From: Acidobacteriota bacterium
Lineage (GTDB): Bacteria > Acidobacteriota > Terriglobia > Acidiferrales > UBA7541
NCBI GenBank assembly: GCA_003154775.1
Contig: PMES01000029.1
Location: 46,678-96,149, forward strand
DNA length: 49,472 nucleotides
Direction: 5' to 3'
Shown one piece after another: positions 1 through 49,472 of this stretch. The stretch's first letter is position 1. Every line of letters starts with the position of its first letter. The notes beneath the pieces were generated by a model that did no database searches, was not told the origin of the DNA, and saw nothing but the letters and a program-made list of their open reading frames with translations. The translations under genes were made by a program, and so were the position numbers.

Positions 1-15
1 CCGCCACTTCAACCA

Positions 16-558
16 TTATCCCCGCTCGACAATCGGGCCACGTTTTTTCTTCCAGGGTGGATACCAACCAGGTGAACGCCACGTTGTAGGCAGCTCGAGT
101 CCCGAAAACGAGCCCAGATATGGGTAATCGCCGGGCTTCGCCACCAAGCCCTTCCGAACGGGATTTAGCCAGATGTACCAAGCAATGGCCTGTATGGACT
201 CCGTCGCGCGCAGAATGTGTTCGTGGAATCCCTTCTGCCAAAGAACGCATCTGGACTGGGCCGCGTATTGCCGGCTGGTCTTGATCTTGAGGCTCTTTAT
301 GAAATGCCGTAGATCGCTGGTTGGCTCCGTTCCTTCCGCGAGGAAATGCAAATGGTCAGGCATTAGGCAGTAGGCATGCACATCGAAGGAATTGCCGGCG
401 GATTCCGAACGCAAGAGGTCCAGCATCCATGCACATCGTTTTGCGCCCAGGAAAATGCTAGTGCGATGAAAACAACAGAAAGTGACGAAGCAAAATGTCC
501 GGCCGAGATAATTCAGTCGAGACAGCCGGGTCGTTTTGCGGACAGGAAGTTCCAACAT
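16..558 (-). CDS. REP-associated tyrosine transposase (RAYT), copy 1
   Basis: This 180-residue protein belongs to the IS200-like Y1 transposase superfamily, RAYT branch: single-domain HUH nucleases that cut single-stranded REP hairpins. The HUH motif is PDHLHFL (H69, H71). The tyrosine nucleophile should be Y128 in WYIWLNPVRKG, which aligns with the tyrosine of the E. coli enzyme's YIxxNPV motif. Length is normal for the family and the catalytic residues look intact. A REP palindrome lies about 40 bp upstream of the start (598-619), in the same relative orientation as the REP upstream of the second RAYT at 16796-17353. Such genes are usually single-copy and domesticated and carry no terminal repeats of their own. 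The two copies share the SLKIKTSR segment and much of the C-terminal half, so they are paralogues. Confidence 0.9.
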   Translation of the reverse strand: MLELPVRKTTRLSRLNYLGRTFCFVTFCCFHRTSIFLGAKRCAWMLDLLRSESAGNSFDVHAYCLMPDHLHFLAEGTEPTSDLRHFIKSLKIKTSRQYAAQSRCVLWQKGFHEHILRATESIQAIAWYIWLNPVRKGLVAKPGDYPYLGSFSGLELPTTWRSPGWYPPWKKKRGPIVERG

Positions 559-597
559 GGTATATTAAGCGATAGGTTAGCATGGATTTGCATCGGC

Positions 598-619
598 GGC
601 CCGCCTCAGAAGGCGGGCC
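598..619. repeat. REP palindrome upstream of RAYT 1
   Basis: A 9-bp perfect stem (GGCCCGCCT / AGGCGGGCC) encloses a four-base loop. On the minus strand the unit is preceded by TGTAG, the GTAG head tetranucleotide known for RAYT-associated REPs. Nearly the same unit occurs at 16819-16846, 17422-17449 and 39226-39255. The rest of 559-844 shows no convincing gene. Confidence 0.8.
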
Positions 620-844
620 CTACAAACGCGTGCACAAAGGCGTATTTGAGACAGGAGATGAACGCGGATTATGGCTTTGCGGACACTTCGCGGACCAGGA
701 GGACCATGACGCAATTCTCAAAGCCGCATCTAATTCAGTGAGAAGCCGCCTCCTGCCTGCCCCAGGGACCAAATAGCGACTAAGTCACAAAACTCGCAGG
801 ATGGTGCGCCTTTTACGCTTGCATATATGGGAGAATTCAGGGAG

Positions 845-920
845 TGGTGGGCGATAAAGGATTTGAACCTTTGACCTCTCGCGTGTGAGGCGAGCGCTCT
901 AACCGCTGAGCTAATCGCCC
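845..920 (-). tRNA. tRNA-Val (anticodon CAC)
   Basis: Read on the minus strand, the 76-nt sequence folds as a complete cloverleaf. It has a 7-bp acceptor stem (GGGCGAT/ATCGCCC), a D arm with AGCTCAGCGGTTAGAGC, a 5-bp anticodon stem CTCGC/GCGAG closing the loop CTCACAC, and a T arm AAAGG-TTCAAAT-CCTTT. The discriminator is A and the 3' CCA is encoded. Anticodon CAC reads the valine codon GTG. The gene stands alone between the RAYT region and the moxR cluster. Confidence 0.95.
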
Positions 921-1058
921 GTTCTGGAACGGGTAATCATGTAACGGGTAACCCCGGAAAGGGGCCGCCCGTCAAATTGTAGAGGGTGTTGCGTTCGCGC
1001 CAACCGCCCGCGCGTCCCAGCATCTATTTGTAACAGGAAGAGTAAGGGTTTTCAACCA

Positions 1059-2006
1059 ATGCCGACGGCCACCTCTCAGATCGTCACGCAACTGCAGCGC
1101 TCCATTGCGCGCGTCATTTTCGGCAAGGAGGATGTGATCCAGCTTGCCCTGGTTACCCTGTTGGCGCGCGGCCACCTGCTGATCGAAGACGTCCCCGGCG
1201 TCGGTAAAACGACGCTCGCGCAGGCGCTCGCCAAATCCTTTCATTGCACCTTCCAGCGCATCCAGTTCACCAGCGACCTTCTTCCCAGCGACGTCCTCGG
1301 CGTCAGCGTCTACAATCCCGAATCGCGCGAGTTCGAATTCCGCCACGGCCCGATTTTTGCCAACGTCGTTCTGGCCGATGAAATCAACCGCACCACGCCG
1401 CGCACGCAATCCGCTCTGCTGGAAGCGATGAACGAAGCGCAGGTCACCGTTGACGGACGCACGATGCCGCTGCCGCAACCGTTCCTGGTAATCGCCACGC
1501 AAAATCCCGTCGAGCATCACGGCACCTACCCGCTTCCCGAATCCCAGCTTGACCGCTTCCTGATGCGCGTGAAGATGGGCTATCCCTCGCACGAAACCGA
1601 GCGCGAGATTCTGCGCAGCCGCGCGAGCGACGATCCCGTTACTGCTATGGAGCCGGTGGCCGATGTCACCGACGTTCTCTCCATGCAGGAGACCGTGACC
1701 CGCGTGCGCGTGGACTCCAGCCTTCACGATTACGCCCTGGAAATCGTCAATCGCACGCGCAAGTCGGACCAGCTCGCCCTGGGGGTCAGCCCTCGTGGCA
1801 CGCTGATGCTGCAACGTGCCGCACAGGCGCGGGCGTTTCTCGATGGCCGCGATTTCTGTCTTCCCGACGACTTCAAGCAACTGGCCGTCCCCGTGTTCGC
1901 GCATCGAGTGGTTGCCAGCGCGCGCCACGCTACGCTGCAGAAAAAATCGGAGACGACGGAAAATGTTTTGCGCGAAATCGTCGAATCGGTGCGCGTGCCC
2001 TTGTAG
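1059..2006 (+). CDS. MoxR-family AAA+ ATPase
   Basis: A 315-residue cytoplasmic AAA+ ATPase of the MoxR group, thought to act as a chaperone that matures or regulates partner proteins, often ones with vWA or DUF58 domains. Visible motifs are Walker A PGVGKTT (46-52), Walker B VVLADEIN (103-110), sensor 1 ATQNP (146-150) and the family motif PLPESQLDRF near 157-167. Length and domain content are complete. It heads the arrangement moxR, DUF58, (mutY), transglutaminase. The moxR-DUF58-transglutaminase trio is a widely conserved cluster usually linked to the envelope or to secreted enzymes. The DUF58 gene starts 77 bp downstream on the same strand, so co-transcription is likely. The client is not evident from sequence. 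Confidence 0.95.
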   Translation: MPTATSQIVTQLQRSIARVIFGKEDVIQLALVTLLARGHLLIEDVPGVGKTTLAQALAKSFHCTFQRIQFTSDLLPSDVLGVSVYNPESREFEFRHGPIFANVVLADEINRTTPRTQSALLEAMNEAQVTVDGRTMPLPQPFLVIATQNPVEHHGTYPLPESQLDRFLMRVKMGYPSHETEREILRSRASDDPVTAMEPVADVTDVLSMQETVTRVRVDSSLHDYALEIVNRTRKSDQLALGVSPRGTLMLQRAAQARAFLDGRDFCLPDDFKQLAVPVFAHRVVASARHATLQKKSETTENVLREIVESVRVPL

Positions 2007-2083
2007 CGCCACGAAGCGCTTGAATTCACCAGTTATGGCTGCCGATTCCCGATTGTTGGCCACCGAGTTCTGACATCACTCAC

Positions 2084-3424
2084 ATGCCTTCTCTCTCCTC
2101 CACATTCGCCAATCTCATAGCCAAATCGGATCGCCCCGCGGTCCGCGCCTTCTTTCTCTCCATGGCGGCCCTCAGCGTCGCCCTGATTCTCGCTCTCTAT
2201 TCCGGCGCTGCCGCGCAACTTGGCAACCTGTTTCTGGCCAGCGCTTCCGCGATCACCGCACTCGTGGTGGCCGCTTGGGTGTCCGTCACGTTGGTTCCCG
2301 TCCTGGCCAAACGCACGCCGCTTCGCTGGATCGGCTACCGCATGGAGTACCGTGTTACGCGGGAAGGCTGGATCTACATCGCGGTGATCGTCCTGGTGGC
2401 CCTTGCGGCCATCAATACCGGCAACAACCTTCTCTTCCTTGTCCTCGCTTGCCTGATCGCCAGCATCCTCATGTCCGGCATTCTTTCCTCCATCACGCTT
2501 ATTGGCGTGGACATGCGCCTGAACCTGCCGGAGCACATCTTCGCGGGCCAAATGGTGCGTACCGCCGTCGAACTCCAGAATGAAAAGCTCACGCTTCCCT
2601 CATTTTCTCTTCGCGTGGAAGGGGTGAAGAAAAAGGGCGCGCCCGCGGCTGCGCTGCTGGAAACTCCCGTCTACTTTCCGTATCTTCCCCGGAAGACATC
2701 GGCGCGGCAGAGCGTGCCGATGCTTTTCTCCCAGCGCGGCGTCTACCGCCAGGAAGCGTTTCGCATCGTCACGCGTTTTCCCTTTGGCTTTCTGCAGAAA
2801 GCCCGGCGCATCGATCTCGCCACGGAGGCGCTCGTCTATCCCTCCGTGGAAGCCACGCCGGAATTTCTGGAGGTTCTGCCCGGCATTCAAGGAGCGGTGG
2901 AAAGCCTGGCCAAAGGCCGCGGCCAGGATCTTTACGCCTTGCGCGACTACATGCCAAATGACAGCGCACGCCATGTCCACTGGAAAGCTTCCGCGCGCAC
3001 CGGCGTGCTGATGGTCCGCGAATTCGCCCGTGAGGACGACTACCGCGTCCTGCTGGTTTTCGATCCTTACAGTCCCGCGGCGCAACCCGATTCTTCCGCG
3101 AACGAAAGAGAACGCTTCGAGCGCGCCGTGAGCTTGTGTGCCGCCATTGCCTGGAATTTCCACGAACGCAACGCGCAACTCGAATTCCGCAGTGTCCGCG
3201 CGGAGGTTCCCCTGGCTCCCGCCACCGAGAATATTTTCGCCGTCTTGCGCCACTTGGCACTCGTCCAGCCCCTCGCGCCGGCGCCAGGTCACGATCTGCT
3301 CTCGCAACTGGCAGCTAATCCCGATTCCTGCAAAATTGTTGTCACCTCGCAGCCCCGCGGCTCCATTCCCGCCGACATCTGGAATTCCTCGTATGTCGTT
3401 TTCGCGGAAGATCCTTTGTCCTAA
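2084..3424 (+). CDS. DUF58 domain membrane protein
   Basis: A 446-residue protein with about four hydrophobic segments in the first 150 residues (roughly 22-45, 50-75, 95-115, 118-140), followed by a soluble domain. The DUF58 signature is clear: RDYMPNDSARHVHWKASART near residues 288-307, the family's R-x-Y-x3-D-x2-R-x-IHW-x2-SAR pattern. The C-terminal part (LLVFDPY onward) resembles a vWA-like fold. DUF58 proteins are the usual partners of MoxR ATPases, and this one lies directly downstream of such a gene. The biochemical role of the family is unsettled. The N-terminal membrane part places the soluble domain at the inner membrane. Confidence 0.92.
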   Translation: MPSLSSTFANLIAKSDRPAVRAFFLSMAALSVALILALYSGAAAQLGNLFLASASAITALVVAAWVSVTLVPVLAKRTPLRWIGYRMEYRVTREGWIYIAVIVLVALAAINTGNNLLFLVLACLIASILMSGILSSITLIGVDMRLNLPEHIFAGQMVRTAVELQNEKLTLPSFSLRVEGVKKKGAPAAALLETPVYFPYLPRKTSARQSVPMLFSQRGVYRQEAFRIVTRFPFGFLQKARRIDLATEALVYPSVEATPEFLEVLPGIQGAVESLAKGRGQDLYALRDYMPNDSARHVHWKASARTGVLMVREFAREDDYRVLLVFDPYSPAAQPDSSANERERFERAVSLCAAIAWNFHERNAQLEFRSVRAEVPLAPATENIFAVLRHLALVQPLAPAPGHDLLSQLAANPDSCKIVVTSQPRGSIPADIWNSSYVVFAEDPLS

Positions 3425-3477
3425 CTTGGATTTCTCACAAACTACAATTCATCCGTCGTTCCAATTCAGAAAGGCAT

Positions 3478-3592
3478 TGTCATCCTGAGGCGATCCGATA
3501 AGGATCGCCGAAGGACCTCAACGTCAAAAATTGTGCTCGGTTTGTCCGTCGAGATCCTTTGGGGCGCGAACGACGCGCGCCTCAGGATGACA
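3478..3592. repeat. Inverted repeat (TGTCATCCTGAGG family)
   Basis: TGTCATCCTGAGG at 3478-3490 is repeated inverted and exactly as CCTCAGGATGACA at 3580-3592. The interior also shows partial complementarity (CCGAAGGACCTC against GAGATCCTTTGG). It occupies most of the 199-bp space between the DUF58 gene and the next ORF. It belongs to the loose GTCAT(T/C)C(C/T) repeat group found at several other places in the window. Confidence 0.75.
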
Positions 3593-3707
3593 GCGTGCTA
3601 CGCTCCTTGCGTAGCGGGCAAAATTGCATCTCATGAGAATGCGCGGTGAACCCCCGCGTTCCTCGGTACCTCGTCACGCGTTGTTTTGTGCGAAACTAGT
3701 CGCGCCG

Positions 3708-4811
3708 ATGCTCACCGGACCCGCACTCACCCGCTTCCGCAAAAATCTTCTTGCGTGGTTTTCGCAATTCCAGCGCGATCTTCCCTGGCGCCGCTTAAAA
3801 AATCCATACCGCATCTGGCTCTCGGAAATCATGCTGCAGCAAACCCGCGTAGCCGCCGCCATTTCTTATTACGAGCGCTTCCTCGAGCGTTTCCCCGATG
3901 TGCGGGCCCTTGCCGAAGCCCCACAGGAAGAAGTTCTCCGCCTCTGGTCCGGCCTGGGCTACTATTCGCGCGCGCGCAATCTGCACAAGGCCGCGCAGCA
4001 AATCGTGGCTCTCCACCACGGCGTTTTTCCAGCCACGGAGGCGGAGGCCCTGGCTTTCCCCGGCATCGGCAAGTACACCGCCGCGGCCATTCTTAGCATT
4101 GCTTATGGCCAGAAACTCGCCGTGCTCGACGGCAATGTAGCCCGCGTCCTGGCCCGCTTACAGGCAATTCGCGGGGATCTGCGCGCAGGCAAACGCTGGC
4201 AGGAACTCCAGAAAACCGCCGAGGCGCTGCTGGCACCAAGCGCGCCTGGCGATTGGAATCAAGCCGTGATGGAGCTTGGCGCCATCCTCTGCACGCCCAA
4301 GTCGCCGCAGTGCCTTCTCTGCCCTGTCAACGAATTCTGCCAGGCTCGCAAGCTGGGTCTTGCGGACACTATTCCGGAAAAACGCAAGAAACGCGCCACG
4401 GTGGAACTCCAACTCGCGGCCGCCGTCCTGCTGGATCCCCAGGGTCACACGCTCCTCCTGCCTCCGCCAAGGCCGCAGGCCGGCCCGGCGCACAAAGCCG
4501 ATGTGGGCGCGATTGTTTCGCGCATGTGGCACTTCCCCACCATCGAAGTTCACCGCAACGCCGCTCTCGATTTGCGCGCGTATCTTAGAGAATCGCTGCT
4601 GCGCGGCCACAAATTCTCCGTGGCGCTCGAACCATTGCCCAAAATCCGCCACACCGTCACCTACCGCTCGATCACGTTGCAGCCTTTCCGGATAAATCTG
4701 AAGAAGCTTCCGCAGCTCGCCGGGGCGAAAGTCCTGCCGCTTTCCGAGCTCTCCTGCGTTCCGATCTCCAACCTGACGCGCAAAATCGCGCGTGCCGCTC
4801 TGGATTCATGA
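3708..4811 (+). CDS. mutY: A/G-specific adenine glycosylase MutY
   Basis: This base-excision repair enzyme removes adenine mispaired with 8-oxoguanine. From the ATG at 3708 it has 367 residues. It has an N-terminal HhH-GPD glycosylase domain with MLQQTRV, the helix-hairpin-helix FPGIGKYTAAAI and the catalytic aspartate D141 in VLDGNVARVL. The iron-sulphur loop is perfect: C195-x6-C202-x2-C205-x5-C211. A NUDIX-like C-terminal domain for 8-oxoG recognition follows from about residue 225. The frame stays open upstream to 3624, but 3708 gives the normal family N-terminus. It sits inside what is normally an uninterrupted moxR-DUF58-transglutaminase cluster. Confidence 0.96.
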   Translation: MLTGPALTRFRKNLLAWFSQFQRDLPWRRLKNPYRIWLSEIMLQQTRVAAAISYYERFLERFPDVRALAEAPQEEVLRLWSGLGYYSRARNLHKAAQQIVALHHGVFPATEAEALAFPGIGKYTAAAILSIAYGQKLAVLDGNVARVLARLQAIRGDLRAGKRWQELQKTAEALLAPSAPGDWNQAVMELGAILCTPKSPQCLLCPVNEFCQARKLGLADTIPEKRKKRATVELQLAAAVLLDPQGHTLLLPPPRPQAGPAHKADVGAIVSRMWHFPTIEVHRNAALDLRAYLRESLLRGHKFSVALEPLPKIRHTVTYRSITLQPFRINLKKLPQLAGAKVLPLSELSCVPISNLTRKIARAALDS

Positions 4812-4954
4812 CGCAGCTAGCGCGCGGTCCAGACCGCAGCCTGCCTCCTGATCACTGATATCTGAACACTGCTATCCCTTTGCTCTTCACGATAACCCGT
4901 TCGTTTTCCCTCAGCCGGCCATCGCTCGCCCGATGCTATTCTGAGGGTTGCACC

Positions 4955-7201
4955 ATGGCTTCTTCCATCGCATCTCCCGGCAGTTCGCTCCCGGCCGATC
5001 GTTTCTATCGCACGGCCCTTTTTTTCCTTGTGCTCTCGGGCGTTTTGGCGCTTGCCGCTACCGGCAAGCTCGATGCCATCAGCAGCATCGTTGCGCCGCT
5101 GGCGATTCTCTACAAGGGCATCCGCTGGTGGCGCGGCCACCCCGCGGAATTGCGGCAAAGCACGGCCACGCGATTCGTTCTCGCCTACGTCCTCGTTGTT
5201 CCCGTGGACATGCTGTTTTATTCTCGCTCGCTTGCCGAGGGTACGGGCAATCCCACGATCTACGCAGCGCTGCTCGCCGCCGTCCACTTTCTACTCTTCG
5301 TCACCGTCCTGCGGCTCTATAGCGCCGTAACGGATCGCGATGACGTCTTCCTGGCCATGCTGGCTTTTGCCGCGCTGCTGGCCGCCGCCGTCTTCACCAT
5401 AGATACGTACTTCCTGGCATTCTTCCTTGCTTTCTTGCTTTTCGGGGTGGCTACCTTTGTCGGTCTGGAAATTCGACGAGGCGCCACCGGGGCAGTTTTC
5501 CCTCCGCTGCAGGCGCGTTCGGTAACCGAACGGCGCTTCCATCGTGCCCTGGCGCTCGCCGTGCTCAGCGTGGCGATTGGCGGGGTCGCATTCGGCTCCC
5601 TATTGTTCTTCTTCTTCCCGCGTTTCAGCGCGGGCTACCTGGCGCGGAGCGGCTTTCACCCCTCGCTGATGAGCGGCTTCACGGACAACGTCGAGCTCGG
5701 CCAGATTGGCGAGATCAAGCAGAGCACTTCGGTGGTCATGCGCGTGCGCACCGGCTCGCCGGTCAAGTATCCGATGCTGCGCTGGCGCGGCATCGCCTTG
5801 AGCAATTTTGACGGCAAGCGGTGGACGAACGATGAATCGAACCGGCAAATCCAATCGCCCATGCCTGATGGCTGGATCATTCTTTCCAGCCGCAATGACT
5901 TCGAAGCGCCGCCGGCCGTGACACTCGAATTCACCGTCCTGCTTCAGCCCATCGCCAGTGATGCGCTGTTCGCGCCCGCTCAGGTGGTCAAGTTGCGAGG
6001 CAATTTTTTCGCTGGAGCGAACACCTACTACGCTTCCGTCCACGGCAGTTCGTTGGCCCTGGATTCCACGGGGTCCGTATTCAACGCTTCGCATAGTTTC
6101 GGGCAGATCCGCTACGACGGCGTTTCCGTTCTTCCTCAGCCGCGGCCCGTGCGCGCCCGCACCGCCGGCTCCGTTTATCCCCAGGAGGTCCTCGACACTT
6201 ACCTCCAGCTTCCCCCCGCACTCGATCAACGCATTCCGGAGCTTGCCAGGAAGATCGCCGCTTCGTCGGACAATCCGTTCGACAAGGCCGTGGCCATGGA
6301 AAGTTACCTGCGCGACAATTTCACTTACACGCTCAACCTGAGGAGCAAGCCCGGCGACGATCCCCTCGCTCACTTTCTCTTTGAGACCCGCGCGGGCCAC
6401 TGCGAGTACTTCGCTTCCGCGATGGCCATCATGCTGCGCACACTTGGCATTCCCTCCCGCGAAGTGAACGGCTTCCTCCCGGGTGAATACAACGACGTCG
6501 CCGGCGACTACATCGTCCGCGCCAGCGACGCGCACAGTTGGGTGGAAGCGTACTTTCCCGGTTCCGGATGGGTGACCTTCGACCCCACTCCCCCGGGCGC
6601 GGGAGACGCCACCGGGTTGTTTTCCCGGCTGGCCCTATACGTCGATTGGTTTCAGCTCAACTGGAACGAGTGGGTCATCAACTACGATTTCTCGCATCAG
6701 ATCCAACTGGCGAAAAGCGTCCGGCAAAATTCCACGGATTGGGCCGGTTTAGCGCGCCGGAAATTCGAGCGCATGAAGCGCCGCGGCATGAACGGACTGA
6801 CGGCTTGGCAAGCCGTTCACCCCCGGCTCAGCATTGTGTTTCCCATTGCGCTGGTGTTTGCCCTGGTTGTCCTGCGCTTCGATTGGATTCGCGCTGCGCT
6901 GCGCTGGTTGGCGCTTTTCTGGCAGGTTCGTCGTGCGCCGACGGAGCGCAACAACCCGCAACTTGCCTCGCGCCTCTATGCCGAACTTTTGCGGCTCCTC
7001 GAAAAGCGCGGCCTGGCCCGGCCCATCACGCAAACGCCGCTGGAATTTGCCACTTCTTCCGGCTTGCGCCCCGATCTCGCCGGCCCGGTTCGTGAATTCA
7101 CGGAGTTATATGCACAGGCCCGTTTCGGCGACAAGCCCTGCGATTCCTTCCGCCTGCGCGCCCTCCTGGAGCAAATCCGCGCTGTGCCGCGCCCCCGCTA
7201 G
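4955..7201 (+). CDS. Membrane transglutaminase, TgpA/DUF3488 type
   Basis: A 748-residue protein from the ATG at 4955, which has a GAGG just upstream and matches the usual family start. An N-terminal block of five or six hydrophobic segments (DUF3488, about residues 15-210) is followed by a periplasmic transglutaminase-like domain. Its Cys-His-Asp triad is visible: C483 in GHCEYFASAMA, H527 in SDAHSWVEAYF and D543 in VTFDPTPP. A further membrane segment near residue 630 and a C-terminal DUF4129-like tail complete the TgpA layout. Relatives are essential or important membrane proteins with proposed cross-linking or peptidase activity in the periplasm. The MoxR and DUF58 genes upstream are the expected partners. 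The substrate is unknown. Confidence 0.93.
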   Translation: MASSIASPGSSLPADRFYRTALFFLVLSGVLALAATGKLDAISSIVAPLAILYKGIRWWRGHPAELRQSTATRFVLAYVLVVPVDMLFYSRSLAEGTGNPTIYAALLAAVHFLLFVTVLRLYSAVTDRDDVFLAMLAFAALLAAAVFTIDTYFLAFFLAFLLFGVATFVGLEIRRGATGAVFPPLQARSVTERRFHRALALAVLSVAIGGVAFGSLLFFFFPRFSAGYLARSGFHPSLMSGFTDNVELGQIGEIKQSTSVVMRVRTGSPVKYPMLRWRGIALSNFDGKRWTNDESNRQIQSPMPDGWIILSSRNDFEAPPAVTLEFTVLLQPIASDALFAPAQVVKLRGNFFAGANTYYASVHGSSLALDSTGSVFNASHSFGQIRYDGVSVLPQPRPVRARTAGSVYPQEVLDTYLQLPPALDQRIPELARKIAASSDNPFDKAVAMESYLRDNFTYTLNLRSKPGDDPLAHFLFETRAGHCEYFASAMAIMLRTLGIPSREVNGFLPGEYNDVAGDYIVRASDAHSWVEAYFPGSGWVTFDPTPPGAGDATGLFSRLALYVDWFQLNWNEWVINYDFSHQIQLAKSVRQNSTDWAGLARRKFERMKRRGMNGLTAWQAVHPRLSIVFPIALVFALVVLRFDWIRAALRWLALFWQVRRAPTERNNPQLASRLYAELLRLLEKRGLARPITQTPLEFATSSGLRPDLAGPVREFTELYAQARFGDKPCDSFRLRALLEQIRAVPRPR

Positions 7202-7447
7202 CTTTCTTTTGCGGGGTGCGGCATGGTTGTCCGGGCTGCATCGGAAAAGCTTAGGGGCCTGGGTTTTCGCCGTCAAATGGGCAGAGGCTTCGGCAGTGTG
7301 TCAGTTTCCGATTTGCGCATTGATCGGGTACCAGGTCCATTAGTTGGGGGGAATCCCTGTTCCCGACAGACACCTGTGTCCAGTCCTGATGCGTCGTTTG
7401 GGTGTTCCCTTGATGTCTAGGTTGTTGTCAATTATGCTTCCACCACG
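7202..7447. other. Intergenic region with one arm of a direct repeat
   Basis: No gene is supported here. Bases 7216-7249 are a near-copy of 10912-10946. A short inverted motif GACACCTGTGTC lies near 7369-7380. Base composition becomes visibly less GC-rich from here to about 8190. Confidence 0.5.
7216..7249 (+). repeat. Left arm of degenerate direct repeat flanking the GH3 block
   Basis: The 34-base segment shares GTGCGG, TGGTTGTCC, GGCTGCATCG and GAAAAG, in the same order and spacing, with 10912-10946. Only a few mismatches and one single-base insertion separate them. The two copies are in direct orientation about 3.7 kb apart. Confidence 0.6.
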
Positions 7448-7585
7448 ATGGACTCAAAAGCAGGCTTATGGATTGAAGCGGGATTACTTTTGTTCACTTT
7501 CTTCGTAGTGGTTCCATCGATAGCTGCAGCCATTGCGTACGCCGCATGGAAGGGCAAGCCGAAGAATTTCAACCGCGAAATGTAA
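7448..7585 (+). CDS. Small predicted membrane protein, unknown
   Basis: An ATG at 7448 opens a 45-codon frame. It encodes a short polar start (MDSKAGLWIEAG), one strongly hydrophobic segment of about 22 residues (LLLFTFFVVVPSIAAAIAYA) and a basic tail KGKPKNFNREM. This is a single-pass topology with an N-out or signal-anchor look. The next small ORF starts three bases after its stop, suggesting a translationally coupled pair. I do not recognise a family. Against it are its small size and the lack of a strong Shine-Dalgarno sequence. Confidence 0.45.
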   Translation: MDSKAGLWIEAGLLLFTFFVVVPSIAAAIAYAAWKGKPKNFNREM

Positions 7586-7588
7586 GGG

Positions 7589-7792
7589 ATGGCGTTTGTC
7601 GCCACTGCCGCAGCTAGTGGCTTCCTCATGGTATACGCACGGCGAATGCAGGCTGATATCAGAACGTGGCAGTACCTTTTGCAGATTGCCTGTTTTGGTT
7701 TGGGTGCACTCCTTTTTGGCGTCGCTGGGGGTTGTGGAGTCGGGGTTTTCACATATCGGCGTAGCTCACTGACAAAGGACCCACCTGAATAG
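7589..7792 (+). CDS. Small predicted membrane protein, unknown (second of pair)
   Basis: 67 residues with two hydrophobic stretches: FVATAAASGFLMVY (3-16) and LLQIACFGLGALLFGVAGGCGVGVF (29-53). A short charged loop RRMQADIRTWQY separates them and the tail is basic and hydrophilic. AAGGG lies just before the ATG, overlapping the end of the upstream small ORF. Codon use and base composition differ from the GC-rich neighbours. No family is recognised. Its 3' end overlaps a convergent minus-strand frame at 7749-8024, so at most one of the two is likely complete. Confidence 0.45.
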   Translation: MAFVATAAASGFLMVYARRMQADIRTWQYLLQIACFGLGALLFGVAGGCGVGVFTYRRSSLTKDPPE

Positions 7793-8024
7793 ACAGCGTC
7801 GAATCCATTTCTCTGGTTAGCGCCACTGTAACTGCTTCATCGGGAAGCTGCGAGATGATTTCTTCAGTGTAGAGGTCTTTTACCCGTTGACGGAGGCGCA
7901 GCAAATCGTGGAGACTTGGCGTGGTGCATCCAACGAGAGTCGGCCTCCCAAGGCTCTCGGAAAGAAAACGCCAAACGAATTTGTCAATGAGGTCGCGGCG
8001 GGTTGTGGTCTGATTGCGTGACAA
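7749..8024 (-). pseudogene. Unrecognised protein or gene remnant
   Basis: The frame encodes 91 protein-like residues, including DLIDKFVWRFLSESLGRP and LRQRVKDLYTEEIISQLPDE, with a mix of helices and charged residues unlike a random shadow frame. The only available start here is TTG at 8024. The frame runs open further upstream for about 20 codons without an ATG, and no ribosome binding site is visible. This fits a decayed gene or a fragment cut by an insertion. It lies between the small membrane ORFs and the GH3 gene, inside the direct-repeat block. Confidence 0.35.
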
Positions 8025-8197
8025 TCGGCCGCAAACTCGCCCTGAAGTTGCTGCAAAAAAGGCGGCCCGGTCACAGTGATGCTCTCTCTCTTAACGAAAC
8101 CGGTACGGAAACCCGGGTTGGTCAAGTCACACGGCCGCCAGCGCGACCGTACAAAAGTTTTTCGCCTGAAAATTTTCTTGTAGCACAGGAGAGCTCG

Positions 8198-10888
8198 ATG
8201 CAATCGAATCAATTCACGAAATACGTCGCGATTGTCGCCGTCGTACTGGCAGGATTTGCCGTTGGTCCTTCACGTCTGCCTGCCCAGGTTGTCACGCCTC
8301 CGTCCAACGCACCCTACCTCAATCCTGCCCTGCCCATCGAGCAGCGCGTGGATGATCTTATCTCCCGCATGACTCTGGAAGAAAAGGCCTCGCAGCTTGT
8401 GAATCAGGCTCGCGCTATCCCGCGCCTGCAAGTTCCGGCCTATGACTGGTGGAGCGAGTCGCTGCACGGCGTGCTGATGAATGGAACGACCGAGTTTCCC
8501 GAGCCGATTGGCCTGGCCGCCACCTTCGACGCACCGGCTATCCACGCGATGGCCGTGGCTATCAGCACCGAGGGCCGCATCAAGCATGTGCAAGCGGTCC
8601 GCATGGGCCACAGCAACATTTTTGAGGGACTCGACTTCTGGGCGCCGAACATCAACATCTTCCGCGATCCGCGCTGGGGCCGCGGCCAGGAGACGTACGG
8701 GGAAGACCCCTTTCTGACCGCGCGCATGGGCGTGGCCTTTGTCACCGGCATGCAGGGCGACGACCCGCGCTACTACCGCACGATTTCAACCCCCAAGCAC
8801 TTTGCCGTCCACAGCGGGCCAGAGACCACGCGCCACGCGGCGGATGTGCCCGTCAGCAAGCACGATATGCTGGACACGTATCTGCCGGCGTTTCGCGCCA
8901 CGGTGACCGAGGGCCTGGCGGGCTCTGTCATGTGCGCCTACAACTCCATTAACGGCCAGCCGGCCTGCGCCAACGAGTTCCTGCTGGAGGACCAGTTGCG
9001 GGGCAAGTGGGGCTTCAAGGGCTATGTGGTGTCGGATTGCGAGGCGGTGCGCAACATCTTCAACGGTCACCACTTCAAGCCGACGCAGGCCGAGGCATCG
9101 GCCATCAGTCTGCAACGCGGCATGGACAACGAGTGTATCGACTTTTTCGCCAAGGTGAACGACGACCACGACTACGCGCCCTATATCGAGGCCGTTAAGC
9201 AAGGTTTCCTGAAGGAGAGCGACATCGACGTGGCGCTCAGGCGGCTGTTCACCGCGCGGATGAAGCTGGGCATGTTTGATCCCCCGGAGATGGTGCCGTA
9301 CACGAAGATCAACGAGAAGCTGCTAGACGGCCCCGAGCATCGCGCTTTGGCTCGCAAACTGGCCAATGAGTCGATGACGCTGCTGAAGAATGACGGCATT
9401 CTGCCCTTGAAGACCTCGGGCGTGAAGATTGTCGTGGTCGGCCCCCTGGCCGATCAGACGCCGGTGCTGCTGGGCAACTACAACGGGATTCCGACCCATT
9501 CCGTCTCCGTTCTGGACGGCCTGCGGGCGGAGTTTCCCGGCGCGCAGATCCGCTTTGTGCCTGGCACGCAGTTCCTGAGCAAGGATGCCTCGCCCGTGCC
9601 TGGCGAACTGCTGAGCACCGACGGCAAGCCGGGCGTGCGAGCCAGCTACTTCTCCATGATCGACATGTTGGCTACTCTGGGCTCGGCAGCCGCGCCTCCG
9701 CCGCTCGCCAGCCGCATCGAGCCGGGCATCGGCCTCTCGACGGGCTCGTTGCCGCCTGAGGTAGCCGGGAAGAATTCGCTCGTCGTCAGTTGGGAAGCGA
9801 CCCTCACTCCGCAAGCTACCGGCGATTACAATTTCGGTCTTCGCGGGGATGGCTTCTTCCGCGTCTCGCTCGATGGCAAGGTAGTGACGATGTCGTACCA
9901 CACCAACGGTGTGGAGACGAAGCTTGGCCGCGTGCACCTTGAGCAAGGCAAGCCTTACGCATTGAAGGTCGACTTCGGACTCGGCCAGGACGACAGTGCG
10001 GCGACCCGCCTGGTGTGGTCCAAGCTGGAACCACGGCCTGCGCCCGAAGCCATTGCAGCAGCAAAGGACGCGGACGTCGTGGTGGCCGTAGTCGGCATCA
10101 CCAGCGAACTCGAAGGCGAGGAGATGCCAGTGAACGAGGATGGTTTCAAAGGCGGCGATCGCACCAGCATCGACCTGCCCAAGCCCGAGCAGGATTTGCT
10201 CGAGAGCGTGGCCTCGACGGGCAAGCCGCTGGTGGTGGTGCTGATGAATGGCAGCGCCCTCAGCGTGAACTGGGTGAAGGAGCACGCGAACGCCATACTC
10301 GAAGCGTGGTACTCCGGCGAGGAAGGCGGCGCGGCCATCGCGCAGACTCTTGTCGGCGTCAATAACCCCTCCGGCCGTCTCCCGGTTACGTTTTACACGG
10401 GCGTCGACCAGCTTCCGCCTTTTGAGGACTACTCGATGGCGAACCGGACCTACCGCTACTTCACCGGCACGCCGCTCTATCCCTTTGGTTACGGCCTCAG
10501 CTACTCGAAGTTTGCCTACAGCAATGTCAAACTCTCCTCGAAGGAGCTACATGCTGGCGACCCGCTCAACGTTGATGCTGATGTGAAGAACACCAGCCAG
10601 CGCGACGGCGACGAGGTTGTCGAGCTTTACCTGACCTTCCCCAAACTTCCCGGCGCGCCCATCCGCGCACTTCGCGGCTTCACGCGCGTGCACATTCGAG
10701 CTGGCGAGACTGCGCATGTCCGGCTGGCCGTCAACCCGCGCGACCTCAGCTACGTCAACGAGAGCGGCGACCGCATCATCGCGCCGGGGTCTTACAGTCT
10801 CTCGATCGGCGGCGGACAGCCCGGCACAGCCGCTCCCGTTGTGGAATCAGCCTTCAGCATCACCGGCCAGACGAAGCTCCCGGAGTAG
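8198..10888 (+). CDS. Secreted GH3 glycosidase with PA14 domain (beta-xylosidase/glucosidase type)
   Basis: 896 residues from the ATG at 8198, preceded by AGGAGA. An N-terminal signal peptide ends near PSRLPAQ. The GH3 N-terminal TIM barrel contains FWAPNINIFRDPRWGRGQ, KHFAVHSGPE and the nucleophile D280 in VVSDCEAV. The alpha/beta sandwich C-domain is interrupted by a PA14-like insert (about residues 480-615, ending near TRLVWSK). A fibronectin-III-like domain closes the protein (VELYLTFPKLPGAP, RALRGFTRV). The FWAPNINIFRDPRWGRGQETYGEDP-type barrel is most like beta-xylosidases and arabinosidases of family GH3, but specificity cannot be read from sequence. It is probably exported to the periplasm to clip non-reducing sugars from plant or microbial glycans. 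Confidence 0.93.
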   Translation: MQSNQFTKYVAIVAVVLAGFAVGPSRLPAQVVTPPSNAPYLNPALPIEQRVDDLISRMTLEEKASQLVNQARAIPRLQVPAYDWWSESLHGVLMNGTTEFPEPIGLAATFDAPAIHAMAVAISTEGRIKHVQAVRMGHSNIFEGLDFWAPNINIFRDPRWGRGQETYGEDPFLTARMGVAFVTGMQGDDPRYYRTISTPKHFAVHSGPETTRHAADVPVSKHDMLDTYLPAFRATVTEGLAGSVMCAYNSINGQPACANEFLLEDQLRGKWGFKGYVVSDCEAVRNIFNGHHFKPTQAEASAISLQRGMDNECIDFFAKVNDDHDYAPYIEAVKQGFLKESDIDVALRRLFTARMKLGMFDPPEMVPYTKINEKLLDGPEHRALARKLANESMTLLKNDGILPLKTSGVKIVVVGPLADQTPVLLGNYNGIPTHSVSVLDGLRAEFPGAQIRFVPGTQFLSKDASPVPGELLSTDGKPGVRASYFSMIDMLATLGSAAAPPPLASRIEPGIGLSTGSLPPEVAGKNSLVVSWEATLTPQATGDYNFGLRGDGFFRVSLDGKVVTMSYHTNGVETKLGRVHLEQGKPYALKVDFGLGQDDSAATRLVWSKLEPRPAPEAIAAAKDADVVVAVVGITSELEGEEMPVNEDGFKGGDRTSIDLPKPEQDLLESVASTGKPLVVVLMNGSALSVNWVKEHANAILEAWYSGEEGGAAIAQTLVGVNNPSGRLPVTFYTGVDQLPPFEDYSMANRTYRYFTGTPLYPFGYGLSYSKFAYSNVKLSSKELHAGDPLNVDADVKNTSQRDGDEVVELYLTFPKLPGAPIRALRGFTRVHIRAGETAHVRLAVNPRDLSYVNESGDRIIAPGSYSLSIGGGQPGTAAPVVESAFSITGQTKLPE

Positions 10889-10911
10889 GCCGCGCAGCCG
10901 CTCGCAGTGCC

Positions 10912-10946
10912 GTGCGGATTGGTTGTCCTGGCTGCATCGTGAAAAG
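10912..10946 (+). repeat. Right arm of degenerate direct repeat flanking the GH3 block
   Basis: Near-identical to 7216-7249. It begins 24 bp after the GH3 stop codon. It could mark an ancient insertion or duplication boundary, or be a dispersed repeat that happens to occur twice here. Confidence 0.6.
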
Positions 10947-11018
10947 GTGCACGCCCACAATCGATAGCGTGTCATTCCGCCGCGGCCTTAGTCGGCAAAG
11001 TTTTGGGTTGTGCTAGTC

Positions 11019-12035
11019 CTATTGCGCGGTGACGCCGGGCAATGCGGGAGCTTCGGCGACCCCCACGTATTTGTCGGCGGCGCCATAGTAGAACAAGAAG
11101 CGGTCGCCTTTACGCGACAATCCTTCGACGAAAACCACGTTAGGCACTTGGCCCACTTTTTCCCAGTCTCTTTCCGGAGCGAAGATGGGCTGGTCGCTGC
11201 GTTCAATGAGCTTGCGCGGGTCGTGGCGGTCAAAAATGGCCACGCCGGTGCGATAGACGAGATGGTCGTCGGCGCCATTGTAGACGAGGACGATGCCCTG
11301 CGCCGTCAGAATGGGCGGCGGGCCGGGCTCTACGACGCGCGCGTCAAACTTTCCCTGACGGCTCGGAAGAACCGGAGTGTCGGTGGCTTCGGTCCAGTGA
11401 AGCAGATCGTCGGAGTAGGAAAGGCCCATCTGGTCGGTCTTGTCCGCGGCTGTGCCAAGCCAGTACATCCAATAATGGCCGTTGATTTTTTCGGGAACGA
11501 TGGCCCCGGACTTGGTCCAACCGACGTTCCACTTGCCTTTGTAGGCAGGGAGGATGACCCCCTGGCGCCCCCAATGAACCAGGTCTACGGAGGTCGCGAG
11601 GCAGAGCTGTGCATCTTTTTTGTTGTACCCGGTGTAGGTGAGGTAGTAGGTGCCGTTGATGAGCACGAGGCGTGGGTCCTCGACACCCCCGTCTTTTTCG
11701 TAGTCGTTTTCGGGGGAGAGGACGGGCTCGGGGCGGCGAGTGAAGTGAATGCCGTCGGTGCTTTCCGCGTAGCCGAGGCGGGAGGTGCCGGAGGCATCCT
11801 GAGCCCGGTAGAGCATCACAAAAGTTCCGTCGGCCGAATTCTCGTTATTTTTGCTGGGAACAAAAATGACCGCGGGGTTAAAGGTGCCGGCGGATTCCCA
11901 AGTCGTACCTCGTGGAGAGAGGATCGGCGTGCCGGAGAGGCGATGCCATTCGCCGAAGGGTTGATTGGCTGGGGAGGCCGCGAAAGCAAAGGCGGCAACG
12001 AACAGGAAGGACGATAAGATGGTTTTGCGCTTCAA
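11019..12035 (-). CDS. Secreted GH130-like glycosidase/phosphorylase
   Basis: 338 residues if translation starts at the TTG at 12035, which has a GGGAG six bases upstream; the frame is open to 12068. A signal peptide (KRKTILSSFLFVAAFAFA) precedes a five-bladed beta-propeller with GH130 hallmarks: FNPAVI, GGVEDPRLVLING, YYLTYTGYN, a GPPPIL strand and the closing YYGAADKYVGVA. Cytoplasmic GH130 members are beta-mannoside phosphorylases. Exported members often act as mannosidases, and the signal peptide favours the second type. It is convergent with the GH3 gene, so the pair may degrade a shared glycan, but separate promoters are required. Confidence 0.85.
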   Translation of the reverse strand: MKRKTILSSFLFVAAFAFAASPANQPFGEWHRLSGTPILSPRGTTWESAGTFNPAVIFVPSKNNENSADGTFVMLYRAQDASGTSRLGYAESTDGIHFTRRPEPVLSPENDYEKDGGVEDPRLVLINGTYYLTYTGYNKKDAQLCLATSVDLVHWGRQGVILPAYKGKWNVGWTKSGAIVPEKINGHYWMYWLGTAADKTDQMGLSYSDDLLHWTEATDTPVLPSRQGKFDARVVEPGPPPILTAQGIVLVYNGADDHLVYRTGVAIFDRHDPRKLIERSDQPIFAPERDWEKVGQVPNVVFVEGLSRKGDRFLFYYGAADKYVGVAEAPALPGVTAQ

Positions 12036-12172
12036 CAAATACTCCCGATAATTCAGATAGCAGGACAATGGAAGCTCAGCCTTTGAAAATCATTCTGCGC
12101 TTCTCAGGGTCGAATCCCCGAGGACAAAATGTTTCGGCCTCGCATTCCGCGCCTTCTGGCTTTGTCCCCTGA

Positions 12173-12285
12173 TTAGACCGCTCGATATGCCCATGTGTGG
12201 GTCACGTTGCCTGCGAGAGTTACCCTTTCCTTCGCGCCCATCACGATGAACTCCGCCTTTGTTTCCGCCGCGATTCGCAAGGTAG
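12173..12285 (-). other. Possible frameshifted C-terminal segment of the upstream gene
   Basis: In the frame reached by adding one base to the C-run at 12292-12295, the sequence reads LTTLRIAAETKAEFIVMGAK and continues to ...NVTHTWAYRAV before a TAA at 12173-12175. It has alternating hydrophobic pattern and ordinary codon use. An independent short gene is the alternative: an ATG in this frame opens about 50 bases further upstream, inside the main gene. Confidence 0.45.
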
Positions 12286-13065
12286 TCAGACGGGGTGCAA
12301 CTCGATCGCCATCCAGATGCAGTCTGTTTCGGAATAATAGCGGTGCCATGGATAGCTGAATGTGGCGTCACTACGCAAGGTGAAAAACGGGTCATGGGTG
12401 AACCCTGGTGGCACCGTAATGTCTTCGTATTGCGTGTCGGCATTGTTTTCGCGGAACTTTTGCATGTGACCCGTGCCAAGAACTTGTGTGTGCACCTCCA
12501 GAAATTTGTGCCCCGTATGGATTCCACAATCGGTTTCTTCCGGGGTGTACCAGAGATTCAGCTTCAGGCGATAGCGGCGCGGCGAAGCGGAATCCACGTG
12601 GGCGAAGGAGGCGAATGGATCGAGCTGGACTTCGCCGATGTCATCCTGGGACGAGATGTAAAGAGGAGTGCCCCGCGGATATTCTGGAATGCGCCGGCCG
12701 TACCAGTCCCAGCCGAGCGCGACTCCCCCGAGATTGGCGCGCTGGCGCACGTGAAGCAAGGCGAGCGAGTCGCAGCTCTTCACGGTGCAATGCCGGAGCA
12801 CAGCGGATTTCCAAGGGAGAATGGTTCCGCGCTCGGCTCCGGCGCTGAAGAGCAACGGCGTGGTCGAGAGATTCACGACGATGGCATCGTCCACCGGCAA
12901 ATCTCGCGCCGCGCTTACGAGCAGGCTTTCGATCCAATCATTGGAAAAGGAGAGAGGACGGGATTGGTTGTATTCAGGCATAGGATTCTCGCTGAACATC
13001 CTCGGAGCTAACCCTGTGGCGACAAGCAACTGGCCGGAATGCGAGAGAAAAGAACGCCGATCCAT
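12286..13065 (-). CDS. Unrecognised exported protein (Tat-type leader), probably frameshifted at C-terminus
   Basis: The frame gives 259 residues starting MDRRSFLSHSG, a twin-arginine-like leader with a hydrophobic stretch to about residue 24; GGAG lies seven bases before the ATG. The body is rich in beta-strand-like segments with several Trp, Tyr and His residues (WDWYGRRIPEYPRGT, LNLWYTPEETDCGIHTGHKF, YPWHRYYSETDCIWMAIE) and no motif I can name. The reading frame ends abruptly at HPV-stop, just after a run of four C (plus-strand GGGG at 12292-12295). A one-base insertion there would join it to a further protein-like segment ending at 12173. The leader suggests export after folding, perhaps with a cofactor. 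Confidence 0.7.
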   Translation of the reverse strand: MDRRSFLSHSGQLLVATGLAPRMFSENPMPEYNQSRPLSFSNDWIESLLVSAARDLPVDDAIVVNLSTTPLLFSAGAERGTILPWKSAVLRHCTVKSCDSLALLHVRQRANLGGVALGWDWYGRRIPEYPRGTPLYISSQDDIGEVQLDPFASFAHVDSASPRRYRLKLNLWYTPEETDCGIHTGHKFLEVHTQVLGTGHMQKFRENNADTQYEDITVPPGFTHDPFFTLRSDATFSYPWHRYYSETDCIWMAIELHPV

Positions 13066-13274
13066 GTTTAGCTCCGCGCTTACTGGTGTGGCGGATTATA
13101 CAACGAGGCCCGTTGGCAAAACATCCCGGTGTCCAGCGAGGCGTTTTGTTCACTTCACCCTATTCGGGGAGTAGGATGTGGCGCACTGCAGAGGAGGAGC
13201 AAGAGGAGGATGCATATGCAGCTTAGCCGCCTATGCTAAAGTCAAAAGGTTGCGCCCACGCGCATTTTCGCTCC

Positions 13275-14735
13275 ATGACCAAGGTCGGATTCATCTCTCT
13301 GGGTTGCCCCAAAAACCTCGTTGATAGCGAGGTGATGATGGGCATTCTGGCGCGCGAAGGCTACGAACTTACGCCGCGCGCCGACGACGCCGAAATCCTC
13401 GTCGTCAACACCTGCAGTTTCATCGAGCCGGCACAAAAAGAATCCATCGAGGCCATTCTGGAAATGGCCGAGCATAAGAAATTTGGCGCGGCCCGGAAAC
13501 TGATCGTCGCCGGCTGCCTGGTGGAGCGGTTCCGCGCTGAAATCCTCCAGCAGGTGCCCGAAGTGGACGCCGTCGTTGGCACGGGTGAAATCGAGCGCAT
13601 TTTGGAGGCGGTCGAGGGCGACCTGAAAGTCCTGCCCGCTCAGCCTCCTTCGTTCCTCTATCACGACCTCACGCCGCGCATCATCACCACGCCAAAGCAT
13701 CAGGCGTACATCAAGATCGCCGAGGGCTGCGATCATCCCTGCACGTTTTGCATCATTCCCCAGTTGCGCGGCGCGTTTCGCAGCCGCCGCTTTGAATCTG
13801 TGATTCGCGAAGCCGAAAATCTTGCCGCTGCCGGTGCGCGGGAAATCACCCTCATCGGCCAGGACACCACTTCCTACGGCGAAGATCTCGGCCTCCGCGA
13901 TGGCCTGGCGGTTCTTCTTGAAAAGCTCGCGCAGGTCGAAGACCTCACCTGGGTCCGTTTTCTGTACGCCTATCCCAACCGCGTCACCCAGAAACTTCTC
14001 GACACGCTTGCGGCCCATCCGCGCCTGGCCAAGTACATTGACGTGCCGCTGCAACACGCCAGCCGCAATGTTCTTGCCCGCATGAAGCGCGGCTCCAACG
14101 GTGACGCCTTCCTGAAATTGCTCGAACGCATGCGCGGCACGATTCCTGGTGTTACCCTGCGCACCAGCTTCATCGTGGGCTTTCCCGGCGAAACGGACGC
14201 CGATTTCAAGGAGCTTTATCAATTCGTCGCTGCCGCCGAACTCGATTGGGTGGGTGTCTTTGAATACTCGGATGTGGATAACGCTGCGAGTTTTCCTTTG
14301 GATGGCAAGGTTGACGCCGCCACAATCAACGATCGCCGCAATCGCTTGATGGCCCTGCAAAAAAAGATTTCGCGTCAGAAGCTGCGTGCCTACAAAGGCC
14401 GCGTCGAAACCGCTTTGATTGAAGGCCCGTCCGCGGACAACCCGCTCGTCTGGGAAGCGCGCCTGGAAGGCATGGCTCCGGACATCGACGGCAAGCTCTA
14501 CCTGACCGACATTGAGGTTCCCGGCGCGACGCCGTCCTCTCTCGCGATAACTGCTCAGCCCGGCGATGTGGCGCGCGTCGAGATCACCAAGACCGACGCC
14601 TACGACCTGATCGCCCGCGTCGTTGAGATTCTTCCGCGGCCCGCCCTGCGCACGTTGCCGACGGTCGCCGCGGCCCCGCCGCCGCAAGCCCTCACTCGTA
14701 TCTCCACCGGCGCGCCACTGCGCGTTCTTGGCTAA
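13275..14735 (+). CDS. rimO: Ribosomal protein S12 methylthiotransferase RimO
   Basis: 486 residues from the ATG at 13275, which gives the family start MTKVGFISLGCPKNLVDSE. The enzyme adds a methylthio group to an aspartate of ribosomal protein S12. The N-terminal UPF0004 domain carries the three ligands of the second iron-sulphur cluster: C11, C47 (NTCSFI) and C81 (AGCLVE). The radical-SAM core has C152-x3-C156-x2-C159 in CDHPCTFC, followed by IIPQLRG. A C-terminal TRAM domain covers roughly residues 370-440. A Pro/Ala-rich tail of about 30 residues is longer than usual. The frame is open upstream to an ATG at 13233, which would add an atypical extension. yacG follows after 58 bp. Confidence 0.96.
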   Translation: MTKVGFISLGCPKNLVDSEVMMGILAREGYELTPRADDAEILVVNTCSFIEPAQKESIEAILEMAEHKKFGAARKLIVAGCLVERFRAEILQQVPEVDAVVGTGEIERILEAVEGDLKVLPAQPPSFLYHDLTPRIITTPKHQAYIKIAEGCDHPCTFCIIPQLRGAFRSRRFESVIREAENLAAAGAREITLIGQDTTSYGEDLGLRDGLAVLLEKLAQVEDLTWVRFLYAYPNRVTQKLLDTLAAHPRLAKYIDVPLQHASRNVLARMKRGSNGDAFLKLLERMRGTIPGVTLRTSFIVGFPGETDADFKELYQFVAAAELDWVGVFEYSDVDNAASFPLDGKVDAATINDRRNRLMALQKKISRQKLRAYKGRVETALIEGPSADNPLVWEARLEGMAPDIDGKLYLTDIEVPGATPSSLAITAQPGDVARVEITKTDAYDLIARVVEILPRPALRTLPTVAAAPPPQALTRISTGAPLRVLG

Positions 14736-14793
14736 GATTCTTCGATCCCTCTGTGCTCATCCGCGCCGTCTGTGGTAAGACTCTTCCTTTGAT

Positions 14794-15012
14794 ATGAAAC
14801 ACCGCTGCCCCATCTGCAAGAAGCCTACGGACTCCGCCGAGCATGCGGATTTCCCCTTCTGTTCGGAGCGTTGCCGCCTGCTCGATCTCGGCGCCTGGAC
14901 CTCCAAAAAATATGTTGTTTCCGATCCTGTCTTCGACGAAGAAGAACTCCTCGAAGCCGATCGCCCCACGCAACAAAAAGGCCGCCATGAACCCGATGAA
15001 AACGTCCAATGA
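14794..15012 (+). CDS. yacG: DNA gyrase inhibitor / zinc-binding protein YacG
   Basis: A 72-residue zinc-ribbon protein of the YacG family. Four cysteines lie in the order C-x2-C-x14-C-x3-C (CPICKK ... PFCSERCRLLDLGAW), and CSERCRLLDLG is the family signature. In E. coli YacG binds GyrB and inhibits gyrase. The acidic tail (FDEEELLE) is also typical. The pgpA start codon lies inside its 3' end, a 26-base overlap in another frame, so the two are probably translationally coupled. Confidence 0.93.
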   Translation: MKHRCPICKKPTDSAEHADFPFCSERCRLLDLGAWTSKKYVVSDPVFDEEELLEADRPTQQKGRHEPDENVQ

Positions 15013-15661
15013 TACACCCGCAGCCACGCGGGATTCTTCGGCACAGAAACCCCGCCTCGCGTTCGCGATAGCGACTGCCCTGGGCACCGGTTATCTGAAA
15101 CCCGGTCCCGGCACCTGGGGCTCTCTCGTTGGTGTTATCTTCTCCTCGGCCAGTGCAGCCGTCTGGCTCCTGAGCTTGGGACCAAGGTTTTCTAACCGCA
15201 CAATTTATGCGGCAGCTGCGCACGTTGCTGGCGATACTCCTACATCTCTCTTCCCCCTGATCAGCCTTTTTCTCTTTCTCCTGTTTGTTTCTCTCGGCGT
15301 ATGGAGCGGTTCGCGTATCGCACGGTGGACTGGGCTAAAGGATCCTCAGTTCGTCGTAATCGACGAGGTTTCTGGCCAGCAATTGACTCTTCTGCTCGCT
15401 CTTGTTCCCATTGCTCTTCCGGCCTCCCGAGCATTGGGAGACGGTCCGTTGTTTGCCGAGTTTTTGGCCTTCAGTTTGCTGAACTGGAAATTCCTTCTTG
15501 CCGGGTTCATCCTCTTCCGCCTGTTCGATATCGCCAAGCCCTTCCCGTGCCGCCGCCTCGAAAATCTTCCTGGCGGTTGGGGCATCATGGCGGATGACTG
15601 GATGGCGGGGATCTACGCTGCCATTTGCCTGCGTCTCGCGTTACACTTTCACTGGTTATAA
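14987..15661 (+). CDS. pgpA: Phosphatidylglycerophosphatase A
   Basis: 224 residues from the ATG at 14987; a second Met at 14996 is also possible. PgpA dephosphorylates phosphatidylglycerol phosphate at the inner membrane. The family motifs are present: GTGYLKPGPGTWGS near the N-terminus, the VVIDEVSGQ box, and the closing FRLFDIAKPFPCRRLE / GGWGIMADDWMAG segment. Four hydrophobic segments fit an integral membrane enzyme. An insertion between the first and second segments (RFSNRTIYAAAAHVAGDTP) makes it somewhat longer than the E. coli protein. With plsY downstream it gives this region a phospholipid theme. Confidence 0.94.
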   Translation: MNPMKTSNDTPAATRDSSAQKPRLAFAIATALGTGYLKPGPGTWGSLVGVIFSSASAAVWLLSLGPRFSNRTIYAAAAHVAGDTPTSLFPLISLFLFLLFVSLGVWSGSRIARWTGLKDPQFVVIDEVSGQQLTLLLALVPIALPASRALGDGPLFAEFLAFSLLNWKFLLAGFILFRLFDIAKPFPCRRLENLPGGWGIMADDWMAGIYAAICLRLALHFHWL

Positions 15662-15744
15662 TCGGTTGCGCCAGCAAGCTAGCGGCGAAAGAGCGGGTAC
15701 CGGCTGCGAAATCCCGGCACCTGCTGTAAAATCGTGCTCCTGTT

Positions 15745-16794
15745 ATGAAACTCGGCTTCGGCTCCTCGACAGAAAAGAACGGCGTTCCGCGGATAGAGCG
15801 CATCGCCCCCTCCGCCGCCATTCCGGGCGGCGAAATTATTGTGTATGGCAGCGGCTTCACCTCGCGGCCTGGCGCGCGCCCGGTAGTCCGTTTTGGAGAA
15901 GCCGAAGCGCCGCTCTCGCTCGCCAGCAGTAATCGCCTGATTGCGCGTGTTCCGGAAAGCGCCAGTGGCGGCACAATTCAGATCGCGAACGCGCAAAGCG
16001 AGAGCCAGCCGTTCCCTGTTTCGATCGGGTTCCAGATCGCCGACAATTTGCATCCCGTGGCGAACCCCGCCGTGGATGCCCACGGCAACATCTATGTCAC
16101 GTTCAGCGGCCCGCGTGGACAGCGCGTGCCAGTCTCGCTCTACAAAATCACCGCCAACTACAGCGTGAAACCCTACGTCACTTCGCTAATCAATCCTTCG
16201 GGCCTGGCTGTTGACGTGAAGGGCGATCTCTTCGTCTCCTGCCGCCACGACGGCACGATCCATCGCGTCACGCCCGATGGCCAGTCGGAGCAGTGGATCG
16301 AAGGCATGGGCATCGCCACGGGTTTGGCTTTCGATCGCGCCGGAAATCTCTTTGTCGGTGATCGCAGCGGCACCATTTTCAAAATCAGCCCCTCGCGGGA
16401 AATTTTTGTTTTCGCCACGCTGGAGCCCTCGGTTGCCGCCTACCATCTGGCGTTTCATCCGAGCGGGGAACTCTACGTGACCGGCCCCACCACTTCCAGT
16501 TACGACCGCGTCTACCGCATCACCCAGGGTGGCGAGGTGATTGTCTTCTATCGCGGCCTTGGCCGGCCGCAAGGCATTGCCTTTGACCGCGAATCGAACT
16601 TGTATGTGGTTGCATCTTTCGGCGGGCGCCGCGGCATCGTGAAAATCACGCCACAGGGCCACGCGGAGCATGTGCTCAGCGGCTCCGCCCTCGTGGGACT
16701 CTCTCTCCTGCCCACCGGCCGCGCCATTCTCGCTTCCAACAGCGCCCTCTTTACCCTCGATTGGAACGTTCGCGGCCTGCCCCTGCTCGGCTGA
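15745..16794 (+). CDS. TIG/IPT plus NHL-type beta-propeller protein
   Basis: A 349-residue protein. Residues about 15-95 form an IPT/TIG immunoglobulin-like domain (PRIERIAPSAAIPGGEIIVY, GSGFTS). The rest is a six-bladed propeller of NHL or SMP-30 type, with repeats such as NPSGLAVDVKGDLFVS, ATGLAFDRAGNLFVGD, AYHLAFHPSGELYVTG and PQGIAFDRESNLYVVA spaced about 45 residues apart. There is no signal peptide or membrane segment, so it is predicted cytoplasmic unless the start is wrong. The combination is common in Acidobacteria, but I cannot assign an activity. It separates pgpA from cinA together with the second RAYT. Confidence 0.85.
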   Translation: MKLGFGSSTEKNGVPRIERIAPSAAIPGGEIIVYGSGFTSRPGARPVVRFGEAEAPLSLASSNRLIARVPESASGGTIQIANAQSESQPFPVSIGFQIADNLHPVANPAVDAHGNIYVTFSGPRGQRVPVSLYKITANYSVKPYVTSLINPSGLAVDVKGDLFVSCRHDGTIHRVTPDGQSEQWIEGMGIATGLAFDRAGNLFVGDRSGTIFKISPSREIFVFATLEPSVAAYHLAFHPSGELYVTGPTTSSYDRVYRITQGGEVIVFYRGLGRPQGIAFDRESNLYVVASFGGRRGIVKITPQGHAEHVLSGSALVGLSLLPTGRAILASNSALFTLDWNVRGLPLLG

Positions 16795-16795
16795 T

Positions 16796-17353
16796 TCATT
16801 CCTCTCTTTGTGGGATTTTGTAGCGGCCGCCTTCTGAGGTGGGCGCTTTTGACGTCCACGGCGGACACCACAAAGCGGAGGAAGACGACATCTGCGCAGA
16901 CATTTGAGTGCGCGATCCGGCAAACGGATACTCTCCGACGGCACGGGACAATCCTTTCCGGACAGGATTCATCCAGATGTAGTAGGCAACCGGCTCGATT
17001 GGCTCGTTTGGGCGGAGAATATGATCGAAGTGCTTCTTCTGCCATAGAGGTTGCGACTCATTTTGGTGGTGGGCGCGACTTGTCTTGATCTTGAGCGCTT
17101 TGACGAAGTTCGTAAAATCGCTGGAGGGAAGTAGGCCCTCGGCCAGGACATGTATATGATCGGGCATGATGCAGTAGGCGTGGATTGCAAAGCCCCGTGC
17201 CGCGGATTCCGAGCGAAGAACTTCGAGAAGCCAACAACAGGATGTGGGGTCGGAGAATGTCTGGCGCCGGTCGCAGCAACATAGTGTCATAAAATAGAAC
17301 TGGCGACCTACGTAGCTGCCCATTGAGAGACGAATATTCTTGTGAAAGTACAT
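16796..17353 (-). CDS. REP-associated tyrosine transposase (RAYT), copy 2
   Basis: A 185-residue RAYT with intact catalytic residues: HUH motif PDHIHVL (H66, H68) and tyrosine Y125 in YYIWMNPVRKG. It is paralogous to the copy at 16-558. It is bracketed by inverted REPs: 17422-17449 lies 68 bp upstream of the start, and 16819-16846 lies inside the coding tail, so the C-terminal residues KAPTSEGGRYK are REP-encoded. The gene plus its REPs forms a compact unit between the propeller gene and cinA, on the strand opposite to both. Confidence 0.92.
   Translation of the reverse strand: MYFHKNIRLSMGSYVGRQFYFMTLCCCDRRQTFSDPTSCCWLLEVLRSESAARGFAIHAYCIMPDHIHVLAEGLLPSSDFTNFVKALKIKTSRAHHQNESQPLWQKKHFDHILRPNEPIEPVAYYIWMNPVRKGLSRAVGEYPFAGSRTQMSAQMSSSSALWCPPWTSKAPTSEGGRYKIPQREE
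16819..16846 (-). repeat. REP, 3' side of RAYT 2 (inside its coding tail)
   Basis: 28 bases beginning TGTAG followed by a GGCCGCC / GGCGGGC-type hairpin. It is the inverted counterpart of 17422-17449 with a single mismatch. Confidence 0.85.
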
Positions 17354-17421
17354 GTTTGGGTGCTGATCGAACCCAGGAGGATAATAACACAGGTTATTGA
17401 CCGATGCGTAATGTTAAAAAT

Positions 17422-17449
17422 GCGCCCGCCTCAGAAGGCGGCCGCTACA
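17422..17449 (+). repeat. REP, 5' side of RAYT 2
   Basis: 28 bases. Read on the minus strand it starts TGTAG and matches 16819-16846 at 27 of 28 positions. Orientation relative to the RAYT start is the same as for the REP at 598-619. Confidence 0.85.
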
Positions 17450-17506
17450 AAGGCAAGTGCAGAAGCAAAAGTTCGCTTCGATGAGCCGTGAGATACAATA
17501 CTGCGC

Positions 17507-18766
17507 ATGAAAGCGGAAATTATTGCGGTTGGGTCAGAGTTGTTGACACCGGACCGGATCGATACGAACTCGCTGTTTCTGACGGAAGAGCTGAATAAAC
17601 TGGGCATCGAGGTTCTTCGCAAAACCATCGTCGGCGACAACCGCGAACTCCTGGCCGAAGCCTTTCGCGACGCGCTGAATCGCGTGCCGGTGGTCATCGC
17701 CAGCGGCGGCCTCGGCCCCACGGAAGACGACCTCACGCGCGAAACCGTTGCTGAGCTGCTCGGCCGCAAGCTGCACCGCAACGATGAAGTCGTCCGCGCC
17801 ATCGAAGCGCGCTTCCGCAGCTTCAAACGCGACATGCCCGCCGTGAATCTCCGCCAAGCCATGGTGCCCGAAGGAGCAGAAGTCCTTGCAAATCCTCGCG
17901 GCACCGCTCCTGGGCTCTGGCTCGAAGACAGCGGCAGGATGATCGCCCTGCTGCCCGGCCCGCCGCGCGAACTGAAGCCGCTTTTTCTGGAGCAGGTATT
18001 TCCCCGGCTGCAGCGGCGCGTGTCCGGCGTGCGCATGTTTCACCGCGAACTCCGCGTCACCGGCCTCGGCGAATCGCATGTCGAAGAGCGCGTTCGCCCC
18101 ATTTACACCCGCTATTCCGACGTGAACACCACGATCCTCGCGGCTCCCGGCGAGGTGCAAATCCACCTGCGCGCCTGGTCAGACAATGCCGCGCAAGCAG
18201 ACACCACGCTCGACGAGATGGTCCGCAGCTTCGAACTGGCCCTCGGCGACCGCATCTTCGCCCATTCCGCTGTTTCTCTTGAAGAGGTCATCGCCGAAAT
18301 CCTCACCACGAATCGCGCCACCATTGCGGCGGCAGAAAGCTGCACCGGCGGATTGCTCGCCGAACGCCTTACGCGCATTCCCGGCAGCTCCAGCTATTTT
18401 TTGGGCGGGGCTGTCTGCTACAGCAATGAATTGAAGACTGCCTGGGCCGACGTGCCTTCCGAATTGATCCAGGCCAAAGGCGCGGTCAGCAGCGAAGTGG
18501 CCATCGCTCTTGCCCAAGGCATCCGCCGCCGCGTTGGCAGCACACTGGGAGTCGGCATTACCGGCATTGCAGGTCCCAGCGGCGGCAGCCAAGAAAAACC
18601 CGTCGGCACCGTGCACATCGCCCTCGCTTCGTCTGAAGGCGTGAAAGAGCGGGTCGTTCATCTTCCCGGCGATCGCGAGATGATCCGCCTCTTCGCCACG
18701 CAGGTTGCTCTGGACATGGTGCGCATGCATTTTCTTTTCAACGCGAAGCCCCGCGCATCCCTCTAG
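17507..18766 (+). CDS. cinA: CinA: competence/damage-inducible protein, NMN deamidase
   Basis: A 419-residue two-domain protein of normal length. The N-terminal MoaB/MogA-like domain (about 1-170; EIIAVGSELLTPDRIDTNS, SGGLGPTEDD) is the ADP-ribose pyrophosphatase-type part. The C-terminal PncC domain (about 260-415) carries AAAESCTGGLLAERL, GAVCYSNELK and GITGIAGPSGGS, and hydrolyses nicotinamide mononucleotide to recycle NAD. The start ATG gives the standard MKAEIIAVG N-terminus. thpR follows 28 bp after the stop. The pgpA gene that often precedes cinA is here displaced by the propeller and RAYT genes. Confidence 0.95.
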   Translation: MKAEIIAVGSELLTPDRIDTNSLFLTEELNKLGIEVLRKTIVGDNRELLAEAFRDALNRVPVVIASGGLGPTEDDLTRETVAELLGRKLHRNDEVVRAIEARFRSFKRDMPAVNLRQAMVPEGAEVLANPRGTAPGLWLEDSGRMIALLPGPPRELKPLFLEQVFPRLQRRVSGVRMFHRELRVTGLGESHVEERVRPIYTRYSDVNTTILAAPGEVQIHLRAWSDNAAQADTTLDEMVRSFELALGDRIFAHSAVSLEEVIAEILTTNRATIAAAESCTGGLLAERLTRIPGSSSYFLGGAVCYSNELKTAWADVPSELIQAKGAVSSEVAIALAQGIRRRVGSTLGVGITGIAGPSGGSQEKPVGTVHIALASSEGVKERVVHLPGDREMIRLFATQVALDMVRMHFLFNAKPRASL

Positions 18767-18794
18767 CACTCGCGCTATCATTCCACCGAGCCCC

Positions 18795-19355
18795 ATGCGT
18801 CTCTTCATCGCCATCGAGATTTCCCCGGATGTGCGCGCTGCTCTCGCGGCCCTGCTCAAGGAATTCCGCGCCATCGCCCCGCAGGTGAAATGGGCTCGCC
18901 CGGAAAACATGCACCTCACGCTGAAATTTCTTGGCGAAACCGACAGCTCGAAACTTACGGCCATGCAAGCCGCATTGTCCGCGATTCGTTCCAGCCAATC
19001 CGTCACCCTCCATTTCCGCGGCCTCGGCTTCTTCCCCAACGCAAAACGCGCCAAGGTCTTCTGGGCCGGCATGGAAGCTTCGCCAAACCTGCCGTCGCTC
19101 GCGGCGGAGATCGACCAGGCCACGCACAAACTTGGTTTCCCTCTGGAAGACCGCCCCTTCACCCCGCATCTCACGCTGGCGCGCTTTCAGCCTCCCGGCC
19201 TTCCCCATAGGCTCCCTGCCGCCGCGCAAGAAGCTGCCTCACGCAATTTCGGTTCGCTCACTGCCCACGAGTTCCACCTCATCGAAAGCAAACTCAAACC
19301 CGCCGGGGCGGAGTACACTATTCTGCAATCCTTCCCGTTCGTCGCGGAGGTTTGA
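18795..19355 (+). CDS. thpR: RNA 2',3'-cyclic phosphodiesterase ThpR
   Basis: A 186-residue 2H phosphoesterase from the ATG at 18795 (MRLFIAIEIS), the normal family start; the frame is open upstream into cinA. The two catalytic HxTx motifs are present: HLTLKFLGE in the N-terminal half and HLTLARF in the C-terminal half. The closing FHLIESKLKPAGAEYTIL is also characteristic. The enzyme opens 2',3'-cyclic phosphate RNA ends and shows ligase activity in vitro. plsY begins six bases after its stop, and the GGAGG serving plsY overlaps its last codons, so translation is probably coupled. Confidence 0.94.
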   Translation: MRLFIAIEISPDVRAALAALLKEFRAIAPQVKWARPENMHLTLKFLGETDSSKLTAMQAALSAIRSSQSVTLHFRGLGFFPNAKRAKVFWAGMEASPNLPSLAAEIDQATHKLGFPLEDRPFTPHLTLARFQPPGLPHRLPAAAQEAASRNFGSLTAHEFHLIESKLKPAGAEYTILQSFPFVAEV

Positions 19356-19361
19356 GTCTCG

Positions 19362-20003
19362 ATGGCCGGAAGTTTGTCAACCATTGTGCTGCTTCTCCTG
19401 TTCTCCTATTTCCTCGGCTCGATTCCCTTTGGGCTGCTTTTCGCGCGGCTCTTTGGCGGTGGCGACGTACGGCAATCCGGCAGCGGCAATATCGGCGCAG
19501 CCAATGTCGCCCGGGTGGCCGGCCCGCTTCCCGGCATTCTCACGCTGGTATTTGACGCGGCCAAAGGCGCCCTCGCCGTCTTGCTCGCGGCGCATTTCAG
19601 CGCTAATAGTGCCAAGGCCATGATGCTTGGCGGCCTGGCCGCTCTCCTCGGGCACTGTTTTCCCGTATGGTTGCGCTTCAAGGGAGGAAAAGGCGTGGCC
19701 ACCGGGCTTGGCGTTTTCGCGGCCTTGTGCCCTCTGGCTGCCCTCGCTGCAGCGATTCTCTTCGTGCTGGTCTTTCTGTTTTGGCGCTTCGTTTCCCTGG
19801 CATCGATCTCAGCCGCAGCCGCGTTGCCCCTGCTTGTCTATTTTCTCTGGGCGCCGCATCATGCGCCGCCGCTGGTGGTCAGCTTCGGCACGTTGTTCGC
19901 TGCCGCCCTCATCATCTGCAAGCACGACGCAAATCTGCAGCGGCTCGTCGAAGGCACGGAGCCGCGCTTCGCCTTGCGTAAATCAAAGGGTGACTCTACA
20001 TGA
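19362..20003 (+). CDS. plsY: Acyl-phosphate glycerol-3-phosphate acyltransferase PlsY
   Basis: A 213-residue inner-membrane enzyme that transfers an acyl group from acyl-phosphate to glycerol-3-phosphate, the first step of phospholipid synthesis in most bacteria. Five or so hydrophobic segments are evident. The three family motifs are intact: GSIPFGLLFARLF, then GSGNIGAANVAR, and FKGGKGVATGLGVF. GGAGG lies just upstream of the ATG. Its stop overlaps the start of a truncated gpsA by ATGA, the normal plsY-gpsA arrangement with the second gene cut short. Confidence 0.95.
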   Translation: MAGSLSTIVLLLLFSYFLGSIPFGLLFARLFGGGDVRQSGSGNIGAANVARVAGPLPGILTLVFDAAKGALAVLLAAHFSANSAKAMMLGGLAALLGHCFPVWLRFKGGKGVATGLGVFAALCPLAALAAAILFVLVFLFWRFVSLASISAAAALPLLVYFLWAPHHAPPLVVSFGTLFAAALIICKHDANLQRLVEGTEPRFALRKSKGDST

Positions 20004-20056
20004 CCAGGATCGCGATTCTGGGCCTAGGTGGTTGGGGCTTCGAGCTGAAGACTTAA
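20000..20056 (+). pseudogene. gpsA: 5' stub of glycerol-3-phosphate dehydrogenase gpsA
   Basis: The ATG overlaps the plsY stop (ATGA). The frame encodes MTRIAILGLGGWGFELKT and then stops. The first 13 residues match the GpsA N-terminus with its Rossmann GxGxWG motif. Similarity ends after codon 13, and no further gpsA sequence is seen before the next gene at 20182. The remainder (about 320 codons) is absent, which implies deletion or replacement. The following 125 bp show a weak AAGGC/GCCTT hairpin and nothing else. Confidence 0.75.
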
Positions 20057-20181
20057 AACTAAGGCCTCCCCCCTAAGCCTTTTGCCCGCTAGTACTTCCG
20101 GCCCAGTGGCACTTGCGCGCCCCCTGTACTCCCGGCCAGCCATCTTTTTCGCCTTTACTCTTCTAAAATCAGTGTGTTGCG

Positions 20182-21966
20182 ATGGCGGTCTCTCTCCCAT
20201 CCCTGGTGACGCGCCTGCGTGCCGGCCGCGTGCGCATCCTCTGGCTCGTGCTCGGCGCGCTCCTCCTTGTGAGCGCACTCCCTATCGGTCTGTATCATCG
20301 TCAGGTGCTGGAGCTCAGCCAGGAAAAACTGGTGGATACCGAGCGCGTTCAGCAAACCGAACTCGCCCGCTCGCTCGCGCAGGAAGTGCAATTCTTTGAG
20401 TCCAACCTCACGCAACAGCTCATCAGCCAGCGCCAGATTCTCGCGCTCACCGGCCTGATCGATAACGTCGAGGACCCTGCCGCCGAGCCCAAAGTCACGC
20501 GCTTGCTCGAAAATTTCGTGGATTCGAATCGCAACACGTTTATCTACCTGACCGCCGTGGGCCGCTCCGGCAAGGGCACCAGCGCCTCGCAAGGCAATTT
20601 TCGCGCGGAGCAGGATCCCTTCGTGGCCAAGGCGTTGCAGCGCGCGTTTGTCAGTTGTGTGCAGTCCGTGAAATTCCGCAGCGATCCCCTGGCGCTCGCG
20701 CCGGACAATCGCCCCGCGTTCGTCATTGCCGTGCCGCTGAAGGATTCCAACGACAACTTCACCGGCATGCTCGCGGCGGTGGTTTCGCTGGACACGATTC
20801 TCCGCCGTTTGCAGGACGCCAGCGTGCGCGGGCGCAGCGTTTTCATTGTGGATCACTACGGCCACATCGTGGCGCACCCGCTGACAAAGACCTTTGTGCC
20901 CGGCGAGGATCTTAGCGAGAAATCGCATCTCGTCGCGCAAATCAAGGCCCTGCCCAAGGAACTGCGCAACACCGAAACCATGCGCTTCTCTGAAAAAGAA
21001 AAAAACCATTCCGTGGAAATGGTCGGCACCTACAGCACCTTCCCTGAAGTCAATTGGGCGGTCATCGCGCAGCGCAGCGTCAATGATGCGCGGTCCGATG
21101 CTGGTGTTACCGAGCTGAACCGCCAGGCGCTGGCTTTCGTTTCCATCGTCGTATTGCTCGCCGTTCTCTTTGGCTATTTCTTTGCCGTCGGCATCAGCGA
21201 ACCTATTCGCGGACTGGCTGCTTCCACGCGCGCCATCAGCCGCGGCGAATTCCACCAGCGCACGCCCGTACGCGGCGCCGCCGAAATCAGCGAACTGGCC
21301 GAAAACTTCAACCTCATGGCCAGCGACATCGAGGAGTACATTGAGCGCCTGAAGGAAGCCGCGGAGGAAAACCGCGAGCTCTTCATCGGCTCCATCCGCA
21401 TGCTCGCGGCCGCCATCGACGAAAAGGATCCCTATACGCGAGGCCACTCTGGCCGTGTGGCCAAGTATTCCTCGCTGATCGCGCAGGAGCTTAAGCTTTC
21501 CCCCGAGGATCTGGACAAGGTGCGCATCTCCGCCCTGCTTCATGACGTCGGCAAGATTGGCGTGGATGACCGCGTCCTGAAGAAGCCCGGCTCGCTTACT
21601 CCCGAAGAGTTCGACATCATGAAAACGCACACCACCAAGGGCGCCAACATCATGCGCCCGGTGTCGCAGCTCAAGGACATGCTCCCCGGCATCGAACTCC
21701 ATCACGAGCACATGGACGGCCGCGGCTATCCCTACGGCCTCTCTGGGCCGCAGATTCCGCTGATGGCACGCATCATCGCAATCGCAGATACCCTCGACGC
21801 CATGACCACCAATCGCCCTTATCAGAGCGCCATGGACCTCGACTACGCCTTGGGGCGCATCAAGGCCCTCGCCGGTTCCAAGTTCGACCAGGCCATCGTC
21901 AACGCCCTCGAATCCGCGGTGAAATGCGGAAAGATTCGCCTCTCCGCCGTCGAAGTTCACGTCTAG
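20182..21966 (+). CDS. Membrane HD-GYP cyclic-di-GMP phosphodiesterase with Cache sensor
   Basis: 594 residues. A membrane helix at about 16-35 is followed by a periplasmic double-Cache-type sensor (about 40-305), a second helix (about 318-338), a HAMP linker (AISEPIRGLAAST-like) and a C-terminal HD-GYP domain (about 400-590). Catalytic features are complete: RGHSGRVAKYS, the HD pair H454-D455 in LLHDVGKIG, and the GYP motif H507-H-E-x2-D-G-x-G-Y-P517. The protein should hydrolyse cyclic di-GMP in response to an extracytoplasmic ligand. It starts 125 bp after the gpsA stub and is probably monocistronic, with ftsY 169 bp further on. Confidence 0.93.
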   Translation: MAVSLPSLVTRLRAGRVRILWLVLGALLLVSALPIGLYHRQVLELSQEKLVDTERVQQTELARSLAQEVQFFESNLTQQLISQRQILALTGLIDNVEDPAAEPKVTRLLENFVDSNRNTFIYLTAVGRSGKGTSASQGNFRAEQDPFVAKALQRAFVSCVQSVKFRSDPLALAPDNRPAFVIAVPLKDSNDNFTGMLAAVVSLDTILRRLQDASVRGRSVFIVDHYGHIVAHPLTKTFVPGEDLSEKSHLVAQIKALPKELRNTETMRFSEKEKNHSVEMVGTYSTFPEVNWAVIAQRSVNDARSDAGVTELNRQALAFVSIVVLLAVLFGYFFAVGISEPIRGLAASTRAISRGEFHQRTPVRGAAEISELAENFNLMASDIEEYIERLKEAAEENRELFIGSIRMLAAAIDEKDPYTRGHSGRVAKYSSLIAQELKLSPEDLDKVRISALLHDVGKIGVDDRVLKKPGSLTPEEFDIMKTHTTKGANIMRPVSQLKDMLPGIELHHEHMDGRGYPYGLSGPQIPLMARIIAIADTLDAMTTNRPYQSAMDLDYALGRIKALAGSKFDQAIVNALESAVKCGKIRLSAVEVHV

Positions 21967-21987
21967 TCTCTAGTCCCTCGCCCTCAC

Positions 21988-22034
21988 GAGCAGGACTTGT
22001 CATCCAGAGCGAAGCGAAGGACCTCGCCTGCTCT
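21988..22034. repeat. GTCATCC(A)GAGCGAAGCGA dispersed repeat
   Basis: GAGCAGG and CCTGCTC enclose a GTCATCCAGAGCGAAGCGAAGG core in the gap between the HD-GYP gene and ftsY. The core is related to the repeats at 23107-23175, 35948-36003, 44822-44982 and 49308-49455. Confidence 0.6.
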
Positions 22035-22135
22035 GATACTCTAACCACTCGGGTTCCTGCAGCGCTGGCTTTTAGGCCCGCGCAGTTCCATCTGCTACAA
22101 TTTTCATGCGCGCTAGTTGAGTTGCGCGCAACGGT

Positions 22136-23086
22136 ATGATCACCCTCTTCGGCAAACCCGAACCCACCCTCCTCGTGCGGTTGAAGGAATCCGTTGGCAA
22201 GACCAAGGACGCCCTCGCCGACACTCTGGATACCATCACGCAGGGTGGCCGCCAGATTGATCCCTCCGTCCTCAAGGAAGTCGAGAATGCCCTTCTTTCC
22301 GCCGATTTGGGCGTCAAAACCACGCGCGAAATTCTCGATTCCGTGCGCGAGCAGATGTCTCGCAACGCCTTGAATAACGGCGAACAGCTCAAGCGTGAAA
22401 TCAAAGCGCACGTCTTTCGCGCGCTGAACGTGTACGGTGCTTCGCCCAAACTTGCCGACGCCGCCAACGGTTCGGACCCGCGCGTTATTTTTGTCGTTGG
22501 CGTGAACGGCGCAGGAAAAACCACCAGTATCGGCAAGCTCGCCAATCGCCTGCGCCAGGAGGGCCGCAGTGTGGTCCTCTGCGCGGCGGACACCTTTCGC
22601 GCCGCTGCGGTCGAGCAGCTCGAAATCTGGGCTCAGCGCAACGGCGTGGAAGTCATCAAGCAGAAATCCGGCGCCGATCCCGCCGCCGTCGTTTACGACG
22701 CGATGGCCGCAGCCAAAGCGCGTAACGCCGATGCGGTTATCGTGGACACGGCGGGCCGCCTGCACACCAAATCGAATCTCATGCAGGAACTAGAGAAGAT
22801 GAAGCGTACCGCCGCCAAAGTGATTCCCGGCGCGCCCCATGACATTCTGCTGGTGCTGGACGCCACCACTGGCCAGAACGGCCTGGCCCAGGCCCGCGAA
22901 TTCACCGCCAGCGTCGGCGTCACCGGCATCATCCTGACCAAGCTCGATGGCACGGCCAAGGGCGGCATCGTGGTCGCCATTTCCCGCGAGCTCGGCCTGC
23001 CCATTCGTTTCGTCGGCACCGGCGAGCAGCTCAACGACCTCGTCCCCTTCGACGCGCAAACCTACGCCGACTCGCTCTTTGACTAG
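22136..23086 (+). CDS. ftsY: Signal recognition particle receptor FtsY
   Basis: A 316-residue SRP-family GTPase that docks ribosome-SRP complexes at the membrane. The N domain (about 1-100) is followed by the NG core: P-loop [18 protein letters not shown] (near 121-138), [11 protein letters not shown], the [13 protein letters not shown] box and [10 protein letters not shown]. The closing [15 protein letters not shown] is typical. It lacks the long acidic A domain of E. coli FtsY and starts almost directly with the N domain, as in many other phyla. The ATG at 22136 is chosen for the canonical length. Confidence 0.96.
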
Positions 23087-23106
23087 CGCCATGTACACGC
23101 CTACAG

Positions 23107-23175
23107 AACTTGTCATCCCGACCGGAGAGCCAGCGCTGTTTGCTGGCTCGGAGTGGAGGGATCTCTCCTCCAACT
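23107..23175. repeat. GTCATCCCGACCGGAG dispersed repeat with inner hairpin
   Basis: GTCATCCCGACCGGAG is followed by an inverted pair GAGCCAGC / GCTGGCTC and then GGAGTGGAGGGATC. It fills the ftsY-ribD gap. A sister copy with a different inner hairpin is at 35948-36003. Confidence 0.65.
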
Positions 23176-23205
23176 CGCGCCACGGGACCACCCTTTTTGT
23201 CGCCT

Positions 23206-24315
23206 ATGCCTGACTCTCACGATCTTCACTTCATGCAACATGCGCTGGACCTCGCGCGCAAGGGCGTCGGACTCGCCAGCCCCAACCCCACTGTCGGCTG
23301 CGTCATCGTCAAGGATGGCGCGATACTCGGCGAGGGCTTCCACCAATACCACTGGCGCGACCACGCGGAAATCGTCGCGCTCAAACAATCCGGAGACCGC
23401 GCGAGCGTCGCCACCCTCTACGTCACTCTCGAGCCTTGCAATCACACGGGCCGCACCGGCCCCTGTACCGAAGCGCTCATCGCCGCTGGAATCTCCCGCG
23501 TCGTTGCCGCGATGCAGGATCCCAATCCAAAGACGCGCGGCAGCGGTTTCGCTCGCCTGCGAGCCGCGGGCATCGAAGTGGAGACCGGCCTCCTCGAATC
23601 CGAAGCCGAAAAACTCAATGAAGCCTTCGCCTGCTGGATCACCACGAAAAAGCCCTTCGTCACGCTGAAATCGGCGATGACCCTCGACGGCCAGCTCGCC
23701 CTTCCCGGAGCGAGCGAGGGCAAGAAGCGCGCGTGGATCAGCAGCGAGGAATCCCGCGCCGAAGTGCAGCGCATGCGCCACGCTTCCGATGCGCTTCTCA
23801 CCGGCATCGGCACCATCCTCGCCGACGATCCGCTTCTTACCGATCGCAATGGCCTCGAGCGCCGCCGCCGTCTCCTTCGCGTCATCCTGGACACGAACCT
23901 GCGCCTCCCGCTCAAGTCGCGCATCGTGCAAACCGCCAACGACGACCTTCTAGTCTTCACCGCCGCCTCGTTCAAATCCCCAAAAGCCCGCAAATTGCAA
24001 AACGCCGGTGTTGAATTGGTGCACATAAAATCACGCGCCGGCAAAATCGATTTCGACGCTGTGCTGAAGGAAATGGGCCGCCGCGAAATCCTCAGCGTTC
24101 TGCTCGAAGCCGGCCCGACGCTCAACGGCGCAGCCCTCTCTGCCGGCATCGTGCAGAAACTCATTCTCTTTTACGCGCCTAAGCTAGGCGGCAATACCGG
24201 TGTTCTGTTCGCGGATGCGCCAAATTACACCCTTCCAGCGTTGCACATTCGTTCCGTTCGACAATTTGGCCCCGACGTGGCTCTCGAACTCATTGTGGGC
24301 AAGCTCGCGAAGTAG
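23206..24315 (+). CDS. ribD: Riboflavin biosynthesis deaminase/reductase RibD
   Basis: A bifunctional 369-residue enzyme carrying out the deamination and reduction steps after GTP ring opening in riboflavin synthesis. The ATG at 23206 gives MPDSHDLHFMQHALDLARKG, the family start; an upstream extension would be encoded by the repeat. The N-terminal deaminase has the zinc ligands H53 (HAE, with E55), C78 and C87 in EPCNHTGRTGPCTEAL. The C-terminal reductase (about 150-365) contains VTLKSAMTLDGQLA and LLEAGPTLNGAAL. Both halves look intact. ribE lies on the same strand beyond two opposite-strand Cys-protein genes, so the riboflavin genes do not form a simple operon. The stop codon lies at the edge of a GGGGTCC/GGACCCC hairpin at 24315-24337. 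Confidence 0.95.
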   Translation: MPDSHDLHFMQHALDLARKGVGLASPNPTVGCVIVKDGAILGEGFHQYHWRDHAEIVALKQSGDRASVATLYVTLEPCNHTGRTGPCTEALIAAGISRVVAAMQDPNPKTRGSGFARLRAAGIEVETGLLESEAEKLNEAFACWITTKKPFVTLKSAMTLDGQLALPGASEGKKRAWISSEESRAEVQRMRHASDALLTGIGTILADDPLLTDRNGLERRRRLLRVILDTNLRLPLKSRIVQTANDDLLVFTAASFKSPKARKLQNAGVELVHIKSRAGKIDFDAVLKEMGRREILSVLLEAGPTLNGAALSAGIVQKLILFYAPKLGGNTGVLFADAPNYTLPALHIRSVRQFGPDVALELIVGKLAK

Positions 24316-24476
24316 GGGTCCGGCACCGCTGGACCCCATGTCCGCGCAATCAAAGGTTGGCATGCAACCATGCATTTGCGCCTTCCAAGGCGAAAGTTTC
24401 ACGGCCCGGCGTGCGTTCACGCCACAACCATCTCCCGGTTATAATCTTTGCGACATTCGCGCCCCATCCACGCAAG

Positions 24477-24502
24477 AAAAAAGGCCGCTCGAAGGCGGCC
24501 TC
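24477..24502 (-). terminator. Rho-independent terminator for Cys-protein A gene
   Basis: On the minus strand, about 28 bases after the stop of the 24530-24751 gene, AGGCCGCC-TTCGA-GCGGCCT forms a tight stem followed by a run of T. It is well placed to end the leftward transcript. Confidence 0.8.
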
Positions 24503-24529
24503 TTCCAAAAAAATTTGCCCTGAATTCCG

Positions 24530-24751
24530 TCAGTTGTTCTTGTCAAAATCGCGCAGCAGGCAACTCATCGCGCAGTTCACTTCCCCGTCCGGCTGCAGGG
24601 AACATTCCAGCACCGACCAGTCTTCATCATCCTCAACATGAAATTTCGCGGCTGTAATACTGGCGATCTTGTCTTTATTGGGGCAAACCACGTCGCGGGA
24701 GCGAAAGCTACACGTCTGCAGGATGCGGTCGAGAACTTCGGGATCGGACAT
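24530..24751 (-). CDS. Small Cys-rich protein A, unknown
   Basis: 73 residues with a strong GGAGG upstream of the ATG and a terminator after the stop, so it is very probably a real gene. Cysteines are C14, C23, C50, C60 and C64. The C-terminal block W-S-V-L-E-C-S-L-Q-P-D-G-E-V-N-C-A-M-S-C-L is shared, with identical spacing, with the neighbouring gene at 24878-25105. The fixed C-x9-C-x3-C pattern plus one upstream Cys suggests a zinc or iron-sulphur site or a disulphide core. There is no signal peptide. It lies between ribD and ribE on the opposite strand. I do not recognise the family. Confidence 0.8.
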   Translation of the reverse strand: MSDPEVLDRILQTCSFRSRDVVCPNKDKIASITAAKFHVEDDEDWSVLECSLQPDGEVNCAMSCLLRDFDKNN

Positions 24752-24877
24752 GCCTTACCTCCGTCGCAAAGGCCGGGGATGACCTGATTTTCACCATGGT
24801 GCACTTCTCAAAGCGTACTGTCAAGAAATCTGATTTGCGCGCCAGCCTCTGCGTCCCGGATGGGGGGAGCCCGCCGG

Positions 24878-25105
24878 TTACGGCCTATCCACTCGCGCCT
24901 GGGACAAGCAATCCATTCCGCAGTGCACGGCCCCGGGCGGCAGCAAGGAACAATCGATCACTCGCCAGTCGCTCCAGCCCTCTTCGCTGTGCGGCCAATT
25001 CGCCACTACTACGCGCGCTTCACATTGCCGTTGCGAACAGAATACCTTTTGCGGATAGGTCTTCGCGGATTCCGGATGTGGATCGGTAAGTTTTGGGTCG
25101 AACAT
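24878..25105 (-). CDS. Small Cys-rich protein B, paralogue of protein A
   Basis: 75 residues; AAAGGTGG precedes the ATG. Cysteines are C23, C28, C52, C62 and C66. The C-terminal half (W-R-V-I-D-C-S-L-L-P-P-G-A-V-H-C-G-M-D-C-L) aligns without gaps to protein A. C23 also aligns (VVC versus VFC), giving four conserved Cys. The N-terminal part is divergent and Pro/His-rich, and the middle contains a Trp cluster (NWPHSEEGWSDW). The gene lies 126 bp upstream of protein A in the same direction. A minus-strand TTGACA at 24819-24824 between them could be a -35 element for protein A, but no good -10 follows. Confidence 0.78.
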   Translation of the reverse strand: MFDPKLTDPHPESAKTYPQKVFCSQRQCEARVVVANWPHSEEGWSDWRVIDCSLLPPGAVHCGMDCLSQARVDRP

Positions 25106-25259
25106 AAACCACCTTTAACCAGGAGCGTGGCCTGAGGTCATCTTGCCCTCGGGTCCCTCCTTCGTCAAGGATTTACGTCACGCTTCGCGGTATCCTGTTA
25201 TTTCGCTCCACCGATCGGCCGTTCCGCTGGCAACGCGGCCAATTTCATGCGAGGTCTTT

Positions 25260-25907
25260 ATGTTCACCGGCATCATCGAGCATCTCGGCACCATCGATTC
25301 CCTGCAACTCCACGCGGACGGCGGACGGCTCACCATCCACGCGCCCACGGTCACTCCGCATTTGGCCATCGCCAACAGCATCGCCGTGAACGGTTGCTGC
25401 CTCACGGTTGTCGCCATGGGAGACGATCGCTTCTCCGCCGATCTTTCCGGGGAAACCATTCGCAAGACCTCCTTCGGTGAACTGCGGCCGGGGATGCGCA
25501 TCAATCTCGAACAACCCATGACCGCCGGCAAAGAGTTTGGCGGCCATTTTGTTCTGGGTCACGTGGACACAATTGGCCGTGTCACCCGTCTTGAACCCGA
25601 AGGCGAGAACTGGTGGTACGGCGTGGAGGTTCCGGAATCGTTCGCACACTCCATCGTGCCCCAGGGCTCCATCGCCATTGATGGCATCAGCCTGACCGTC
25701 GCGCGCTGGCACGATCGCATCGCCGAAATCGCCATCATCCCCTTCACCTATGAACACACCAATGTGCGCGCCATCAAAATCGGCGACGCCGTCAACCTCG
25801 AGGGCGATGTTCTGGGGAAGTACGTCGAGCGCTACCTGGAAGCGCGCAGCGCGGCCAAGCCGGCCAGCAATCTCACCATCGAACAACTGGTCAGCCGGGG
25901 CTTCTAG
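25260..25907 (+). CDS. ribE: Riboflavin synthase alpha chain
   Basis: 215 residues from the ATG at 25260, which gives the invariant MFTGIIE start; GAGG lies about nine bases upstream. The enzyme dismutates two molecules of 6,7-dimethyl-8-ribityllumazine into riboflavin. The two lumazine-binding repeats are visible: repeat one with VNGCCLTV and FGELRPGMRINLE, then GGHFVLGHVDTIG, and repeat two with IDGISLTVA and FTYEHTNV. Length is typical. I see no FMN riboswitch in the 150 bp upstream. Its 3' end faces the APC permease gene across a pair of inverted REP-like palindromes. Confidence 0.95.
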   Translation: MFTGIIEHLGTIDSLQLHADGGRLTIHAPTVTPHLAIANSIAVNGCCLTVVAMGDDRFSADLSGETIRKTSFGELRPGMRINLEQPMTAGKEFGGHFVLGHVDTIGRVTRLEPEGENWWYGVEVPESFAHSIVPQGSIAIDGISLTVARWHDRIAEIAIIPFTYEHTNVRAIKIGDAVNLEGDVLGKYVERYLEARSAAKPASNLTIEQLVSRGF

Positions 25908-25913
25908 CAATTC

Positions 25914-25942
25914 GCCTGTAGCTCACCCCTTCAGGGGTGAGG
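25914..25942 (+). repeat. GTAG-headed palindrome, left member of inverted pair
   Basis: A GTAG head is followed by CTCACCCC-TTC-AGGGGTGAG, an 8-bp stem. It faces 26021-26049 in opposite orientation in the convergent gap between ribE and the permease gene, giving a BIME-like pair that could also form a large hairpin. Confidence 0.7.
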
Positions 25943-26020
25943 CCGTTCCCCGCACCGGCAACCAAACTTGCGTGGGACGAAGTTGCCCTGCGGACGCGCT
26001 GTACCAGTCTTAACGAAATC

Positions 26021-26049
26021 CCTCAGGCCTGAAGGCCTGAGCTACAGCG
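26021..26049 (-). repeat. GTAG-headed palindrome, right member of inverted pair
   Basis: Reading on the minus strand: TGTAGCTCAGGCC-TTC-AGGCCTGAGG. It is nearly identical to the unit at 34095-34122 and ends directly at the permease stop codon. Confidence 0.75.
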
Positions 26050-27489
26050 TCATGCAACCACCTTCTTCGCCCGCGCCCCGCGCCAGTACAGCACCAATCC
26101 CAACAGGATCGACGCCAGCGTACCGCCCACGAGCTTCAGCTCAAATCCCAGCTTGTTGGAAGAGTCCCCCGGTGGCACCAGCGAAACAAAAATCCCGATC
26201 AGCACGACCACAAACCCCAGCCCGCCCGACAGCCACAAACCCAATTTGCCGCCCGGGATGAGTACGGCGTGCTCATTTTCCTGCCGGTCCTTTCGTTTTG
26301 CCAGCTTGATCACGGCCAGGAACATGTACAGAAACGGGATGAAATACAGGATGATGGCCGCATCAATCAGCACCTGGTAGGCCGCCTGCACGGTGTCGCT
26401 TTTGATTTGAATGAGCAGAAGGATTGCTCCGGAAACGCCCGCTTGCACCAAAATCGAAACGTACGGCGTCTTCCACCGCGGGTGAATTTTGCCAAACGCC
26501 GCGGGAAGATAGCGATCGATGCCCACCACAAACGGCACCCGCGCAATCCCCGCCACCGTGCTGCCGACACCCCCAGCGTTGCCGACCGACACCAGCAGCG
26601 CCGCGAGTATTCCCAAAAAGCCAATCTTCAGCGCTACCGATCCAATCGTGATGGCGTGAAATACTCCGCTCTTCGGATCCAGGTCGCCTGCCGGCGCCAA
26701 GGTGAGAATCGCGAACGTCCCCACGATGTACATCAGCGCGATCAGCGCCCCCGCGCCGAACACCGCGCGCGGCAGCGTCCGCCTCGGATTGCGCACCTCT
26801 CCGCTCATTGCCGACACCAATTCCAGCCCCGTGAACGCAAACGCAATCTGCGACCAGAAATTCACCGTGTCCCAATTCCAGGTCGGCATCATGTTCGCCA
26901 TGGTGAAGTGCGTCACCGATCCATGCTTCAGGTAAACCAACCCCGCCACTCCCACTAGCATCATCAGAGGTAAGTACGTTCCCACGCCGCCCGCATTCTG
27001 CAGCCACTTCCCGATGTTCAAGCCGATAATGTTCAGCAGCACCGCAATCAGCAGCAGCGCCAGCGAGACAGTGATCAGAAACGAGCGGTCTTGTGCGAGC
27101 CTCGCGCCTCCCCCTCCCATGATGTACGCGCTCATGGAGGCGCTCGCCAGCAGCAATCCCGGAAAATAGAACACCGTGTAAATCCAGTACGTCCATCCCG
27201 CTACAAATCCGTGAAAATCTCCAAATGCTTCCTTGGCCCAGACGTACAGCCCGCCCTCTTCCGGAAACCGGGAAGACAATTCATTGATCACAAACGCGCC
27301 GGGAACAAAAAAGAACACCGCCGCGATCACCCACAAACTGATGGACGACGTGCCAGTGTGCCCCGCGGCCGAGATCCAGCGTGGTCCCAGCACCGTGGCG
27401 ATGTTGAACAGCAACACGTCCCAGAAACCCATCGTTTTGCGTAATTGTGATTTTGGATCGGCGCTGACAGCGGCAGTGGTCGTCGTCAC
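26050..27489 (-). CDS. APC-superfamily amino acid permease
   Basis: 479 residues with about 12 hydrophobic segments; a sodium- or proton-coupled amino acid/polyamine transporter by family. The N-terminal unwound-helix region FNIATVLGPRW and ELSSRFPEEGGLYVWAKEAFG are recognisable APC features, as is GWTYWIYTVFYFP in helix 3. The start is GTG at 27489, whose GTGA overlaps the stop of the upstream ABC ATPase gene, implying translational coupling. The substrate cannot be told from sequence. The coupling to an Mla-type ATPase gene is unusual. Confidence 0.9.
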   Translation of the reverse strand: MTTTTAAVSADPKSQLRKTMGFWDVLLFNIATVLGPRWISAAGHTGTSSISLWVIAAVFFFVPGAFVINELSSRFPEEGGLYVWAKEAFGDFHGFVAGWTYWIYTVFYFPGLLLASASMSAYIMGGGGARLAQDRSFLITVSLALLLIAVLLNIIGLNIGKWLQNAGGVGTYLPLMMLVGVAGLVYLKHGSVTHFTMANMMPTWNWDTVNFWSQIAFAFTGLELVSAMSGEVRNPRRTLPRAVFGAGALIALMYIVGTFAILTLAPAGDLDPKSGVFHAITIGSVALKIGFLGILAALLVSVGNAGGVGSTVAGIARVPFVVGIDRYLPAAFGKIHPRWKTPYVSILVQAGVSGAILLLIQIKSDTVQAAYQVLIDAAIILYFIPFLYMFLAVIKLAKRKDRQENEHAVLIPGGKLGLWLSGGLGFVVVLIGIFVSLVPPGDSSNKLGFELKLVGGTLASILLGLVLYWRGARAKKVVA

Positions 27490-28304
27490 AGGGTCACATC
27501 CAGCTCGGGAATCAGTTCATCCTGCATTCGGAAATTTTGAAGTAGGAGTTCCTTGGAATTTTCAAATTCGGCCCACGACTCGAACACTTCCGCCTTGCTT
27601 TCCTGCAGAAAAACCACCATGTCGGCCAGCCGTTTGGCCAGGTGCGTGTCATGCGTCACCACGATCGAGGTCTTCCGAAACGCCTCCTTCAATCGCGCGA
27701 TTAAGTCGCCCATGTGCCCGGCCATGATCGGGTCCACCATCGTCGTCGGCTCGTCGTACAAAATGGCCTCGGGATTCTGCGCCAGCGCCCGTGCGATGGC
27801 CACCGCGCGCTTCATCCCCGTCGAAAGTTCGCTCGGCAGTTTATCCAGCACCTCTTCCACTTCCAACATCTTCGCGAATTTCATCACGTACTCGGCGATG
27901 TCTTCGTCTGTCAGTCCCGGCTGGTCCTCCATCGGAAATGCGATGTTTTCCGCCACTGTCAGCGAATCGAACAAAGCACCCGATTGGAACACCATCGCCA
28001 CCTTGCGGCGCAATTCGGCAAAATCGCGCTCCGTAAAATCCGTAACGTCCTGACCAGCAATGAAGATGCGCCCGGAATCCGGCTTCAGAAACCCCAGAAT
28101 GTGTTTCAGAGAGACCGATTTGCCCACACCGCTGCGCCCCATGATCACGCATGTCTGGCCGCGCTTCACCTGGAAGCTGACACGATTCAGCACCACGCGC
28201 TCGTCGAACGCCTTGCACACGCCGCGAAACTCAAAATAGTCTTCCGCGGCGCCTTCTTCCGCCTTCGCCGTGGTCAATCCGGGGCCCTTGCTTTCGTCGG
28301 TCAT
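27486..28304 (-). CDS. ABC transporter ATPase, MlaF/Ttg2A type
   Basis: A 272-residue nucleotide-binding protein resembling the ATPase of the Mla lipid-transport system. Walker A is GRSGVGKS (56-63), followed by VFQSGALFDSLTVAENIAFP, which is typical of the Mla group. The signature is the altered LSTGM (160-164) and Walker B is ILYDEPTTMVDP (181-192). VVTHD is the switch histidine region. No MlaE permease or MCE-domain gene is adjacent. Instead the gene overlaps an APC permease downstream by four bases and a 45-residue ORF upstream by four bases. Its permease partner is probably encoded elsewhere. Confidence 0.9.
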   Translation of the reverse strand: MTDESKGPGLTTAKAEEGAAEDYFEFRGVCKAFDERVVLNRVSFQVKRGQTCVIMGRSGVGKSVSLKHILGFLKPDSGRIFIAGQDVTDFTERDFAELRRKVAMVFQSGALFDSLTVAENIAFPMEDQPGLTDEDIAEYVMKFAKMLEVEEVLDKLPSELSTGMKRAVAIARALAQNPEAILYDEPTTMVDPIMAGHMGDLIARLKEAFRKTSIVVTHDTHLAKRLADMVVFLQESKAEVFESWAEFENSKELLLQNFRMQDELIPELDVTL

Positions 28305-28438
28305 TGTGCGTTCGCTTTGATGATCGGGCGGACCTCTTCATATCTTGCCCGCGTGTTCCTATTCCACAATAAGCGGCCATCCGTATCAAATCGTTTCCCG
28401 GCGAACTCGTCAAGCCCTTCCATGGACAACGGTTTCAT
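28301..28438 (-). CDS. Short ORF coupled to the Mla-type ATPase gene
   Basis: 45 codons from the ATG at 28438, preceded by GGGGAGG two bases upstream (close spacing). The product MKPLSMEGLDEFAGKRFDTD continues to ...RYEEVRPIIKANAQ. It is soluble, charged and without Cys or membrane segments. Its stop overlaps the ATPase start as ATGA, and it begins 31 bp after the regulator stop, so it would be co-translated in the cluster. It could be a leader peptide that only sets up coupling. No family is recognised. Confidence 0.5.
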   Translation of the reverse strand: MKPLSMEGLDEFAGKRFDTDGRLLWNRNTRARYEEVRPIIKANAQ

Positions 28439-28469
28439 CGCCTCCCCTACCTTACACGCGCCGGCAGCG

Positions 28470-29873
28470 TCATTCATCATCCTCAACGGGTCCCTGCCCC
28501 GGCCGCCGAATCCCCAGTTCGCGCATTTTTTCCTGCAAGCTTTGCCGGTGCAGGCCAATCGTCGCGGCCGTGCGCGAAATATTCCAGCGATGCGCGCCCA
28601 ACTGCTTCAGCAGAAACGCAATCTCAAATTTGCGTTTCGCTTCGCGCAGATCCTTCTCCTGCAGGCCATAATCCTCGGCTTCCCCACCGCTCCTCGGCAG
28701 CGTTGGCGAACCTCGCACGATCTCTTCCGCCAAATCCGCCACGCCAATCTCCACATTCCGGCAAAGCACCAGGCTGCGTTCCAGCGCGTTTTTCAGTTCG
28801 CGTATATTGCCGGGCCAGTCGTATCGCTCCAGCGCCGCCAGCGTCTCTTTTGTCAAAAGCGCGGTGCGCCCCAAACGCGCTCCATGAATCTGCAAAAACG
28901 CCTCCGCAAGAATGGAGATGTCTTCCTTGTGCGCCCGTAGCGGCGGCAGCTCGATGGTCACCACCCGCAACCGGTAGAACAAATCCTCCCGGAACTTTCC
29001 GTCGCGAATGGCCTCGGCCAGATTGCGGTGTGTGGCGCTGATGATACGCACATCCACGGGAATGGACTGCGTCCCGCCCAGCCGCTCGATCGTGCGATTC
29101 TCCAGAGCCCGCAGCACCTTTGACTGCGTGACCGGGTTCATGTCACCAATTTCATCCAAAAACAGTGTTCCCCCCGAAGCGAGCTCGAACTTCCCTTTCT
29201 TCTGTTGCGCCGCCCCGGTAAACGCTCCGCGCTCGAATCCAAACAACTCGGATTCAATCAGCGTTTCCGGCAGCGCCGCGCAGTTTACTGCTACATACGC
29301 CTTGCCGTTGCGCGGCGACCGCGCGTGAATTTCCTGCGCCAGCAAGTCTTTTCCCGTCCCGCTCTCCCCCAGGATGAGCACCGTCGAATCCGTCGCCGCC
29401 ACGCGGTCCGCCATCTCAAACGCGCGGCGCATCGCGGCGGTGCGCCCGATCATCTGCCCGAACTGCCCTTCGGTCGCCAACCGCCGCCGCAAATTCTCGT
29501 TTTCTTTTTCCAACGTGGACAATTTCAGCAGGTTCGCCACACGTTGCCGGAGTTCTTCCAGCTCGTACCCCTTCACCAGGTAATCCGCGGCCCCTAGTTG
29601 CAGCGCTTCCACCGCGCTCTTCGCCGTATCCAGAGCCGAGACCATCAGCACGGGTAATTCGTGCCCCTGCTGCCGTAGCCACTTCAGAAAAGCCAGCCCG
29701 TCCTCGCCCGGCAGCACCACGTCCAGCAATAACAGGTCCGGTTTATCCGTTGTGAGCAAACCGCGCGCCGCCGCTGCGGAGTCCGCATCCACCATCCGGT
29801 AGCGGCTCTCCAGGGCCCGCCGCAAGGCATACCGCGCCGCGGGTTCGTCATCGACAATCAGTATGGTTTTCAC
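28470..29873 (-). CDS. Sigma-54-dependent response regulator, NtrC family
   Basis: 467 residues from a GTG at 29873 (KTILIVDDEP follows), preceded by AAGGA. The receiver domain has the phosphoacceptor D51 in LLLLDVVLPGEDG. The AAA+ domain shows Walker A GESGTGKD, the sigma-54 loop ESELFGFERGAFTGA and GGTLFLDEIGDM. A Fis-type helix-turn-helix lies at the C-terminus (WNISRTAATIGLHRQSLQEK). It activates sigma-54 promoters when phosphorylated. The presumptive kinase is encoded two genes upstream at 31402-33432. A promoter of matching type precedes that kinase. Confidence 0.95.
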   Translation of the reverse strand: MKTILIVDDEPAARYALRRALESRYRMVDADSAAAARGLLTTDKPDLLLLDVVLPGEDGLAFLKWLRQQGHELPVLMVSALDTAKSAVEALQLGAADYLVKGYELEELRQRVANLLKLSTLEKENENLRRRLATEGQFGQMIGRTAAMRRAFEMADRVAATDSTVLILGESGTGKDLLAQEIHARSPRNGKAYVAVNCAALPETLIESELFGFERGAFTGAAQQKKGKFELASGGTLFLDEIGDMNPVTQSKVLRALENRTIERLGGTQSIPVDVRIISATHRNLAEAIRDGKFREDLFYRLRVVTIELPPLRAHKEDISILAEAFLQIHGARLGRTALLTKETLAALERYDWPGNIRELKNALERSLVLCRNVEIGVADLAEEIVRGSPTLPRSGGEAEDYGLQEKDLREAKRKFEIAFLLKQLGAHRWNISRTAATIGLHRQSLQEKMRELGIRRPGQGPVEDDE

Positions 29874-29952
29874 GCGCAGCAGTCCTTTGTCGAGGCGCAG
29901 CAATTCCGCGCCCCGAACGCCGAGGCTTCACTCAGTTGAAATTTGAAGTAGT

Positions 29953-31305
29953 CTATTGAGAAGTGCGCCGAAGTGCGAAGAGTCCCGTGACTTCGCCCCA
30001 AAGTACGGAAGCGAAATATACTCCTAGAAGCAAGAGCAGTGGCTCGATCGCGTGTCTGTATTTCGCATTCGGATAAGCGAGGTAGTACGGGATCGGATAG
30101 ATCAGCAGAAGAGCCAGGAACAGTTGCCAGCCTCGTGGGCGTCGCGTCAGCACAAATAGCAAACCCGCCCACCCGGCGGCTGAAAGCGGCCAGAATTCCC
30201 ACGGCTGCCACCACTCGTTCGTCTGGTAGCGCAGCGGCGTGCCGTCCCAGAACCACATCGTCCGCGTCGCGGTCAACGAGAGAAATTCCCGCGGATACTT
30301 GCGCACAAAATCCAATGCTTCTTTCTTGTGCAGTTCGACGAAGCGCAATTCCCCCAATTCCGCGTACTGCTTGAACGCCTTCGGGTTGTTGTTGGGATGC
30401 TTGCCGCTGAATCCCACCCCGTTGCTGAAGTGATAGTTGCCCAGGTAAAACTCGAACCAGTAGTTGCTGCGAAAAAAGACCGGCTTGCCGAAAACCGCTT
30501 CGTTGCGGATCAGCCACGGAGAGACCAGGGCGCCAAATAACACGCAGGAGATCACCAGCGAACGCATCCACCGCTTGCCCGCTTTGTGATTCTCGCACGC
30601 CGCATACAGAAACGCGAACGGCATCACGCTGAGCGGCGCGGGATTCGTCAGCGCAATCAGCGCCCAGATCGCCGCCATCCGCAGCCACAGCCCCAGCGTC
30701 CCCTTTTCCCCGACGTCGATCGCGGTGATCAGCACCACGCACACCAGCAACGCGGTCACCGTGAAATCCCAGATCCACGATACCGGCCAGCGAAAGAAGA
30801 TCGGACTCACCGCCCAAATCCACGCCGCCCAAAGTCCCGCTCGCGCGCCAACCGTGCGCGCTCCCAGCGCGTATATCGCGATGCTCGTCGCCGCAGCCAT
30901 CAGGCACTGCAAAAACAGCAGAACCACCGCGGACGCCACGCTGTACACCCCGAACAACCGAAACACCCCGGCACACAGCAACGGGTACACCGGCGCGATC
31001 CATGACGTTGGTCCGGTATCGCCTCCGAAAAACGGCGAACTGTAGCCTCTGCCCTCTACGATGCTCTTGGCGATTTGACAGATTTCCGCGCCGAAGGGCA
31101 GGTAGGAACCCGGGGCGCGCAAATAGGTGTGCCGCCAGAGCACGAACCCAAATCGCAGTGCGAATCCCACCAGAAACAGGGCCGCGTAGAGCAACCGCTT
31201 GTTGATTGGCTTGGTGGCAGAAGATGCGCCGGGTGAATTTCCTGGTCGCATCCCGCTCCACTCCCCGGCCTGGGCGGGTGTTCCCGCAATCGTGGATGTT
31301 TCCAT
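29953..31305 (-). CDS. GT39/ArnT-like membrane glycosyltransferase
   Basis: 450 residues from the ATG at 31305; a GTG at 31347 is also in frame. The topology is a polytopic membrane protein with about ten helices. The first large periplasmic loop carries YLPFGAEICQIAKSIVEGRG and SSPFFGGDTGPTSWIAPVYP, the position of the acidic catalytic residue in the PMT/ArnT (RgtA-D-like) superfamily. NPAPLSVMPFAF and YPNAKYRHAIEPLLLLL are further family-type segments. Such enzymes use polyprenyl-phosphate sugars to glycosylate lipids, polysaccharides or proteins at the outer face of the inner membrane. It lies between the kinase and regulator genes, 97 and 80 bp from each. Confidence 0.82.
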   Translation of the reverse strand: METSTIAGTPAQAGEWSGMRPGNSPGASSATKPINKRLLYAALFLVGFALRFGFVLWRHTYLRAPGSYLPFGAEICQIAKSIVEGRGYSSPFFGGDTGPTSWIAPVYPLLCAGVFRLFGVYSVASAVVLLFLQCLMAAATSIAIYALGARTVGARAGLWAAWIWAVSPIFFRWPVSWIWDFTVTALLVCVVLITAIDVGEKGTLGLWLRMAAIWALIALTNPAPLSVMPFAFLYAACENHKAGKRWMRSLVISCVLFGALVSPWLIRNEAVFGKPVFFRSNYWFEFYLGNYHFSNGVGFSGKHPNNNPKAFKQYAELGELRFVELHKKEALDFVRKYPREFLSLTATRTMWFWDGTPLRYQTNEWWQPWEFWPLSAAGWAGLLFVLTRRPRGWQLFLALLLIYPIPYYLAYPNAKYRHAIEPLLLLLGVYFASVLWGEVTGLFALRRTSQ

Positions 31306-31401
31306 ACCAAATAGTGTCCGGGAGGACTCGGCGAAGCGGCAAGCCACGTTTGCTGCATGCGTGCCTAGAGCGCCAAGGCAAACTGTCCTTCCGGCCAGTC
31401 A

Positions 31402-33432
31402 TTATTTTGGCTCTCTTTCCACACCCGCTGTGGCGCCGCCATTTTCCCGTTGCGTAGCTCCCCCGTTCACCGGCAGCATAATCCTGAATTTCGTCCCGAC
31501 CCCATCCTCCTTGGGGCTCCACCATTCGATCGCGCCGCCGAGTTCCTCCAGCCGCCGCTGCACGATTGCCAGGCCCAACCCTGTGCCACGCGGCTTGGTG
31601 GTAAAGAATGGCTGCAGGACCTTCTCTCTCAACTCAGGCGGGATGCCTGGCCCGTCGTCTTCCACGTTCACCTGGCACTCGCCTCCCGCCACGTGCATGG
31701 CGATGCGCACATGCCCGCCCGACGGGGTCGCTTCAATGGCGTTCAGCACAAGGTTGGAGAGGATGTCGTTGGCCACCTCCGCGCTCGCCGCCACCCACAT
31801 CTCTGCCTCCGGCAGCCGTAATTCGAGCGCGACCCCGCGATTCTCCGCTTCGTGGCGCAGCACCTTCACAACGTTCTCCGCCGCCTGCGCCAGGCTGCAG
31901 CGTTCGCCGCCGCTCCCAACCCGGACTCCCGGCCGGCTGAATTGCAGCAATTGATTCAGCTTCGCGGACAGCCGGTTAATCTCGTCCAGCACCATCTGCG
32001 TCTCGTGCCGCAACGAAGCAGGCAGCTCCGCGCTTTCCATTTGCACTTGCAGGATCGTCTTGATCGAACCCAGCGGATTCTTCAAGTTGTGCGAAATGCT
32101 CGCCGCCATCTGCCCCACCAGCGCCAAGCGCTGCCTCTTGGCCAGTTCGCGCTCCAATTGCAGCTTCTCTTCGATCAGACCGCAAAGGTCAAACGCCGCC
32201 GGAAGCTGCTCACTCAAAAATTCCAGCGCCGCGTAAGTCTCGCCGGAAATCATCGCACCGTAAGCACGTACTCGCAGCGAACCGAGATGGCGTCCTCCCC
32301 GCCCGACTTCAAAGACTTCCTCCGAACCTCTCTGCGAATGTTCCAGGAGATTCGGCGCCTTTTCCTCGGCGTCAAGGGCTAGATGCGCTTCGCCGAGCTG
32401 CAACTGCTCCGCAATCCACCGTTCGCTGAATTCCCTCAGCTTGCTCTGATTCCCCAGCCGCGCCACCTCATTGATCGGCCCCATCAACTTTTGCGCCCGG
32501 TCCACCTCGGTCTGCGCCGTTTTTCGCAGCAGCCTTCCCATCACCCGCTGCAGCGGCTCAAAAAACACCACGGGTAAAAACAGCAGGAGCGCTGCCGTAG
32601 CTTCGGGAGGCAAGTAATGCTCCCACCACAAACCCGCTCTCCGCACAAAACTCAGGTACAGCAGCGCCAGAAACACCAGGAACACGGCGTAGATCAGGTT
32701 CCGCTGCCGCCCAATCTGCAAAAAGTTGAACCGCTTCACGTTTCCAATGAGCAGCCCAAGAGGAATAAGAGCCAGGAGAAACAGGAGAGGGGAGAGACTT
32801 GTCCCCGATTCCGATCCCCAGATGCGCTCCAGGAAAACCATCACGAGGAGAATTACAGCAAGAACGGACAGTAATTCGGAGGTGGTCTTGTGAAAGGACT
32901 TCTGCGCTTGATCCGGGGCCACCTGAAAAAAACGCCTCTGCCAGTACGCAGCCACCGCCAGGGCGGCGACCAACCACAGTTGAAACGCAGTACCCAGGAA
33001 GTGCGTCGGCCTTTCAAAGTCGAAGCCCGAGCGTAAGAAGAGAGCGGCAAACAAACTCGGCACGAGAATCGCCGCCGGCAGGTAGGCAGCCACCAGCCAC
33101 ATGGCCATTCGCTGCCGCGAGTGAAGCAATTCACGGATCGAAGCGTATTCGGCATGGAGATGCACGATGAGCGAAGGGATAAACCAGAGGCCGAGGCACA
33201 GAAAGGTCCAGGCAAAGCGGAGCAAGCCACGCGGCGGAGTGCCGTAGTAGAGTTCCGCGTTCATTGCGAGGAGGCTGCTTCCGAAGAAACACGTCAGCGC
33301 CAAACAAAGAAAGAAGAAAACACGCTCGAAATTGCGCTGGCGGCGGTGGCCCAGGATCACCACCATCCAAAAAAAGGGCAGGAGCGTCCCAGCGGTGAGA
33401 AAGACAAGTCGAAGATAGAGAGGCCAGCGCAT
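31402..33432 (-). CDS. Membrane sensor histidine kinase
   Basis: 676 residues. The first 290 residues contain about eight hydrophobic helices with short loops, a membrane-embedded input domain rather than a periplasmic sensor. Residues about 310-425 look like a degenerate GAF domain. The HisKA phosphoacceptor is H448 in ISHNLKNPLGS. The ATPase domain follows with NLVLNAIEATP (N box), EDDGPGIPPE (G1) and TTKPRGTGLGLAI (G2). The layout resembles PrsK-type kinases that pair with NtrC-family PrsR regulators in exopolysaccharide/PEP-CTERM systems, and an NtrC-type gene lies downstream. No PEP-CTERM protein is seen here. Confidence 0.93.
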   Translation of the reverse strand: MRWPLYLRLVFLTAGTLLPFFWMVVILGHRRQRNFERVFFFLCLALTCFFGSSLLAMNAELYYGTPPRGLLRFAWTFLCLGLWFIPSLIVHLHAEYASIRELLHSRQRMAMWLVAAYLPAAILVPSLFAALFLRSGFDFERPTHFLGTAFQLWLVAALAVAAYWQRRFFQVAPDQAQKSFHKTTSELLSVLAVILLVMVFLERIWGSESGTSLSPLLFLLALIPLGLLIGNVKRFNFLQIGRQRNLIYAVFLVFLALLYLSFVRRAGLWWEHYLPPEATAALLLFLPVVFFEPLQRVMGRLLRKTAQTEVDRAQKLMGPINEVARLGNQSKLREFSERWIAEQLQLGEAHLALDAEEKAPNLLEHSQRGSEEVFEVGRGGRHLGSLRVRAYGAMISGETYAALEFLSEQLPAAFDLCGLIEEKLQLERELAKRQRLALVGQMAASISHNLKNPLGSIKTILQVQMESAELPASLRHETQMVLDEINRLSAKLNQLLQFSRPGVRVGSGGERCSLAQAAENVVKVLRHEAENRGVALELRLPEAEMWVAASAEVANDILSNLVLNAIEATPSGGHVRIAMHVAGGECQVNVEDDGPGIPPELREKVLQPFFTTKPRGTGLGLAIVQRRLEELGGAIEWWSPKEDGVGTKFRIMLPVNGGATQRENGGATAGVEREPK

Positions 33433-33466
33433 CGGTGTTAAGACGCGAGTCTAGCCCTGGACAAGA

Positions 33467-33482
33467 AGCAGGGCAATTGCCA
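33467..33482 (-). promoter_or_regulatory. Candidate sigma-54 (-24/-12) promoter upstream of the kinase gene
   Basis: On the minus strand TGGCAATTGCCCTGCT matches the consensus TGGCACGN4TTGCW, with GG and GC at the required spacing. It lies 35 bp before the kinase ATG. Because the operon encodes an NtrC-family activator, the placement suggests autoregulation. Confidence 0.5.
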
Positions 33483-33588
33483 AGTGCAAGAAAATTCTGG
33501 CGCTTCCAACTTATTGCAAATAATATGCTTAGCAATGCAGCCAGCAAATGAATCTGCGTGCCCAACACTCACATCGTAAGGAAATCGC

Positions 33589-33616
33589 TTGACTTGATGG
33601 GAATTCTTGCTATATT
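33589..33616 (+). promoter_or_regulatory. groESL promoter (sigma-70 type)
   Basis: TTGACT (33589-33594) and TATATT (33611-33616) are separated by 16 bases. The -10 touches the CIRCE operator. Confidence 0.8.
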
Positions 33617-33641
33617 AGCACTCGGTTGCGAGGAGTGCTAA
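33615..33641. promoter_or_regulatory. CIRCE operator (HrcA binding site)
   Basis: A perfect TTAGCACTC-N9-GAGTGCTAA inverted repeat, the HrcA repressor site. It overlaps the -10 of the groESL promoter, so HrcA would block transcription until heat stress. Confidence 0.97.
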
Positions 33642-33716
33642 TTCACCTTTCGGCGCTCCCCACCACGGTAAGTCTTCAGTTCTACCGCTAGTTCACCTTA
33701 TGGAGGTTTTTCGACG

Positions 33717-34031
33717 ATGGCAGTCAATCTTACACCGCTCCACGATCGCGTTATCGTGAAGCGTATTGAAGAGAAGGAATCCGTCAAGGGCGGCATCATC
33801 ATCCCTGACTCCGCGAAGGAAAAGCCGCAAGAGGGCGAGATCATCGCCGTCGGCGCCGGCAAGCGCGAGAAGGGTGAGCGCATCCCTCTCGACGTCAACG
33901 TTGGCGATCGCGTGCTCTTCGGCAAATACAGTGGCAGCGAAATCAAGATCGAGGGCCAGGAATACCTGATCCTCCGCGAGGAAGAAATTCTGGCCAAGCT
34001 GGGCGGGGCCGCGAAAGCAGCAAAGAAGTAA
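33717..34031 (+). CDS. groES: Co-chaperonin GroES
   Basis: A 104-residue 10-kDa co-chaperonin that caps the GroEL ring. Typical features are the [17 protein letters not shown] start, the mobile loop [18 protein letters not shown], and [25 protein letters not shown] at 33702-33706 precedes the ATG. The mRNA starts about 70 bp upstream, from a CIRCE-controlled promoter. groEL follows after 143 bp, with a REP-like palindrome in the gap. Confidence 0.98.
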
Positions 34032-34094
34032 CCAGCCACCAGCGATCAGTTATCGGGAAGCACATTCGGGAAGTAACTCCGGCTTTCGGCCGGC

Positions 34095-35827
<1,733 letters not shown>

Positions 35828-35854
35828 GCCTTAGCCTTCCAAACAAACTCCACC

Positions 35855-35890
35855 AAAAAGGGCGGCCGCATTAGCGGTCGCCCTTTTTTT
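35855..35890 (+). terminator. Rho-independent terminator of groESL
   Basis: AAAGGGCGGCCGC and GCGGTCGCCCTTT form a long GC-rich stem around ATTA, followed by a T run. The A run on the other side would also let it work leftward. Confidence 0.9.
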
Positions 35891-36273
35891 CCTATCGTTG
35901 GGGGCAGCGCACTGCTGTGCCCCATCTCGGCAAGGTGCAAGCGCCTTTGTCATCCCGACCGGAGGACCGCGTCGTTTGCGGGCCGCAGTGGAGGGATCGC
36001 GGCACAATCACTATTGTTCCAGTTCACCGTCAGCCTTGAAGGCACTTTGCTCTTGATTCCTCTTGCTTGTGTAGGGGCGCAGCACTTTTACCCTGAGCCT
36101 GGAAGGGGCTGCGCCCCCTCTAGGCATTGGTGCTGGTCCGCGCGGCGTACACAAATCGGGGCACTCTCAGCTCCTTGTAACCCCTGCCTTGTGACCCCCT
36201 TCCTTGCCTCGCTTCCCCCTCTTGAGTAGACTCTTTCTGCCACATTCCCGCTCCTCAGGGGGGAGCGAGTCAC
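35891..36273. other. Gene-free region with dispersed repeats
   Basis: No convincing gene. It holds a short GGGGCAGCGCAC/CTGTGCCCC-like palindrome near 35903-35926 and a GTCATCCCGACCGGAG-type repeat at 35948-36003. A GTAG-headed palindrome follows, with a perfect 10-bp stem GGGGCGCAGC / GCTGCGCCCC (about 36071-36117). Confidence 0.6.
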
Positions 36274-36900
36274 ATGCCTGGATTTTTGCAGCGGTTTATG
36301 CCGCGGGACGGCGATTTTTTCCTCCTCTTTCAAAAGCAAGCTGAAAATATTGTCTCCGGGGCCCAGGCCTTCACCAAGATGCTGGAGCACTACACCGGTG
36401 TCCCCGAACAGGTCCAGATCATCAAGGCCATCGAGCACCAGGGCGATGAAATCACCCACCAGATCTTCCGCAAGCTCAACCAGACCTTTATCACTCCTTT
36501 CGACCGCGAGGATATGCACGAACTCTGCGGCACCATGGACGACGTCATTGACCTGATTGACGCCGCCGCCAGCCGCTTTGTTCTTTACCGCATTGACACC
36601 GTCCGCGCCGGCACCATCGAACTCACCAAAGTCCTCGCCGCGGCCACTGTCGAGCTCTCCTCCGCCATCCACGCCATGGAGACGCCGGACAAAGCGCTCC
36701 ACCGCATCATCGAGATCAACCGCCTCGAAAATGAAAGCGATCGTATCTGCCGGACCCTCATCGCTCAGCTCTTTGAAGAGGAAAAGGACTCCGTTCAGAT
36801 CATTAAGTGGAAGGAAATTTTCGAGGTCATTGAAACCGCCGTTGATAAGTGCGAAGACGTCTCCAATGTCATCGAGAGCGTCATCTTGAAGAACGCCTGA
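36274..36900 (+). CDS. DUF47 (PhoU-like) phosphate transport accessory protein
   Basis: A 208-residue all-helical protein of the DUF47/PhoU-related family, with regular charged helices and conserved-type segments HQGDEITHQIFRKLNQTFITPF, DREDMHELCGTMDDVIDLID and INRLENESDRICRTLI. GGGGAG lies upstream of the ATG. Members usually sit next to pit genes and are thought to modulate Pit. Here the pit gene starts five bases after the stop, so the pair is an operon. Confidence 0.93.
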   Translation: MPGFLQRFMPRDGDFFLLFQKQAENIVSGAQAFTKMLEHYTGVPEQVQIIKAIEHQGDEITHQIFRKLNQTFITPFDREDMHELCGTMDDVIDLIDAAASRFVLYRIDTVRAGTIELTKVLAAATVELSSAIHAMETPDKALHRIIEINRLENESDRICRTLIAQLFEEEKDSVQIIKWKEIFEVIETAVDKCEDVSNVIESVILKNA

Positions 36901-36905
36901 TCCCC

Positions 36906-37901
36906 GTGAACAGCTTCTCCCTCGTCGTCCTTACAATCGGCCTCACCCTCGCCTTCGAATTCTCGAACGGCTGGCACGACGCCGCCAATTCCATCGCCAC
37001 CGTCGTCTCCACCCGTGTCCTGACGCCCTTCCGCGCTGTCCTCTGGGCCGCCTTCTGGAATTTCATCGCTGCGTTCTTCTTCGGCACCGCCGTCGCCACT
37101 GCCATCGGCACAGGGATGGTCCACATCGAAATGGTGAATGAGAAGGTGCTTCTCGCCGGCCTCCTCGGCGCGATCACGTGGAACCTCACTACCCTCACGC
37201 TGGGACTGCCGACAAGCTCCTCGCACGCGCTCATGGGCGGTTACGGCGGTGCCGCTGTCGTTCACGCTGGCTTTAAAACTCTCATCCTCGCTGGCTGGAC
37301 CATGCCGGTTCTCTTCATCTTCCTTTCGCCCGTCATCGGCATGTTCATCGGCTGGCTGGTCAGCGTCCTCACCACCTGGGTTGTCCGCAATCAGCGGCCT
37401 CGCCGCGTGGATCGCTGGTTCCGGCGCCTGCAATTGGTCTCTGCTGCAGGGTATAGCTTGGGTCACGGCACCAATGACGCGCAAAAAGGCATGGGCATCA
37501 TCACCGCCGCCTTGGTTACCGGTGGATTGATGAAGAACTACTCTGTTCCCTATTGGGTGATTATCTGTTGCTGTCTCGCCATGGGTGGCGGCACGATGGC
37601 CGGCGGCTGGCGCATCATCAAGACCATGGGCCAGCGCATCACCAAACTCACTCCCTTCGGCGGGTTTGCCGCGGAGACGGCCGGTGCGATTACCCTGTTT
37701 ACCACCGCGCGTTTTGGCATTCCTGTCAGCACCACCCACACCATCACCGGCGCCATCGTGGGCGTTGGCGCTTCTCACCGCCTCACCGCCGTGCGCTGGG
37801 GCGTCACGCGCCACATCGTCTGGGCCTGGGTCCTCACCATCCCCGGCGCAGCCTTCCTCGGCGCCACCATCTATCACTTCCTCGTCCCGCTCCTGCACTA
37901 A
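36906..37901 (+). CDS. pit: Low-affinity inorganic phosphate transporter Pit
   Basis: 331 residues from the GTG at 36906, a spacing that fits coupling to the DUF47 gene. A polytopic inner-membrane carrier for phosphate, usually as a metal-phosphate complex with protons. The two inverted PiT signatures are clear: FSNGWHDAANSIATVVSTRVLTP near the start and GHGTNDAQKGMGIITAAL in the second half. LPTSSSHALMGGYGG and IPVSTTHTITGAIVG are the paired S/T-rich motifs. About ten hydrophobic segments are seen and length is normal for the short bacterial form. Confidence 0.95.
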   Translation: MNSFSLVVLTIGLTLAFEFSNGWHDAANSIATVVSTRVLTPFRAVLWAAFWNFIAAFFFGTAVATAIGTGMVHIEMVNEKVLLAGLLGAITWNLTTLTLGLPTSSSHALMGGYGGAAVVHAGFKTLILAGWTMPVLFIFLSPVIGMFIGWLVSVLTTWVVRNQRPRRVDRWFRRLQLVSAAGYSLGHGTNDAQKGMGIITAALVTGGLMKNYSVPYWVIICCCLAMGGGTMAGGWRIIKTMGQRITKLTPFGGFAAETAGAITLFTTARFGIPVSTTHTITGAIVGVGASHRLTAVRWGVTRHIVWAWVLTIPGAAFLGATIYHFLVPLLH

Positions 37902-38002
37902 TCTCTCGGGCTGGCAGCGCGTCGTCTGGGCCTTATGAATCTGCCCGCCTCTCACCTCGTTGCGACTTTACTTCCCCGCATCCTTGCCTCTATTCTTTTC
38001 TT

Positions 38003-39184
38003 ATGCCTGAACCACGTTCCCCATTTGCCACCGTAGAAGAAGCGGTCGAGGAGATTCGCCAGGGCCGTATGATCGTCCTCGTGGACGACGAGGACCGCGA
38101 AAACGAAGGCGACCTCACCCTGGCCGCTGAAAAAATTACGCCGGAGGCCATCAACTTCATGGCCAGGTTCGGCCGCGGCCTGATCTGCCTCGCCCTCACC
38201 GAGCAGCGTTGCGAGGAACTGAATCTCCCGCTCATGTCGCCCATCAACACCTCCGTCCACGGCACCGCCTTCTGCGAGGCCATCGACGCGAAGCTCGGCG
38301 TCACCACCGGCATCAGCGCCTCCGACCGCGCCATCACCGTCCTCACCGCCATTGACCCCAAGACCCGCCCCCAGGACCTGGCGCGTCCCGGCCACATGTT
38401 CCCTCTTCGCGCGCGCCATGGCGGCGTGCTCGTTCGCGCCGGACAAACCGAAGCTTCCGTGGATTTGGCGCGCATCGCCGGCCTCAATCCCTCCGGCGTG
38501 ATCTGCGAAATCATGAACGAAGACGGCACGATGTCCCGCGTGCCACAGCTCATCGAGTTCTGCCAGGAGCACCACCTGAAGATGCTCACGGTTGCGGACC
38601 TCATCCGCTACCGCATGCAGCACGAGCGCTATGTCCGCCGCGTCGGGGAAGCCATCGTGCCCACCCGCTACGGCGATTTCCGCATGATCGCCTACTCCAG
38701 CGACGTGGACCACGATCAGCACATCGCGCTGATTCGCGGGGAGCTGAGCGGCCCCGTGCCTCCGCTCGTACGCGTTCACTCTCATTGCCTCACTGGCGAT
38801 GTTTTTGGATCAACCGCGTGTGATTGTCCGGACCTCGTGGCGCGTTCCCTCGAAAAAATCGCGGAGGAAAATCGCGGCGTATTTCTCTATCTGCACCACA
38901 CCGGCCGCGGCTACACCATTGACACGCCGGAAACTCCCGGGACCCTGCCGCAAATCCACTTTCATTCCCGCGGCCAGCTCGATCGCGAGCCTGCCCGCCA
39001 GCGTATGGTGCAGCACGAAAGCGGCATTGGCGCGCAAATCCTGATCGACCTCGGCCTCACCGATATCCGCGTCGTCACCAATCACCCCAAGAAAGTCGTC
39101 GCCCTCGAAGGCTACGGCATCCGCATCGCCGACCAGGTTCCCCTGCAACTCTCCACACCCAAGCCCACCCACCAGCGCCTGTAA
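38003..39184 (+). CDS. ribBA: RibBA-type protein: active-looking RibB, degenerate RibA domain
   Basis: 393 residues from the ATG at 38003. The N-terminal domain (1-205) is a complete 3,4-dihydroxy-2-butanone-4-phosphate synthase: [11 protein letters not shown] (28-38), [10 protein letters not shown] (86-95), [10 protein letters not shown] and RPGHMFPL (128-135). The C-terminal domain (206-393) has the GTP cyclohydrolase II fold marks. The zinc cysteines C262, C273 and C275 are kept, as are GIGAQIL and TNHPKKV. Catalytic positions differ: HSEC reads HSHC, RQEGRG reads HHTGRG (E to T300), and the Asp-x-Arg pair is V336 and H338. This half is probably not a normal cyclohydrolase. Fusions with a non-functional RibA part are known (RibBX type). 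It starts 101 bp after pit. Confidence 0.92.
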
Positions 39185-39486
39185 CCCACGAAGTGGCCGA
39201 TCTTCGGATCGACTCTTCCTTCTTGTGTAGGGGCCGCCTTCCGAGGCGGGCCGCCAAGTCAACCACGCCTCCACGCTATCGTTCTCCCCCACCCCAACCG
39301 CCGTTCCGAACGGAGTCTGCGAAGTGAGGAATCCCTCTTCTCTTTTTATCTCGAGGGCCTAGCGCATTTTCGGAGAAAAGCGAGGAATCTGCTTTTTGCA
39401 AAAGACTCCAAAAGCAGCATATTTTTCTACCGTCTAATTAGCGAACGAGTCTTGGAAAGACAATTGCCCGGATTTCTCATCTGCCG
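39185..39486. other. Gene-free region with a REP and a dispersed repeat
   Basis: It contains a GTAG-headed REP at 39226-39255 (GGGCCGCC / GGCGGGCC), of the RAYT-associated class. A CCGTTCCGAACGGAGTCTGC-GAAGTGAGGAATCCCTC repeat lies around 39301-39339. No coding capacity is supported. Confidence 0.7.
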
Positions 39487-39924
39487 CTACGGCTCTTCGT
39501 CATCCTTCGCAGATGGTTCGGGGGGAGAGTTGCTTTTTGCCGGGGGTTTCGCGGCGGTCGTTTTAGCAGGCGGTGCCTTCCCCGGCGCCGATTGTGCGCT
39601 CGTGGACGGCTTCTTGGTTTGCGGCGCCTTCCCAACCGTCAAATACTTCCGCATCTTTTCCAGCCTTTTCGGGCCAATTCCCTTAATCGCCAGCAGATCA
39701 TCCACGCTCTTGAACGCGCCGTACGACTTCCTCATCTGGAGTATCTTATCCGCCGTCGACGGCCCGATTCCCGGCACCTGCTGCAACTCCGCCGCGCTCG
39801 CGGAATTCAAATTGATGGGATGTGTTGGCGGCTTCTTCTTGGCAAGGACAGCGTCGGCACAGCAAAGAATCAGGAGAAACAAAAACAAGGAAGACGCGAG
39901 TCGGTAGTTCCCCTGCAATGACAT
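39487..39924 (-). CDS. ComEA-like helix-hairpin-helix DNA-binding protein
   Basis: 145 residues. A signal or anchor sequence (residues 8-28, LASSLFLFLLILCCADAVLA) is followed by a classic ComEA HhH pair: INLNSASAAELQQVPGIGPS and DDLLAIKGIGPKRLEKMRKYL. A Lys/Pro/Ala-rich disordered tail with an acidic end (KDDEEP) follows. ComEA proteins bind incoming DNA in the periplasm during natural transformation. Many bacteria also have secreted HhH proteins of unproven role. No other competence gene is nearby apart from cinA, which is far away. The tail is longer than usual. Confidence 0.88.
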   Translation of the reverse strand: MSLQGNYRLASSLFLFLLILCCADAVLAKKKPPTHPINLNSASAAELQQVPGIGPSTADKILQMRKSYGAFKSVDDLLAIKGIGPKRLEKMRKYLTVGKAPQTKKPSTSAQSAPGKAPPAKTTAAKPPAKSNSPPEPSAKDDEEP

Positions 39925-40017
39925 GACTACTTAATAATAACAGCCGCACAGGGGCCGGGCAACCGGAAAATTACGCGTACAGCCTGGCAGGATTCAGGAA
40001 CAAGCAGCGATCGAGGC

Positions 40018-41391
40018 TCACTCCACGCGTTTCCCCTGGTTGTCATAAACGTCCAACTCACCAAACAGCCTTGCCTGTTCCTCGATCTGCGCCCGGTCCC
40101 CTACCACAACGATCTGCATGTTCGCCGAGTCGAAATATTTCCGCGCCGTCGCCAGCAAATCTTCGGCCGTCAGCGCCTTCACTCTCTCCCGGTAGGTCTC
40201 CAGATAGTCCGCCGGCAATTCATTCAGCTCCACCGTCGAAAACTGCGAAAGCAGCCCCTCCTGCGTGGCCAGCCCCATGGAGAACACGCCGGTCAGGTAA
40301 TTCTGCGCATCGGCAAGCTCCGCTGCGGGAACGGGCATGGATCGTAGCCGATCGATCTCGTAGAAAATCTCCGTCAGCGAAGCCGCCACGACATCGTTCC
40401 GCACCGCCGCGGACACGGAGAAGTATCCGTGCTGGCGCAGCGGCATCACGCCACTGCGCGGGCTGTACGTGTATCCCTTGTCCTCGCGGATGTTCATCAC
40501 CAGCCGCGAATTGAACGCCCCGCCATACAAGCTGTTCGTCAGCCCCAGGCGCAACCAGTCCGGATGCTTCCGCGTGATCGCATGGCACCCCGCCAGGATT
40601 TGCGTCTGCACCGATCCCGGATTGTGCACCAGATACACCCGGCGCCCGCGTGGTTTCGGCGGCGTCACCGCCTCTTTCGCGGCAGGCTTCTTCCCCGTCC
40701 AATCTCCAAACACCTTTTCGACCGTCTTCAAAAGCGCTGGCGGATCAAAGTCACCCACCAGCATCAGCAGCGCATTTTCCGGCGTATAGATTTCGCGATA
40801 AACGCTCTGCAAATCCACGCGCTTATAGGCCGCCACTTGCTCTTCGCTCGGCGAGACTTGCGCATACGGGTGCGCACCAAACAGCACCTTGCGCAGCCTC
40901 TCACCGGCCAGAAAACCCGGCGAAGTCCTTTCCAGTTTCACTTCCTCGAGCTTCTGCCGCCGTTCCCGCTCGAACTCCGCTTCCGGAAAAGAGGCCTCGC
41001 GCGCCAGTTCGTTCACCAATTGCAGGATGGGCTCCGCGAACTCGCTCAGCCCGGCGAACGAAATCGCGCTGGTATCCTGCCCCGCGCTCGTGCCCAGGTC
41101 CGCGCCCAGCCGCCGCAGGTCCTCTTCAATCTGCCGGCTCGCGCGTTTCGCCGTTCCCGTGCGCACCACCGTGGCCGTCATTTCGGCAAGGCTTGGCGCT
41201 CGGTCCACCACCAGCGCATTCCCCGCGCGAAAATAAAGTTCGCCATGAAACTTCGGTATGGAATGCGCTTCCGCCAGCACCACTTCGAGTCCATTCGCCA
41301 GCCGCGCTCTTGTCCGTTTCGGCCACCTTACGGGGCGTCCCGGCGTCAATGCCGGCGCCAATGTGGGAACTTCTGCTTCGCGCGTCGCCAT
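40018..41391 (-). CDS. M16-family peptidase, non-catalytic partner
   Basis: 457 residues; the ATG at 41391 overlaps the stop of the upstream M16 gene as TGATG. The fold markers of the insulinase/processing-peptidase family are present (LANGLEVVLAEAHSIPKFHGEL, SRLVMNIREDKGYTYSPRS, YLTGVFSMG). The zinc motif HxxEH is missing: the equivalent region reads APSLAEMTATVVRTGT. It keeps the R/Y-type C-terminal substrate region (NIREDKGYTYSPRSG). In heterodimeric M16B systems one subunit is catalytic and the other holds substrate; this is the second type. It is encoded directly after its catalytic partner. Confidence 0.92.
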   Translation of the reverse strand: MATREAEVPTLAPALTPGRPVRWPKRTRARLANGLEVVLAEAHSIPKFHGELYFRAGNALVVDRAPSLAEMTATVVRTGTAKRASRQIEEDLRRLGADLGTSAGQDTSAISFAGLSEFAEPILQLVNELAREASFPEAEFERERRQKLEEVKLERTSPGFLAGERLRKVLFGAHPYAQVSPSEEQVAAYKRVDLQSVYREIYTPENALLMLVGDFDPPALLKTVEKVFGDWTGKKPAAKEAVTPPKPRGRRVYLVHNPGSVQTQILAGCHAITRKHPDWLRLGLTNSLYGGAFNSRLVMNIREDKGYTYSPRSGVMPLRQHGYFSVSAAVRNDVVAASLTEIFYEIDRLRSMPVPAAELADAQNYLTGVFSMGLATQEGLLSQFSTVELNELPADYLETYRERVKALTAEDLLATARKYFDSANMQIVVVGDRAQIEEQARLFGELDVYDNQGKRVE

Positions 41392-42704
41392 CACGCCGCC
41401 TCCTTCACATCGCTTTTCACCGGCGTGCGAAACACAATCGCGCGGTTCTCCACCCTCAGATATTTCTGCGCGGCGTTCTGAATCTCCTCGCGCTTCACCT
41501 CCAGGAAACCGTCCAGAATCGTGTTCACCAGTTGCGGCTCATTGTCGAACAGCGTAAAGCACGCCAGCAGGTGCATCAGCCCGTAGCGCGGCATGTACCC
41601 GCCACGTCCGCCCTCCAGCGTCGAGTAATAATCGGAACGCCATTTCACCTGGAGCTGCTGCAATTCGTCCTCGCTGATGCCCTTTTCCTGCACTTCGCGA
41701 ATCACCGCGTCAAACGCAGCCAGCGTAGCCTCCGCCGAATACTCCGGCTTGTGCAGAATTCGTGTCGTCAATTGCGTTGGCCCGTTGTACCCGAACAAAT
41801 CCTCGATCCCTCCATCCGCTTCCACGGCAATCTGCTTTTCCAACACCAGTTCGCGGTGGATGCGCCCGGCCCGGCCCCCGTGCAGCGCCTGGTCCAGCAG
41901 CGCCATGGCGAACCACTCCGGCGTCCGCCTCGCCGGCAGCACATAGCCGATGGCCATCGCCGGCAGCGTCCCGAATTTTTCCTCGACGTGTCCCCGCCGC
42001 TCTTCCACCTGCGGAGGCTCCTGCGGATCCGCAAACGGTGGCGCCGCCCCCGCCGGAATCGGCGCGAAATACTTTTCCGCCAGCGCAAATCCTTCCTCCG
42101 GCTTCACGTCCCCCAACAGCAACAGCACCGCGTTGTTCGGCACGTAATACGTCCGGAAAAACGTCTGCACATCCGCCAGGCTCGCTGCATCCAGGTCCGC
42201 GAAATCCCCGTAGAAATTATGCGCGTTCGCCCAATTGCGGAATGCCACCGGCGGCATGTCCAGCCACGGGAAACCGCCGTAGGGCTGGTTCAGCACGTTG
42301 ACGCGCACCTCTTCTTTCACGACGTCGCGCTGGTTCCGCAGATTCTCGTCATCCACTTTCAGCGCGCGCATGCGGTCCGCCTCCAGCCATAGCACGCGCT
42401 CCAGCGCATTCGACGGCACCGCTTCGTAGTAGTTCGTCACGTCGTACATCGTCGAGCCGTTCAGCACGCCCCCGCTCGAATTGATCAGCTTGATGTGCTG
42501 CATCTTCGCCGCGTTCTCCGAGCCTTGAAACATCATGTGCTCGAATAAGTGCGCGAACCCGCTGCGCCCCTGCGGTTCCAGCCGGAATCCAATTTTGTAG
42601 TACACCCCGATCGTCACCACCGGAGCGGTCGCATCCGGCGCAATCACCACGCGTAATCCGTTCTCGAGCGTGGCGCTCTGTATGGGAATCTGAAGTCGCG
42701 TCAA
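41391..42704 (-). CDS. M16-family zinc metallopeptidase, catalytic subunit
   Basis: 437 residues starting at a TTG whose TTGA overlaps the stop of the DUF2520 gene. The inverted zinc motif HLFEH is at residues 52-56, and the third ligand is in the VVKEEVR segment about 75 residues later (E131 or E132). The two-domain M16B length is normal. No signal peptide is visible, so it is predicted cytoplasmic unless translation starts upstream. With the downstream partner it probably forms a heterodimer degrading peptides. The three-gene overlap chain DUF2520, M16 catalytic, M16 partner indicates tight co-translation. Confidence 0.94.
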   Translation of the reverse strand: MTRLQIPIQSATLENGLRVVIAPDATAPVVTIGVYYKIGFRLEPQGRSGFAHLFEHMMFQGSENAAKMQHIKLINSSGGVLNGSTMYDVTNYYEAVPSNALERVLWLEADRMRALKVDDENLRNQRDVVKEEVRVNVLNQPYGGFPWLDMPPVAFRNWANAHNFYGDFADLDAASLADVQTFFRTYYVPNNAVLLLLGDVKPEEGFALAEKYFAPIPAGAAPPFADPQEPPQVEERRGHVEEKFGTLPAMAIGYVLPARRTPEWFAMALLDQALHGGRAGRIHRELVLEKQIAVEADGGIEDLFGYNGPTQLTTRILHKPEYSAEATLAAFDAVIREVQEKGISEDELQQLQVKWRSDYYSTLEGGRGGYMPRYGLMHLLACFTLFDNEPQLVNTILDGFLEVKREEIQNAAQKYLRVENRAIVFRTPVKSDVKEAA

Positions 42705-43597
42705 GCCTGGCCCCCTTTGGTTTTCGATATCTGCTGTGAAGCGATTGAAATTGTTTCGAGCTCCCCGAGCATGGCGGCTGGATCGTGCGCCAGAACGCGC
42801 GCCGCCAGCCGGCTCACCGCCTGGTACGCTTCCAGAAATTCCGGAGCGAGTTGCTGCAAAGCCTCTTCATGACCAGCAACCACGCCGTAATCGCCACGCG
42901 AAAGCGGCCCGGTCCACGCCTTGTGCGGCCCCAACTTTTCGTAGTGCTCGATCACCTGCCGCGAAAGCGATAGCAGCGCCCGCGTTGCTTCCCGCCTCTT
43001 CATTCCCGCCGTCATCAGCATCTGCACTCCGGCCTCTTCCAGCGCCAGCAGGTGTCCTGCCGCAAATGCCCCCGCGGCGTGATACAGCGGCTTCATCGCG
43101 GCCGCGATGCCCACCGGAGTTCCTCCCAGCGCGCGCGCGATCCCTCGTGCCACGCGCACCGCTATCTCGTCGCCTTCAATGGCGAATACCTTGCCCTCCA
43201 GCGGCGGCACGCCCACGCCGCTGAACGTCTGCATGGGGTGCATGGAAGCAGCCGCCGCGCCGCAAGCCCGCACGGACTGCAGCACGCTGGCATCCAACGC
43301 CCCACTCGTGTGAATAACCGACTTGCCGCGCAGTTCTTCTCCGCCCATTCTTGCAAGTTCATCCGCCACGCTGGCGATCACGTCGTCCGGCACGCTCACC
43401 AGAATCGTGCTGCTGCCGAAAATCTGCCGGGTAACTCCCGCCTGCGCCTGCCCCGCACCGATGAAGCGCACAGCCTTCCGCGCGCTGGCTTCCGTCCTCG
43501 CCGCCACCACCCCAATCCTCCAGCCCAGCTCACGCAGCCGCTGCCCCAGCGCGCGCCCCACGCGTCCCGCTCCGACGATGGCAATGCTCTTTGGCAT
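42701..43597 (-). CDS. DUF2520 Rossmann-fold protein
   Basis: 298 residues from the ATG at 43597, giving KSIAIVGAGRVGRALGQRL, an NAD(P)-binding GxGxxG. The frame is open about 32 codons further upstream, but that extension is basic and atypical. The N-terminal Rossmann domain includes ILVSVPDDVI and IHTSGALDASVL. The C-terminal DUF2520 helical domain contains MHPMQTFSGV, PLYHAAGAFAAGHLLALEEAG and LGPHKAWTGPLSRGDYGVV. The family resembles ketopantoate or F420-dependent reductases but its reaction is not established. It is divergent from the glycosyltransferase gene at 43641, with 43 bp between the starts. Confidence 0.9.
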   Translation of the reverse strand: MPKSIAIVGAGRVGRALGQRLRELGWRIGVVAARTEASARKAVRFIGAGQAQAGVTRQIFGSSTILVSVPDDVIASVADELARMGGEELRGKSVIHTSGALDASVLQSVRACGAAAASMHPMQTFSGVGVPPLEGKVFAIEGDEIAVRVARGIARALGGTPVGIAAAMKPLYHAAGAFAAGHLLALEEAGVQMLMTAGMKRREATRALLSLSRQVIEHYEKLGPHKAWTGPLSRGDYGVVAGHEEALQQLAPEFLEAYQAVSRLAARVLAHDPAAMLGELETISIASQQISKTKGGQA

Positions 43598-43640
43598 CCG
43601 TGTTAGCATAACCTGAGGCTGGCTCTCGACTCCAATCCGC

Positions 43641-44795
43641 ATGCATCTTTTCTGGCTGCTCCTCTTCGGACTCATCGCTTTCCTCTGGGTCACCTACGGC
43701 TTGCGCGTGGCTTATGGCGCCGTGCGCTTACCCTGGCTCAAAAGCTATGCCCCCGCAAAAGACGCCGATTGCCCGCGGATTTCGCTGATTTTTGCCGCTC
43801 GCGATGAAGAGGAAAAGCTGCCCGCCGCCCTCGTCACCCTCATCGAAATCGATTATCCCCGCCTCGAAATCATTGCCGTTGACGACCGTTCCCGCGATGC
43901 CACCTCCCGCATCCTCGACGACTTCGCCGCCACTCACGACCGGCTCCGCGTCGTCCACATCGCCGAACTTCCCAAAGGCTGGCTCGGCAAGCCGCATGCC
44001 CTTCAAAAGGCCTACGAAGTCTCCTCCGGCGATTGGCTGCTCTTTACCGACGCCGATGTGCGCTTCAAGCCGGACACGCTTCGCCGCGCCGTCGCTCTCG
44101 CTCGCGATCGCCAGCTCGACCACCTCACGCTCTTCGGCGATATGGACATGGTTGGTTTCTGGGAAAAGGTGTTCGTTACATTCTTCGGCATGGCGTTTCA
44201 TATGGCCACCGACCCGCACCAAGTGAGCAATCCGCGTTCACGCGCCTATGTCGGTGTCGGCGCCTTTCAGATGGTGAAACGCACTGCCTACGCGGCCTGC
44301 GGCACCCACCGCCGCTTGGCTATGGAAGTGATTGACGACGTCATGCTTGGGAAAATTATCAAGCTGGGCGGCTTCCGTTCTGGCGTTGCCGTTGCCCAGG
44401 ACGCCGTTTCCGTGCGCTGGCACGCAGGCATCGGCAATTTGATTCGCGGGGTGGAGAAAAATTTCTTCGCGGGCGCTCAGTTCAGTGGACCGTTGGTTAT
44501 CGCCCAATCTCTCAGCCTACTCGCCATGTTTGTCCTTCCATTGCTCGGCATGCTCTTTGGCCATGGCTGGGTTCGCGCTTTCGCCGGCATCTCCGTTCTG
44601 ATCCCCCTATGCTTTCACATCGGCGTGGACATCGTCATGCGCGTTTCCCCGCTCTATTGCCTCACGCTCCCGCTCGGCGCATTCCTCTTCATCTACATGC
44701 TCCTGCGCTCCGCCTTCGTTACTTTGCGCCGGGGCGGCATCACCTGGCGCGGCACCTTCTATTCCCTAGACGAACTTCGCCGCCGCGGCGGTTGA
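43641..44795 (+). CDS. Membrane GT2 glycosyltransferase, HpnB-like
   Basis: 384 residues. One N-terminal membrane segment precedes a GT-A domain: PRISLIFAARDEEEKL, DDRSRDATSRIL (nucleotide-binding Asp), GWLGKPHALQKA and TDADVRFKPDTL (the DxD-equivalent). Three or four membrane helices follow at the C-terminus, ending WRGTFYSLDELRRRGG. GKPHAL, TDADV and the W-R-G-T-x-Y end are seen in hopene-associated HpnB and carotenoid-type glycosyltransferases. No hopanoid gene is nearby, so the acceptor lipid is open. The QxxRW motif typical of processive enzymes is not obvious (VRWHAGIGNLIRG in its place), which favours a single-transfer enzyme. Confidence 0.85.
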   Translation: MHLFWLLLFGLIAFLWVTYGLRVAYGAVRLPWLKSYAPAKDADCPRISLIFAARDEEEKLPAALVTLIEIDYPRLEIIAVDDRSRDATSRILDDFAATHDRLRVVHIAELPKGWLGKPHALQKAYEVSSGDWLLFTDADVRFKPDTLRRAVALARDRQLDHLTLFGDMDMVGFWEKVFVTFFGMAFHMATDPHQVSNPRSRAYVGVGAFQMVKRTAYAACGTHRRLAMEVIDDVMLGKIIKLGGFRSGVAVAQDAVSVRWHAGIGNLIRGVEKNFFAGAQFSGPLVIAQSLSLLAMFVLPLLGMLFGHGWVRAFAGISVLIPLCFHIGVDIVMRVSPLYCLTLPLGAFLFIYMLLRSAFVTLRRGGITWRGTFYSLDELRRRGG

Positions 44796-44821
44796 TCCAT
44801 CTCAATCTGAACCTCCAAATC

Positions 44822-44982
44822 CGTCATTCCGAACGGAGTCTGCGAAGTGAGGAATCACTCTTCTACTTCAGTTTGCCTATTACACTCACAAATTGTCATC
44901 CCGAGCGGAGCGGCCCGATTTTTTCTTTCGCGCCGTTTTCTGGCGCGTCGGGCCGCGCAGCCGAGGGATCTCTCTTCAATGT
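44822..44982. repeat. Two dispersed repeat units in tandem
   Basis: Unit one (44822-44863) is CGTCATTCCGAACGGAGTCTGC-GAAGTGAGGAATCACTC, a close relative of 39301-39339 and of the right arm at 49382-49426. Unit two (44894-44982) begins GTCATCCCGAGCGGAGCGG, contains the stem CGGCCCGA / TCGGGCCG and ends GAGGGATCTCTCTT. They fill the gap before the uvrB stop. Confidence 0.7.
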
Positions 44983-45042
44983 CTGCAACGCCCGGCCTTC
45001 AGATTGGCTCGACTGAATTCTCCCTCTCACGTCGCCCAACCT

Positions 45043-47085
<2,043 letters not shown>

Positions 47086-47288
47086 CGTGAGCGTCTCCTG
47101 CTGGCCCATCAAGGCCAGCCGAAACCACCATTATACCAAGTCCCCCAAATCTGCCATGGAATAGGCTGATAGCGGGGGTACTCTTCGCTTGCGGTTGGCT
47201 CCTCGGCGAACATTGTCCAAGCAGTACGGGTAAATTCGCTTGACAGCAATAGAAGTAGGTGGAATAGTAGGTGTAGGAGGTGCTGGAC

Positions 47289-47540
47289 ATGGGTGAGCAA
47301 TTCAACTTCACGGTCGGGGGGCAGGGCTTTTCAATTAGTCGCGAAGAAATAGAGCGAAAACTGAAGGGAGTACGGCCTGAGCAAATTCGCCAGTACTACG
47401 TGACGGTCAACCGAAAGGATTACCCTGTGAAGCAGGCGCTTGAGGTTTCAGCCGGGCTTCTGAGGTCTGGCTTTACGACTCAAGATGCAATCCGGGTCCT
47501 AAGAAAATTCGGATTACCTCTGCGTAAGAATGGTGAGTGA
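47289..47540 (+). CDS. Unrecognised 83-residue protein
   Basis: An ATG at 47289 with GGAGG eight bases upstream; an in-frame GTG at 47280 is less likely. The protein is soluble and predicted helical: FSISREEIERKLKGVRPEQI, then QYYVTVNRKDYPVKQALEVS and GLLRSGFTTQDAIRVLRKFG. The segment YPVKQAL..(S/T)GL.RSGF.T..AIRVLRKFG has the look of a compact nucleic-acid or protein-binding module that I believe also occurs fused to other domains, but I cannot name it. Base composition is lower in GC than the uvrB side, suggesting an accessory gene. Promoter-like TTGACA occurs about 50 bp upstream (47240-47245). Confidence 0.65.
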   Translation: MGEQFNFTVGGQGFSISREEIERKLKGVRPEQIRQYYVTVNRKDYPVKQALEVSAGLLRSGFTTQDAIRVLRKFGLPLRKNGE

Positions 47541-47594
47541 CGAGTTCCTGCGCGTTCAATTGGGGTAGAATCGGCTCGAAATGCGAGGTGATAC

Positions 47595-48194
47595 GTGACC
47601 CGGAAAAGCTGGCAAAACATCATGGTCCTTCCACTGCCGTTGTCGCTTGTGCTTTTCGGCGTGCTGGCGGGCGGTGCGACCAGCGCGCAAACTGAGTCCA
47701 CGAAGCAACCTCAGAAAAACAGCGCGATTCCATCTTCGACTAAGTGGATTGAGGACAAGGTTTCGGTCCGAGTCGAATCGCCATATCTCTCGGTTTCCGG
47801 CGACCTCGTTTTGGCGTACACGCTGACGAACAAGACCGGGCAAGATATTGATCTCGACTTCACCGAGAACCCACGAATCAACATGAAACCACATGAGCCG
47901 ACCCGGGTCTTTCTCAAATTAAAAGACCCTGTCAGCTATTCCCAGGTCACCCCCAGTGACCATTTTCTGTATCTAGTTGACACACTGCTCGCCGCTGACC
48001 TACCTGTGCTCTTCCACGTCGCTTTGAGGGTACCGTCTGAGGACAAGCCCTCCTGGTTCTCCTCCGAGAGCTCTGAAGACCGCCTATGGAGACTCCTAGA
48101 AAAGAAACTCGGTAACGTGGACAGCATTGCTATCTTCATTCCTGACCGCCAACTTAGGATCACACTTCCTGTTCCTGGTAGGCCGAAGAAATAA
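47595..48194 (+). CDS. Secreted protein of unknown function
   Basis: 199 residues from a GTG at 47595 with GAGGTG upstream; an internal ATG at 47622 is an alternative. A basic start and hydrophobic core (MVLPLPLSLVLFGVLAGGA) end in a likely signal-peptidase site after TSA. The mature part looks like a beta-sandwich: VSVRVESPYLSVSGDLVLAY, LTNKTGQDIDLDFTEN, PHEPTRVFLKL. The LTNKTGxDI phrase resembles intracellular-proteinase-inhibitor or CARDB-type Ig folds. No catalytic motif is seen. Composition matches the preceding small gene. The next gene is convergent. Confidence 0.65.
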   Translation: MTRKSWQNIMVLPLPLSLVLFGVLAGGATSAQTESTKQPQKNSAIPSSTKWIEDKVSVRVESPYLSVSGDLVLAYTLTNKTGQDIDLDFTENPRINMKPHEPTRVFLKLKDPVSYSQVTPSDHFLYLVDTLLAADLPVLFHVALRVPSEDKPSWFSSESSEDRLWRLLEKKLGNVDSIAIFIPDRQLRITLPVPGRPKK

Positions 48195-48232
48195 TTGTGA
48201 AGACCCGACACGAGGGTAATAAAAGTTCGCTA

Positions 48233-48256
48233 GCGGGGTGCCCCGCCCTCGATTTT
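48233..48256 (+). terminator. Possible weak terminator
   Basis: GCGGGGTGCCCCGC followed by CCTCGATTTTT about 40 bp after the stop of the 47595-48194 gene. The hairpin loop is very small and the T run is displaced, so the call is tentative. Confidence 0.35.
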
Positions 48257-48344
48257 TGAGAGCGGGTCTTGAGGTGGCTTTTTCTCCTCACACCTTCAAG
48301 AAGCGGGTAACCGGAACCGATCCACTGCCGCCAAGCGCCCTGAT

Positions 48345-49265
48345 TCATTGCTTCGTTGCTTCTTTGCCTCTCTGTTTCTCTGCGGAATCGCTGCCCGTCA
48401 CCAGCAGCGTCTCGAACCGGCTGCTCGCCTCAATCGTATAGTGCACGGCATTCGTGCCATCCGCTTTCGCGATGGTCACGTCCATGGACTGCTGCGTCTC
48501 TTCCGTTGCTCGCACCACCAGCCCGCTCTTCAGCGAAATATACGTGACGATCTCATCCGTGCCCTTGGCCGTCCCCGATGTGCGCAACTCGTGCAGCCGG
48601 TAATCCTCCGGCGTCGCATCCTTCACCGGCGATTTCTGTTTCAGCGTCGCCCGCGTCAAGAAACTCGCGCACGTTTCCGCCGGAGTCAGCGGGCACCGGT
48701 CATTCTGCACGTAAGTCGTTTCCTTCTCCCACACCAAATTTGCGATGGGCGATGGCGATTTCTCCGCCTCCTCGGTCTTCCATTTATCCCCGGGCTTCGC
48801 GCCCTCCACCGGCAGCGTCCACCCAAACGCGAAGCGTGAAAGCCAGAATTGCCACGCCAGCCGCATTTCCGGCGCGACTTCGTCCAGGCCCTCGGCCTTC
48901 GCAACCTGCCCGTTCCCCGCAATCGTGAATTCGACGTTCGCGCGCGCGGATGCGTTCTTCTCGGACGAGTCGCGCTCTCCCCCGTCAAACTCCGCGTGCG
49001 CCACCACCACCGGCCGCCCGTTCTCCAAATGGATTTCCTGCGCGGTGAAAACCAGCGGCATCGCAATATCGCGCTGCACATCACCCGGATGCAGCATCGT
49101 CGCGACCCGGCTCTCCGTTTTTACGTGGCGTAGCACGTTCCCGTGAACGTCGTACTTCACCACCTGCCCCGCCCGCAACAGCGGCAGCAGCACCACGCGC
49201 TGGTCACCACCCGCCGCGCAAACACCCGCGGCCAGCAGTGCCACGCAAGCCAACACCTTCTGCAT
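48345..49265 (-). CDS. Exported protein of unknown function
   Basis: 306 residues from the ATG at 49265, which has AGGAGAT six bases upstream. A signal peptide (QKVLACVALLAAGVCAAG) is followed by a mostly beta-stranded protein: VVKYDVHGNVLRHVKTES, VEFTIAGNGQVAKAEGLDE, WTLPVEGAKPGDKWKTEEA and TDEIVTYISLKSGLVVRATE. Two cysteines (RCPLTPAETC) could form a disulphide. The pattern resembles proteins in which a surface-exposed beta layer binds a hydrophobic ligand, but no named family can be assigned. It is convergent with the previous gene, and a 148-bp palindromic repeat lies 43 bp upstream of its start. Confidence 0.7.
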   Translation of the reverse strand: MQKVLACVALLAAGVCAAGGDQRVVLLPLLRAGQVVKYDVHGNVLRHVKTESRVATMLHPGDVQRDIAMPLVFTAQEIHLENGRPVVVAHAEFDGGERDSSEKNASARANVEFTIAGNGQVAKAEGLDEVAPEMRLAWQFWLSRFAFGWTLPVEGAKPGDKWKTEEAEKSPSPIANLVWEKETTYVQNDRCPLTPAETCASFLTRATLKQKSPVKDATPEDYRLHELRTSGTAKGTDEIVTYISLKSGLVVRATEETQQSMDVTIAKADGTNAVHYTIEASSRFETLLVTGSDSAEKQRGKEATKQ

Positions 49266-49307
49266 CGGAATCTCCTGCATCACCCTTTGCCCCGGAACTT
49301 TGTTCCC

Positions 49308-49455
49308 CTAGCAGGCTGCTGAAAAACATGTCTCACCGTCATTCCGAGCGAAGCGAGGAATCCCTCTTCGATCAGAATGCCAAGAAAAGAGAGATTCCTC
49401 ACTCCGCAGATTCCGTTCGGAATGACGAATTCGGGGTTTTTCAGCAAGCTCTTAG
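49308..49455. repeat. 148-bp palindromic repeat element (MITE-like)
   Basis: Outer arms CTAGCAGGCTGCTGAAAAAC (49308-49327) and its inverted, slightly diverged partner at 49436-49455 enclose a second inverted layer. The inner left arm starts GTCATTCCGAGCGAAGCGAG and the inner right arm is GATTCCTCACTCCGCAGATT followed by CCGTTCGGAATGAC. Nested inverted repeats without coding capacity fit a miniature inverted-repeat element; single-arm relatives occur at 39301-39339 and 44822-44863. Confidence 0.75.
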
Positions 49456-49472
49456 CCTGGAAAATTCATGAT

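Follow-up and report, generated by a model that had tools for sequence, protein, structure and literature searches.

Small four-cysteine proteins in bacteria

Ruc (Rv0991c) from M. tuberculosis is a redox-regulated zinc chaperone, whose four conserved cysteines have been shown to bind one zinc (PMC7448276). In this protein, a zinc-ribbon-like N-terminus of about 50 amino acids precedes a C-terminus that is variable and disordered; Ruc has been linked to chaperone genes (PMC7448276).

The proteins P1 and P2, encoded side by side in an Acidobacteriota genome, are like Ruc in being very small cytosolic bacterial proteins with four conserved cysteines. The system in itself is not surprising. The analysis defines an uncatalogued protein family for a large and poorly studied soil phylum, and because the invariant four-Cys module occurs in anchored proteins, short and long, as well as in soluble duplicated ones, metal binding and partner choice are testable on a protein of 73-75 residues.

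The P1 and P2 genes

The window, that is, the whole stretch of 49,472 nucleotides that was analyzed, includes the following features in and around the gene pair:

24530..24751, minus strand: P1, a soluble four-Cys protein of 73 aa (ORF and translation), second gene of the pair by transcription
24557..24604, minus strand: conserved block of P1, codons 50-65, CSLQPDGEVNCAMSCL, with Cys columns invariant in a 53-protein alignment
24757..24762, minus strand: ribosome-binding site of P1, GGAGGT
24878..25105, minus strand: P2, a soluble four-Cys protein of 75 aa (ORF and translation), first gene of the pair by transcription
24905..24952, minus strand: conserved block of P2, codons 52-67, CSLLPPGAVHCGMDCL, with Cys columns invariant in the same alignment
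25109..25116, minus strand: ribosome-binding site of P2, AAAGGTGG
24477..24507, minus strand: hairpin and U-tract 3' of P1 (fold -19.3 kcal/mol, z -1.77)
23203..24315, plus strand: ribD, flanking (TIGR00326, E 5.4e-99), with no evidence of a functional link
25260..25907, plus strand: ribE, riboflavin synthase, flanking and divergent from P2 (TIGR00187, E 4.5e-59), with no evidence of a functional link

An earlier sequence-only reading of this DNA had described two ORFs of 73 and 75 codons between ribD and ribE, each with a good ribosome-binding site. Both ORFs and their purine-rich sites are present, on the strand opposite to the two riboflavin genes; the gene which that reading placed first, P1, is the second by transcription. 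P1 and P2 are paralogous, with 34% identity across 67 aa (BLASTP, E = 9e-12). The described block C-S-L-x-P-x-G-x-V-x-C-x-M-x-C-L occurs exactly in P1 (C50-C60-C64) and in P2 (C52-C62-C66), and the one further aligned cysteine is residue 23 of both. The shared cysteines, four per protein (P1: 23/50/60/64; P2: 23/52/62/66), are thus spaced as C-x26/28-C-x9-C-x3-C. Each protein has in addition one extra cysteine, the lineage-conserved Cys14 in P1 and Cys28, specific to P2.

P1 and P2 are genuine genes kept by purifying selection. The Ka/Ks values obtained with the orthologues in two congeneric genomes, G035 and G020, are 0.09-0.19 for P1 and 0.07-0.13 for P2, which places the pair beyond chance. 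The hairpin and U-tract 3' of P1 probably form a terminator between the convergent genes ribD and P1. The terminator had been called strong, a description with just moderate support, since a simple terminator pattern scan did not report the hairpin.

Elsewhere in the window, two similar ORFs (16-558 and 16796-17353, both on the minus strand) resemble, by eye, IS200/REP-associated (Y1) transposases.

A family of Acidobacteriota proteins

P2 as a single query already matched members in other genomes; with P1 as a single query, the first scan of genome contigs gave no match. Within the same taxonomic family, a profile of P1/P2-type proteins led to short relatives bearing a transmembrane helix at the N-terminus; a wider profile detected members in at least 76 of 399 genomes of the class and at least 24 of 396 genomes of the phylum, counts that are probably lower bounds, with 13 candidates scored per genome. 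When named genomes were scanned using the long form of the family, almost all matches belonged to Acidobacteriota (Terriglobia, Bryobacterales, Blastocatellia, Vicinamibacterales, and Holophagales); the few remaining ones came from MAGs labelled KSB1, Anaerolineales, and Acidimicrobiia.

The invariant cysteines in the alignment of 53 proteins are exactly the four common to P1 and P2, although some bias remains in this result, as the alignment was assembled partly via the four-Cys pattern and the profile was built from four-Cys members. For this reason, profile matches missing the pattern were also checked. Full-length matches outside the strict pattern (L108-L111) retain all four cysteines, and the sole exception among the pattern-missing matches, L116, is truncated where its contig stops. 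Homologues outside this genome therefore keep exactly the cysteines that the sequence-only reading had singled out. P1 and P2 both carry the family signature V-x-C ... C-S/P-L/R ... C-x3-C-L, are aligned throughout, and match the profile with E about 1e-30 or better, both being seed members.

Scans of the single proteins, and of every form tested, against Pfam and NCBIfam identified no family model; profile searches of PDB sequences returned chance matches only, and literature searches found nothing on this four-Cys family. By profile comparison, P1 and P2 are members of a widespread, uncatalogued Acidobacteriota family.

Architectures and evolutionary history

The family comprises three main architectures: soluble proteins of 72-80 aa, which include P1 and P2, short anchored proteins of about 82-120 aa, and long anchored proteins of about 180-230 aa. 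Most members have a single N-terminal transmembrane helix. This anchor is absent in P1 and P2, in which the maximum 19-residue hydropathy (0.52 and 1.08) is not N-terminal, and the description of a four-Cys site in a small soluble protein holds; neither protein has a signal or transmembrane segment. In all 124 of the 124 members bearing a transmembrane helix, the side of the module is the more positive one, with a mean net charge of +4.0, the opposite side averaging -0.16. By the positive-inside rule, the positive charge after the helix would place the module of the anchored relatives on the cytosolic side of the inner membrane. A disulfide fold had been offered as one possibility for the cysteines. 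It is unlikely, because of this charge pattern and because P1 and P2 lack the N-terminal hydrophobic segment that was looked for as a mark of an exported disulfide mini-protein.

Long forms add a second four-Cys domain, CxxC...CxxC, which is unnamed in Pfam and NCBIfam. Among 74 long relatives, the only invariant columns are eight cysteines and P42, R75, W76, and P77. Besides P1 and P2, the window genome encodes a long paralogue (G000:C65) and a fragment (G000:C15). In the paralogue, at 21875-22150 of its contig (L042, L058), and in its relatives (L138-L217), the second domain reads CxxC...CxxCH, with the histidine present in 64 of the 74. Foldseek and VIA gave weak treble-clef/HNH structural rows for this domain, with Z up to 3.9. 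Since the HNH-type DH is not conserved, the domain could be a zinc domain with no catalytic role. A c-type cytochrome, considered on account of the CxxCH, was set aside, as the charge rule puts the domain in the cytosol and the Pfam cytochrome matches are insignificant. The fragment (about 19062-19169; L130 5051-5512) is a truncated second copy of the long paralogue, devoid of the anchor and of the first cysteine of the module. Proteins of some species (L102, L104, L105, and L215) have a multi-transmembrane C-terminal region after the module, in place of the second four-Cys domain.

In the family tree, soluble members form one group (95/97), with the anchored proteins of G044 and G055 as its likely nearest relatives (88/82). 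P1 groups with the single copy of a third congener, G018 (91/66), and P2 forms a long branch. The tree is unrooted and based on 62 columns only, so the branching order is tentative. The simplest history apparently suggested by these sequences is that the anchor was lost once and that a tandem duplication followed later in one lineage.

Predicted structure of the module

The AlphaFold2 model of P2 (mean pLDDT 69, pTM 0.55) has strands at residues 15-23, 28-38, and 45-52 and a helix at 65-68. C23 closes strand 1 and C52 closes strand 3, with C62 and C66 at the next turn and helix. Such a meander would place C23 and C52 on one edge, beside C62 and C66. The long paralogue of the window genome, predicted with a mean pLDDT of 90.8, shows the same order of elements. 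In this model, C82 and C86 lie at the start of a helix (82-92), and confidence falls to its lowest in the segment that holds C73, C82, and C86 (block means 66 and 74). For the module, structural searches with Foldseek and VIA, using the P2 model and the long paralogue, stayed at noise level (Z of at most 3.0 for P2) and pointed to no known zinc fold. Structure prediction had been proposed as a check on whether the four cysteines converge. The predicted strand order fits such a convergence, in a P2 model whose mean pLDDT is just 69, and it is from this order only that the convergence would follow.

Genomic neighbors of the relatives

In five species of one genus (G056, G068, G072, G063, and G046; L049, L051-L054), the short anchored form has ZnuCB-like ABC transporter genes and an mscL-like gene nearby. 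In another genus (G048 and G058; L055, L056), it is found near a CDF cation exporter. A STAS gene is close by in L055 and L062. The metal-transporter neighborhood is suggestive, yet lineage-local, and it does not constitute a strict operon in all species, an opposite-strand gene being located between the anchored form and the ZnuCB-like genes in G068 and G046. Neighbor clustering of 80 long-form loci detected lineage-specific neighbors only, such as a malic-enzyme-like or an aminotransferase-like gene.

Proposed function and alternatives

P1 and P2 are interpreted, with moderate confidence, as cytosolic Cys4 metal (zinc) modules with a docking or regulatory role. The invariance of the four cysteines, purifying selection, the charge pattern of the anchored relatives, and the strand order predicted for P2 and the long paralogue support the reading as a Cys4 metal module, as do the metal-transport genes near anchored forms in two genera. 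Against it stand the low confidence of the P2 model and of the Cys-rich segment of the paralogue, the structural searches that yielded no matching zinc fold, and the confinement of the metal-transport neighbors to single lineages. Each protein would be little beyond one small beta-alpha module, in which the four invariant cysteines form one structural metal site. The first two ligands would be placed after strand 1 and at the end of strand 3, with the other two, a CxxxC pair, at the final helix or close to it. Zinc is the metal favored for this site, most likely as Zn(Cys)4. In the family at large, the module would normally be fixed by one helix to the inner membrane, on its cytosolic side; in the window lineage, the tether would have been lost and the gene then duplicated. 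The metal-stabilized module would most likely bind a partner protein as a docking or regulatory domain, and the two diverged copies would serve different partners or conditions. Of the possibilities raised by the sequence-only reading for the cysteines, a metal or cluster site appears to be the most economical explanation of four invariant residues.

The same site could instead operate as a redox switch, with zinc bound to the reduced cysteines and oxidation causing disulfide formation, zinc release, and the onset of client binding, as in Ruc or Hsp33. Cytosolic mini-proteins with a Cys4 site are suited to this mechanism, for which Ruc sets a precedent (PMC7448276), and the extra, lineage-conserved cysteines C14 of P1 and C28 of P2 could serve redox chemistry. 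These two residues are, however, not conserved across the family. Moreover, the long variable C-terminal region of Ruc homologues has no counterpart in P1 and P2, which stop about 9 residues past the last cysteine, and no chaperone or oxidative-stress neighbors were recognized at the loci examined, all of which makes the switch unlikely.

More doubtful is an iron-sulfur or other redox-metal protein, in which the four cysteines would carry a cluster for electron transfer or sensing. Four Cys ligands would suffice for a cluster, a possibility that the earlier reading had raised, but the curated cluster families of Pfam and NCBIfam gave no match, no reductase or Fe-S assembly genes were recognized among the neighbors, and the flavin genes are not co-distributed with the family.

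The neighbors of the anchored forms, ZnuCB-like genes in one genus and a CDF exporter in another, would agree with a third function, that of a zinc-homeostasis factor storing, delivering, or sensing zinc for transporters. This function is improbable for the family, given that each association is confined to one lineage, that an opposite-strand gene intervenes in two of the five species of the first genus, and that metal genes adjoin neither the window locus nor the loci of the other species examined. A further and still fainter prospect is that the soluble copies, free of a tether, compete with the anchored relatives of the same cell or serve them as carriers; they would dock on the partner of those relatives and set its membrane-bound share according to zinc or redox state.

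The riboflavin locus

The position of P1 and P2 between ribD and ribE had been taken as a hint of a flavin or redox link. The pair lies beside ribE in two congeners, G035, in which the contig stops before ribD, and G020, in which ribD is located about 3.8 kb further. In G018, a single P1-like gene adjoins ribE, and an alcohol-dehydrogenase-like gene lies between it and ribD. Single soluble copies in G010, from the same genus, and G078, from the same family, have unrelated surroundings. While ribE is present in 35 of 36 congeneric genomes, Cys genes were found adjoining it in 4, up to 1500 bases upstream of ribE having been inspected in 30 genomes. The gap between ribD and ribE (24316-25259 in the window; L218-L247 in congeners) is a variable spot in the genus. 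It measures 14-99 bp in some species; upstream of ribE, many congeners carry a divergent, opposite-strand alcohol-dehydrogenase-like gene, and others carry aminotransferase-like, acyl-ligase-like, or other genes.

The flavin link is not supported, because ribE occurs without Cys genes, the contents of the gap vary, and the copies of G010 and G078 lie elsewhere; the position of P1 and P2 between the two genes is incidental. A role as riboflavin-pathway accessories acting on RibD, RibE, or flavin, to which the adjacency in the window and three congeners would point, is therefore highly improbable, the more so as no FMN riboswitch was found in the window. A gene placed between two genes of a pathway need not share the function of that pathway. 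The sequence-only reading was a real and well-described observation; its interpretation is borne out for the Cys site and unsupported for the flavin hint.

Comparison with known systems

The preferred reading, a Cys4 metal module, sets P1 and P2 beside several zinc-binding proteins. They are unlike Ruc in the arrangement of the ligands, which in P1 and P2 are a single Cys, a second single Cys, and a CxxxC, and in having no long disordered tail after the site. The classical zinc ribbon requires two CxxC pairs, which the spacing C-x26/28-C-x9-C-x3-C does not fit. In the treble-clef, the first two ligands belong to one CxxC knuckle, whereas 26-28 residues separate the first two cysteines of P1 and P2. 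Its last two ligands stand at the N-terminus of a helix, a position predicted for C82 and C86 of the long paralogue in a segment of low confidence (block pLDDT 66-74). The only Pfam model with a weak local match to P2 is zf-CGNR (PF11706); membership was rejected, with a score of 12.7 bits against a cut-off of 24 and a match restricted to residues 19-36 (E = 0.11). The long anchored Acidobacteriota proteins (e.g., G000:C65, L042) contain the same four-Cys module as P1 and P2, homologous by profile, and differ from them in possessing one transmembrane helix, an R-W-P motif beside the second cysteine, and about 100 extra residues with the CxxC...CxxC domain.
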